A DNA stretch of 44,643 nt. Origin: Pontiellaceae bacterium B12219 (GTDB taxonomy: Bacteria; Verrucomicrobiota; Kiritimatiellia; Kiritimatiellales; Pontiellaceae). Each line of letters starts with the position of its first letter. Within the stretch, counting starts at the first letter, position 1. The stretch spans positions 1 through 44,643 of the forward strand of contig JARNMJ010000035.1 in the NCBI GenBank assembly GCA_029432795.1, read 5' to 3'. Of this stretch, positions 1 to 44,643 are shown piece by piece. The translations under genes were made by a program, and so were the position numbers. The notes below the pieces were generated by a model that saw only the letters and a list, made by a program, of their open reading frames with translations, had not been told where the DNA came from and searched no databases.

Positions 1-161
1 AACCCCATAAGAAGCCAAACTTCTTCACGCGTTGCATCTTCTTACAGTTCAGACCTAAACTCATTCATCCGTTTCATAGGATTTTTGACAGAACCAGTTG
101 TTCGTCGGAAAGAATAGGGAAATTATTCCTGATTTCCAGTCTTTAGCAGGTCCGCTTTCGT

Positions 162-189
162 TTGACTCATATTTCGATATGCTTATAGT
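162..189 (+). promoter_or_regulatory. Candidate sigma-70-type promoter of pgk
   Basis: TTGACT at 162-167 and TATAGT at 184-189 are separated by 16 bases and lie 45 bases before the pgk start. This is close to the housekeeping consensus. An AAAGGAG ribosome site follows at about 221-227. The first 160 bases of the window show no convincing gene; a second, weaker TTGACA lies at 85-90 with no good partner. Confidence 0.55.
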
Positions 190-234
190 CAGCGGCTTAT
201 TTTCGAATTCGTATAACCCTAAAGGAGTTAATTC

Positions 235-1434
235 ATGAATAAACTGACGATCAAAGACCTCGATGTTCAGGGCAAGCGCGTCCTGATGCGAGTTGACTTT
301 AATGTGCCGGTGAAAGACGGCGTTGTGGGCGACGACACCCGTATCACTGCCGCGCTTCCTTCCATTAACTATGTGCTCGAAAACGGCGGCTCCCTCGTGC
401 TGATGAGCCACTGCGGACGCCCGAAAGGCGAAAAGAATATGGAGTTCACTCTCAAGCCGGCGGCCGACCGTTTGGCAGAGCTGGTTGACGCGAAGGTTAC
501 GCTTGCACCCGATGTGATCGGTCCTGAAGTGAAAGCGTTGGTTGACGGCCTGAAAGCCGGCGAAATCCTCGTTCTCGAAAATGTCCGTTTCTATAAAGAA
601 GAAGAAGGAAAGGGCTGCACCGCTGAAGAGCAGGACGCCTTTGCAAAAGAACTCGCTTCGTTCGGCGATGTTTATGTTTCCGACGCCTTCGGCACTGCTC
701 ACCGCGCACACGCCTCAATGGCTGTTGTCACAAAATACATCGACCAGTGTGCTGCCGGTTTCCTGCTCGAAAAGGAAATTGAATATCTCGGTAAAGCCCT
801 GGAAACACCGGTGAAACCGTTTGTCGCCATTATCGGCGGTGCAAAAATCTCCGGTAAAATTGATGTGGTTACCAATCTGATGGATAAGTGCGACGCGATT
901 CTGATCGGCGGGGGTATGGCTTACACCTTCTATAAAGCGCAGGGCAAAGCCATCGGCGGTTCTTTGGTTGAAGACGACAAGGTTGAACTCGCAGGACAGA
1001 TTCTGAAACAGGCGGAAGAAAAGGGCGTTCGTCTGCTTCTCCCGGTCGATAACACGGTTGCGGATGCATTTTCAGCGGATGCGAATGTCAAGGTGGTTGA
1101 AGGTGATATTGAAGATGGCTGGATGGCTCTCGATATCGGCCCGAAAACCATCGAGCTCTACTGCAACGAAGTGGCTTCTGCAAAAACCGTCGTTTGGAAC
1201 GGTCCGATGGGCTGCTTTGAAATGGCTCCTTTTGCTGCAGGAACTTTCTCCGTATGCGAAGCGGTTGCCAAGTCCGACAGTATCAGCATTATTGGCGGCG
1301 GTGATTCTGTTGCGGCGGTGAATCAGTCCGGTGTGGCCGATCAGATGAGCCACGTTTCCACCGGCGGCGGTGCTTCCCTTGAATTCATGGAAGGCAAGCA
1401 GCTCCCCGGCATTGTGGCCCTGACCGATAAATAA
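235..1434 (+). CDS. pgk: Phosphoglycerate kinase
   Basis: Cytosolic glycolytic enzyme that transfers phosphate from 1,3-bisphosphoglycerate to ADP. The 399-residue length is normal for the family. The N-terminal substrate-binding signature VLMRVDFNVP (about residues 16-25), the SHCGRPKG motif, GGAKISGKIDV near residue 200, and the C-terminal GGGDSVAAV and STGGGASLEF nucleotide-binding loops are all present. The ATG is chosen because AAAGGAG lies about 8 bases upstream. The gene stands alone: its own promoter lies upstream, and a palindrome plus an intrinsic terminator follow the stop. Nothing is missing or unusual in the protein. Confidence 0.98.
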   Translation: MNKLTIKDLDVQGKRVLMRVDFNVPVKDGVVGDDTRITAALPSINYVLENGGSLVLMSHCGRPKGEKNMEFTLKPAADRLAELVDAKVTLAPDVIGPEVKALVDGLKAGEILVLENVRFYKEEEGKGCTAEEQDAFAKELASFGDVYVSDAFGTAHRAHASMAVVTKYIDQCAAGFLLEKEIEYLGKALETPVKPFVAIIGGAKISGKIDVVTNLMDKCDAILIGGGMAYTFYKAQGKAIGGSLVEDDKVELAGQILKQAEEKGVRLLLPVDNTVADAFSADANVKVVEGDIEDGWMALDIGPKTIELYCNEVASAKTVVWNGPMGCFEMAPFAAGTFSVCEAVAKSDSISIIGGGDSVAAVNQSGVADQMSHVSTGGGASLEFMEGKQLPGIVALTDK

Positions 1435-1444
1435 TCGGTTACGG

Positions 1445-1459
1445 TTCCAATGATTGGAA
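1445..1459. repeat. TTCCA-N5-TGGAA palindrome, copy 1
   Basis: TTCCAATGATTGGAA, a perfect 7+1+7 palindrome, starts 11 bases after the pgk stop and lies just before the pgk terminator hairpin. It has no T-run of its own. Confidence 0.9.
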
Positions 1460-1461
1460 AG

Positions 1462-1489
1462 GCCTCTGCTGAAAGCAGGGGCTTTTTTT
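1462..1489 (+). terminator. Intrinsic terminator of pgk
   Basis: GCCTCTGC (1462-1469) pairs with GCAGGGGC (1475-1482) with one G-T pair around a 5-base loop, followed by seven T. Confidence 0.9.
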
Positions 1490-1572
1490 ATTTGTTTCGA
1501 AGACTGCCCTCAAAGGTCAGGCGGGAAACGGAGGGGCTGAGTGCGGCATTTTCGAATAAAGGCATGCACGAA

Positions 1573-1600
1573 AAAAGGCGATCCGTGAAGACCGCCTTTT
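1573..1600 (-). terminator. Intrinsic terminator of the autotransporter gene
   Basis: AAAAGGCG and CGCCTTTT form an 8-bp stem with a 12-base loop. Read on the minus strand it ends in six T and lies just downstream of the autotransporter stop. The plus strand has four T, so it may act weakly both ways. Confidence 0.8.
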
Positions 1601-1603
1601 CGT

Positions 1604-1618
1604 TTCCAATGTCTGGAA
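1604..1618. repeat. TTCCA-N5-TGGAA palindrome, copy 2
   Basis: TTCCAATGTCTGGAA lies 4 bases beyond the stop codon of the minus-strand autotransporter gene and before its terminator, the same placement as copy 1 after pgk. Confidence 0.85.
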
Positions 1619-1622
1619 GGGA

Positions 1623-4600
1623 TTAGAACTGCAGGGAAACCTTGCCGCTGACAACCTGCTCAAAGTAGGTGTCGGAGATGAGGGCATCGTAATCCAGTTC
1701 CAGTTTGGTGCGCTGCCATTTCCAGCTCCACATATCCGTGCCGAATCCTAGACGGAACAGATTTTCATCGCGCGGACGTACAGCAAACTGAGTTGCCACA
1801 CCACCGAGGGAGTAAGTGAAATCATCCGGATCGGCATTAAATTCATGAATGTAGAACGCACGAACTTCTGGGATAAATGCAATACCGCGGTTCAGCCAGT
1901 CAATCTGGTGCTGAGAGGCAAGGTTCACCCCAATGGAGCCCAGCGTGGAAGTTGTGTCGTAGTCTTCGATGGTTGCAGGTCCCAGAATGCTGGTTCGGGT
2001 ATATTCATCCTGAGTATAGTAGGATCCCAGGATGGATGCTTCCGGTGTGATAGCCAGTTTTTCACCGATGTCGAAACGATATCCAGCACCCAGGTAGGCG
2101 CTAAAGAGAGAGGAGTCGAAGCTTCCCTTCATATCAATCGTCTGGTTGTTCTCATCGGTGTCGCTCATTCCGTAGGTCAGGGCCAGATCAATGAATAAGG
2201 ATTCGCCGCCGTAGGTGGAGTAGACGGAACCATAATAGGTGTTGATATCGGCATCATAAGCTGAACCTTCGTCAAGATCAGCATGGGCATAGCCACCAGC
2301 CAAACCAACGAGCAGGTTGTTGAAGTTTTTATCTACACCGATGACCGTGCCCCAAGTCGTGGAATCATATGCTGCAAACTTACCGGTTGCATCTTTATCG
2401 CCAGTGGAGCCGTAAGCACGGATCCAGCCTTGCATCGTTCCGTTTTCTTTGGCTTGAGGACCGGCCACGCCTTCCGGAGTGTCGGAAAAGTTCGGTTTGG
2501 TGGATGCAAATCCATTCATAGAGCGGAATTCCGTTCCTCGGGCGGCAATCTGTCCGTTGACTTTCTGTGCAACTTGAATGCTCGATTCGGACGTATCCGG
2601 CATCTGAGAAAGGGAGTAGCGGAACATCTCCGAACCTTTTGATGCACCTAATGCATTGATTGCATAAAACTCAGTGTTCGTCATTCCGAGAACCACCGCA
2701 TCGACATTCGTGAGTGCAGCGCCCAGGTCGCTCAGGGAAGAGTTGGTCAGTGAATTATATCCGTAGGTAACCGTAATTCCGCCAGTTAAATCCACATTGG
2801 TGACCTGTGTCAGCCAGCCAAAATCAACATCAACGATGTTGAGAGCATTGCTGCTGGTAATTCCGACCAGAGATCCCGCTGTGACGATTTTTTTGCTTCC
2901 GGATGCCACATCGGAGATGCCGGAGGCTCGGATTTTTGCATTCTGGTTGGTGGCAGACAGTGCGCCGCCTACCGTCAGGCTTCCGGAAAGTTTGTTCAGC
3001 GTGTCAAAATTATAATTGATGGCTGAGTTTTTTCCCATGTCAAGATCGCCGGCGGTGGTCACCTGATTGTAGCTCGCATCAATTGTTGCTCCGGATCCCA
3101 AGACGACTCCTGCAGCACCGAAATCGAGAGTGTTGCTGCTATTGTTCATGGTGAACTGGGCGTTGTCGGCCAGTGTAACTTTCGCACCGCTGAAAGTCAT
3201 GTTTCCGGAATTGATGTTTACGTCGGAGAAATATTTACTTTCTGAGGTATCGCTCAGAACAACGTTTACCGCGCCTCCATACTGGTTGAAAGCCCCGCTG
3301 AATCCGGCACCTGAAACTGCCATGGTCGTGGTGCCGGCCCCGTATTTGTTGATGTCTCCCGTGATGGTTCCACCGGTGATGGTCAGGTTGTTCGCCGCGG
3401 CGTTGTTGAAGATAACATCGCCTTTGATCGTTGTATTACCGGAGGTCGAGGCAATAGTAAGATTTGCATCCTGAGCCCAGACACCGATTTTTCCGTCATC
3501 CAATCCGCTGTCCGCTGTCCCGGACCGACCGCCGGAGAAAGTACCTCCGTTAATGGTTAGTGAGCTGCCGGAAACGTAAGCGCCCGCACCGCCGTAAGCA
3601 TATGTTGCTCCATCACCGCGCGCTGAGCCACCATCACCACCGGTAAATGTACCTCCGTTAATTGTGGTGGCGGTATTCAGCAGGTTGATACCGGCGCCGC
3701 CTGAGGCATTGGCAACTGAAGATGCTGATGCCGTTCCTCCACGTGTACCGGTTGCTGTGGCATTATTGATAGTGGTTGCACCACTGCCGCTGATTCGGAT
3801 GCCGCTGCCGCCAATGGCATTCGCCGAACCGTTAGCATCGGTTCCGGAAGGAGCTGACTCTGTAATACCTGTCTGAACATAGGCCTCACCGGCACTGCCG
3901 GCGGTGAATTCACCGCCTTCGATTGTGATGGCGCCTTTGCCTTGAAGGTACAGACCGGAGCCGGCATTGGCCGTGACCGAAGCATTGGGGCCTCCGGCTG
4001 TTCCGGTGCCTGCACCGCCTCCGGTGAACTGACCGTCGTCGATTGTAACTGCTCCGCTACCGCTTACCATTGCTACACCATTGCCGCCGCTGACATTAAT
4101 GCTGGCCGATGCAGTATAGTCTTCCGTTAGTTGTACGGCACGTGTGGTATAGCGTTCCTGCTGCGATGCAATGAAGGAACCTCCATAGATCCGGGTTGTT
4201 CCGGAGACAGAGCGAGCGGTCAGACCGTCACCGCCGATAATCCAGCGAAACGGTGTGCCGGTGGACTCGGTGATAGTAGGGTCATCCAGCGCAACACTTC
4301 CAATTGAGGAGCCTACAAAGCTGTCGTTTACTGCACCGGTTTTGTTGCTGATTGTGAGTGATGAAGCAGATTCAACATACAGACCGGATGCAGCGTAGCT
4401 CATCGCATAGGTGTTGGCGTTGTTATCATTGTAGCCGGCCGGGTTCCGCGTTGCGTAGTAGGTGATGTAGTCGCCTGCAGTGAAGGAAGTGCCCTGAATG
4501 TACAGTGCTCCGGAATTTTGAAGGTAACCGCCGTTATATCCGGATGCTCCGATAAAGTTACCTTCGTAAAAATTAAGCGCTCCCGCTGAACCTGATTTGA

Positions 4601-5078
4601 AAACAACGGCAGGAGTCGGGTTGTCGGAATAGACCGTTCCGAGTGAAAGGCCGGTGATGCTTGATTCAAGAGGACTGTCTTTGCCGACAATGTCGGTTGT
4701 GTTACCTGCAGCGGACGAACTGTGAGCATAGATCATTCCGCTGATGCTGCCGTTCATTTCAATGTAGGCGTATGGGATGTCATCGCCGCGCATAATCGCT
4801 GTAGAACCGCCGCCTAAATAGATGTTGGTTACCAGTCCGTCAATACCCCCGTTTGACCATCTGTTTTCTGAGGTGTTGATCAGAGGACCAGCGGCATTGG
4901 CCAGTAACCATATGTCTCTGTCTTGATCGTTGTCGGGAATCAAGGCTTGGTATGTTCTCTGATGGTCTTGAACGAGGCCATAGGTAGTGACGTTGACCGT
5001 TTGAGCCGGCAGTGTGTATTGCGCAATTGCTTCAACGGCCAGCAAAAGTGTCAAAGGCAGAGTTGATAGTTTATTCAT
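1623..5078 (-). CDS. Autotransporter with beta-helical passenger and C-terminal beta-barrel
   Basis: Predicted type V secretion surface protein of 1151 residues. The N-terminus MNKLSTLPLTLLLAVEAIAQ is a signal peptide. The long middle part (about residues 90-830) is rich in Gly, Ser, Thr and Asn. It has recurring INGGTFTGG / IEGGEFTAG-type units typical of a right-handed beta-helix passenger. The last about 270 residues alternate hydrophobic and aromatic residues, with strands such as GWIRAYGS and GLAGGYAHADL, and end in VSLQF; a terminal Phe is the usual signal for outer-membrane barrel assembly. The ATG at 5078 is preferred over earlier in-frame starts because GAGGGGAA lies directly upstream and the signal peptide then begins at residue 1. 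It is transcribed alone, divergent from ileS. The ligand or activity of the passenger is not visible. Confidence 0.88.
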   Translation of the reverse strand: MNKLSTLPLTLLLAVEAIAQYTLPAQTVNVTTYGLVQDHQRTYQALIPDNDQDRDIWLLANAAGPLINTSENRWSNGGIDGLVTNIYLGGGSTAIMRGDDIPYAYIEMNGSISGMIYAHSSSAAGNTTDIVGKDSPLESSITGLSLGTVYSDNPTPAVVFKSGSAGALNFYEGNFIGASGYNGGYLQNSGALYIQGTSFTAGDYITYYATRNPAGYNDNNANTYAMSYAASGLYVESASSLTISNKTGAVNDSFVGSSIGSVALDDPTITESTGTPFRWIIGGDGLTARSVSGTTRIYGGSFIASQQERYTTRAVQLTEDYTASASINVSGGNGVAMVSGSGAVTIDDGQFTGGGAGTGTAGGPNASVTANAGSGLYLQGKGAITIEGGEFTAGSAGEAYVQTGITESAPSGTDANGSANAIGGSGIRISGSGATTINNATATGTRGGTASASSVANASGGAGINLLNTATTINGGTFTGGDGGSARGDGATYAYGGAGAYVSGSSLTINGGTFSGGRSGTADSGLDDGKIGVWAQDANLTIASTSGNTTIKGDVIFNNAAANNLTITGGTITGDINKYGAGTTTMAVSGAGFSGAFNQYGGAVNVVLSDTSESKYFSDVNINSGNMTFSGAKVTLADNAQFTMNNSSNTLDFGAAGVVLGSGATIDASYNQVTTAGDLDMGKNSAINYNFDTLNKLSGSLTVGGALSATNQNAKIRASGISDVASGSKKIVTAGSLVGITSSNALNIVDVDFGWLTQVTNVDLTGGITVTYGYNSLTNSSLSDLGAALTNVDAVVLGMTNTEFYAINALGASKGSEMFRYSLSQMPDTSESSIQVAQKVNGQIAARGTEFRSMNGFASTKPNFSDTPEGVAGPQAKENGTMQGWIRAYGSTGDKDATGKFAAYDSTTWGTVIGVDKNFNNLLVGLAGGYAHADLDEGSAYDADINTYYGSVYSTYGGESLFIDLALTYGMSDTDENNQTIDMKGSFDSSLFSAYLGAGYRFDIGEKLAITPEASILGSYYTQDEYTRTSILGPATIEDYDTTSTLGSIGVNLASQHQIDWLNRGIAFIPEVRAFYIHEFNADPDDFTYSLGGVATQFAVRPRDENLFRLGFGTDMWSWKWQRTKLELDYDALISDTYFEQVVSGKVSLQF

Positions 5079-5436
5079 GTTGTTCCCCTCGGTTGTTAGT
5101 CGAAAATTCTTCCTATAAAAAGATGCAACAATGTACCTTTGCATTGGATCTCAATCAAATAAAATCGCTGTCAAAGTAGATATTCCTTTTACGGCCCGCA
5201 GAAGCGGGTTTTCGGAAGTGCAGATCTTTAAATAAACCAAAGGCAGTCCTATATGTGCAAGGGACGCCCGGTGCGGAAATTGGCATGTCTGCTTTCTTGT
5301 CAATATAGAGGGCAATCGTTAGATTCTGCGCTTTTCTATCACGTAATACGTAATGAGTAATGTGTAATACGTGGCCAGTACTGCGGCCGATGGGCTGATT
5401 ACGGGTTACGAATTTACGCCACTTGAAAGGGCAGCC
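5079..5436. other. Divergent intergenic region between the autotransporter and ileS
   Basis: This 358-base region separates two divergent genes and should hold both promoters. I see no convincing promoter pair and no RNA gene. Its only clear structure is a four-unit heptamer repeat at 5342-5369. A GTG at 5371 is in frame with ileS but lacks a ribosome site. Confidence 0.5.
5342..5369. repeat. Tandem heptamer repeat (NGTAATR x4)
   Basis: Four consecutive 7-base units, CGTAATA, CGTAATG, AGTAATG and TGTAATA, followed by CGT. The repeat sits 67 bases before the chosen ileS start, so it is probably in the 5' leader or promoter region. Confidence 0.8.
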
Positions 5437-8400
5437 ATGTTTAAAGAAATTTCCAGTAAAGTCAGTTTTCCGGGTATGGAAGAAGAGGTCATCAAGCTCT
5501 GGAAGGAGCAGGATACATTCAAGAAGTCGCTGGAAATTCGTAAAAACAGCAAGGAATTTGTTTTTTACGACGGACCGCCGTTTGCCACTGGACTGCCGCA
5601 TTACGGCCATCTGCTGGCAGGAACCATCAAGGATATAATTCCGCGTTATCAGGCGATGCGCGGCCATTATGTTTCCCGCCGGTTCGGCTGGGACTGCCAC
5701 GGATTGCCGATTGAAGCGCTCGCACAGGAAGCGCTGGGTCTTGCCGGGGCTCCGGCGATTCAGGAGGCGGGCGTGGATGTTTTCAACGAGCAGTGTCGTT
5801 CGATGGTCACCAAGTATGTTGAGGACTGGGAAAAAACCGTCACTCGCATGGGCCGCTGGGTTGATTTTGAAAACGACTACAAAACCATGGATACCCCGTT
5901 CATGGAAACGATCTGGTGGGTTTTTTCCCAGCTTTGGAAGCAGGATCGTATTTATAAAGCCCACCGCATTATGCCCTACAGCTGGAAGCTGAATACGCCG
6001 CTCTCCAACTTTGAAGCGGGCCGGAACTATCAGGATGTGCAGGATCCGGCCATCACCGTTCGCGTCAAACTGCTCGATTTCGAATTTGAAAATACCAGTG
6101 CGCTGATTTGGACGACCACTCCGTGGACGCTGCCGTCCAATCTGGCGATCTGCGCGGGGGCGGATATCGACTACGTGGTTATTAAGGATAAAGAAACGCA
6201 CGAAATCTTCATTTTGGCACAGGCGCGTCTTTCGGCCTATTATAAGAAGGAAGAGGAATACGAAGTCCTCAAAACGGTTAAGGGTTCCGAGCTCAAGGGG
6301 CTGAAATATGAACCGATCTTCGATTTCTTTGCGGACAACGAAAATTCCTTCCAGATTCTGAACGATGATTTTGTTTCGACTGAAGACGGTACCGGCATCG
6401 TGCACATGGCGCCGGCTTATGGCGAAGATGACTATCGGATCTGCCGCGAAGCCGGCATTCCGCTGGTCGACCCGCTGGACGAAGACTGTGTTTTCACCTC
6501 CAAGGTGCCGGATTATGCCGGCCAATTCTGTAAAGATGCCGACAAAGCCATCATTAAAGCGCTGAAGTACGGCGGGAAACTGATTCATCAGAGCACGATT
6601 CAGCACAGCTATCCGTTCTGCGAACGCACCGACACCCCTCTGATTTACCGCGCCATCGATGCCTGGTATGTGAAGGTGGAAGATCTGCGCGAACGCATGC
6701 TCAGGAATAATGAGGGCGTGCACTGGACGCCGGATTATGTGGGCGAAAAGCGGTTTGCGAACTGGTTGGCCGATGCCAAGGACTGGAACATCAGCCGCAA
6801 TCGTTTCTGGGGCTCCTGCATTCCGGTCTGGGTGAATGTGGACGATAAAGATGATATGATCTGCATCGATTCCATTGAAAAGCTGGAAGAATTATCCGGT
6901 CAGAAAGTCGAAGATCTGCATAAACATTTTGTGGATGAAATTCTGATTGAAAAGGATGGGAAGACCTACAAACGCACGCCGGAAGTGCTCGACTGCTGGT
7001 TTGAGTCCGGTTCGATGCCCTATGCCCAGAATCATTATCCCTTTGAAAACAAGGAGCATTTCGAAGCCAACTTTCCGGCGGACTTTATTGCCGAAGGGCT
7101 CGATCAGACCCGCGGTTGGTTCTACACGTTGATGGTGCTGTCCACTGCGCTGCTTGACAAGCCGGCCTTTAAAAACGTGGTTGTGAACGGAATGGTGCTG
7201 GCGGAGGACGGACTGAAAATGTCCAAACGCCTGAAAAACTATCCCGATCCGACGTTGGTGATCAATAAATACGGAGCCGATGCGCTGCGTCTGTATATGA
7301 TCTATTCTCCGGTGGTTCGCGCTGAATCGCTGCGCCTGTCGGAAGATGGCGTCAAGAACTCGCTGCGTCATCTGATTCTGCCGTGGTGGAATGCCTACAG
7401 CTTCTTTATCACCTATGCCAATATCGATGGCTGGACGCCGGAGCAGTCGGTGCCGGAACGCGATAACCTGATGGACCGCTGGATTCAGAGTTCACTGGCC
7501 CGTTTGGAACAGCAGGTGACCGATGCGATGGATCGTTACGATCTGCAGGCGGCGGTTCGTCCGTTCGTGGCCTTTATTGAAGATCTCACCAATTGGTACA
7601 TCCGCCGGTCGCGTCGCCGTTTCTGGAAAACGGAAGACGACACCGATAAAGTTCAGGCCTATTCCACGCTTTATGAAGCCCTGCTGGGGCTCAGTAAAAT
7701 TGCCGCTCCGTTCACGCCGTTTATTTCAGAAACGATTTATCAGAATCTGAAAACGGACGATATGCCGGAATCGGTTCATCTGTGCGATTTCCCGACGGCG
7801 GCCGATGCCAAGCGCGACGAAGTGCTGGAAGGGCAGATGGCCATGGTGATGAATGCGGTGGAACAGGGCCGCACACTGCGCGCCGAGTATAAATTGAAAA
7901 ATCGCCAGCCGCTCGCAAAAATGCATGTCGTTTGCGACGACGAAGCGCTGCTGGCTAATATCCAGGCGCTGGAAAGTCTGATTGCCGACGAACTGAACGT
8001 ACGCGCCGTGGAATTCGGAACCGATTCATCTGAACTGGCGACCATTCAGGCCAAGCCGAACTTTAAGCAGCTGGGACCGAAACTCGGCCCGCTGATGAAA
8101 AAAGCCATTCCGCTGATTAGCAGCCTGACCGACGAACAGATTGCCTCCGTTTCCGCAGGCGAAACGGTGGAGGTTGAGTTGGAAGGAAAGACGATTGAGC
8201 TGACAGCTTCCGATATCGAAATCGTGCGCAATCCGAAAGAGGGCATGGCGGTGAGCGCCGAGGGCGAGCTGGTGGTTGGGCTCGATACAACGTTGAATGA
8301 CGACCTCATTGCTGAAGGGCTTGCGCGGGAATTTGTAAACAAGGTGCAGAACCTGCGGAAGGAGATGGATCTGGAAATTACACAGCGGATCACGATCGCT

Positions 8401-8571
8401 TTCAGCTCGAATGAGCAGGTTGAGTCGGCGGTTTCCAGTCATCGGAGCTATATCGAAGCGGAGACATTGGCGTTGCGTTGCGATACAGCTGCGATTGACC
8501 CTGACAATTGTACGGAATTAGATTTGAACGGATACACTTGTATGGTGTCTGTCTTAGCCGCAACTGAATAG
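5437..8571 (+). CDS. ileS: Isoleucyl-tRNA synthetase, eukaryote-like (type 2) form
   Basis: Class I aminoacyl-tRNA synthetase charging tRNA-Ile in the cytosol; 1044 residues. The HIGH motif is HYGH at residues 55-58 within GLPHYGHLLAG, and the second signature reads KMSKR (594-598) followed by LKNYPDP. The inserted editing domain with the WTTTPWTLPSN motif lies between them, and the tRNA anticodon-binding part follows. The length over 1000, KMSKRLKNYPDP and the C-terminal extension fit the eukaryote/archaea-like IleRS2 group rather than the about 940-residue E. coli type with a terminal zinc finger. IleRS2 enzymes are known to be less sensitive to mupirocin; that is family knowledge, not shown here. 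The ATG at 5437 is chosen over the GTG at 5371 because GAAAGG lies 6 bases before it and MFKEISSKV matches the usual N-terminus. It heads the block with the dksA-like gene and lspA. Confidence 0.96.
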   Translation: MFKEISSKVSFPGMEEEVIKLWKEQDTFKKSLEIRKNSKEFVFYDGPPFATGLPHYGHLLAGTIKDIIPRYQAMRGHYVSRRFGWDCHGLPIEALAQEALGLAGAPAIQEAGVDVFNEQCRSMVTKYVEDWEKTVTRMGRWVDFENDYKTMDTPFMETIWWVFSQLWKQDRIYKAHRIMPYSWKLNTPLSNFEAGRNYQDVQDPAITVRVKLLDFEFENTSALIWTTTPWTLPSNLAICAGADIDYVVIKDKETHEIFILAQARLSAYYKKEEEYEVLKTVKGSELKGLKYEPIFDFFADNENSFQILNDDFVSTEDGTGIVHMAPAYGEDDYRICREAGIPLVDPLDEDCVFTSKVPDYAGQFCKDADKAIIKALKYGGKLIHQSTIQHSYPFCERTDTPLIYRAIDAWYVKVEDLRERMLRNNEGVHWTPDYVGEKRFANWLADAKDWNISRNRFWGSCIPVWVNVDDKDDMICIDSIEKLEELSGQKVEDLHKHFVDEILIEKDGKTYKRTPEVLDCWFESGSMPYAQNHYPFENKEHFEANFPADFIAEGLDQTRGWFYTLMVLSTALLDKPAFKNVVVNGMVLAEDGLKMSKRLKNYPDPTLVINKYGADALRLYMIYSPVVRAESLRLSEDGVKNSLRHLILPWWNAYSFFITYANIDGWTPEQSVPERDNLMDRWIQSSLARLEQQVTDAMDRYDLQAAVRPFVAFIEDLTNWYIRRSRRRFWKTEDDTDKVQAYSTLYEALLGLSKIAAPFTPFISETIYQNLKTDDMPESVHLCDFPTAADAKRDEVLEGQMAMVMNAVEQGRTLRAEYKLKNRQPLAKMHVVCDDEALLANIQALESLIADELNVRAVEFGTDSSELATIQAKPNFKQLGPKLGPLMKKAIPLISSLTDEQIASVSAGETVEVELEGKTIELTASDIEIVRNPKEGMAVSAEGELVVGLDTTLNDDLIAEGLAREFVNKVQNLRKEMDLEITQRITIAFSSNEQVESAVSSHRSYIEAETLALRCDTAAIDPDNCTELDLNGYTCMVSVLAATE

Positions 8572-8666
8572 GCGGATATGCTGATTGACACCGTTTGGGG
8601 CAGATGATAAACACCCAAACTTTTATTAGGGCTTAGAACTGAATTTTGACTGGAGACTACTTTAAA

Positions 8667-9182
8667 ATGCCTACAAAAAAGACTGCCAAAAAATCGACAG
8701 CCAAAGGTTCGGCTGCTTCTAAAAAACCGGTTTCACCGGTTGCAATGACCAGTGGTGGACCGCTTACCGGAAAAGTTACTAAGAATAAGTACTTCACCAC
8801 GAAGCAATTGAAAGAACAATTGAATCGGTTGCTTCTGCTGCGTGAGCGTGTCACGGGCGAAATTCTTTCCATTAACCGCGATTCGCTGAGCTCGAACGAG
8901 CGCGACCCTTCTCTCTCTGATCAGGGAACCGACACGTTCGACCGCGAGTTTGCACTCAATCAGCTTTCTAACGAGCAGGATGTCCTGTTCGAAATCGATG
9001 AAGCCATCCGCCGCCTTGAAAAAGGCACATACGGGATCTGTGAAATGACTGATGTTCCGATCAATATTGAGCGTCTGGAAGCGTTGCCTTATGTTCGTTA
9101 TTCGATCAAAGCACAGTCCGAAATCGAAAAAGGAATGGGTTCCACCTACCGTCCGTTCGGTTCTTCCATGCATGGAATGTAG
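8667..9182 (+). CDS. DksA/TraR-family protein lacking most zinc cysteines
   Basis: Probable RNA polymerase-binding regulator of the DksA/TraR family, 171 residues. A Lys/Ala/Ser-rich N-terminal tail (about residues 1-40) precedes a long coiled-coil hairpin carrying SDQGTDTFDREFALN, the acidic tip region seen in DksA-like proteins. The C-terminal globular motif KGTYGICEMTDVPINIERLE then LPYVRYSIKAQ aligns with the usual four-cysteine zinc finger, but only the first Cys remains; the others read Thr, Ser and Ala. Zinc-free DksA paralogues are known (Pseudomonas DksA2 keeps two Cys). The ATG at 8667 with GGAG 11 bases upstream is preferred over an upstream in-frame TTG at 8646. Placement between ileS and lspA is common in PVC bacteria. 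A terminator follows. Confidence 0.88.
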   Translation: MPTKKTAKKSTAKGSAASKKPVSPVAMTSGGPLTGKVTKNKYFTTKQLKEQLNRLLLLRERVTGEILSINRDSLSSNERDPSLSDQGTDTFDREFALNQLSNEQDVLFEIDEAIRRLEKGTYGICEMTDVPINIERLEALPYVRYSIKAQSEIEKGMGSTYRPFGSSMHGM

Positions 9183-9213
9183 CCCCGGGCTGGATTTTAA
9201 TGGCCCAAAACAG

Positions 9214-9272
9214 GCACAAGAGGCACAGAAATTCCCGAATTTCGGGGCTTCGTGAATCTTGTGCTTTTTTTT
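9214..9272 (+). terminator. Terminator hairpin between the dksA-like gene and lspA
   Basis: GCACAAGA (9214-9221) pairs with TCTTGTGC (9257-9264), followed by eight T. An inner CCCGAA/TTCGGG hairpin sits in the loop. Only 16 bases separate the T-run from the lspA start, so it may act as a leaky or regulated terminator for lspA. Confidence 0.8.
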
Positions 9273-9288
9273 ATGCCGGAGAGGTTTC

Positions 9289-9759
9289 ATGTTAGTTTTG
9301 TTAATCGGACTGGCCGTTCTGTTTCTGGATCAGTTGACCAAGCAGGCGGTTCGTGCGGAGCTGATCTATGGCGAGTCCCGCCCGATTATCGGGGGATTTT
9401 TCAACCTCGTTTATGTCCGCAACGACGGCGCCGCGTGGAATGTCCTCAGCGGGCACGGCATTGTGCTGATCTTTATTTCCGCAGCGGTGCTGGTGCTGCT
9501 CATGGTCTACCGGAAGCATTTTCTTCAGGATAAACTTTCTCATAAAATTCTTTTCGGGTTGATGATCGGCGGTATTGCCGGAAATTTGATCGACCGCATT
9601 CGTTTCGGCTGGGTGACCGACTTTCTCGATTTCGAATTCGGTTCCTACCATTACCCCTCATTCAATGTGGCCGACTCGGCCATCTGCATCGCCGTTGTGC
9701 TCTACATCGTTTTTAATTTTTTCGAGAAAAAGGAATTGGAAGGTTCGGAAAATGATTAA
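9289..9759 (+). CDS. lspA: Prolipoprotein signal peptidase (signal peptidase II)
   Basis: Inner-membrane aspartyl protease that removes signal peptides from lipid-modified prolipoproteins. It has 156 residues with four hydrophobic segments. Conserved motifs are present in order: FLDQLTK near residue 12, NDGAAWN near 45, GGIAGNLIDRI near 94, and the catalytic aspartates in VTDFLDF (D111) and NVADSAI (D129). The ATG at 9289 has a GGAGAGG site 5 bases upstream, so the upstream in-frame TTG at 9259, which lies inside a terminator stem, is rejected. A client in this window is the ProX lipoprotein with its LTGC lipobox. miaA follows after 30 bases. Confidence 0.96.
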   Translation: MLVLLIGLAVLFLDQLTKQAVRAELIYGESRPIIGGFFNLVYVRNDGAAWNVLSGHGIVLIFISAAVLVLLMVYRKHFLQDKLSHKILFGLMIGGIAGNLIDRIRFGWVTDFLDFEFGSYHYPSFNVADSAICIAVVLYIVFNFFEKKELEGSEND

Positions 9760-9789
9760 CGGGAAGAATCATTTTGTTGAATATCGCAT

Positions 9790-10704
9790 ATGAATAGCAC
9801 GGCCTATTTTATAGTCGGTCCTACAGCCTCCGGAAAAAGCGGAGTTGCGCAATATATTGCCGAACGCGAAGGGCAGCTGATTGTCTCAGCTGATTCCATG
9901 AATATTTACCGGGGCATGGATATCGGTACCGCCAAGCCCACTTTCAATGATCGGAAAAAAGCTGACTACACCGGTTTCGATCTCGCTGACCCCACCGAGA
10001 AGTTTAACGTTGCTGCCTATCTGGATGCCGTGCGCCCGGCCTTTGAATCCGATCGCGAAATCATTGTGGCCGGCGGAACCGGGCTCTACGTCAAATGTCT
10101 CACGGAAGGTTTCGACGATGTGGCTCCCGAAAATTCCAACCTTCGGAAGGAGCTGGAGGCGCTGGATTTCCAATCATTGGAAAAACGGGCAAAAACCGAA
10201 GCCGCCGAACTCTTTTCAACACTGACCGAGGACGATCAGCAAAACCCCCGCCGTCTCATTCGCATTCTGGAAAAGGTTGCAGGAGGGACTTCGTTCCCGA
10301 TGTCCGGTAGCTGGAATGCCAAACCGAAGCCCAAACTCATCGGTCTGCACGTCGAGCGCGAAGTGCTGCTCGAACGCATTGAAAAGCGGGTTGAACAAAT
10401 GTATTCCGCCGGTCTGCTTGATGAAGCCGAAGCCTTGCTTAAACTCGATCTTTCGCAAACCGCCCTGCAGGCCATCGGCTATGCCGAAGCCTTCGGGGTG
10501 CTGAACAATGAATGGTCGCTCGAGGCCGCTAAAGAAAAAACCGTCATCCGTACGCGGCAGTTGGCCAAGCGGCAGATGACCTGGTTCCGGAATCAGCTCA
10601 ATATTGAGTGGATTAATACCGCCGATTTCCAGACCTTGGAAAATCTTGCTGAAGCTGTTTCCAATGCCTGGAAACAAACCGGACCGACCCCGGTTGTTAT
10701 TTGA
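9790..10704 (+). CDS. miaA: tRNA dimethylallyltransferase
   Basis: Adds the dimethylallyl group to A37 of tRNAs that read codons starting with U. The 304 residues begin with the P-loop GPTASGKS (residues 9-16), followed by the SADSMNIYRGMDIGTAKPT substrate motif and GGTGLYVKCL near residue 97. The C-terminal part has the conserved RTRQLAKRQMTWFRN segment. No strong ribosome site precedes the ATG, so translation may depend on lspA just upstream. Three copies of the 15-nt palindrome lie inside this gene, two within 46 bases near its 3' end. Two of the copies are read in frame as FQSLE and FQTLE. Confidence 0.96.
   Translation: MNSTAYFIVGPTASGKSGVAQYIAEREGQLIVSADSMNIYRGMDIGTAKPTFNDRKKADYTGFDLADPTEKFNVAAYLDAVRPAFESDREIIVAGGTGLYVKCLTEGFDDVAPENSNLRKELEALDFQSLEKRAKTEAAELFSTLTEDDQQNPRRLIRILEKVAGGTSFPMSGSWNAKPKPKLIGLHVEREVLLERIEKRVEQMYSAGLLDEAEALLKLDLSQTALQAIGYAEAFGVLNNEWSLEAAKEKTVIRTRQLAKRQMTWFRNQLNIEWINTADFQTLENLAEAVSNAWKQTGPTPVVI
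10168..10182. repeat. TTCCA-N5-TGGAA palindrome, copy 3 (in miaA)
   Basis: TTCCAATCATTGGAA, a perfect 7+1+7 palindrome, read in frame as Phe-Gln-Ser-Leu-Glu. Confidence 0.9.
10627..10641. repeat. TTCCA-N5-TGGAA palindrome, copy 4 (in miaA)
   Basis: TTCCAGACCTTGGAA, read in frame as Phe-Gln-Thr-Leu-Glu, 64 bases before the miaA end. Confidence 0.85.
10659..10673. repeat. TTCCA-N5-TGGAA palindrome, copy 5 (in miaA)
   Basis: TTCCAATGCCTGGAA, 17 bases after copy 4. Here the reading frame differs and the codons give Ser-Asn-Ala-Trp-Lys. Confidence 0.85.
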
Positions 10705-10705
10705 A

Positions 10706-10760
10706 TCACTAATTTACACTAATCTTCACTAATTAGTGCTAATTAGTGAGGATTAGTGGT
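10706..10760. repeat. Decamer-periodic ACTAAT repeat forming a long hairpin
   Basis: Between miaA and hflX, ACTAAT recurs every 10 bases (10708, 10718, 10728) and then continues as its complement. ACTAATCTTCACTAATTAG (10718-10736) pairs with 10739-10757 with one mismatch around a 2-base loop. There is no T-run, so a normal terminator is unlikely. It lies just upstream of the hflX start. Confidence 0.85.
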
Positions 10761-10773
10761 TTAAAGTCTAACT

Positions 10774-12075
10774 ATGTCTGAACTATACGAAATGCAGAAT
10801 AACGATGCCGAAACCGTTCTCCTTGTTGGAGTCGTTCTTCGAAACGAAGAAGAGTGGAAGGTGAAGGATACGATGGATGAGCTCGCACAACTGGCCGAAA
10901 GTGCCGGTGCTGTTGTGGTTGGGCGTTTCATTTGTCGTCAGCCGCAGATCAAAGCCGGTCATTATGTCGGAACCGGTAAGGCGCAGGAGATCGCCGACTG
11001 GATTAAAGAAAACCCGGTTAAAATGGTGGTGTTCGACGACGATCTGACGCCCGCACAGGGCCGTAACCTGGAGCACGTGCTCGAAACGCGCGTGCTCGAC
11101 CGTACTCAGCTGATTCTCGATATTTTCGCTCAGCGCGCTCATACGAAAGAGGGCAGTCTGCAGGTTGAGCTGGCGCAGCATCAATATCTCCTGCCGCGGT
11201 TGCGGAATATGTGGACACATCTGGAGCGGCAGAAAGGGGGCATCGGCCTGCGCGGTCCGGGGGAAACCCAGCTCGAAATGGACCGTCGCCGAATTGAAGA
11301 CCTGATCAAAACGATCAAGCGCGATTTAAAACTGGTGCGCACCCGCCGTACCGAACAGCGCCGAGGCCGCCGTCGGCATGGCTGGGCATTGGTCTCCATC
11401 GTCGGTTATACCAATGCCGGAAAATCTACCCTGTTGAATCGCCTTTCCGGGGCGGACATCTATGTCGAGAATCAGCTCTTTGCCACGCTCGACCCGACGA
11501 CGCGTCAGGTGGAACTGCCGAATCATGAACCGATGCTCATGACCGATACCGTGGGTTTTATTCAGAAACTGCCGCACCATCTGGTCGATTCATTCAAGGC
11601 CACGCTCGAGGAAGTGGTGGAGGCCGACCTGCTCGTACACGTCATCGATGCCTCGCATCCTCAGGTCGATATCCAGATTGAAGCAGTGCACAAAGTGCTT
11701 GATGAGATCGGCGGGCTCGAAAAGCCGATGCTCTACGTCTTTAATAAAATCGACAGTGAAAAGGGGCGGAATTCCGCGAAGCGGCTTTGCCGCCAATTTC
11801 CAAAGTCGGTTGCGGTTTCCGCGCTGACAGGCGAAGGCATTGACGAATTATTCGATGAGCTGGCGGATTGTCTGAAGGGCCGTAAGATTGAGATGAAGCT
11901 GTCTGTTCCGGCCAGTGAAGGCAAGTTGCTCGCCACACTTCAGAAAAATGCTTCAATCCTGGAGCAGGAATACGAGGGCTCCAACGCCAAGCTGCTTGTT
12001 CGTGTTTCCGCCCAGGTCGCTGCGCAGTGCCGCCCATTTTCAACTGAAGATGAACCGGAGCCGGAGCAGTGGTAA
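10774..12075 (+). CDS. hflX: GTPase HflX
   Basis: Ribosome-associated GTPase of the HflX family, known to split stalled or stress-inactivated ribosomes. It has 433 residues. The N-terminal HflX domain includes YVGTGKAQEI (about 73-82), followed by a Gly-rich region GGIGLRGPGETQLEMDRR near 150-167. The GTPase domain shows the P-loop GYTNAGKST, the switch II DTVGFIQKLP, NKID for guanine specificity and SALTGEG. The C-terminal RVSAQVAAQCRPF segment is intact. The ATG is the first in frame; no strong ribosome site is visible, and the ACTAAT hairpin repeat lies directly before it. A membrane-protein gene converges 4 bases after the stop. Confidence 0.96.
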   Translation: MSELYEMQNNDAETVLLVGVVLRNEEEWKVKDTMDELAQLAESAGAVVVGRFICRQPQIKAGHYVGTGKAQEIADWIKENPVKMVVFDDDLTPAQGRNLEHVLETRVLDRTQLILDIFAQRAHTKEGSLQVELAQHQYLLPRLRNMWTHLERQKGGIGLRGPGETQLEMDRRRIEDLIKTIKRDLKLVRTRRTEQRRGRRRHGWALVSIVGYTNAGKSTLLNRLSGADIYVENQLFATLDPTTRQVELPNHEPMLMTDTVGFIQKLPHHLVDSFKATLEEVVEADLLVHVIDASHPQVDIQIEAVHKVLDEIGGLEKPMLYVFNKIDSEKGRNSAKRLCRQFPKSVAVSALTGEGIDELFDELADCLKGRKIEMKLSVPASEGKLLATLQKNASILEQEYEGSNAKLLVRVSAQVAAQCRPFSTEDEPEPEQW

Positions 12076-12079
12076 GCAC

Positions 12080-12748
12080 TTAGGATGCTTCTTTTTCAGT
12101 GGAGCCCTTCAGGGCATCCAACTCGTCAGTACTGCTTTTTTCCGGACTTAAACTGCAGTGCTTCACTTTTTCTTCTTTCCGGCATTTTAATCGGTGGAGC
12201 ATGCGGCGGTAGGATTTGATGATGCCGAGAAAAATGACGGGTGAGGCAATGATGAAAAAGCTGACTTCATCGAATGGAATTCGATGTTCAATATAGAGTA
12301 TGCCCATCAGTCCCGGTACCAGGGAGTGTCCGGGAACTCCGAAAAATTCGGCAACCCAGGGCCGGAAAGAGCGGCGGATTCCGGCGAATACCAAAAAGAG
12401 TCCGTAAAGAAAAAGAACCAGAACCAGAGCCATATTCCTGAGGCCGAAATAAGAACCTTCTCCGGCATCCTGTGCAAATGGAGAGAGCATATAGGCGGTG
12501 AAAACCAGCGTGATTCCGGTCGACATCACATTGGTATGCCCATGGGCTTCATCGCTGTGGATGATGAAATACAGCTCCGTAATCAACCATGCACCGATTA
12601 ACGGAAGATAAACCAGCGGTTCATCAATCACGATTTTGGCAATATCGATTATTCGGTGATAAATGAGGGATACATCCATAGGCGGGTTCATTCTGTAAAA
12701 CGACTGAATACAACCTATCGGAATTGGTTCAGGATATTCAATCTGCAT
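12080..12748 (-). CDS. Membrane protein of unknown function
   Basis: I do not recognise the family. About 222 residues; five or so hydrophobic segments, including LVYLPLIGAWLITELYFII, TGITLVFTAYMLSPF, MALVLVLFLYGLFLVFAGI and FFIIASPVIFLGII, followed by a basic stretch and a charged cytosolic-looking C-terminal tail. A His/Asp-rich loop HSDEAHGHTN sits after the first helix and could bind a metal. The start is uncertain: the ATG at 12748 is used here, a GTG lies at 12754 and another ATG at 12691, none with a clear ribosome site. The gene converges on hflX with a 4-base gap and is divergent from the esterase gene. Confidence 0.6.
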   Translation of the reverse strand: MQIEYPEPIPIGCIQSFYRMNPPMDVSLIYHRIIDIAKIVIDEPLVYLPLIGAWLITELYFIIHSDEAHGHTNVMSTGITLVFTAYMLSPFAQDAGEGSYFGLRNMALVLVLFLYGLFLVFAGIRRSFRPWVAEFFGVPGHSLVPGLMGILYIEHRIPFDEVSFFIIASPVIFLGIIKSYRRMLHRLKCRKEEKVKHCSLSPEKSSTDELDALKGSTEKEAS

Positions 12749-12833
12749 GTTCACGATTTCAAAGGGTAAAAATCATGCACGAAAAAAAGGGGGGCGATCG
12801 TTTTCTGATAACTGATAATCGATGGAGGTCTTT

Positions 12834-13892
12834 ATGAAAATATGCCCAGCCGTTATCCTGTTCTCGCTCATCAGTTTCTGTGCTGTTGCCCAACGCCCGG
12901 CGCACAGTTCTGAAAATACACCCCGGCTGGCCGAGGAACTTAAAGCCCGGCCACAGCTCGATCTGAATAAAGATGGAATCCTTACCTTGGAAGAGGCCTT
13001 GAAATCCCGCGAACGAAGCCGGCAACCGCGAATGCATGCCGTTGAACCGACGTTTGCAGATGTTTCCTGTGGGGATCATGCCTCGATGAAACTGGATTTC
13101 TGGGAGGCCGAATCTGAAAAACCAACGGCGCTGTTCGTCTGGATTCACGGCGGCGGGTTCCGGGGCGGTGATAAAGCACCGGTCAATCCGATGCTCTTGA
13201 CTGCTTTTCTCAATGCCGGTGTTTCGGTGGCGTCGATCAACTATCGGTTGAGTGGTGTCGGGCCTTATCCGTTGCAGATGAACGACAGCGCCCGGGCCAT
13301 CCTGTTTCTGCGATCAAAAGCGGGAGACTGGAACCTCGATCCAACCCGTATTGCGGCCGGAGGCGGTTCTGCAGGATCCGGCATTTCTCAATGGCTGGCC
13401 TTTCACGATGATCTCGCGAATCCGGAAAGCGCCGATCCGCTGGATCATTTTTCAACCCGGCTCAGCTGTGCGCTTGCGCTCAATATGCAATCGACTTACG
13501 ACCCGCGCGTCATCAGGGAAATCATTCCCGGCAATGCCTTTGACGACGGGGCCTTGAAACCGTTTTACGGACTTTCCAGTGGTTGGAACTGGGAAAGGGA
13601 TGAGATTGACGCCAGCCTCGATGCCTTGTTGAAAGATGCCTCGCCGATTAATCATCTCTCCGAAGACGATCCGCCGGTGTTCATTTTTCATAATGAACGA
13701 ACCCGCACAGATGGAAATATTCACCATCCAAACTTTGGAACCTATCTCGAAACCGCCATGCAGAAACTCGGCATCGAATGCGTTCGTCGAACGGATGCCG
13801 ACTACGACGCCCGAAACGGGCCCTACACCGAAATGGTTAAGTTCGCACTCCGCCACCTCGGCATGGAAGAAACCAAGAAGCCCTCTTGGTAA
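12834..13892 (+). CDS. Secreted alpha/beta-hydrolase (esterase-like) with an EF-hand
   Basis: Probable exported carboxylesterase-type hydrolase, 352 residues. A signal peptide MKICPAVILFSLISFCAVAQ leads into a single EF-hand-like loop DLNKDGILTLEE (about residues 43-54), a possible calcium site. The hydrolase core follows: the oxyanion motif HGGGF at about 105-109, NYRLSG near 136 and the nucleophile elbow GGSAG with Ser179. An Asp-rich region and HHPNFG toward the C-terminus could supply the acid and His. This resembles bacterial lipase/feruloyl esterase-like enzymes of polysaccharide-degrading PVC bacteria; the substrate cannot be read from the sequence. The ATG at 12834 is chosen over 12822 because GGAGG lies 5 bases before it. 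Confidence 0.85.
   Translation: MKICPAVILFSLISFCAVAQRPAHSSENTPRLAEELKARPQLDLNKDGILTLEEALKSRERSRQPRMHAVEPTFADVSCGDHASMKLDFWEAESEKPTALFVWIHGGGFRGGDKAPVNPMLLTAFLNAGVSVASINYRLSGVGPYPLQMNDSARAILFLRSKAGDWNLDPTRIAAGGGSAGSGISQWLAFHDDLANPESADPLDHFSTRLSCALALNMQSTYDPRVIREIIPGNAFDDGALKPFYGLSSGWNWERDEIDASLDALLKDASPINHLSEDDPPVFIFHNERTRTDGNIHHPNFGTYLETAMQKLGIECVRRTDADYDARNGPYTEMVKFALRHLGMEETKKPSW
13574..13588. repeat. TTCCA-N5-TGGAA palindrome, copy 6 (in esterase gene)
   Basis: TTCCAGTGGTTGGAA lies inside the esterase gene, in a frame that does not give FQxLE (reads Ser-Ser-Gly-Trp-Asn). Confidence 0.8.
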
Positions 13893-14043
13893 GGAGTAAT
13901 GAAGCGTTCGGTTAGGTCAGGCTATCCCGGCCATCCGCCAAGAATTGTTATTCGTGTAATATGACAAATGTGATCATAAAATGTATTTGGCAGCGAATCT
14001 GCTATGTAGCTTTAAATACGATTTTGAATGCCGGATAAGTTTA

Positions 14044-14475
14044 ATGAACCAATTGAAACCACATTTCTTTCGCCGATATGTCCTTTTCACTGCCGTAAGC
14101 ATGATGCTCTTTTGCTCGCTGCAACCTGTTTTCTCCATGCAGATCTTCGTGAAATCATTGACGGGAAAAACGGTCGCGCTCGAAGTGGAGGCCAACGATA
14201 CGATTGAAAGCGTGCGGCAAAAGTTTATAGAAAAGGAGGGCGAAGAGCCCGACCTGGTATTTGGCGGGAGGCCGTTGGAAGCCGAGCGAACGCTGGCCGA
14301 CTATAATATTCAAAAGGAATCCACCCTGCATGCCATTCTTCCCGTTGCAACCACAACACCAACAACGACCGCCTCGGCTTATTCGTGGTGGAGCATACTG
14401 GGGGCTGCAGCAATCGGGCTGGCCTTTATGCTGAAGTATGCGCGAAAAAAAACACGCATAAATGGCCGCATATAG
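14044..14475 (+). CDS. Secreted ubiquitin-like protein with a C-terminal sorting-signal-like anchor
   Basis: 143 residues in four parts. Residues 1-31 are a signal peptide (basic start, hydrophobic core, predicted cut after Val-Phe-Ser). Residues 32-99 are a ubiquitin fold starting [12 protein letters not shown] and containing [11 protein letters not shown]. My hand alignment to eukaryotic ubiquitin gives 46 identities in 68 positions, with a gap at ubiquitin residues 40-42. Lys6, 11, 29, 33 and 63 are kept, Lys27 and Lys48 are Arg, and Ile44 is Val. The LRLRGG tail is absent. Residues 102-114 are Thr-rich, 115-130 are hydrophobic ([16 protein letters not shown]) and the end is basic (KYARKKTR). 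This is the tripartite layout of an exosortase substrate. The ATG at 14044 is preferred over an in-frame ATG at 13981 because the signal peptide then starts properly and a possible promoter (TTGGCA 13987, TTTAAA 14011) lies between. The exosortase gene overlaps its end. Confidence 0.9.
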
Positions 14476-14986
14476 CAAATCCGGTACTAAGTTTGATTTA
14501 CGCACGACCTGCGTTCGATTGGCCTTTTTTCTCCTGCTGTTCATCGGAGCAATAGGCATGATTGATCTGGCGAAAGGATGGGGTGGATTACGGATTCAAA
14601 CCGCACGAATCGCGACCGGAATTATCTCTGTTACAGGAGTGCCGGCAGCGCGATCCGATGAGCTTATTTTTCTGACTCACCGCAATCTGCTGATTGCAAC
14701 CGAATGTCTGGGACTCATGTTGCTTGCCGTTTTTTATGCGCTCATTCTGATTTATCCCACCCGACTGCGGTATCAATTTGCGGGCATCTTTATCGGTACC
14801 CCGCTGATCCTTTGTGCAAACCTGTTTCGGCTGTCTGGTCTTGCGTATGTTTCGTTCCATTTACCCGGTGCGTTTGATTGTGTTCATACGATTCTCTTTC
14901 CGGTGCTGATGGGGTTGATTGCGGTGGGATTATGGGGCTTCTGGATCTATCTTCTTCCCAAGGATGCGCAATCAAAAAAAATATGA
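14462..14986 (+). CDS. Small exosortase-family transpeptidase/protease
   Basis: Integral membrane protein of 174 residues in the exosortase/archaeosortase family, which cleaves C-terminal sorting signals and is thought to transfer the protein to an envelope acceptor. The three family active-site residues are visible: Cys82 in ATECLGLML, Arg123 in [11 protein letters not shown] and His142 in [13 protein letters not shown]. About four or five membrane helices fit the core domain; the larger EpsH-type extensions are absent. The ATG overlaps the last 14 bases of the ubiquitin-like gene and has no clear ribosome site, suggesting coupled translation. This makes the upstream protein the obvious dedicated substrate, as in known single-target exosortase pairs. 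No other protein in the window has a matching C-terminal signal. Confidence 0.9.
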
Positions 14987-14997
14987 ACCCTCCCATT

Positions 14998-15012
14998 TTC
15001 CAATTGTTGGAA
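14998..15012. repeat. TTCCA-N5-TGGAA palindrome, copy 7
   Basis: TTCCAATTGTTGGAA starts 12 bases after the exosortase stop codon, again directly downstream of a gene. Confidence 0.9.
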
Positions 15013-15093
15013 AATATCGCGCTTAAATCCTGCGCTCTGAACAAAACCTTTGTATGATCTGCGCCGTACTTGGAAATCAGCGAGGAAATAAGT

Positions 15094-15564
15094 ATGTCTC
15101 CAGAAGAATTACAAAACAGCCCGTTGCATGGGTTGTCTGCAGAAACCATGTTGACTGAATTGGTGGAATTTTACGGATGGGCCGTTTTAGATGCGGCGAT
15201 CGATCTGAAGTGTTTCAGAATTAAACCAACGATTCCCAGCAGTTTGGCCTTTTTAAAAAAAGCCGAGTGGGCGCGGAATCGCGTTGAAGATTTTTATCTC
15301 TATCAATTCAAACGCATGCCGAAACCCAGTGAAGAAGAGCTGGAATTGAAACCGCGCGAACGCGGTTTCCCAATGGGGGTGAAGCCGAAGAAGCCCATTC
15401 CGGTGACGGTTAAAACCGTTGAAAAGATTCAGATCGATCGGGAGCCGAAGGTTGAAAGAGCCCGCCCGGAACGAGTGCGTCGTTTTGAGGAAATCCCGGA
15501 GGAAGAAGAACCGCAGGAAAGCACCTTTAAATCCCGCTTCTCAAACTCCCGTTTCCGCACATAA
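15094..15564 (+). CDS. VF530-family DNA-binding-type protein with a charged tail
   Basis: The first about 75 residues match the VF530 family: PLHGLSAETMLTELVEFYGW, then LKCFRIKPTIPSSLAFLKK and EWARNRVEDFYLYQ. VF530 is a small helical domain described as DNA-binding from its structure; its role is unclear. The remaining about 80 residues are a low-complexity tail rich in Pro, Lys, Arg and Glu, which is longer than the usual single-domain members. The ATG at 15094 has GAGGAA 6 bases upstream and is preferred over an in-frame TTG at 15070. The next gene starts 11 bases after the stop, so they may be co-transcribed, though no functional link is evident. Confidence 0.85.
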   Translation: MSPEELQNSPLHGLSAETMLTELVEFYGWAVLDAAIDLKCFRIKPTIPSSLAFLKKAEWARNRVEDFYLYQFKRMPKPSEEELELKPRERGFPMGVKPKKPIPVTVKTVEKIQIDREPKVERARPERVRRFEEIPEEEEPQESTFKSRFSNSRFRT

Positions 15565-15575
15565 CGGAGGATGCA

Positions 15576-16847
15576 ATGCGGGGATCGGTCAGGCGGTTCG
15601 GTATGAAGGTGGTGATTCTCGTTTTGGGATTGTGCTGGGGACCGCTGGCATTCGGGGAGGCGTGGAAAAACGTGCCGCTGCCGAAGCACGAAGAGCATCA
15701 GGTGCGGCCCATGACCGGAATCGTACTTTGGAATGACCATCCTGAGAGCGATCGCGCCGAGATCCAATTGGAATATTCCTATATGCCCTTCGATCGCGTA
15801 GCGGTTGCGCAGAATCCGGCTGAATGGGATTGGAGCGGTGTTGAAGCGCGGCTGGATGATATGGCATCGCATGGGCACCAGGCCATACTTCGTTTTTATT
15901 ACACCTATCCGGGTAAACCCACCACCGTACCGGCCTATATCAAGGCGTTGGACGGTTATAACGAAACCACCGCGAAGTCGGAGGGAAAAACAACCGGATT
16001 TCCCGATTGGTTGCACACAGAACTGAAGGCCTTTACGACGCGGTTTTATACCGAGTTCGCGAGGCGGTACGATGCAGATGCGCGTCTGGCCTTTTTGCAG
16101 GTCGGTTTTGGATTGTGGGGGGAATATCACATTTATGATCCGTCCGCGCAGCTGGGGCTCAACTTTCCCGATAAAAACTATCAGGAAGCGTTCCTTCGTC
16201 ATTTGGACGCGACGTCCACGAATCTGTGCTGGAGCATTTCAATTGATGCGCAAAATAAGTCGGACACGCCTTTTGAATCTGTGCCTGAACTGAAAGACCT
16301 TTCGTTCGGGCTCTTCGACGATTCGTTTCTTCACAAGGGGCATGGAAAGTATAACAAGGAATGCTTTGATTTCTTCGGTACGGCGAAACGGCTGCAATCA
16401 CCCGTGGGCGGCGAGTTGAGTTATTACTCCGATTATGATCAACGCCATGCGCTGGATGTTCCGAAGGGGCCGCATGGAATTTTGTTCGAGGATCTGGCGG
16501 CGGACTATCACGTGAGTTACCTGATCGGAAACGACCAACCGAAGTATCAGAACTGGGATCGGATTCGCCGTGCGGGATGGGCGCTGGGTTATCGGTTTGT
16601 TATTACCTCTTTCGAAACCTCCGGATCGAGCTCACGCGTGACCGTTGAAAACCGGGGGATTGCCCCTTTTTATTACGATGCGTATATTGCGGTAAATGGG
16701 AGTCGCGCGGAAACCACTTTGAAGGGGCTTGCTCCGGGCGCGTCGATGGCCTGCGTGGTCGAGGGGGACGCCGGGAGCGACCCGGTGCTGACGATTGAGT
16801 GCGACCGATTGGTGAAAGGGCAGCGGATTGGGTTTGATATCCGGTAA
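15576..16847 (+). CDS. Secreted DUF4832-type protein
   Basis: 423 residues with a signal peptide (MRGSVRRFGMKVVILVLGLC onward, likely cut after AFG). The body resembles DUF4832 proteins, which have a TIM-barrel-like part followed by a small beta domain. Visible features are GIVLWNDHPE near residue 48, ILRFYYTYPGKPT, FLQVGFGLWGEYHIYD around 175 (a glycosidase-like strand end with Glu) and a C-terminal VTVENRGIAPFYYDAYIAVN beta-sandwich segment. DUF4832 proteins are often found with polysaccharide-degrading genes. A catalytic activity is plausible but not shown. GGAGG lies 5 bases before the ATG. The beta-helix gene follows after 17 bases, suggesting an operon. Confidence 0.8.
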   Translation: MRGSVRRFGMKVVILVLGLCWGPLAFGEAWKNVPLPKHEEHQVRPMTGIVLWNDHPESDRAEIQLEYSYMPFDRVAVAQNPAEWDWSGVEARLDDMASHGHQAILRFYYTYPGKPTTVPAYIKALDGYNETTAKSEGKTTGFPDWLHTELKAFTTRFYTEFARRYDADARLAFLQVGFGLWGEYHIYDPSAQLGLNFPDKNYQEAFLRHLDATSTNLCWSISIDAQNKSDTPFESVPELKDLSFGLFDDSFLHKGHGKYNKECFDFFGTAKRLQSPVGGELSYYSDYDQRHALDVPKGPHGILFEDLAADYHVSYLIGNDQPKYQNWDRIRRAGWALGYRFVITSFETSGSSSRVTVENRGIAPFYYDAYIAVNGSRAETTLKGLAPGASMACVVEGDAGSDPVLTIECDRLVKGQRIGFDIR

Positions 16848-16864
16848 ACAGAGGCTGGTGAAGG

Positions 16865-18391
16865 ATGAAAACGATACTGTGTGTGTTGCTGTTGATGGGA
16901 GTATCCGAAGGATTTTCGAAAGAGGCGCCTCGGGAAGCGGTCACCTATGAAGCATTTGGCGCGGTGGGGGATGGTGTTGCCGATGATCTTCCGGCCATCT
17001 GCAAAGCTCATGCGCACGCCAATGAACACGGTCTGCCGGTTCGTTCAAAACCGAGTGCGACTTACCACCTCGGGCGCAAGGCATTGACGGCCGTCATTGC
17101 AACCGATACGGATTGGAGCACTTCGCGTTTCACGATTGATGACACTGATGTGGAAAATCATAAAAAACCGCTCTTTGAAGTTCGCTCCCGGTTGCAACCG
17201 GTGGAGATTGAGATCGATCAGCTGCAGCGTGATCAAAAACAGCTGAATGCCCGTCCGGAACAGGATTGTTTTGTGATGGTGGAAAATAAAAGTAAACGGG
17301 TTTATATTCGAAGAGGCCTCAATCAGAACAGCGGCAGTCCCCAGCATGACTGTTTTATTCTGCGCAAGGACGGTTCCGTTGCGACGCCCGTCGACTGGGA
17401 TTATTCTGTGATTACCAAAGTGGTTGCCCGCCCGATCGACGAACACACGCTGACGTTGCGCGGTGGTGTTTTTACGACTTTCGCAAACCGGATGAAACAG
17501 GAGGAAGGGTATAACTACTGGTCCCGGAATATCATCATTTCCCGTTCCAATACCGTTGTTGAGAATTTAACGCATTACGTGGTGGGCGAAACGGATGTGG
17601 GACATCCGTATTCCGGTTTCATCAATGTGCGGGAATGTGCCGATATCACCCTGAAAAACTGTTTCGCCTCCGGGCATAAAAAATATTCAACCATCGGTTC
17701 CGCCGGGAAACCCGTGAGTATGGGATCGTACGACTACAGCATGAGCAATGTGGTGAACCTCCATATGATCGGATGCCGAATGAATCATATTCTGGATCGA
17801 ACGCGCTGGGGCGTCATTGGATCGAACTTCTGCAAAAATATTCTGCTCGAAGATTGTGAGCTCTCCCGCATGGATGTGCATCAAGGCGTTTCCGGCACCT
17901 ATACCATTCGGCGTTGTACGCTCGGACATATGGGGCTCAATGCCATTGGACGGGGCCTGCTCACTGTGGAAGACTCCACGCTCTACGGCCGGAATCTGGT
18001 GAGTTTCCGCAGCGACTACGGCAGCACGTGGGAAGGCGATCTGGTGATCCGGAACTGTCGCTGGATTCCTGCCGGCGGATCAACGGTTACACCGTATATG
18101 ATTGGCGCCAGCAATGACGGAATGCACGATTTCGGCTACCCCTGTTTTATGCCGCGCCGCATTTTCATCGAGAATCTCTTTGTGGAAGACCGGCATGTGC
18201 CTGCCGACTATAAAGGCATGTATTTCTTCTCCAATCATGACCGTAAAGATCCCGCAGCCGACCGACCTTTTCCTTATCGGTTGACTGAAACGTTATCCGT
18301 CCAGGGGCTGGAAACTGCGAGCGGGATAGCGCCGCGTATTTCTCCGAATCCAATGGTGCGGGATAGCGTGGTCGTAATTGAGGAAAACTAA
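16865..18391 (+). CDS. Secreted right-handed beta-helix (pectate lyase-like) protein
   Basis: 508 residues with a signal peptide MKTILCVLLLMGVSEGFS. The mature N-terminus carries YEAFGAVGDGVADD, the opening motif of the pectate lyase superfamily/GH28-like beta-helix proteins. Repeated short strands with Asn, Cys and Gly (for example ADITLKNCFASGH, NILLEDCELSRM, YTIRRCTLGHMGLNAIGRG) form the helix coils between about residues 220 and 420. It probably binds or cleaves a polysaccharide, together with the DUF4832 protein encoded directly upstream. The substrate is not determinable from the sequence. A strong terminator follows and ends the unit. Confidence 0.82.
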   Translation: MKTILCVLLLMGVSEGFSKEAPREAVTYEAFGAVGDGVADDLPAICKAHAHANEHGLPVRSKPSATYHLGRKALTAVIATDTDWSTSRFTIDDTDVENHKKPLFEVRSRLQPVEIEIDQLQRDQKQLNARPEQDCFVMVENKSKRVYIRRGLNQNSGSPQHDCFILRKDGSVATPVDWDYSVITKVVARPIDEHTLTLRGGVFTTFANRMKQEEGYNYWSRNIIISRSNTVVENLTHYVVGETDVGHPYSGFINVRECADITLKNCFASGHKKYSTIGSAGKPVSMGSYDYSMSNVVNLHMIGCRMNHILDRTRWGVIGSNFCKNILLEDCELSRMDVHQGVSGTYTIRRCTLGHMGLNAIGRGLLTVEDSTLYGRNLVSFRSDYGSTWEGDLVIRNCRWIPAGGSTVTPYMIGASNDGMHDFGYPCFMPRRIFIENLFVEDRHVPADYKGMYFFSNHDRKDPAADRPFPYRLTETLSVQGLETASGIAPRISPNPMVRDSVVVIEEN

Positions 18392-18435
18392 TCCGAGGTT
18401 TCGTGGAGCCGGTCGCCCTTCCTCTGATTGGAAAA

Positions 18436-18477
18436 GGGAAGGCGGCAGGCTGAGACCGGCCGCCATTCCCGGTTTTT
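18436..18477 (+). terminator. Intrinsic terminator after the beta-helix gene
   Basis: GGGAAGGCGGC (18436-18446) pairs with GCCGCCATTCCC (18459-18470) with one bulged A, followed by GG and a T-rich stretch (TTTTTATTTTATT). It lies between convergent genes. A near-copy of the dispersed palindrome (TTCCT instead of TTCCA) sits at 18419-18433. Confidence 0.8.
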
Positions 18478-18480
18478 ATT

Positions 18481-19359
18481 TTATTCTGCAGCGGGCAGCC
18501 ATTGCGCCACAACGTCTTCGTTGTCGAGCATCCACTGTTGGGCGACTTCGGAGACACTTTCGTCGGAATCATTGACCTTAAGCATCAGGTCGGAGAGTTG
18601 TGCATCCGTGAGCTGGAACGCTTTAAGAAACGCGGCCAGTTCGGGTTTGTCTGTTTCAAGATCGCTCCGTCCGATGATTTCAATATTGCCGCTTTCCCAC
18701 ATAATCTTGTCGTCGTCCTGTTGCAGGAATTTAAGGTCCCAGCGGCCGAACATCCAATGCGGTTTCCATGCTGTGACCACGATCCACTTTTTGTGTTTAA
18801 TGGCATCCGCCAGCGCCGCCGTCATTGCCGGGCCGCTGGAGGCCATCAATTCAATTTTATCCAGGCCGTACTGCGGAATGAGTTCGTCTTCGGTTCTTTT
18901 CATCATACCGGCTCCGGCATCAACGCCGGTAATCTTTCCGCCAAACTGATCAGCATAATCGTTGAGTTCGGAGATCTTATCGATGGTGACATACGTTGGA
19001 ACGGCCAGTCCGGTTTCGGTTCCTTCATAAACGGTTCCGAGGCTGACGAGCTTATCGCTGTATCGGTCGATATAATCTTTGTGCAGGCTGGGCCAGCACT
19101 CCATGAATGCATCGTGGCTTCCCTGGGCAACGGCGATATAACCCGGCGCAACATCGGCGGCGGTCAGTTCAACGTCAAACCCCATTTTGTCGCGTAATAC
19201 GGCTTCGGCCAGATGGGTGTAGGCCACGCCTTCGGCCCAGTTTACATAAACGAGATTTGCGGTTTTATCTGCATTGGTTTTTCCACTGTTCGGGTTGCAA
19301 CCCGTAAGTCCTGTAACCGTCGTAACTGCGGTCAGTATCGAAATGATATGTGTTTTCAT
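18481..19359 (-). CDS. proX: Glycine betaine ABC transporter substrate-binding lipoprotein
   Basis: Periplasmic binding protein of an osmoprotectant importer (OpuAC/ProX family), 292 residues. The N-terminus ends in the lipobox LTGC, so it should be a lipoprotein processed by LspA. The family hallmarks are NLVYVNWAEGVAYTHLAEAV at the start of the mature domain, FMECWPSLHKDY near residue 85 and VVTAWKPHWMFGRWDLKFL near 195. These supply the Trp residues that usually cage the quaternary ammonium group. The last gene of the minus-strand operon, it begins 23 bases after the permease gene with a GAAGGGAAA site. Betaine versus proline betaine or choline cannot be decided. Confidence 0.93.
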   Translation of the reverse strand: MKTHIISILTAVTTVTGLTGCNPNSGKTNADKTANLVYVNWAEGVAYTHLAEAVLRDKMGFDVELTAADVAPGYIAVAQGSHDAFMECWPSLHKDYIDRYSDKLVSLGTVYEGTETGLAVPTYVTIDKISELNDYADQFGGKITGVDAGAGMMKRTEDELIPQYGLDKIELMASSGPAMTAALADAIKHKKWIVVTAWKPHWMFGRWDLKFLQQDDDKIMWESGNIEIIGRSDLETDKPELAAFLKAFQLTDAQLSDLMLKVNDSDESVSEVAQQWMLDNEDVVAQWLPAAE

Positions 19360-19382
19360 TTATATTTTCCCTTCGTTCTTTA

Positions 19383-20219
19383 TTAATTGTTTTTAGGTTT
19401 TCGGCCCAGTCGCTGGGTTACCCGGTCGAGAAAGATCGCAAGAATCACGATCGAAATGCCGGCTTCAAAACCGACATCAATTTTTAGTTGGGTGATCCCT
19501 TTCAGGACTTCGTTACCCAGTCCGCCGGCACCGATCATGCCGGAGATCACGACCATTGAAAGGGCGAGCATGATGGTTTGGTTCACGCCGGCCATAATGG
19601 TCGGCAGGGCCACGGGAAGCTCCGCTTTGAATAACAGCTGCCGCGGATTCGAACCGAAAGAAAGCGCAGCTTCACGAATCTCTTCCGGAACCTGCCGAAT
19701 GCCCAGGCTGGTCAGACGCACAGCCGGCGGCAGCGAAAAGATCAGCGTGGCAATCACGCCCGGCACCGGACCCAGTTTGAAGAAGAGCACCGCCGGAATC
19801 AGATAAACAAAAGCCGGCAAGGTCTGCATAAAGTCAAGAATGGGCCGCATCACCTTTTCAACCACCGGTTTTTTTGCGCTCCAGATTCCAAGCGGAACAC
19901 CCAGCAGCAGTGCAATCAGCACCGATGCGAGTACCAGCGATAACGTTTCCATCGTTGCCGGCCAATAGCCCATATTATAAATCAAGAGCATGCCCAGCAG
20001 GGTGAAAATGGCAACACCATGCTTCGCGGCAAACCAGGCCAGTGTGGTGAATATCAGAATCAGAACCAACGGATGCGGGAACATCAAAATGAACTCTGTT
20101 GCATCCAGAATGGCCGTGACCATTGTTCCGATTCCGTCAAAAAAACCTTCCAGATGATCCGTCAGCCAGTTGATGAGTGTTTCAAACCAGGAGCCAACGG
20201 GCAGGGGGGGGATATTCAT
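19383..20219 (-). CDS. proW: Glycine betaine ABC transporter permease
   Basis: Inner-membrane permease of the ProW/OpuAB type, 278 residues. An N-terminal amphipathic part is followed by about six membrane helices. The transport-domain signature lies in ALSFGSNPRQLLFKAELPVA near residue 200, where the EAA loop contacts the ATPase, and SMVVISGMIGAGGLGNEVL follows. Its start overlaps the end of the ATPase gene by 4 bases (ATGA), so translation is probably coupled. It pairs with ProV and ProX encoded on either side. Confidence 0.95.
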   Translation of the reverse strand: MNIPPLPVGSWFETLINWLTDHLEGFFDGIGTMVTAILDATEFILMFPHPLVLILIFTTLAWFAAKHGVAIFTLLGMLLIYNMGYWPATMETLSLVLASVLIALLLGVPLGIWSAKKPVVEKVMRPILDFMQTLPAFVYLIPAVLFFKLGPVPGVIATLIFSLPPAVRLTSLGIRQVPEEIREAALSFGSNPRQLLFKAELPVALPTIMAGVNQTIMLALSMVVISGMIGAGGLGNEVLKGITQLKIDVGFEAGISIVILAIFLDRVTQRLGRKPKNN

Positions 20220-21478
20220 ATCAGTTCCTCCTTCGTTTCGGGGGCGGCATCGTCCGCTTCCGCCAGCACTTCATCAAGCGGAGTAACCGACGCCTTCTCA
20301 TCTTCATCATACATTTCAGCAATAATGATGGCCCGGTCTAATAAGCCCATCAGTCGCCCTTCATCATCCTGAATCGTGATGGGATAGCGCGCATTCATGG
20401 CCGATACCAGCAGTTCTCCGATCGGGGTTTCCGGCGAAGCGACATAGAGGTCGGTTTCGAGCACGCTGGAAAGGTCGGATTCCCCGCGTCGCTCCAGTTT
20501 GATGGCATCGTCGATACGCACCAAACCCTGCAGGCGGCGCTCGGAATCAATTGCAAAAATAGAGGAAATTCCCTGTTTTTCCATCGCCCGGATAGCCACG
20601 CGAGGACCATCCTTTGGCAGTTGGATCGTACGCGCTTTACGCATGACCGACCCGGCGGTAATCACCTTGCTGCGGTCCACATTTTCGACAAAGCGTTTCA
20701 CGTAGTCATCCGCCGGAGCCGTCAGAATCTCCTCCGGGGTTCCGGTCTGGACAATTTCACCGTCTTTCATAATCGCGATGCGGTCGCCCAGCTTCAGGGC
20801 TTCATCCAGATCGTGGGTAATGAAAACGATGGTTTTATGCATCCGTGCCTGCAGTTCCAGCAGTTCGTCCTGCATCTGCGTACGGATGAGCGGGTCCAGT
20901 GCGCTAAAGGCTTCGTCCATCAGCAACACTTCCGGATCACTCGCCAGCGCGCGGGCCAATCCCACGCGCTGCTGCATGCCGCCGCTCAGTTCATTCGGCA
21001 GACTTTGTTCGTATCCTTTAAGTCCGACCAGTTCGAGCGCATTGATTGCGCGCTCGCGCCGTTGCTCGGCATTGGTGCCGGCCACTTCCAGCCCGTATTC
21101 CACATTGCGGACCACCGAACGATGCGGCAGCAATCCGAAATGCTGAAAGACCATCGAAAGCTTGGAACGCCGCACTTCCAATAATGCGCTTTTATCCATT
21201 TTTGCGATGTCCTGCCCATCAATCAGAATCTCGCCGCGGGTGGGGTTGATCAGACGATTGAGGCAGCGAATTACGGTTGATTTTCCGCTGCCGGATAATC
21301 CCATCAACACAAAGATTTCGCCTTTGCTGATTTCAAATGAGGCATTATTAATGCCGACCGCACAGCCTGTTTTTTTCAGCACGGAGGTCTTGTCGAGGCC
21401 CTGTTCCAGCAACGGAAAAACCCGGGAGGGTTCTTTTCCGAAGACTTTGTAGAGCCCTCTGACTTCTATAATATTCAT
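20216..21478 (-). CDS. proV: Glycine betaine ABC transporter ATP-binding protein with CBS domains
   Basis: ATPase of the osmoprotectant importer, 420 residues. Walker A is GLSGSGKST near residue 60, the signature is LSGGMQQRVGLARALA near 165 and Walker B is VLLMDEAFSALDP. After about residue 270 come two CBS modules, which in OpuA-type transporters sense ionic strength or cyclic-di-AMP and gate uptake. This suggests osmotic control at protein level. The gene starts 20 bases after the porin gene stop on the same strand. Confidence 0.95.
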   Translation of the reverse strand: MNIIEVRGLYKVFGKEPSRVFPLLEQGLDKTSVLKKTGCAVGINNASFEISKGEIFVLMGLSGSGKSTVIRCLNRLINPTRGEILIDGQDIAKMDKSALLEVRRSKLSMVFQHFGLLPHRSVVRNVEYGLEVAGTNAEQRRERAINALELVGLKGYEQSLPNELSGGMQQRVGLARALASDPEVLLMDEAFSALDPLIRTQMQDELLELQARMHKTIVFITHDLDEALKLGDRIAIMKDGEIVQTGTPEEILTAPADDYVKRFVENVDRSKVITAGSVMRKARTIQLPKDGPRVAIRAMEKQGISSIFAIDSERRLQGLVRIDDAIKLERRGESDLSSVLETDLYVASPETPIGELLVSAMNARYPITIQDDEGRLMGLLDRAIIIAEMYDEDEKASVTPLDEVLAEADDAAPETKEELI

Positions 21479-21498
21479 TATATTTCCCTCGGTGTGGT

Positions 21499-22722
21499 TT
21501 AGAAGTAGTAGCCGATGTTAATATTGAAACGTCCTTGCCACTGGTCATCGGTGTTGGCGCCGAAATCACCGTCCGGTCCAATGAAATAGTTTCCGCTGGC
21601 ATGGGCGTATTCAACGTAGGAATACCAGCCGCCCGAGGCGATTGCCGCACCGAAGGTGTTCATGAAGCTGTCGTTCAGCGATACGCCGGAATTGCTTTCT
21701 CCATTTTTGAGGATGGCGCTGGCTTCTCCGAAGAACGTAACGGAGTCGATCCAGTCGTAGCGCTCAATATCCCACACATATCCCACGGATATGGCCGGGA
21801 TGGTTCCGACGGTTGCGACCGGCGCGGCATAATCGTAAGCCCCCATGGTGATCAGATCATCCGAGGCGGCCGGATTATTGAAGTCTGCTCCGTAGTCATA
21901 GTGCGAGAGCTGCATCAATAATTTCCAGGCCCCGTAGGTTGAGGAGCTGTGTATGGCTCCGGCAAAGGCCCAGGTGTCGTCAGCCGTCGAATTATCATTT
22001 GCAATCAGCTGGCCCGCCTGTAGCGAAAATCCGATATCCGTTGGAACGGAATCCGAAAAGATGGAATAAATCATCCGGCCGTTGAACTGATTGCGTTCTT
22101 TATACTGACCGTTAACGGAGCCGTCGTTCACCACATCGTAGGAATAGCGGGCACTCTGAGCGGAGGTGCCGTTGCCGTTCGGCTCGGGCATGAGATAATA
22201 GGCGAGGTCAAACCGGAGATTGTTCATGGTGCGGCTGTATTTAACCCCGAGATCCATGTCGTCGGACAGTCCCACGTAATAGTGCATATCGAAGAACCAG
22301 CTCTGGGAGGGGCCGTACTCTCCAACCCCGTAGGGGACGCGGTTGATGCCGACCTGAAGCTGTACTGTTTCTTCGAAGTTGTAGCCCAGCCAGGCGGTGT
22401 GAATGAAGTTTAATCCATTGTACCAGCGGTATTCAAACTTGCTGATCCAGTCGTCTTTTTTCCAGTCGAGATTAATGCGGTAGGTATCCATCTCGAAATT
22501 GCCGCCGTGGTCGCCGCGGGAAGGACCGGGGGAATCGCCGTAATCGCTGCCGTAGATATAGTTGACGCGTATGGCGCCCCCGATATCCAATGTGCCGATA
22601 TCAATTCCGGTGGCGTCCTTTACCACCTCACCGGCAGGAATCCCTCCATAAGCCGCCAGGCTTCCTGTTGTAATTATAATTGTTAATAGTGTCTTTATTC
22701 CTGCACGTTCAAATAAACGCAA
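21499..22722 (-). CDS. Porin-like outer-membrane protein heading the betaine operon
   Basis: About 407 residues, with an N-terminal signal peptide and a body of alternating strands rich in Tyr, Trp, Gly and Asp (for example SKFEYRWYNGLNFIHTAWLG, VQLQVGINRVPYGVGEYGPS) and ending GRFNINIGYYF. The terminal Phe and strand pattern indicate an outer-membrane beta-barrel. Because it is the first gene before proV, proW and proX with only 20 bases between, it probably brings osmoprotectants across the outer membrane; that is inference from context. The start is taken as the TTG at 22722 because AGGGAG lies 6 bases upstream and the signal peptide then begins MRLFERAG. A longer frame from TTG 22749 has no ribosome site. 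Confidence 0.8.
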   Translation of the reverse strand: MRLFERAGIKTLLTIIITTGSLAAYGGIPAGEVVKDATGIDIGTLDIGGAIRVNYIYGSDYGDSPGPSRGDHGGNFEMDTYRINLDWKKDDWISKFEYRWYNGLNFIHTAWLGYNFEETVQLQVGINRVPYGVGEYGPSQSWFFDMHYYVGLSDDMDLGVKYSRTMNNLRFDLAYYLMPEPNGNGTSAQSARYSYDVVNDGSVNGQYKERNQFNGRMIYSIFSDSVPTDIGFSLQAGQLIANDNSTADDTWAFAGAIHSSSTYGAWKLLMQLSHYDYGADFNNPAASDDLITMGAYDYAAPVATVGTIPAISVGYVWDIERYDWIDSVTFFGEASAILKNGESNSGVSLNDSFMNTFGAAIASGGWYSYVEYAHASGNYFIGPDGDFGANTDDQWQGRFNINIGYYF

Positions 22723-22775
22723 ACCATACTCCCTATTGTTATTGTTCAACCGCCTGAAAATCAGGGGTGCCAGAC

Positions 22776-22798
22776 ACGTGTAAAATGGATTTACACGT
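22776..22798. promoter_or_regulatory. Inverted repeat upstream of the betaine operon, candidate operator
   Basis: ACGTGTAAA (22776-22784) and TTTACACGT (22790-22798) are exact inverted copies around ATGGA. The repeat lies 54 bases before the porin start and contains TTTACA on the minus strand, which could be a -35 box. No T-run follows, so an operator is more likely than a terminator. Confidence 0.55.
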
Positions 22799-22890
22799 AG
22801 CGAAAAAAAGGAAAAATCTAATTTTCCTCAGAAATTAAGCGTGAAAACGTATCGGACTGCAGAGAGGGACGCAAGGGAACAGCTGGATTA

Positions 22891-22912
22891 ATCCGGAGTG
22901 GACACTCCGGAT
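22891..22912. promoter_or_regulatory. Perfect inverted repeat upstream of bioA
   Basis: ATCCGGAGTG and CACTCCGGAT are exact inverted copies around GA, 71 bases before the bioA start. A smaller CCAGC/GCTGG repeat follows at 22921-22934. No T-run follows on the plus strand. It could be an operator or an mRNA leader hairpin. It does not match the BirA operator that I know. Confidence 0.5.
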
Positions 22913-22982
22913 TTGAATTGCCAGCGTCTGCTGGTTCTGTTCCCATATGTTCTTTGCGAAGCACAAAATTGAGCAATTCAGC

Positions 22983-24314
22983 ATGAACACAAAACAACTC
23001 ATTGAAACCGACCGGCGGCACATCTGCCATCCCTACAGCTCCATGTGCGGAGATCAGAATTTTATTCCGGTGGAGCGCGCGAAAGGGTGTTCCCTTTATC
23101 TCTCGGACGGACGGCAACTGATCGATGGTATGTCCTCCTGGTGGGCTGCCATTCACGGCTATAATCACCCGCGTCTGAACAAAGCAATCGAAGAGCAGCT
23201 CCAGAAAATGGCGCACGTCATGTTCGGCGGGCTGACCCATGAGCCGGCCGTCGTTCTCGCCCGGAAACTGGTTGCTCTGACTCCGGAGCCTTTGCAGAAA
23301 GTATTCTTTTGCGATTCGGGATCGGTATCGGTTGAAGTGGCCATGAAAATGGCGATGCAGTATTGGGGGGCTAAAGGGCTGAGCGGAAAAAATAAATTCG
23401 CCACAATCCGGTCGGGCTATCATGGCGACACCTGGCACGCCATGTCGGTTTGCGACCCGGTCACCGGCATGCACGGAATGTTTAAGGGCAGCCTGCCGAT
23501 TCACTTTTTTGCCGATCAACCGCGCATTCGTTTCGGCGATGTCTGGGACGAAACGGATATTAAATCGATGCGCTCGATTCTGGAACAACACGCTGGCGAG
23601 CTGGTCGCCGTTATTCTTGAGCCGGTGGCGCAAGGAGCCGGGGGAATGTGGTTTTATTCGCCGGAATATCTTAAAGCGCTGCGTGCGCTCTGCGACCGGT
23701 TTGATGTATTGCTGATTGTTGACGAAATTGCCACCGGCTTCGGTCGCTCCGGGAAATTGTTTGCCTGCGAACACGCCGGAATTTCTCCTGACATTCTGTG
23801 TCTGGGGAAAGCCGTCACCGGCGGCTATATGAGCTTCGCCGCCACGCTGGCCACCGATCATGTGGCCGAAACGATCAGCAGGGGTGAGCCCGGCGTTTTC
23901 ATGCACGGCCCGACTTTCATGGGCAATCCGCTGGCCTGCGCGGTTGCAAATGCCAGCATTGATCTGCTGTTGGAATCCCCGTGGCAGGAACGCGTGAATG
24001 CCATTGAAAAACAGCTGACCGCAGAACTTGCTCCATGTGCAAGTTTGCCGGGGGTGAAAGAGGTCCGCTGTCTGGGGGCCATCGGCGTGGTTGAACTCAA
24101 TGAGCCGGTCGATCTGGCCACCATTCAACCGCGCTTTGTGGAAAAAGGCGTGTGGGTGCGCCCGTTTGGTAAACTGATTTATCTCATGCCGCCCTTCATC
24201 ATCAAACCCGATGAATTAAGTAAACTCGGCAAGGCCGTCCGCGAAATTATTGAAGAACTCGGCAATTCGCGCGCAAAACAGAACGAAGAGGAACTCAATA
24301 ATGAAGTCGATTAA
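22983..24314 (+). CDS. bioA: Adenosylmethionine-8-amino-7-oxononanoate aminotransferase
   Basis: PLP enzyme of biotin synthesis that converts KAPA to DAPA using S-adenosylmethionine as amino donor; about 443 residues. It follows the E. coli BioA pattern closely: [11 protein letters not shown] at the start, [62 protein letters not shown], the PLP lysine in [30 protein letters not shown] and [12 protein letters not shown]. The ATG at 22983 matches the usual N-terminus; the in-frame ATG at 22947 adds 12 unrelated residues. No other biotin gene is in the window. The dehydrogenase gene downstream overlaps its end by 14 bases. Confidence 0.96.
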
Positions 24315-25347
24315 TAAAACCATGCGCGGAGTTCAGTTGATCGGTCACGGCGGAACGGAGCAGCTCATACTCAATGAAAATCTGTCTGTACCTTCGCCGG
24401 ACTCGACCGATGTTTTGGTCAAAGTTGCTGCGGCAGGGGTGAATAACACCGATATAAATACCCGAATCGGGTGGTATTCAAAAAGTGACGGCGATGCTTC
24501 TGATGCAACGTGGACGGGGAGTGAATTAACTTTTCCGCGGATTCAGGGTGCAGATGTTTGCGGCCATATTGTTGCGGTTGGAGATCTGGTCGATTCCAGC
24601 CGTCTCGGCGAACGCGTACTCATTGAACCCTGCCTCACCGAAATCGCCGGGAACGAACTCAGTACTCCGGGCTATTTCGGCTCCGAATGCGATGGCGGTT
24701 TTGCAGAATATACCGTTGTTGCCAGTCGGCACGCGTATCGTGTGGAATGCGACCTTACCGATGTCGAACTCGCCACCTTTCCCTGTTCCTATTCAACCGC
24801 CGAAAACATGCTGACGCGCGCCCATGTTAAATCGACCGATACCGTTCTGATTACCGGCGCATCGGGAGGCGTCGGTTCCGCCGCTCTCCAGTTGGCAAAG
24901 GCCCGCGGGGCATATGTGATTGCTGTGACCAGTCAGAAGAAGGCGAAACTGATTGCTGATCTCGGCGCAGATGAAGTGGTTTTCAGAAATGACGATCTGT
25001 TGGAAAAACCGGGCAGGGAGCGTGTCGATGTCGTGATTGATCTTGTTGCCGGGAAACAGTGGCCCAATTTGCTGGAGGTGCTGCGCTCAAAAGGCCGATA
25101 TGCTGTTTCGGGAGCCATTGGCGGACCGTTTGTCGAATTGGATATCCGAACCTTATACCTCAAAGATCTCAGTTTCTTTGGTTGCACCATTCTTGAACAA
25201 GAGGTGTTCGGGAATTTGGTTCAGCTCATCGAACAGGGCAGGATTTCACCGCTCGTTGATCACGTCTTCCCGTTGGAACAAATCGCGGAAGCCCAGACCC
25301 TGTTTTTAGAAAAGAAGCACATCGGGAAAATGGTGCTGACCCTTTAG
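24301..25347 (+). CDS. Medium-chain dehydrogenase/reductase (quinone oxidoreductase-like)
   Basis: NAD(P)H-dependent oxidoreductase of the zinc-alcohol dehydrogenase/quinone reductase superfamily, 348 residues. The N-terminal GroES-like domain has [18 protein letters not shown] and [14 protein letters not shown]. The Rossmann domain opens with [23 protein letters not shown] near residue 180. The catalytic-zinc Cys/His set of true alcohol dehydrogenases is not clearly present, which favours a quinone/enoyl-type reductase; the substrate is unknown. The ATG at 24301 follows GAGGA and overlaps the end of bioA, so the two are coupled, though a role in biotin metabolism is not implied by the family. 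Confidence 0.85.
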
Positions 25348-25401
25348 CTGGAAAGCCGCCCGTTCGCTGATCTGACAGTGAAATTTATCAATACCGTTGA
25401 A

Positions 25402-25416
25402 TTCCAACCTTTGGAA
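25402..25416. repeat. TTCCA-N5-TGGAA palindrome, copy 8
   Basis: TTCCAACCTTTGGAA lies in the gap 54 bases after the dehydrogenase stop. Confidence 0.85.
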
Positions 25417-25598
25417 AGTTGCTCAATATGGCGTGACGCGCCGTAATATTTTCTACTTTTTCTCCGATAGATTGCCGTTGGTATCTGAAGGAAACTCTTT
25501 TAGACCATTTTCTCGATGGAGGAGGGAAAAGTGGATATAACTTTTTCCTGTTTTAAAGGTGTATGTTTTCAACGGATAAACGGGTTAGGAGTTGCGCG

Positions 25599-26300
25599 AT
25601 GAAATATGGATTGAATCTGTTTTTATGTCTCTGTCTGGCGGCGCCGGGACTGGCGGTTGCTCAGAATGCGAATGACGCGGTTGAGCCGAATGTTGCGGGT
25701 GCCGGCGTGATTGATTTATTAGAGGGCGGAACGCTGGAGGCGTGGTGCGGGCCGTCGGAGCATTGGGGGCTTGAAGAAGACTGTATTGTCGGGGATACCG
25801 GCGGGGAGAAAATCAAGATTCCGGAATGGATCTATACGAAGCGGCAATTTGGCGATTTTGTGTTTACGTGCGAGATGAAGCTGACGGGCGACAAGAGCCG
25901 GAACACCGGAATATACTATCGGGTGCAGCCCTTTCAGTTTGAAGACAAACGAGGGAAGACCACCTTTGAAGCGCCTTCAGGCTATGAGTTCGATGCGGCG
26001 TATCATCGGCCGGGGAGACGGAATTTCCGAGGATCGCTCGGGGATTGGTATGCCCGTCCGTCGTTACGCGTTCTCGCGGATTCGAACCTGATCAACGAAG
26101 TGTACAAAGAAGACGACTGGAATCGCATGACCATTCGGGCGCGCGGCACCCGGTTGGAGTATTGGATTAACGGCACAAAGATTATGGATTTTGTCGATTC
26201 CGATCCAAAGGCTTCCCGCGAAGGGACCATCGGTTTTCAAATTCATAATGGATCGGTCATGAGAGTGGAATACCGCAATATCCGTGTGCTCTCCTTGTAG
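25599..26300 (+). CDS. Secreted DUF1080 (3-keto-disaccharide hydrolase-type) protein
   Basis: 233 residues with a signal peptide MKYGLNLFLCLCLAAPGLAVAQ. The rest is one concanavalin-like beta-sandwich of the DUF1080 family. The family hallmarks are an early Trp-rich segment (TLEAWCGPSEHWGLEEDCIV), FGDFVFTCEMKLTGD, NTGIYYRVQPF near residue 105, GYEFDAAYH and a closing WNRMTIRARGTRLEYWINGT then EGTIGFQIHNG. Members act on sugar derivatives, often outside the cytosol, and are very abundant in PVC bacteria. AGGAG lies 8 bases before the ATG at 25599; the in-frame ATG at 25563 has none. Confidence 0.85.
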   Translation: MKYGLNLFLCLCLAAPGLAVAQNANDAVEPNVAGAGVIDLLEGGTLEAWCGPSEHWGLEEDCIVGDTGGEKIKIPEWIYTKRQFGDFVFTCEMKLTGDKSRNTGIYYRVQPFQFEDKRGKTTFEAPSGYEFDAAYHRPGRRNFRGSLGDWYARPSLRVLADSNLINEVYKEDDWNRMTIRARGTRLEYWINGTKIMDFVDSDPKASREGTIGFQIHNGSVMRVEYRNIRVLSL

Positions 26301-26324
26301 GGGTGCATGGTTTTAGAGGATATT

Positions 26325-26351
26325 AAAAAAAACCGGGATGCCGCATCCCGG
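26325..26351 (-). terminator. Intrinsic terminator reading the minus strand
   Basis: CCGGGATG (26333-26340) and CATCCCGG (26344-26351) form an 8-bp stem with a 3-base loop. On the minus strand it is followed by eight T. No intact minus-strand gene lies upstream, so it is an orphan. On the plus strand it would sit after the DUF1080 gene but lacks a T-run. Confidence 0.75.
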
Positions 26352-26498
26352 ATGAGTTGAAAGGTGGTGGAGTTATTCAGCAGATACTTCGTCGTCTTTT
26401 TTTTGGGGGGAGCTTCTTTGGAAAGTTCGCTGTATTTTCTGGTTGAGGCGGCGGGGTTTTAACAGCAGTCCGGTGTTAATGGTTGAATGGAGCGTGTG

Positions 26499-27308
26499 AT
26501 GAATTCCTGGTTGGCATATTGGAAACAGTTTCTTTTGAATGATGGTCGGAGCATCACCTATGCCTTGTTGGCCATTGCGGTGGTGTCGGTGCTCGAATGC
26601 TGGATTCCGGCGGAAAAGCATCAGGGCCTTGGCGGCCGTTTTAGAAACCTCTGTTATATGGCGCTCTTTAAAGTGCTGGGCATCGGAGGGCTTGCGCTCT
26701 GGTTTACATTCGTTCCGATTGCGTTCCTGCCCGTTGAGGAGCGGGGCGGATGGATGCGTGTACTTATGGTTTTCCTGAATCTGTTTGTTATTGATCTGAT
26801 TTACTATGCGTATCATCGGGCGCAACATCGGTTTTATCCTCTTTGGGCACTGCATGAACTGCATCATTCGGATGCGGAGTTAAATGCAACCTCCAGCTAT
26901 CGCACCTATTGGTTGGAGCTGCCTGTTCAGGGCGTTATCATTTTGATGCCGACGCTTTATTTATTCGGTGGGTTTGGTGTGGTGCATGGAACAGTTGTGA
27001 TGGCCTTTTCGCTGTTCTTCCTGATTTTTGCACATTCAAATTTGCGACTCGGTCTCGGACCTTTTCAGAAGTGGGCGATCAGTCCACAGATTCATCGCAT
27101 TCATCATTCCCGGCTGCAGCAACACCGGGATTGTAATTTTGCACAGTATTTTCCGGTCATCGACCGGATCTTCGGTACCTACTATGCGCCGCAACCTGCC
27201 GAGTATCCGCCGACCGGTACGCATCAGCTGGAATCGGATGCCTCAATCTTAAAGACCTTTATTCGGCCATTCAGCATATGGGCAGCTCAATTTAAGAAAG
27301 GGGCTTGA
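26499..27308 (+). CDS. Fatty acid hydroxylase/sterol desaturase-family membrane enzyme
   Basis: Membrane-bound di-iron oxygenase-type protein, 269 residues with about four to five hydrophobic segments. The histidine clusters of the superfamily are present in order: HRAQH near residue 109, HELHHSD near 122, and HRIHHSR near 205, with an isolated His in AHSNLRLG between. Members hydroxylate or desaturate lipids; the substrate is unknown. The ATG at 26499 is preferred because GGAG lies 7 bases before it; the ATG at 26487 is an alternative. The upstream 200 bases hold only the minus-strand terminator and homopolymer runs. Confidence 0.85.
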   Translation: MNSWLAYWKQFLLNDGRSITYALLAIAVVSVLECWIPAEKHQGLGGRFRNLCYMALFKVLGIGGLALWFTFVPIAFLPVEERGGWMRVLMVFLNLFVIDLIYYAYHRAQHRFYPLWALHELHHSDAELNATSSYRTYWLELPVQGVIILMPTLYLFGGFGVVHGTVVMAFSLFFLIFAHSNLRLGLGPFQKWAISPQIHRIHHSRLQQHRDCNFAQYFPVIDRIFGTYYAPQPAEYPPTGTHQLESDASILKTFIRPFSIWAAQFKKGA

Positions 27309-27323
27309 CGTTGAGACCGGTAA

Positions 27324-27338
27324 TTCCAATCCTCGGAA
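27324..27338. repeat. Near-copy of the TTCCA-N5-TGGAA palindrome
   Basis: TTCCAATCCTCGGAA has one mismatch (CGGAA) and starts 16 bases after the hydroxylase stop. Confidence 0.6.
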
Positions 27339-27412
27339 GCTGTTCAATGATGTGTTGCGGAGTGGAACGGGTTGGGATTCGCAGACGAATCCGGAATGTA
27401 TAAGGTCAGTTC

Positions 27413-27880
27413 ATGGATAAGATAAAAATTTTGAAAGCGGTTTTCCAGGCATTGGAAGAGGAGTTGCGTCGGCAGTTGAAGGGCCAGGAAACGGCGGCCG
27501 AAGGCGCAACGCATGCCGAAGCGAAGGCGGAGACGAAGTGGGACACCTGCGGGCTGGAGCAATCGTATCTGGCGCGCGGGCTGGCGAAGCAGTTTGAAAA
27601 GCTGGCCGGGCAAATGGATGATTTGCGGACTTTTAAGCCGGCGGATTATTCCGGCAGGGCAATTGATGTCGGTGCTTTGATTGAAACGGAGACTGACGGA
27701 TTCAACGACGTTTTCTTTCTGCTGTATTGCGGCGGGGGGACGGAGGTGGAAGTCGATGGCCGGGAAATTACAGTGATTACACCGGAATCTCCCGTCGGTG
27801 CGGCCCTGCTCGGGAAGCGGGAAGGGGAGGTCTATTCCTTCCGTACCGGGGCGGAAGGAACCGTTATCGGGGTGAAATGA
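27413..27880 (+). CDS. GreA/GreB-like transcription elongation factor family protein
   Basis: 155 residues. The N-terminal half is helical and charged, with EGATHAEAKAETKWDTCGLE and SYLARGLAKQFEKLAGQM, as in the coiled coil of Gre-like and Rnk-like proteins. The C-terminal half has the FKBP-like Gre domain ending with TPESPVGAALLGKREGEVYS. Gre factors enter the RNA polymerase secondary channel and rescue backtracked complexes. Whether this member cleaves RNA is uncertain because the coiled-coil tip differs from GreA. A copy of the 15-nt palindrome encodes FQALE at residues 11-15 and another follows 5 bases after the stop. Confidence 0.8.
   Translation: MDKIKILKAVFQALEEELRRQLKGQETAAEGATHAEAKAETKWDTCGLEQSYLARGLAKQFEKLAGQMDDLRTFKPADYSGRAIDVGALIETETDGFNDVFFLLYCGGGTEVEVDGREITVITPESPVGAALLGKREGEVYSFRTGAEGTVIGVK
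27443..27457. repeat. TTCCA-N5-TGGAA palindrome, copy 9 (in Gre-like gene)
   Basis: TTCCAGGCATTGGAA, read in frame as Phe-Gln-Ala-Leu-Glu near the 5' end of the gene. Confidence 0.85.
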
Positions 27881-27885
27881 CGGGG

Positions 27886-27900
27886 TTCCAATCCTTGGAA
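27886..27900. repeat. TTCCA-N5-TGGAA palindrome, copy 10
   Basis: TTCCAATCCTTGGAA begins 6 bases after the stop of the Gre-like gene. Only AAATCTTTTT follows, so a minor terminator role cannot be excluded here. Confidence 0.85.
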
Positions 27901-27952
27901 AAATCTTTTTCAGCGGTTGGAAATTGCACGTTAAAACCTGAAGAAACAGTGC

Positions 27953-27981
27953 TTTACATGGTGAGGGGCGGTCCGTATAGT
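27953..27981 (+). promoter_or_regulatory. Promoter of rpsO-pnp
   Basis: TTTACA (27953-27958) and TATAGT (27976-27981) are spaced by 17 bases and lie 50 bases before the rpsO start. It is the best sigma-70-like promoter in the window, and its -10 box matches that proposed for pgk. Confidence 0.7.
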
Positions 27982-28030
27982 CCCGCTCTTACTTTTGAGA
28001 GAGAACTATAATAACTAGGAGTCCACACAG

Positions 28031-28294
28031 ATGGATCAAGCAGTAAAAGCCGAAATTAAAAACGAATTCAAGCGCAACGATCAAGACACCGGTTCCGTTG
28101 AGGTACAGGTTGCACTTCTGACATCGCGCATCAAAGAATTGACCGAGCACCTTAAATCGCACAGCAAAGATCACAGTTCACGTCGTGGCCTCATTATGAT
28201 GGTTAACAAACGCCGCAAACTGCTGAGCTATCTGCGCAAAGAAGATGATGCACGTTACAAAGAGCTGATTGCAAAACTAGGCCTGCGTAAATAA
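28031..28294 (+). CDS. rpsO: 30S ribosomal protein S15
   Basis: Primary 16S rRNA-binding protein of the small subunit, 87 residues, which is the normal length. The family motif is [20 protein letters not shown] then [14 protein letters not shown] and the C-terminal [22 protein letters not shown] lies 9 bases before the ATG and a good promoter lies upstream. The rpsO-pnp order is widely conserved, and a stable hairpin separates the two genes. Confidence 0.98.
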
Positions 28295-28330
28295 TCATTT
28301 GTATCGGATGCTCGACAATCCGTAATCGTT

Positions 28331-28363
28331 CGTAAGCCCTTTATCACAAGTAAAGGGCTTGCG
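28331..28363 (+). promoter_or_regulatory. Stable hairpin between rpsO and pnp
   Basis: A 13-bp stem (one G-T pair) forms between 28331-28343 and 28351-28363, around a 7-base loop, with AAGCCCTTTA and TAAAGGGCTT as its core. Only GTCGTTTC follows, so it is a weak terminator at best. In E. coli the same gap holds a terminator and RNase III site; a processing role here is inference. Confidence 0.7.
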
Positions 28364-28449
28364 TCGTTTCTAAGAAAGCCGCCATCGGGGCGGAAAAATA
28401 ACCAGAAAGGTGCGCTCTTCGGAACAAAAGCAAGGGCGTAATTTTAAGT

Positions 28450-30555
28450 ATGAAGGGTACAACCAAAGTAGAATTCGAAGTCGGTGGTAAAACCATGACG
28501 CTCGAAACCGGGCTTCTCGCCCGTCAGGCAGATGGCGCAGTAACCTGTGGAATCGGTGATAACATCGTTTTTTCAGCAGTAACCGCAGCCAAGCAAGCCA
28601 AAGAAGGCGTGGATTTTTTCCCGCTTCAAGTCGAATACCGTGAAAAATTTTATGCAGCCGGTCGTTTTCCGGGCGGCTACATTAAACGCGAGGCCCGTCC
28701 TTCCGAGATGGAAATCCTCACGATGCGTGTTACAGACCGTCCGATCCGGACCCTGTTCCCGGATAATTTCCATCGCGAAGTTCAGATTAACAACATGCTG
28801 ATGAGCTGCGACGGCACGCTCGATACCGACATCCTCAGCGTGAATGCGGCTTCCACAGCGCTGACACTGACAGATCTTCCGTTCGACGGTCCGATCGGTG
28901 CAGTTCGTATTGTTCGGAACGACGGCGAATGGATCATCAACCCGAATCATGATCAGCTGGCCGCCAGCGACATTGATCTGACCTATTGCGGATCCCGCGA
29001 TAAAGTCATGATGATTGAAGGCAGTGCAAAGGAAATTCCGGAAGCTGAATTCATTGAAGCCATGAAAACCGCACATGTTGAAGTGGTTAAAATCATCGAC
29101 GGTCAGCTCGAGCTCCGCAAGGCCCTCGGCCTGCCGGAAAAAGTGTATGCTCCGGAAGAAACCGATTCCACTTTGCTGGACAAAGCCCGCGAACTCGTTG
29201 GCGAAAAGTTCAAAGAACTGATGAAAATCGGTGGAAAGCTGGAACGTCAGGATGCCGTTACAGCACTGAAAGAAGAGCTGAAACCGCAGATGGAAGCTCT
29301 CTTTGCAGACATGACCGAAGATCAGTTCTTCCATGCCTTCCATGATCTGGAAGTTGAAACGGTTCGTAAAAACGTTACCGAAGGCGGAACCCGTATCGGT
29401 GGACGCGGCATGCTTGAACTCCGTGAACTGGATGTACAGGTTGGCGTTCTGCCGCACCTGCACGGTTCGGCTATCTTCGGCCGTGGCGAAACGCAGACGA
29501 TCTGTACGGTCACGCTCGGAACCACTAAAGAATCGCAGCGCTTTGATGCCGTGACCGGCGGCGTTGACGAAAAGAACTTTATTCTGCACTACAACTTCCC
29601 GCCTTATTCGGTCGGTGAGTGTGGACGTCTGGGCATGACCAGCCGCCGTGAAATCGGCCATGGTAACCTGGCGGAACGCTCCCTTGCTCCGGTCATGCCG
29701 GACGACTTCCCGTACACCGTGCGTGTGGTTTCTGAAGTTATGGGCTCCAACGGTTCCTCTTCCATGGCATCTGCCTGCGGCGGCTGTCTGGCTCTGATGG
29801 ATGCCGGTGTGCCGCTGAAAGCTCCGGTTGCCGGTATTTCAGTTGGTCTGTTCACCGATGAAAAAGGTGCTTCCGTTCAGGTGATCGACATTCTCGGCGT
29901 GGAAGACCATTGCGGCGATATGGACTTTAAAGTTGTGGGTACCCGCAAGGGTATCACCGGTTTCCAGGTGGATCTGAAAGTGCACGGCATGGACTGGGAT
30001 CAGGTTGCTGAAGCCTTCGAAATTGCCCGTAAAGGTCGTTGCGACATTCTCGACCACATGGAAAGTGTGCTGCCGACTCCGCGTGAAGAACTGGCTGCAA
30101 CTGCGCCGCGTATCACCACCGTTAAAATCGATCCGGAAAAGATCGGTGCACTGATTGGACCGGGCGGTAAACACATCCGCGCGATCACCGACAGCACCGG
30201 CGCACAGATCGATATTCAGGAAGACGGAACCGTGAACATCTTCGCTGTGGATGCGGAAGCTATGGATGCTGCCATCCGCGAAGTGAATGCGCTTACCGCT
30301 GAAATTGAAATCGGCCGCACGTATCAGGGCAAAGTTATTGCCGTGAAAGACTTCGGTGCATTTGTTGAATGTATGCCGGGCAAAGAAGGTCTGGTTCACA
30401 TTTCTGAAATGGCCAATGAGCGAATCGATTCTGTTGATTCAATCTGCAAGCCGGGCGATGCGATGACGGTGAAGTGTATCGATATCGACAACCAGGGTCG
30501 TGTACGCCTCAGCCGCAAGGCTGCGTTGAACGACGCTGCGGAAGCTGGCGAATAA
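28450..30555 (+). CDS. pnp: Polyribonucleotide nucleotidyltransferase (PNPase)
   Basis: Phosphorolytic 3'-5' exoribonuclease of the RNA degradosome, 701 residues. Two RNase PH domains carry YREKFYAAGRFPGGYIKREA near residue 63 and the second-domain RGETQTICTVTLGT near 340, with the catalytic region GVPLKAPVAGISVGL, GDMDFKVVGTRKGITGFQ. A KH domain (KIGALIGPGGKHIRAI, near 562) and an S1 domain (GKVIAVKDFGAFVECMPGKEGL) close the protein. No strong ribosome site precedes the ATG, so PNPase may be controlled through the leader, as in other bacteria. A clear terminator follows. Confidence 0.98.
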   Translation: MKGTTKVEFEVGGKTMTLETGLLARQADGAVTCGIGDNIVFSAVTAAKQAKEGVDFFPLQVEYREKFYAAGRFPGGYIKREARPSEMEILTMRVTDRPIRTLFPDNFHREVQINNMLMSCDGTLDTDILSVNAASTALTLTDLPFDGPIGAVRIVRNDGEWIINPNHDQLAASDIDLTYCGSRDKVMMIEGSAKEIPEAEFIEAMKTAHVEVVKIIDGQLELRKALGLPEKVYAPEETDSTLLDKARELVGEKFKELMKIGGKLERQDAVTALKEELKPQMEALFADMTEDQFFHAFHDLEVETVRKNVTEGGTRIGGRGMLELRELDVQVGVLPHLHGSAIFGRGETQTICTVTLGTTKESQRFDAVTGGVDEKNFILHYNFPPYSVGECGRLGMTSRREIGHGNLAERSLAPVMPDDFPYTVRVVSEVMGSNGSSSMASACGGCLALMDAGVPLKAPVAGISVGLFTDEKGASVQVIDILGVEDHCGDMDFKVVGTRKGITGFQVDLKVHGMDWDQVAEAFEIARKGRCDILDHMESVLPTPREELAATAPRITTVKIDPEKIGALIGPGGKHIRAITDSTGAQIDIQEDGTVNIFAVDAEAMDAAIREVNALTAEIEIGRTYQGKVIAVKDFGAFVECMPGKEGLVHISEMANERIDSVDSICKPGDAMTVKCIDIDNQGRVRLSRKAALNDAAEAGE

Positions 30556-30580
30556 GTTCCTCTCTCTGGAACGGCAGAAG

Positions 30581-30607
30581 GGCGTCCCTTGCGGGGCGCC
30601 TTTTTTT
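30581..30607 (+). terminator. Intrinsic terminator of pnp
   Basis: GGCGTCCC (30581-30588) pairs with GGGGCGCC (30593-30600) around TTGC, followed by seven T. The T-run overlaps the stop codon of the convergent glycosyltransferase gene. Confidence 0.9.
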
Positions 30608-31631
30608 ATTGCCCGGTTACCGCCCGGACAAAGTTTCCTTTGAAGGCTTCAATGGAATGTTGCTTCAGAATTTCGGTTTGAAGTGCACGGATTTGCTGAA
30701 ACCCGTTTTTCCGAACCTTGGAAAAGGTGTTGAGCAGAGCGGCTGCGTTTTCAGTGGTGAAGGTCCATTCCGGAGGAAGGATGTCCTGCATGCCGTCGCG
30801 GCAGCTTCCAATGACTGGAATTCCGCGGGCGAGGGCCTCGAGCATCACCAGCGGAACGCCTTCGTAGCGTGAAGGGATGACGAGCATATCGGTTTGTGTG
30901 TAGATGGCTTCCATATCGGTTTGCCATGGAAGCAGGGTTATACCGTCGTGGTTTTCGATTTGTTTTTTAAGCTGATGTTCATCGGGGCCGCTGCCGACAA
31001 TCAGCAGGCGGCAACTTGAAAACAGGTCCGGATTTTTAAGAAAGGTCCGTACAAAAAAGTCCTGTTGTTTCTGGCTGAATTCAATGCGGCCGAGGAGGGC
31101 GATGGTAAAAAGCTTTTTGCTTCTCGTTTGTTGTGGAGCAGGAGGGGGTGGTTGAATGCCGTTGGGAACAATCTGAACGGGCTGTTTTGCGCCGCGTTTG
31201 CGGAGCAGTTGTTTCATACTTTCGGAAATAACGATATAGCGATCAGGCTTCCTCAAAAGCGGTTGATGCATCAGGTCGCGAATAAGCCCTAGTTTTGCGC
31301 CCATTTCGGCAAGGGGATGGGGCAGGGCGAGGTAGCTGATGCATTCTATGCCGGCCCGTTTTGCCGCCAGAATACCTTTGGCGGACTGGGCGACGTCGCC
31401 CTGAATACAAAGCACGCGGTCGGGTTCCAATGATTGGAAGACGGCAGGATCGGCGTGCTGAGTCTGGAGGCTGGAAACCTGTGCGAGCCGGTTGAGCAGT
31501 TTCCTGTTTTTCGGATTAACCATGCAGACCACGTCAATTTCGGGATCTGCCGCCAATGCTTCGATGCCGAAGGCGGCCATAACCTGATGGCCGCCAAAAT
31601 CCGGGTTGTCATCGTAAACAAGAATTTTCAC
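30606..31631 (-). CDS. Glycosyltransferase, GT4-like
   Basis: GT-B fold glycosyltransferase, 341 residues, probably cytosolic or membrane-associated and using a nucleotide sugar. The N-terminal acceptor domain starts MKILVYDDNPDFGGHQVM. The C-terminal donor domain shows VPNGIQPP, ALLGRIEFSQKQQDFFV, LLIVGSGPDEHQL and the GT4 signature SRYEGVPLVMLEALARGIPVIG with its conserved Glu. It starts with GTG, 7 bases after the stop of the DUF2723 gene, so the two are co-transcribed. The acceptor is unknown. Two palindromes lie within it, one encoding FQSLE in frame. Confidence 0.9.
   Translation of the reverse strand: MKILVYDDNPDFGGHQVMAAFGIEALAADPEIDVVCMVNPKNRKLLNRLAQVSSLQTQHADPAVFQSLEPDRVLCIQGDVAQSAKGILAAKRAGIECISYLALPHPLAEMGAKLGLIRDLMHQPLLRKPDRYIVISESMKQLLRKRGAKQPVQIVPNGIQPPPPAPQQTRSKKLFTIALLGRIEFSQKQQDFFVRTFLKNPDLFSSCRLLIVGSGPDEHQLKKQIENHDGITLLPWQTDMEAIYTQTDMLVIPSRYEGVPLVMLEALARGIPVIGSCRDGMQDILPPEWTFTTENAAALLNTFSKVRKNGFQQIRALQTEILKQHSIEAFKGNFVRAVTGQ
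30806..30820. repeat. TTCCA-N5-TGGAA palindrome, copy 11 (in glycosyltransferase gene)
   Basis: TTCCAATGACTGGAA, about 200 bases before the 3' end of the minus-strand gene. Degenerate copies lie nearby at 30557-30571 (TTCCT) and 30709-30723 (TTCCG). Confidence 0.85.
31425..31439. repeat. TTCCA-N5-TGGAA palindrome, copy 12 (in glycosyltransferase gene)
   Basis: TTCCAATGATTGGAA, identical to copy 1. Read on the minus strand it gives Phe-Gln-Ser-Leu-Glu in frame. Confidence 0.9.
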
Positions 31632-31638
31632 ACAAGGC

Positions 31639-34600
31639 CTACATACCGGGCAACGGGGCGAGTCCCATCATGGATGGTGATTGAATGGCAGGAACCAGTT
31701 TCTGGAATTGCGGTGTGTTTCGAATGGAATCGAATCGTTTATCGGTGCGCAGGTGTTTGCGTATCGGTTCGCCGCCTGCTTCAACGGCTTTGTTGAGCGA
31801 ATTCCACATTTCGGTTTGTTTTTTTAAAACAAGTTGGAGTCCGGCCAGATTAATCCAACCCTGCGGATCCTGCGGGCGGGCGGCGGTGTATTTCTGGAGG
31901 GCCAGCTCTACGAGGCTGAATTTCCGTTTCTTCGCCAAGTATTGTGCAATCGACATCATTCCTTCCGGAGGAACTTTGTTTGCATTTAAGATGTCTCGAA
32001 CCAGTGCGTCGGCCTGATGGGCCTGTCCCATATTGTACTGGATGTTGACGAGCTCCATCATCTCCTGAAAGGGCATATCGCCTGCGCGGAGTTTTCCCTC
32101 GAGTTCGACTCGGCGCGCCGCCATTTTTTTCATGTTGATCAGATTATTGCGAAACTGCTCGGCTTTTTCATTGTTGGGGTCTTTTTCCATAAAGATATCG
32201 AAGATTTCGATGGCTTCATCGAAGCGGCCTTGTTTTGAAATCAGGTCGGCTAAGCGGAAATTGGCTTCGGGGCTGAGGTCGTAGAGATCCACGGCCTGCC
32301 GGAAGGCGGCTTCGGCTTCTTTCGGTTTTCCACGCGCGGCATAGAGTCCGGCAAGGGCACTCCGAAGCTTGGAAAAGGATTTGCGGGCCACGATGTCGCG
32401 GATGAATTTTTCCTCGCTGAGGAGTCGATCGCAATACCAACCCCAGAATTCGGTATCATTTTTAATCATTTCAGCGCTAAGGGGGGTCGGCTGATTGTTG
32501 ATTTTCATGATCAGACCGTGCGGTGTGAGATAGGGATACATCCAGGGCAGGACATAACTTTCTTCCACATAAAAAGTGCGTTTGGGCGGAAGTCCGGTTT
32601 CGGGATCCTTTTTGGGATCTTCGTAAACAACGGCAGCGCCCACCGGTCGGGTCTTTTCATCCGTTTTTGCTTCCGTGAGATACTGATTGTGATCGAAAAT
32701 CATTTTACTCAGGAAGCCGTTGATCTGCATGACGCCGGCAACGCCTTGCACCTGCACCTTGCCGCCCTCTGTGGTGACATCGGCGCCGGCATTGATGGTG
32801 CCGTTATTTACGCCTTGTACGTATTGCTGGAAGGCCATGTTGGAATCGATGGGCGAAGGGATCCAGATCTGATCGCCGTAGAGATCGCGCATGACGTTCA
32901 TATAGGTGTTGTCGGCCAAGGCGTTCTGGGTGATGAGATACACATCGGGGCGCACTTTGGCGGAGTAGATCATGTAAGTCGGAACAAAGCGCCCCGGGTC
33001 GGTTCCACCAAAGAAGATAGCATTCGGGCCCATGGGCTGAGGATAGTCTTTGCAGGGGTAGGCGGCCCATTGTTTTTCGAATTCTTCTTCGTCGGGGTAC
33101 CAGTATCTCAGGTCGTCCTTGATGCCTTCCACGCCGCGCAGCTGCCAGTTGCCGAACTGCCAGCCGAAGTCGTGCCCGTTCTGTTCCGCTCCGCCGACAA
33201 CTTTGAGCTGATTTTTATCATTGTAGTTTTTATAGATTAGAGAGAATGGCAACAGCAGAACCATTGTTACGCCCGCAATTTTTGTGATCGGGTTGTTTTT
33301 GACCAGCGCTTCAAGCCAGACCATGAGGAAGAGGATGCCGTATCCCATCCAGATCACGTAGATGGCGTGCGATTGGATATACTGCACGCGACCAATGAAG
33401 AGGCTTTGAATATCTGTTTTCGGGTTCTGCAGAATCATGAAGATGAGTCCTACAGAAAGAAAGGCCACTAAGGTGGTCAGAATCCAGGCCGCCCCGCGGT
33501 TTGCAGCGGTTGCATTTTCATCCATTGAATCCAATCCATAGGCATTGGTTCCTTCTGTGCCTTTGCGAATGATCAGATACAGAAAGAGCAAGCCGTTGAT
33601 GCCGGGAATGAGGGAAAGGGCTGACCAGTATGCTGAATGGCCGATGTCGCGCAACCGTTTGATCGATGGAATCAGCAGGATTGCCGCAGTGATCAGGTAG
33701 AACAGCTTGAAGAGAGAGATGTCGTTGGGGGAAACGATGATGAGCAGGAGGTTGATGACGATGCCCCATGAAATCGTCCAGAAGAGATATTCAAGCCGGC
33801 CGATCCGCCCAACAAAACGAAAGCGGAATTCCGCCGGTTGACGCAGGACCGGAAAAATCATCAGAGGGAGTAAACCAAGCAGGGCCACCGGGCCATAGAA
33901 TTGCGAGCGCAGGTCCATTAAATAGGTTTCAATCTGGCCGAGGAAACGAGGCGTGAAAACGTGCGCAAGTTTAACCCGTTCGTATTGTCCGCGGGTGATG
34001 GCGTGCATGAAGCCCTGCCAGGTGCGCGGATAACCCCAGTTGATCGGCGGATTCTGATCGGAGGAAAAAGCCATATAAAAATAGAAGCCGAGGCCGATGA
34101 ACATGACGAGATAGGTCGGCCCGACAATTTTTCCTTTCGGGAGCACAAATGTGGCGATGGTTGGAACGGCCAGCGCGTAGATGGTCCAGATCCAGAAGCC
34201 GGGATATGCGGGGCCGGACACCCACATATATTTTGCGAGATCGGGGTTGCCGGCGGCCATCTTATTGAATCCAACCAGCAGGATGTAAAAGACGCCTGTG
34301 ATGAGGAAGTCCCTAAGCAAAAGCGCATTGCGAATAAACAGGCAGGAAATCACACAGCCGAATACGCCGATAATTTGCAGAAACAGGTTTCCGAAATAGA
34401 CGCCCAGCAATGAGGCAAACAGTGTGGCGATGATGCCGAGGACGCCCCATAGATTCTTTCTGGAGAAAATTTCAAGATCGTTGAACAGCACGGCGACGGC
34501 AATGGCCAGTCCCATAAACATCAGAGTTTGGTGATTGGTAATGCCGAGTCCGAACGCAAAGGCGCAGAGCATGAGGTATTTTGCATTGCCCGGGTCGCGA

Positions 34601-35133
34601 ATCCAGCGGTAAAGGAAGACGAGGAGCAGCGACTGGAAAAAGATATTCAGGGAATACACTTCAGCAATCACCGATTGCGACCACATGCCCTGACCAAAGG
34701 CCAGCAGCAAGCCGCCGGAAATACCGGCAGCGGCACAGAACAAGCGTTCGGTACGCTCGCCGAGAACACGTTCTTCCTTTCCGAAACTGCGCAGCAGATC
34801 CAGGCCGGAACGGCTGATCAATAGAGCGATGACTCCGCAGGCTCCTGCTCCGGAAACGGCTGAGAACCAGTTCACGGCCCAGGCGGGATTCGGCTGGCCG
34901 TGGAAGGTGACGTTATGAAAGACCCATTGGAAAAACCAGGTGAGCAGAGTCCAGATCGGATAGCCGGGCGGATGGGGTACGCCAAGGTAGTCGGAGGCGA
35001 CGATCAGTTCGCCGGAATCTTCAAGACCCAGCGTGGGTTGAAGGGTAAGGGTGTAAACAATCAATGAAATAATGAAGGTCGCCCAACAGGCGATCCAGTC
35101 GGATTTTTTGAAAAACTTTTCTTTAGTACTCAA
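31639..35133 (-). CDS. DUF2723/TMEM260-like membrane protein with an internal DUF805 domain and TPRs
   Basis: Large membrane protein of 1164 residues. The N-terminus (about 12-420) is a GT-C-like multi-helix DUF2723 region with LQPTLGLEDSGELIVASDYLG, HPPGYPIWTL and ITNHQTLM; TMEM260-type relatives are protein O-mannosyltransferases. About residues 435-535 form a DUF805 module: GRIGRLEYLFW, then IPSIKRLRDIGHSAYWSAL, and GTEGTNAYG. A periplasmic-looking domain with GANAIFFGGTDPGRF-like segments follows, then TPR-like helices from about 914 to the end (ALAGLYAARGKPKEAEAAFR). The TTG start has GGAG 8 bases upstream. It precedes a glycosyltransferase gene, which supports a role in glycan transfer. 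The DUF805 insertion is unusual as far as I know. Confidence 0.87.
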   Translation of the reverse strand: MSTKEKFFKKSDWIACWATFIISLIVYTLTLQPTLGLEDSGELIVASDYLGVPHPPGYPIWTLLTWFFQWVFHNVTFHGQPNPAWAVNWFSAVSGAGACGVIALLISRSGLDLLRSFGKEERVLGERTERLFCAAAGISGGLLLAFGQGMWSQSVIAEVYSLNIFFQSLLLVFLYRWIRDPGNAKYLMLCAFAFGLGITNHQTLMFMGLAIAVAVLFNDLEIFSRKNLWGVLGIIATLFASLLGVYFGNLFLQIIGVFGCVISCLFIRNALLLRDFLITGVFYILLVGFNKMAAGNPDLAKYMWVSGPAYPGFWIWTIYALAVPTIATFVLPKGKIVGPTYLVMFIGLGFYFYMAFSSDQNPPINWGYPRTWQGFMHAITRGQYERVKLAHVFTPRFLGQIETYLMDLRSQFYGPVALLGLLPLMIFPVLRQPAEFRFRFVGRIGRLEYLFWTISWGIVINLLLIIVSPNDISLFKLFYLITAAILLIPSIKRLRDIGHSAYWSALSLIPGINGLLFLYLIIRKGTEGTNAYGLDSMDENATAANRGAAWILTTLVAFLSVGLIFMILQNPKTDIQSLFIGRVQYIQSHAIYVIWMGYGILFLMVWLEALVKNNPITKIAGVTMVLLLPFSLIYKNYNDKNQLKVVGGAEQNGHDFGWQFGNWQLRGVEGIKDDLRYWYPDEEEFEKQWAAYPCKDYPQPMGPNAIFFGGTDPGRFVPTYMIYSAKVRPDVYLITQNALADNTYMNVMRDLYGDQIWIPSPIDSNMAFQQYVQGVNNGTINAGADVTTEGGKVQVQGVAGVMQINGFLSKMIFDHNQYLTEAKTDEKTRPVGAAVVYEDPKKDPETGLPPKRTFYVEESYVLPWMYPYLTPHGLIMKINNQPTPLSAEMIKNDTEFWGWYCDRLLSEEKFIRDIVARKSFSKLRSALAGLYAARGKPKEAEAAFRQAVDLYDLSPEANFRLADLISKQGRFDEAIEIFDIFMEKDPNNEKAEQFRNNLINMKKMAARRVELEGKLRAGDMPFQEMMELVNIQYNMGQAHQADALVRDILNANKVPPEGMMSIAQYLAKKRKFSLVELALQKYTAARPQDPQGWINLAGLQLVLKKQTEMWNSLNKAVEAGGEPIRKHLRTDKRFDSIRNTPQFQKLVPAIQSPSMMGLAPLPGM

Positions 35134-35188
35134 AACAATTACTCCATTTGCAAAGTGAACGCACAGGATAGATTAAACCCGGCGCAGG

Positions 35189-36043
35189 TCAACCATCCTT
35201 AAACCGCTTTTCGAGGGTCTGAAAAGAGGAGGGATGACCCGCTTTTATTTTGGCAAAGTGCGGGCGTGCCGGTTCAAAATGTTTTTCAGTCGTGAAGGGC
35301 GGTTCGAACTTTCCTTCCACCAGATCCTCGCGGACAAAGAATGCATTGGCCCCGGAAAGGCTGCAACCGACGAGCAGGTAGCCTTTGGCGGCGGCTTTTT
35401 CTTCGATGAATTTAAGCGAAACACCGCCGTGGTCGGAATAGTCCCACATGTGGCTCGGGTTATAGGCCATGCAGTATCGGACCGGCGGGATAAATTTGGC
35501 ATTGTATTCCATGATGAGCACACGCGGTGAAACGCAGGTGATGGCATCCCTGACAAAATAGTCGTTTCCGTCGATATCGACGGAGAGCAGATCAATCTCC
35601 GAAGCTTTGATGTGCGAGGAGATGAGTTCGTTAATATTATCTTTGGTGATGAAGGATTCCAAAACATGGAGCTGCCCAGAGGAAATCGTCTGGGGAAGCC
35701 CGTCGCGGATTTTTTTTGCATTTTTTGGTGACCCGTCGATCCAAAGACCGTTCCAATCCTGAAAGAGCAGGGCATAGGAATTATTTTCCATGCCGTCGCC
35801 GCAACCGAATTCAACAAAAGTTTTATTGGTGGTTCCGATGCGATTGAAGATTTCGATGATGATGCCGTCTTCATCATTTTGAGAAAACATCTTTCGGCCG
35901 TGGGGCACGAGGTTGAGCGGATTTGCATACTTTGGAAGCCGCTGCATATTTTCCATTTCGTTGCGAAGCCAGAAGCCGCGCACGTCTATAAAGCGCGTGC
36001 CGCCTACTGCCAGATGATTTTTCAGTTCAGTCCATTTTCCCAT
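35189..36043 (-). CDS. Methyltransferase-like protein (FkbM-like Rossmann fold)
   Basis: 284 residues. The central part has FVEFGCGDGMENNSYALLF, an S-adenosylmethionine-binding glycine loop, followed by the acidic strand LWIDGSPKN and later IDLLSVDIDGNDYFVRDAI, the pattern of FkbM-like methyltransferases. The N-terminal about 60 residues are basic and not recognised. No membrane segment is seen. It may methylate a sugar of the surface glycan made by neighbouring genes; that is context only. It lies upstream of the DUF2723 gene on the same strand with a 55-base gap. The C-terminus contains FQTLE, encoded by a degenerate form of the palindrome. Confidence 0.7.
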   Translation of the reverse strand: MGKWTELKNHLAVGGTRFIDVRGFWLRNEMENMQRLPKYANPLNLVPHGRKMFSQNDEDGIIIEIFNRIGTTNKTFVEFGCGDGMENNSYALLFQDWNGLWIDGSPKNAKKIRDGLPQTISSGQLHVLESFITKDNINELISSHIKASEIDLLSVDIDGNDYFVRDAITCVSPRVLIMEYNAKFIPPVRYCMAYNPSHMWDYSDHGGVSLKFIEEKAAAKGYLLVGCSLSGANAFFVREDLVEGKFEPPFTTEKHFEPARPHFAKIKAGHPSSFQTLEKRFKDG

Positions 36044-36061
36044 TTCACACCCCGGGTTGGC

Positions 36062-36076
36062 TTCCAGAGTCTGGAA
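36062..36076. repeat. TTCCA-N5-TGGAA palindrome, copy 13
   Basis: TTCCAGAGTCTGGAA is a perfect palindrome with a single central base. It lies 18 bases upstream of the methyltransferase-like gene start, the one exact intergenic copy near a start codon rather than downstream of a gene. Confidence 0.85.
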
Positions 36077-36138
36077 GTCTTCTTTAAATCGGATTGTCTG
36101 TATACTACAGGCAGGCGATTTTGACCTAGTCCAAACAA

Positions 36139-36161
36139 TAAAAACTCTCGCTTTGGCGGGA
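36139..36161 (-). terminator. Terminator-like hairpin on the minus strand before the methyltransferase-like gene
   Basis: CTCTCGC (36145-36151) pairs with GCGGGAG (36155-36161) with one G-T pair around a 3-base loop. On the minus strand the hairpin is followed by TTTTTATTG. It lies between divergent genes, about 100 bases upstream of the methyltransferase-like start, with no minus-strand gene before it; a leader attenuator is possible. Confidence 0.55.
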
Positions 36162-36189
36162 GGAAGCTGACTACTATTTCGCGGTTTTT

Positions 36190-36705
36190 ATGCCTATGAA
36201 TGAACTGAGCACCAGACTAACAGCTGTTTTGCACCGCAAGGACTGCGTTTATATGCAGTTCGTGAAGTATGTTTTCTGCGGCGGAATATCTGTTTTTGTG
36301 GACCAGGCTGTGTTTTATCTGCTCGCCTGGCTGGCCTTTCCTGCGTTGCGCCTGAGTGATCCGGTTGCCCGTCTGATTGTGTCTCTGGGATTTTCGGTGC
36401 AGGATGTTTCTTTCGAACAGTTGAAGGTTAATTATTGGATTATTAAAGTTTTCTGCTTCATCATTTCCAATTCGGTGGTCTATCTGCTCAATGTTCTGTT
36501 TGTATTTCGTGGGGGGCGGCATAAACGCCCTGTTGAAGTGGCCATGTTTTTCGGATTTTCACTGTTCCAGTTTTTCTATATCTGGCTGGGCAGTCTGTTG
36601 ATCGACCGGTTTGGCTGGGAAGTGACCTACGCCAATCTGTCGATGCTCGTGCTCGGCATTGCCACCAACTATGTGGCGCGTAAGAAAATCGTATTTAAGG
36701 GATAA
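36190..36705 (+). CDS. GtrA-family membrane protein
   Basis: 171 residues with four membrane helices, typical of GtrA-like proteins, which are proposed to flip or hand over undecaprenyl/dolichyl-linked sugars. Features: FVKYVFCGGISVFVDQAVFY at the first helix, SNSVVYLLNVLFVFRGG and NYVARKKIVFKG at the end, matching the family N-x-F-W/F-x-R-x-W/F C-terminus. An insertion of about 25 residues after the second helix makes it slightly long. It opens a plus-strand run of tightly spaced glycan genes ending at 43349. No clear ribosome site precedes the ATG. Confidence 0.9.
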   Translation: MPMNELSTRLTAVLHRKDCVYMQFVKYVFCGGISVFVDQAVFYLLAWLAFPALRLSDPVARLIVSLGFSVQDVSFEQLKVNYWIIKVFCFIISNSVVYLLNVLFVFRGGRHKRPVEVAMFFGFSLFQFFYIWLGSLLIDRFGWEVTYANLSMLVLGIATNYVARKKIVFKG

Positions 36706-36717
36706 CGGGACGTTGCT

Positions 36718-37815
36718 TTGAAAATTCTCATTCTAAACTGGCGCGACGCCAAGCATCCCCGGGCCGGCGGGGCGGACTTCCGCCTGCAGCATGTCTACGC
36801 TCCATTGACTAAACAGGGGCATGAAGTTGTGCTCTATTGCTGTGCCTTTCCGGGCTGCGAGCCGGAAGAGAATATCGACGGTATTCAGGTTCATCGGCTG
36901 GGGAATGATTTCACCTTCTCCTTTCTCTGCATGCTGAAACTCCGCGGATGGGTGAAAAAATATAAGCCTGATGTGGTAGTGGAGGATTTCAACAAACTGC
37001 CGTTTTACTCTCCGCTGGTCTATAAAGGCCCGCTCGTGATCCAGATGCATCACCTCTGGCGCTCCTCGATATTTCGCGAGACCAATTTTCCGATGGCGTT
37101 TTTTATCTGGCTTTCGGAAGAGATGATCCGCGTGGTTTATCGAAAATGCCGTTTTTCAGTGGTGAGTGAATCGACCCGGGACGAGCTCGTTCAAATGAAG
37201 GTTCCGGAAGAGCATGTCCGCGTCATTTATAACGGGGCCGATCTCTCGCGCTATCAGCCCTCGGATGAGCCTAAAAAACCGTTTATGATCTGGATTGGAC
37301 GCATCCAGAAATACAAGGGGCCGATCGATGCCTGCCAGGTGCTCGAAAAACTTCAGAACGAGTTCCAATCCCTGGAACTTGTTATTGTCGGCGATGGACC
37401 GTTCCGGCCTCAGCTCGAAAGATATATCACCGAGCACGGATTGCAACACAAAGTCCGACTGACCGGATTCATCGACGGGGCGGAAAAAATCAAGTTGCTG
37501 CAGCAGGCCTCCGTTCACCTCCAGTCCAGTTATAAGGAAGGGTGGGGGCTCAGCGTCATCGAAGCCAACGCCTGCGGTTGCCCTGTTGTTGCCAACAATA
37601 CGACCGGTCTGTGCGACAGCGTGGTCAACGGAAAAACCGGCCTGCTCTACGACTTTTGCAGTGTTGAGGACGCGGCTTCCAAGGTTCGGAAGATTCTGAC
37701 CGATTCCCGACTTGCCCGATCCCTCTCAGTCGAGGGGCTGAAACGTGCTTCTGAATTCAGCTGGGTCCGCAATTCCGAAGAAATGATCCAATATCTGGAA
37801 GAGAGCTGTCGCTGA
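36718..37815 (+). CDS. Glycosyltransferase, GT4-like
   Basis: GT-B glycosyltransferase, 365 residues. It starts MKILILNWRDAKHPRAGGAD, a common GT4 opening. The donor domain shows VIYNGADLSRYQP, WIGRIQKYKGP, LVIVGDGPFRPQLE and the conserved SYKEGWGLSVIEANACGCPVVA. The start is TTG, 13 bases after gtrA, with only a weak ribosome site. A palindrome copy within it encodes FQSLE. It probably adds a sugar to the lipid-linked glycan handled by the neighbouring genes. Confidence 0.9.
   Translation: MKILILNWRDAKHPRAGGADFRLQHVYAPLTKQGHEVVLYCCAFPGCEPEENIDGIQVHRLGNDFTFSFLCMLKLRGWVKKYKPDVVVEDFNKLPFYSPLVYKGPLVIQMHHLWRSSIFRETNFPMAFFIWLSEEMIRVVYRKCRFSVVSESTRDELVQMKVPEEHVRVIYNGADLSRYQPSDEPKKPFMIWIGRIQKYKGPIDACQVLEKLQNEFQSLELVIVGDGPFRPQLERYITEHGLQHKVRLTGFIDGAEKIKLLQQASVHLQSSYKEGWGLSVIEANACGCPVVANNTTGLCDSVVNGKTGLLYDFCSVEDAASKVRKILTDSRLARSLSVEGLKRASEFSWVRNSEEMIQYLEESCR
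37363..37377. repeat. TTCCA-N5-TGGAA palindrome, copy 14 (in GT4 gene)
   Basis: TTCCAATCCCTGGAA, read in frame as Phe-Gln-Ser-Leu-Glu. Confidence 0.85.
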
Positions 37816-37816
37816 T

Positions 37817-38530
37817 ATGAAACTCTCGATCGTTATTCCTGCCTATAACGAAGAATCTCGTCTGCCGAAAACGTTGGATGATTATATGGAGTTTTTTGAA
37901 GGAAAGCTGGGTGACGATCTGGAATTGATTGTGGTGGTGAACAACTGTTCCGATGATACCGAAGGTGTTGCCCGTGCCGCCGCGGAAATGTATCCGCAAA
38001 TTAACGTGATTGTTGAGACGACGCGAATCAGGAAGGGCGGCGCAGTTTGGATGGGCATGCGCATGTCGAAGGGCGAGCTGGTGGGGTTTGTTGATGCCGA
38101 CGGCTCCACTCCGCCGAAAATGTTTTCTCAGCTAATGGGAAATATCGGCAACTCGGGCTGCATCATCGGTTCGCGCTGGGTTGAAGGTGCCATCGTCAAT
38201 CCTCAGCAGTCGTGGTTCCGGCGGGTGGCCTCACGCATTTTGAACCTTGTGATCGTACATAGCCTCTTCGGGTTGGATGTTCGTGACAGTCAATGCGGAG
38301 CCAAATTGTTCCGCCGGGAGGTGCTCGATAAAGTGCTGCCCGAATTCTCCGAATCCGGATGGGCATTCGATATTGAATTGTTGTGCAGGGTGAAGCGCTT
38401 GGGTTATGGTATTCGTGAATATCCAATTGAGTGGCATCATGTGTCAGGAAATCCCATTAATTTTATGCTGATGTCTATGCAAATGCTGGCATCGGTTTGG
38501 CGAGTCAAACGGGTATTGGCCCGGATGTAA
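37817..38530 (+). CDS. Glycosyltransferase, GT2 dolichyl/polyprenyl-phosphate type
   Basis: 237 residues of a GT-A glycosyltransferase related to polyprenyl-phosphate glucosyl/mannosyltransferases (ALG5/DPM1-like). Motifs: LSIVIPAYNEESRLPKTLDD at the N-terminus, VVVNNCSDDTE, TRIRKGGAVWMGM, the metal-binding GFVDADGST and DSQCGAKLFRREV, then WAFDIELL near residue 178. No C-terminal membrane helices are seen. It begins 1 base after the preceding stop. It would make the polyprenyl-phosphate sugar donor used by membrane transferases such as the YfhO- or DUF2723-type proteins. Confidence 0.92.
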   Translation: MKLSIVIPAYNEESRLPKTLDDYMEFFEGKLGDDLELIVVVNNCSDDTEGVARAAAEMYPQINVIVETTRIRKGGAVWMGMRMSKGELVGFVDADGSTPPKMFSQLMGNIGNSGCIIGSRWVEGAIVNPQQSWFRRVASRILNLVIVHSLFGLDVRDSQCGAKLFRREVLDKVLPEFSESGWAFDIELLCRVKRLGYGIREYPIEWHHVSGNPINFMLMSMQMLASVWRVKRVLARM

Positions 38531-38539
38531 GGATCAGAT

Positions 38540-40918
38540 ATGAAAAGTAACAACGTTAAATTTCTCCTGTGCCTCCTCTTTTTCGTGGTTCTCGCCGCTA
38601 TAACTTTCCGCTGCTGCTGGGGCACGGATATGGTTTTCTCGGCTTCGGATCTGAATATTGGACGGCTTGCGGCGAAGAAAAATATGTTGCCTGAACTTTT
38701 AACGGGACAATTTACCGCGAATCAGGTGCTGGGGGGGAGTGCATATGGATTCACTCTTTTTCATGTTCTATTAGCAGCAATGCCTCTGACAATTTTTGCA
38801 AATACAATTTACGGACTGATCCTGGTTTTCGGCTCCTTATCCATGGTCTGGTTTTTACGAATATGGGAGCGTAGCTGGGGAGCATCCGTGGTCGGAGCAC
38901 TCATTGCGTTCTGGTTTAACTCGATCACATTGGCTTCCGGAGGGCATGCCTACAAAATGGAGGTGTTGGCATTTTCAGTGCTGAGTCTTTGTCTTATTGA
39001 AAAAGCGATTAGGGCTACATCGGTTAAAAAAGCGATTGGTTTCTCGGTGCTGGCCGGTCCAGCGGTTGGAATCATGATGATTGAGCAGCAGGATGTAGCT
39101 TTGCTCGCCGGTTTGTTCGTAGGGTCCTATACTGTTTTTCGCCTGATTCAGTCACATAGGAAATCTATTTTTCATTGGCTGGGTATCCTTTTCCCTGTCG
39201 GTATTGTGGCCATTCTTATTTCAGGTAGTACAATGCTCAAATCGTATCAGAGCAATATTGCCGGAGCGGCCTCGGTCCAGAAGGGCGGCGATGAAAAGTG
39301 GAACTATATCACCCAGTGGAGCATGGTTCCTTCTGAGTGGCCGGATCTGATTGCTCCGGGCTGGGGCGGTTGGAGCAGCGGTAATCCGGAAGGCCCTTAC
39401 TGGGGGAAAATCGGTCGTTCAGCAGAGTGGGAGACGCAAAAACAGGGTTTTTCTAATTTTAAACTCGATAGTCTTTATCTGGGGATCATTCCTTTTCTTT
39501 TGGCATTATACGGGGTCTGGAGCGCATTCGGGAATCGCAAGGAACAGGATGGGGGTACCATCCTGTTCTGGGGTATAGCCGCATTTATCGGCCTTTTGCT
39601 GGCGTTCGGAAAGTATAGCCCTCTTTACAAACTGTTTTATCAGTTGCCAATGGTCAGTAATATTCGGGCACCAGTCAAATTTTTGGACAACGTTGAAATT
39701 TGTTTGGCGATTCTGGCGGCTTACGGACTTGATCGATTGCTGGTTGCAGGAAAGTCGAGCAAATCGAGTCGGGTATTATGGATCGGTTCCGTAACCGTTG
39801 GGGCGCTTATGTTGTTGGCGGGGATCAAGGCATTGGTATTGCCAGCATCCATCACGGCGGGTTTATCTCAAATGGGGCTGGATCGGTTTTCAGATGTTAT
39901 TATTCAAAATGTATCGAATGCATGGTTTCACGCCGCAGTGCTTGCATTAGTGTGTGGTGCATTGGCTTTTCTGATTTGGAAAGGGAAGCAACTCAAATGG
40001 GTTGTCCCTGTATTTGTTGTCGTTTTAGTGGTGGATAGCCTGATGCTCTCTTCTCATTATTTCAAAGCAACCGATATTGCTACTGTTAAAAAGGGCAACG
40101 ATATTATTCAGTTCCTTAAAGCGAATCAGAAAAATGAGCGAACCTTCTTTATGGATCAGGCGGGGATTTATAATCAATGGCTGGCTTCTGACGGGCCGTT
40201 TCACGGGCTCAATCTTTTTAACATTTGGCAGATGCCGCGTATGCCTTCAGAGTATAAGGAATTCCTCGGAACAGTCGGCCGGAACCAAATTCGTATGTGG
40301 GAGCTTTCCTCCGTCAAATACGTGGCGGCACCGGCTGCAATCCTGCAACAGTTCAATCAGAATCCAGAGCTTGGAAAGTTATTTAAACCCGTTTTAAATT
40401 ATCAGGTTCCAACGGCAAATGGTATGCGGAAAGATATTTTGCTTGAGTTTAAGGGGGCAGTTCCGCGGTTCGCCCTGTATCACTCCTGGCAGGCGGTTCC
40501 TCAAGAGCAGCAGTGCCGGTTGCTTGTTTCGAATAAGCATAATCCGCAAACAACCGTCTTGGTTGATCCGGCTGCTGAACTACCCGTTTCGCAGGGGGAT
40601 GGCGTGTTTGATGTTGTGGCCGCGGAGGTTTCCAAGAAAAATGCGATTGTTGAGGTTTCGACCGAAGGGCCGGCCATTCTACGTTTTGCTCAACGTATGC
40701 AGCCGGGCTGGACCGTATATGTTGATGGTAAGCGGGCTGGATTACTACAGGTTGACTACCTTTGTATGGGTGTTTTAGTTCCAGCGGGAACCCATACGGT
40801 TGAGTTCCGTTGTGTTGACGGAAGCCCGAAGGTTGCCTTTACTGTAATTATGGTTTTTTTGGTATTGGCGGGGGGGTTAGTTCTCGTGGCAGATCGAAAG
40901 GGAAAATCAGTTGAATGA
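38540..40918 (+). CDS. YfhO-family membrane protein
   Basis: 792 residues with about a dozen membrane helices and an extracytoplasmic C-terminal domain. YfhO-type proteins are GT-C-like and are linked to transfer of lipid-phosphate sugars to surface polymers. Features: an early loop DMVFSASDLNIGRLA, a helix-rich body to about residue 500, and the typical closing domain RMQPGWTVYVDGKRAG and VPAGTHTVEFRCVDGS, then a last helix. It follows the GT2 gene after 9 bases and overlaps the flippase gene by 4 bases (ATGA). Exact substrate unknown. Confidence 0.87.
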   Translation: MKSNNVKFLLCLLFFVVLAAITFRCCWGTDMVFSASDLNIGRLAAKKNMLPELLTGQFTANQVLGGSAYGFTLFHVLLAAMPLTIFANTIYGLILVFGSLSMVWFLRIWERSWGASVVGALIAFWFNSITLASGGHAYKMEVLAFSVLSLCLIEKAIRATSVKKAIGFSVLAGPAVGIMMIEQQDVALLAGLFVGSYTVFRLIQSHRKSIFHWLGILFPVGIVAILISGSTMLKSYQSNIAGAASVQKGGDEKWNYITQWSMVPSEWPDLIAPGWGGWSSGNPEGPYWGKIGRSAEWETQKQGFSNFKLDSLYLGIIPFLLALYGVWSAFGNRKEQDGGTILFWGIAAFIGLLLAFGKYSPLYKLFYQLPMVSNIRAPVKFLDNVEICLAILAAYGLDRLLVAGKSSKSSRVLWIGSVTVGALMLLAGIKALVLPASITAGLSQMGLDRFSDVIIQNVSNAWFHAAVLALVCGALAFLIWKGKQLKWVVPVFVVVLVVDSLMLSSHYFKATDIATVKKGNDIIQFLKANQKNERTFFMDQAGIYNQWLASDGPFHGLNLFNIWQMPRMPSEYKEFLGTVGRNQIRMWELSSVKYVAAPAAILQQFNQNPELGKLFKPVLNYQVPTANGMRKDILLEFKGAVPRFALYHSWQAVPQEQQCRLLVSNKHNPQTTVLVDPAAELPVSQGDGVFDVVAAEVSKKNAIVEVSTEGPAILRFAQRMQPGWTVYVDGKRAGLLQVDYLCMGVLVPAGTHTVEFRCVDGSPKVAFTVIMVFLVLAGGLVLVADRKGKSVE

Positions 40919-42189
40919 TTAAAGCCCTCGTTAGATTTTTTAATGCAGATGGTCTGCTGAAAGACAGTTCGGTATTATTCGTCGGAATGGCGATAGCGCA
41001 AGTGATTAACCTGCTGTTTCAGATGTATATGGGCCGTCGGTTGCTTCCCGGAGAATTCGCCTTGCTCGTCTCGCTGTTGGGCCTGTTGAATGTGCTGACT
41101 TTTCCGCTCGGTGTGTTTTCCTCGGCGATTACCCGTTATTCCAGTTTACTGATTAAATCAGATCGAGCTGGCGATATCCCTCGGTTACTTTTCTTCTGGG
41201 GAAAACGTCTGGTTGTGGTCGGATTGGTTTTTTCTCTATTATGCTTCAGTGCTCCCGGCCCGATTGCGTTGTTTCTCCATTTAGATCGAGTGGCTCCGGT
41301 CTATATATTCGGATTCATTCTTACCGGTTTGTTTTGCCGCCCCGTGGTGAATGGAGCTTTATTGGGGCTTCAACGTTTTGATATTTGGTGTTGGGGTACG
41401 GTGATCGGTGCACTGGTCCGATTAATTGTCGGCGCATATCTGGTGGCGGCCATATCTCCATTTGCCGGATGGGGCTTGCTCGGTCATGGCCTCGGGTTCT
41501 ATGCAACCTTTTTCTTTGCGGCAGCGTTCCTTGTGGTTGCACTCAAGGGTGCGGCAACAACCGGAGAGCCACTACCTGCCATGAATCACTATCTGGCCGG
41601 CAGTTTTGTAATCATGTTCGGCTATTCAATTCTGATGACGGGCGATGTTATCCTCGTCAAGCACTTGATGCCTGATGTCGCCGGAGACTTTGCTTTTGCC
41701 GCTACGTTGGGACACTTAGTGCTTTTTGCTCCGCAGTCGCTCGTTGGGGCCATGTTTCCGAAAGTGGTGGCGGATGGAAATGAAACTTCGAAACAAAGGA
41801 TGTTACTGCTCAAAACCTTGCTGGCATCTTTTATTTTTGCCGTTGCCAGTGCCGTTGTTTTCTCTGTGTTTGCCCGGATACTACCCCGTCTGCTTTTTGA
41901 GATTCCCGAACCCTCGGATGAGCTGGTGCGCTGGTTGCGCCAAGTTTCGTGGGCCATGGTTCCGGTTGCCTTGCTCAGCAGTATTATGCGCTATGCGCTA
42001 GCGCAGCACCGTCTTGCTGCGGGATCAATGATTCCTTTATCCACTATAGGTTTTATTGGGTGTGCCTTTGGATGGGCGGAAACACCTGATGGGCTTCTGG
42101 GTTTGCTGTCCCTGTTTTCTTCTGTGGCATTGCTGCTTACTGGCGGATTACTCCTTTGGAAGCCAAAAGGTGCGGTGGTGGTTGAATGA
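40915..42189 (+). CDS. Polysaccharide flippase-like membrane protein
   Basis: 424 residues with about 12 membrane helices, related to Wzx/MOP-type lipid-linked glycan flippases. The N-terminus has DSSVLFVGMAIAQVINLLFQ and MYMGRRLLPGEFALLVSLLG, the classic first two helices; GDVILVKHLMPDVAGDFAFA marks the start of the second half. It starts within the stop of the YfhO gene and its own end overlaps the next gene by 4 bases, so the three are co-translated. Likely exports the lipid-linked glycan made in this cluster. Confidence 0.88.
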   Translation: MIKALVRFFNADGLLKDSSVLFVGMAIAQVINLLFQMYMGRRLLPGEFALLVSLLGLLNVLTFPLGVFSSAITRYSSLLIKSDRAGDIPRLLFFWGKRLVVVGLVFSLLCFSAPGPIALFLHLDRVAPVYIFGFILTGLFCRPVVNGALLGLQRFDIWCWGTVIGALVRLIVGAYLVAAISPFAGWGLLGHGLGFYATFFFAAAFLVVALKGAATTGEPLPAMNHYLAGSFVIMFGYSILMTGDVILVKHLMPDVAGDFAFAATLGHLVLFAPQSLVGAMFPKVVADGNETSKQRMLLLKTLLASFIFAVASAVVFSVFARILPRLLFEIPEPSDELVRWLRQVSWAMVPVALLSSIMRYALAQHRLAAGSMIPLSTIGFIGCAFGWAETPDGLLGLLSLFSSVALLLTGGLLLWKPKGAVVVE

Positions 42190-43349
42190 ATCGGGTAGTT
42201 GTATTTTTCCCTTCATGGCGCTACTTCGGTCATTTTGCTCTGCCGCTATTCGAACCGTTGGCCGAACACTATGAGATTATTTTCTTTCACACGGAAAAGG
42301 CGATCTATGGATGGGAAGATTGTCCCGACCTTTCGGACAAAGGAATCGAAACGGTTGATCTCCACTCATTGCAAACCTTTTCCTTTGTCAAGGCCTTGAA
42401 GAGCTTACGTGCGGACCTGATTGTGGTTTTCGACAAAGGGTGGGTGCAGGATCGTGCCCTGCTGTATGCCGCGAAGCACTTGGGAATTCCAAGTCTGCAT
42501 ATTCAGCATGGAATCATCGCAACACTAGAAGACATTGAAACCAAAAATCGGTTTCAACGAGCGTGTAATGAATTCATGAAAATCATACGTACCTTCAGGT
42601 TGTATGATTCCACCCTGATTCATATCGGGAGTAGGGCCTGGTTTAAGTCGCTTCCATTCCAAATGCGTCTGTTGCTGAACCCAAACGATTATTACTACAA
42701 CCACCGGCATGAAACGGTGGCGGATCTTGCATGCATTATTGGAGAGCGGGACCGATTATTTTTTGTGGAGAAAGAAGGCTATCGCGAGGAGCAGTTGGTT
42801 CCTATGGGCGCATTGCAGTTTGAAAAGGCCTATGCCATGGAACCGCAAGATCCAGAGCCGAAACTGTTACTGATTTCACAACCGCTGTTCGAAGACCATG
42901 TGCTCGAAGGCGGGCTGGCAGCCAAGAAAGAACATATTCGTGAAATCATAGAGGCATCTCCATTGCCTGTTGCGATTAAACCGCACCCACGGGAAGACCG
43001 GCAATGGTATATGGATAATTTCCAATCTTCGGAGCTACTGGTCTATCCTGCCGATAGAAGTATCAATGAAGCCATTTTAGATTGTAGTCATGTTGTTGGC
43101 TATTTTTCAACAGCACTTATCAATGCCCTTATATTGCAACGTCCGGTTGGTATTGTGCATTGGGTGGATGACCATGCCTATGTACTCAATTTGGATGCAG
43201 ACGGTGCTGCTGTTAGGTTGGATAATCCTGACGATTTATCCAGACTGACATCAACGGGAGCCTCGGCGGTTGAAGCGGCCCTATATGCGTTCGATACGAA
43301 TGTCGGTTCAGTTCTGCAAAGTACTCTCGATCGTCTCTTAAATTGCTGA
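42186..43349 (+). CDS. Polysialyltransferase/CDP-glycerol transferase-like GT-B protein
   Basis: 387 residues. The start MNRVVVFFPSWRYFGHFALP, the HIQHGII motif near residue 106, AIKPHPRED near 266 and the late GYFSTALINALILQRPVGIV loop are shared with bacterial polysialyl-, Kdo- and glycerophosphotransferase-like GT-B enzymes. The exact family is uncertain. It probably extends or modifies the exported glycan. It overlaps the flippase by 4 bases and its last 12 bases overlap the convergent pyruvyltransferase-like gene. A degenerate palindrome lies at 43020-43034. Confidence 0.72.
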   Translation: MNRVVVFFPSWRYFGHFALPLFEPLAEHYEIIFFHTEKAIYGWEDCPDLSDKGIETVDLHSLQTFSFVKALKSLRADLIVVFDKGWVQDRALLYAAKHLGIPSLHIQHGIIATLEDIETKNRFQRACNEFMKIIRTFRLYDSTLIHIGSRAWFKSLPFQMRLLLNPNDYYYNHRHETVADLACIIGERDRLFFVEKEGYREEQLVPMGALQFEKAYAMEPQDPEPKLLLISQPLFEDHVLEGGLAAKKEHIREIIEASPLPVAIKPHPREDRQWYMDNFQSSELLVYPADRSINEAILDCSHVVGYFSTALINALILQRPVGIVHWVDDHAYVLNLDADGAAVRLDNPDDLSRLTSTGASAVEAALYAFDTNVGSVLQSTLDRLLNC

Positions 43350-44537
43350 AATAAAATCAGCCGTGTTTTTATGGGTGATTTTAAGCAGTTCGGCCTGGAT
43401 GGTTTCAATGTCGTCTTGTACTGCCTTCGTTGTTCTTAATGTGTTCCTTGCAGAGCTGAACAACTGCTCCTTAAAATCAGTTGAGGCCATTTCTATTCCC
43501 CACTGAGAGCGGTCGATATCATTGAGAAACCACTGAATTTTATCATGCGACACGAGTGAAAGGATTGGGGTGCCGCATCCAAAGGGGATCATTTGTGCAT
43601 GACCGCGCATGCCGATAACCAGTGTGGGTTTTGCATACGCTTTCACCACTTCGCGGGGATGTACGTGGAACAGATCCACCACTTCATAAGTGACTCCCGC
43701 TTTGTCCAGATAGGGAAGCATCTGGTGATCACTGCGGGCATGGGCATAGTATGCAATGTGGCAGGTTTCTGACAGTTCTCTCGCAACCGCAGCAAGCTCG
43801 GCGAGGATGACGTCGGTTCTTTTTCCTAACCGCAGTTCAATGCGATCGAAGGCGCAATTGATCGCAATGATGGGCTTATCTTGACCTTTATTAGCAGAGC
43901 AGAGTTCCGGGTAGAGAATCTTGCATAGTGTGGTCGGGCAGGGCTGGTAGCGAATCTTGTTGTGGAGTTCGACCGGCAAATAGGCTTTAACGGCTCGGAT
44001 GCTGCCTGAATTGCGCAGGCCGATGTAAACGCTTTTTTCAGCCAACCGTGCCAGATGTCTGCGGAACACCGGTTTGAAATCGGGTTGATTTCGAAAACGA
44101 TTATATCCTACGGCAAAAAGGACGATAGGCACTTCGATCTGCGACAACATTTTTTCGCTGCAGCTCCATTGCCATCCACTTAGATTGTTCGGATTGGTGT
44201 CCCGTAGGAAGAGACCGCCCCCGCCGATCAGCAGACCGTCCATCCCATTGATTTCATGTAATAGTTTTTTATTTACCACGCGGTGCGCATGGATTCCGTT
44301 CCACTGGTTGGAAGATTCCAGATCAACAGCATCCCGCACGGTGCGTGGGAGTAAAGTGTCGCCTGCATTGCCGTCAGTATACATCGCCACATGGGCGATC
44401 AGTTTTCCTGAAGAAGGTTTATTCGCTTCCAAAAGTGCAGGAACATCCTGATTGATGCGGTCGGGAAACAACGAGTAGCAGGTTCGCTGCTTAAGCCAGT
44501 ATGCACGTGTCAGTGCTTTGTCGATCAGGGGATTCAT
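43338..44537 (-). CDS. Polysaccharide pyruvyl transferase-like protein
   Basis: 399 residues of the polysaccharide pyruvyl transferase family (CsaB/WcaK-like), which adds ketal pyruvate to sugars. Features: MYTDGNAGDTLLPRTVRDAV near residue 52, GLLIGGGGLFLRDTNPN, VGYNRFRN, YIGLRNSGS and a late VIGMRGHAQMIPFGCGTPIL, which matches the family H-(G/A)-motif near the active site. Pyruvylation would give a charged surface glycan. The start codon has AAGAG just upstream, 12 bases after the stop of a truncated upstream gene, so it is the second gene in a minus-strand unit. A palindrome copy lies near its 5' end. Confidence 0.87.
   Translation of the reverse strand: MNPLIDKALTRAYWLKQRTCYSLFPDRINQDVPALLEANKPSSGKLIAHVAMYTDGNAGDTLLPRTVRDAVDLESSNQWNGIHAHRVVNKKLLHEINGMDGLLIGGGGLFLRDTNPNNLSGWQWSCSEKMLSQIEVPIVLFAVGYNRFRNQPDFKPVFRRHLARLAEKSVYIGLRNSGSIRAVKAYLPVELHNKIRYQPCPTTLCKILYPELCSANKGQDKPIIAINCAFDRIELRLGKRTDVILAELAAVARELSETCHIAYYAHARSDHQMLPYLDKAGVTYEVVDLFHVHPREVVKAYAKPTLVIGMRGHAQMIPFGCGTPILSLVSHDKIQWFLNDIDRSQWGIEMASTDFKEQLFSSARNTLRTTKAVQDDIETIQAELLKITHKNTADFISAI
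44299..44313. repeat. TTCCA-N5-TGGAA palindrome, copy 15 (in pyruvyltransferase-like gene)
   Basis: TTCCACTGGTTGGAA within the coding region, about 225 bases from the gene start. Confidence 0.8.
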
Positions 44538-44549
44538 CTCTTGAACTGC

Positions 44550-44643
44550 CTAGTGTCCTGATTCATAAATAGGTTTATTTAACTTCGTTCTGGCCCGATT
44601 GATTTTTTCCAAGATGTCTTTGCCTTTGGCAACCCAGCGATAG
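44550..44643 (-). CDS. C-terminal end of a minus-strand gene cut by the window edge
   Basis: Thirty codons are open from the window edge to a TAG at 44550-44552, giving a basic helical tail beginning YRWVAKGKDILEKINRA and ending PIYESGH. The stop lies 12 bases before the pyruvyltransferase-like start, which carries a ribosome site, so this is very likely the upstream operon gene. Its function cannot be told; a glycan gene is likely from context. Confidence 0.6.
   Translation of the reverse strand, partial: YRWVAKGKDILEKINRARTKLNKPIYESGH

Follow-up and report, generated by a model that had tools for sequence, protein, structure and literature searches.

Structure of the gene pair

The window, that is, the whole stretch of 44,643 nucleotides analyzed in this study, carries two overlapping genes on its forward strand. 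The upstream gene encodes a ubiquitin-like protein predicted to be exported, and the downstream gene encodes a short exosortase. The features of the pair are as follows.

14044..14475 (stop codon included), + strand: ubiquitin-like gene, predicted exported product of 143 amino acids (open reading frame; PF00240; fold match)
14044..14136, + strand: predicted Sec signal peptide of 31 residues (basic n-region, hydrophobic stretch, V-x-S before Met32, model helix 6-24; most secreted homologues are alike)
14137..14343, + strand: ubiquitin domain, residues 32-100 (Pfam, homology search, structure model, alignment)
14344..14385, + strand: Thr/Pro-rich linker of 14 residues, without LRLRGG (sequence, alignment)
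14377..14475, + strand: candidate sorting signal, made up of a YSWW region, a single hydrophobic helix and an 11-residue basic tail (hydropathy; helix 112-140)
14462..14986, + strand: short exosortase gene, 174 amino acids (PF09721, TIGR04178, invariant Cys82/Arg123/His142)

The membership of the domain in the ubiquitin family is beyond doubt. The protein scored 58.1 bits on PF00240, the ubiquitin family of Pfam, whose cut-off is 25.4. Its identity to solved ubiquitins was about 60% across the matched stretch, with a phmmer E-value of about 1e-22 against single ubiquitin chains. In the fold prediction that an earlier note on this DNA had called for, the AlphaFold2 model showed a beta-grasp with pLDDT above 90 and helices at residues 6-24 and 112-140. 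The predicted signal peptidase site, between VFS and MQIF, directly precedes Met1 of ubiquitin. The reading frame also has an alternative, longer in-frame start, an ATG at position 13981.

Within its group, the domain is a divergent one: alignment with human ubiquitin showed identity at 46 of 76 positions. Three residues are deleted after the PD of PPD, and Lys48 is replaced by Arg. The patch formed by Leu8, Ile44 and Val70 is conservatively retained as Leu, Val and Ile. The domain ends without RGG and thus lacks the C-terminal, exposable Gly-Gly that a conjugatable ubiquitin presents for activation by E1. The earlier note had suggested a route of ubiquitin attachment independent of E1/E2/E3. 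This suggestion finds no support here, because ubiquitin is itself the cargo, its RGG end is missing and nothing points to a protein as acceptor.

The open reading frame of the exosortase overlaps that of the ubiquitin-like protein by 14 bases (14462-14475). The enzyme matched PF09721 (Pfam; 35.1 bits, cut-off 25.7) and TIGR04178 (NCBIfam; 46.7 bits, cut-off 23), and the active-site residues Cys82, Arg123 and His142 were invariant in an alignment of 10 sequences. The cut-offs of the named exosortase subfamilies, XrtY and others included, were all missed (best scores: XrtX, 59.8 against 170; ArtB, 53.6 against 150; XrtH, 41.8 against 86). Since these scores are far below every subfamily cut-off, the enzyme of the window belongs to the exosortases without falling into XrtH, XrtX or ArtB. 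Its structure model, built from a single sequence, was poor (pLDDT 63). A sigma-70-like promoter was looked for upstream of the pair, and none was found. The two-gene arrangement described in the earlier note was thus confirmed in full, from the signal peptide, ubiquitin domain, Thr-rich linker, helix and basic tail of the first gene to the three active-site residues of the second and the overlap. Its proposal that the ubiquitin fold is exported with a tail of helix and basic cluster is likewise supported.

Surrounding DNA

A block of genes in the order VF530, pectate-lyase-like, proX and proW (15070-18391) is common to the window and one relative in the genus (L184). The block of the relative is without the DUF4832-like gene found in the window at 15576-16847, and the position 5' of VF530 is occupied there by another gene instead of the ubiquitin/exosortase pair. 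Three observations make an assembly chimera unlikely: the gene downstream of the pair is conserved within the genus, this block is common to the window and the relative, and the base composition is even. On the complementary strand, a membrane-type open reading frame with no Pfam match lies between hflX and an esterase gene (12080-12754).

Tail of the ubiquitin-like protein and possible substrates in the genome

The protein has a signal peptide, a C-terminal helix and a basic cluster, and is the single sequence of this tail type. The tail gave no match above cut-off to the PEP-CTERM and IPTL-CTERM models, and no curated sorting family fits it. Its likeness to IPTL tails was limited to S-x-W-[GAS], which arises in 30% of linker shuffles. 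This resemblance is not significant, and no conserved recognition motif, such as the earlier note had hoped to find by aligning C-termini, is proposed for the tail.

The draft genome, which is about 96% complete, contained two exosortase matches. The other exosortase is of the long type, XrtA/XrtD-like, and adjoins an EpsI-like gene. The PEP-CTERM model had 34 matches in the genome; those tails that were read are of the VPEP or IPEP type, and the tail of the window protein is not among them. The IPTL-CTERM model gave nothing above cut-off across the genome. When the last 43 residues of the ubiquitin-like protein were searched against the genome, only the protein itself was found, and the next match had an E-value of 0.5. 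As the genome showed neither an IPTL-CTERM protein nor another copy of the ubiquitin tail, the neighboring gene encodes the only evident substrate of the short exosortase.

Where a sorting enzyme has only one target, the two have been regarded as a dedicated system, and rhombosortase usually adjoins its lone target (PMC3237569). The pair in the window has the same character, a single target in the genome located beside the enzyme: within a genome about 96% complete, neither this tail nor IPTL tails occur elsewhere, and the two genes overlap.

Distribution of the pair and relatives of the enzyme

Among 346 genomes of the class, the ubiquitin gene was found in 15, the short exosortase in 6 and both in 2, and the two genes were adjacent only in the window. 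The search of related genomes for the same pair, which the earlier note had proposed, covered 388 genomes from the phylum and 346 from the class as well as viral contigs, phages and plasmids, and gave no second adjacent case. The adjacent pair is thus a single instance. In other members of the genus, neither the ubiquitin gene nor the short exosortase was found. Viral contigs contained no relative of the exosortase, and a viral origin of the pair was rejected for this reason.

In the class, four relatives of the short exosortase are encoded directly 3' of a gene whose product terminates with an IPTL-like motif, a helix and a basic tail. The motifs of the upstream cargo are IPTLSEWG (L004/L141), IPMMTFW (L005/L142), VPMLTLL (L145) and VPTLTEWG (L147), and the exosortase genes of L004 and L005 are located at 1276-1788 and 1459-2133, respectively. 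The cargo domains of these relatives differ from ubiquitin; one is LamG-like as judged by eye, and another has DUF11-type repeats. The order of cargo and short exosortase thus recurs in the class, and the window holds the ubiquitin version of this layout. A gene for a small membrane protein lies 3' of the exosortase in several of the class relatives and is absent in the window. In L004 (1746-2462) and L005 (806-1459), this membrane protein had no NCBIfam match.

Secreted ubiquitins in other bacteria

A scan of genome contigs yielded 172 relatives of the ubiquitin protein, from which 80 loci (L006-L085) were retained; as the scan depends on patterns of short peptides, these numbers are no census. 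In most of the secreted homologues, the signal peptide ends exactly before Met1 of ubiquitin. The C-termini that follow the domain vary and include, as judged by eye, what look like autotransporter barrels, repeats of the dockerin type, and tails that are either LPXTG-like or short and helical. The distribution of the ubiquitin gene was patchy in each group examined. Most of the exported ubiquitins, which include those of the viral contigs L086-L089, have LADYN where human ubiquitin reads LSDYN.

At five ubiquitin loci, the tail scored above the cut-off of a curated model for exosortase sorting. The tail is of the IPTL-CTERM type in L018 (Brevundimonas), L072 (Cocleimonas flava) and L086 (a contig of a viral collection), of the VPDSG-CTERM type in L100 and of the PEP-CTERM type in L102. 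The genes of L086 and of two further IMG/VR contigs (L087, L088) are near-identical ubiquitin-IPTL-CTERM genes. Seven genomes whose ubiquitins bear a tail were tested, and five of them contained an exosortase. The genome of L072 has a true XrtH (170.6 bits, cut-off 86), and those of L100 and L102 each contain an exosortase. The genome of L018 (G390) was searched for an exosortase, and none was found. The tail of L018 is common to two other proteins of that genome (L192, L193), with 69-74% identity. This points to a ubiquitin module that takes over an existing sorting tail of its host. At none of the ubiquitin loci other than the window was an exosortase found in the flanking DNA examined.

As read from the tails, ubiquitin is a recurring, predicted cargo of the exosortase type, seen with three different curated tails (IPTL-, VPDSG- and PEP-CTERM). 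The earlier note knew of no ubiquitin-type cargo for any exosortase. These curated tails, and the exosortases in the genomes that carry them, strengthen the idea that ubiquitin can be exosortase cargo and at the same time weaken the claim to uniqueness. The same note had reasoned that the pairing would be called into question if homologues commonly occurred without an exosortase and with variable tails. Taken generally, the ubiquitin domain does show this situation, as no exosortase was found in the flanks examined at the other loci; it is not the situation for the pair, as the closest relatives of the enzyme in the class lie behind tail-bearing cargo.

Interpretation of the pair

On the basis of these observations, we consider it likely that the two genes form a dedicated exosortase/cargo operon whose cargo is ubiquitin. 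The pairing, which was already put forward in the earlier note, is well supported, if indirectly, by the single target found in the genome and by the cargo-exosortase layout of the class relatives. Against it stand the single instance of the adjacency, a tail that fits no curated sorting model, enzyme scores below all named subfamilies, the missing gene for the small membrane protein, the poor exosortase model and the lack of a sigma-70-like promoter upstream. In such an operon, the ubiquitin-like protein would be exported by Sec, and cleavage by signal peptidase I would free its N-terminus at Met1 of ubiquitin. The C-terminal helix and basic tail would hold it in the inner membrane. The exosortase, probably translationally coupled to the cargo gene through the overlap of 14 bases, would then cut near the border of linker and helix with Cys82, Arg123 and His142, and the cut ubiquitin would be passed to an acceptor in the envelope or released. 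The ubiquitin fold would work outside the cell as a module for binding or antagonism, not as a conjugated modifier. To our knowledge, the chemistry of exosortases has been little studied, and their cleavage sites, acceptors and products are mostly unproven.

It is worth considering two other interpretations of the locus. The protein may simply be a periplasmic protein anchored in the membrane by one C-terminal helix, with an exosortase that serves other substrates or is a recent acquisition without a role. Such an interpretation would agree with a tail that fits no curated sorting model, with the unrelated C-termini of other secreted ubiquitins and with the absence of either gene from relatives in the genus. 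We nevertheless regard it as unlikely: the genes overlap, the catalytic residues of the exosortase are intact, the genome is without another recognisable class of substrate for the short enzyme, and the layout of cargo and exosortase recurs in the class. The exosortase at the locus might alternatively be incidental, the tail of the ubiquitin-like protein being processed by the long enzyme of the PEP-CTERM type. That enzyme and its 34 PEP-CTERM matches are present in the genome, and one secreted ubiquitin of another genome has a PEP-CTERM tail. The tail in the window, however, is without a PEP motif and falls outside the PEP-CTERM matches, and we consider processing by the long enzyme very improbable.

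The role of the protein is a separate matter, which is compatible with the dedicated pair. Among studied proteins, the nearest counterpart is BfUbb of Bacteroides fragilis, an exported ubiquitin that mediates intraspecies antagonism; it has no terminal Gly, and its signal peptide is removed precisely at Met1 (PMC5705921). The processed protein of the window might similarly be a released or displayed antibacterial protein. It has the sequence features of BfUbb (predicted export, a predicted cut at Met1 and the absence of a terminal Gly), and genes of this kind are patchily distributed. On the other hand, no immunity gene was recognised beside the pair, a tail at the C-terminus would point to attachment and not diffusion, and in many homologues the domain is joined to long extracellular regions. 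We regard this antibacterial role as possible, but less likely than not. By analogy with BfUbb, display on the envelope or shedding under the control of the exosortase is possible; an adhesion or structural role may equally be considered.

A broader picture, to which we would give an even chance, is that bacterial ubiquitin is a mobile extracellular module which has repeatedly been given the surface-sorting tail of its host, whether for exosortase, sortase, autotransporter or dockerin. In the window, the module would be the sole substrate of its own exosortase and would be displayed on the surface or shed as an effector or adhesion domain. If the dedicated pair is real, a compact exosortase of 174 residues that acts solely on one small, very well-characterised fold would make a convenient test system, the product of which could be traced directly by mass spectrometry. 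The scattering of exported ubiquitin over bacteria, with many kinds of surface-attachment tails, raises the question of what ubiquitin does outside the cell.

Comparison with known systems

Among open-access papers naming both ubiquitin and exosortase, titles and the openings of abstracts showed no link between the two. The window is the only case that we found of a ubiquitin with its own exosortase adjoining.

BfUbb (PMC3352274, PMC5705921) is a secreted ubiquitin cut at Met1, with no terminal Gly for conjugation, and the window protein is predicted to resemble it in this. BfUbb has been described as a secreted antimicrobial, whereas in the window the domain is followed by a linker, a predicted membrane helix and a basic tail, and an exosortase gene adjoins. 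The pairs of rhombosortase and GlyGly-CTERM protein (PMC3237569) have in common with the window one enzyme and one target per genome, encoded by neighboring genes. The enzyme of the window, however, is an exosortase and not a rhomboid protease, and its cargo has no Gly-Gly motif.

The XrtH/IPTL-CTERM and XrtM-type systems (TIGR04177, TIGR04300, TIGR04174) share with the window a short exosortase and an adjacent upstream cargo with a helix and basic tail, as in the four class relatives. The window differs from XrtH/IPTL-CTERM in the score of its enzyme (41.8 bits against 86), in a tail that is not IPTL-CTERM, in its ubiquitin cargo and in having no downstream membrane protein. The secreted ubiquitins with IPTL-, VPDSG- and PEP-CTERM tails (L018, L072, L086, L100, L102) differ in that their tails are curated and the exosortase, where found, lies elsewhere in the genome; they share with the window protein the signal peptide, the ubiquitin domain and a tail of the exosortase type.
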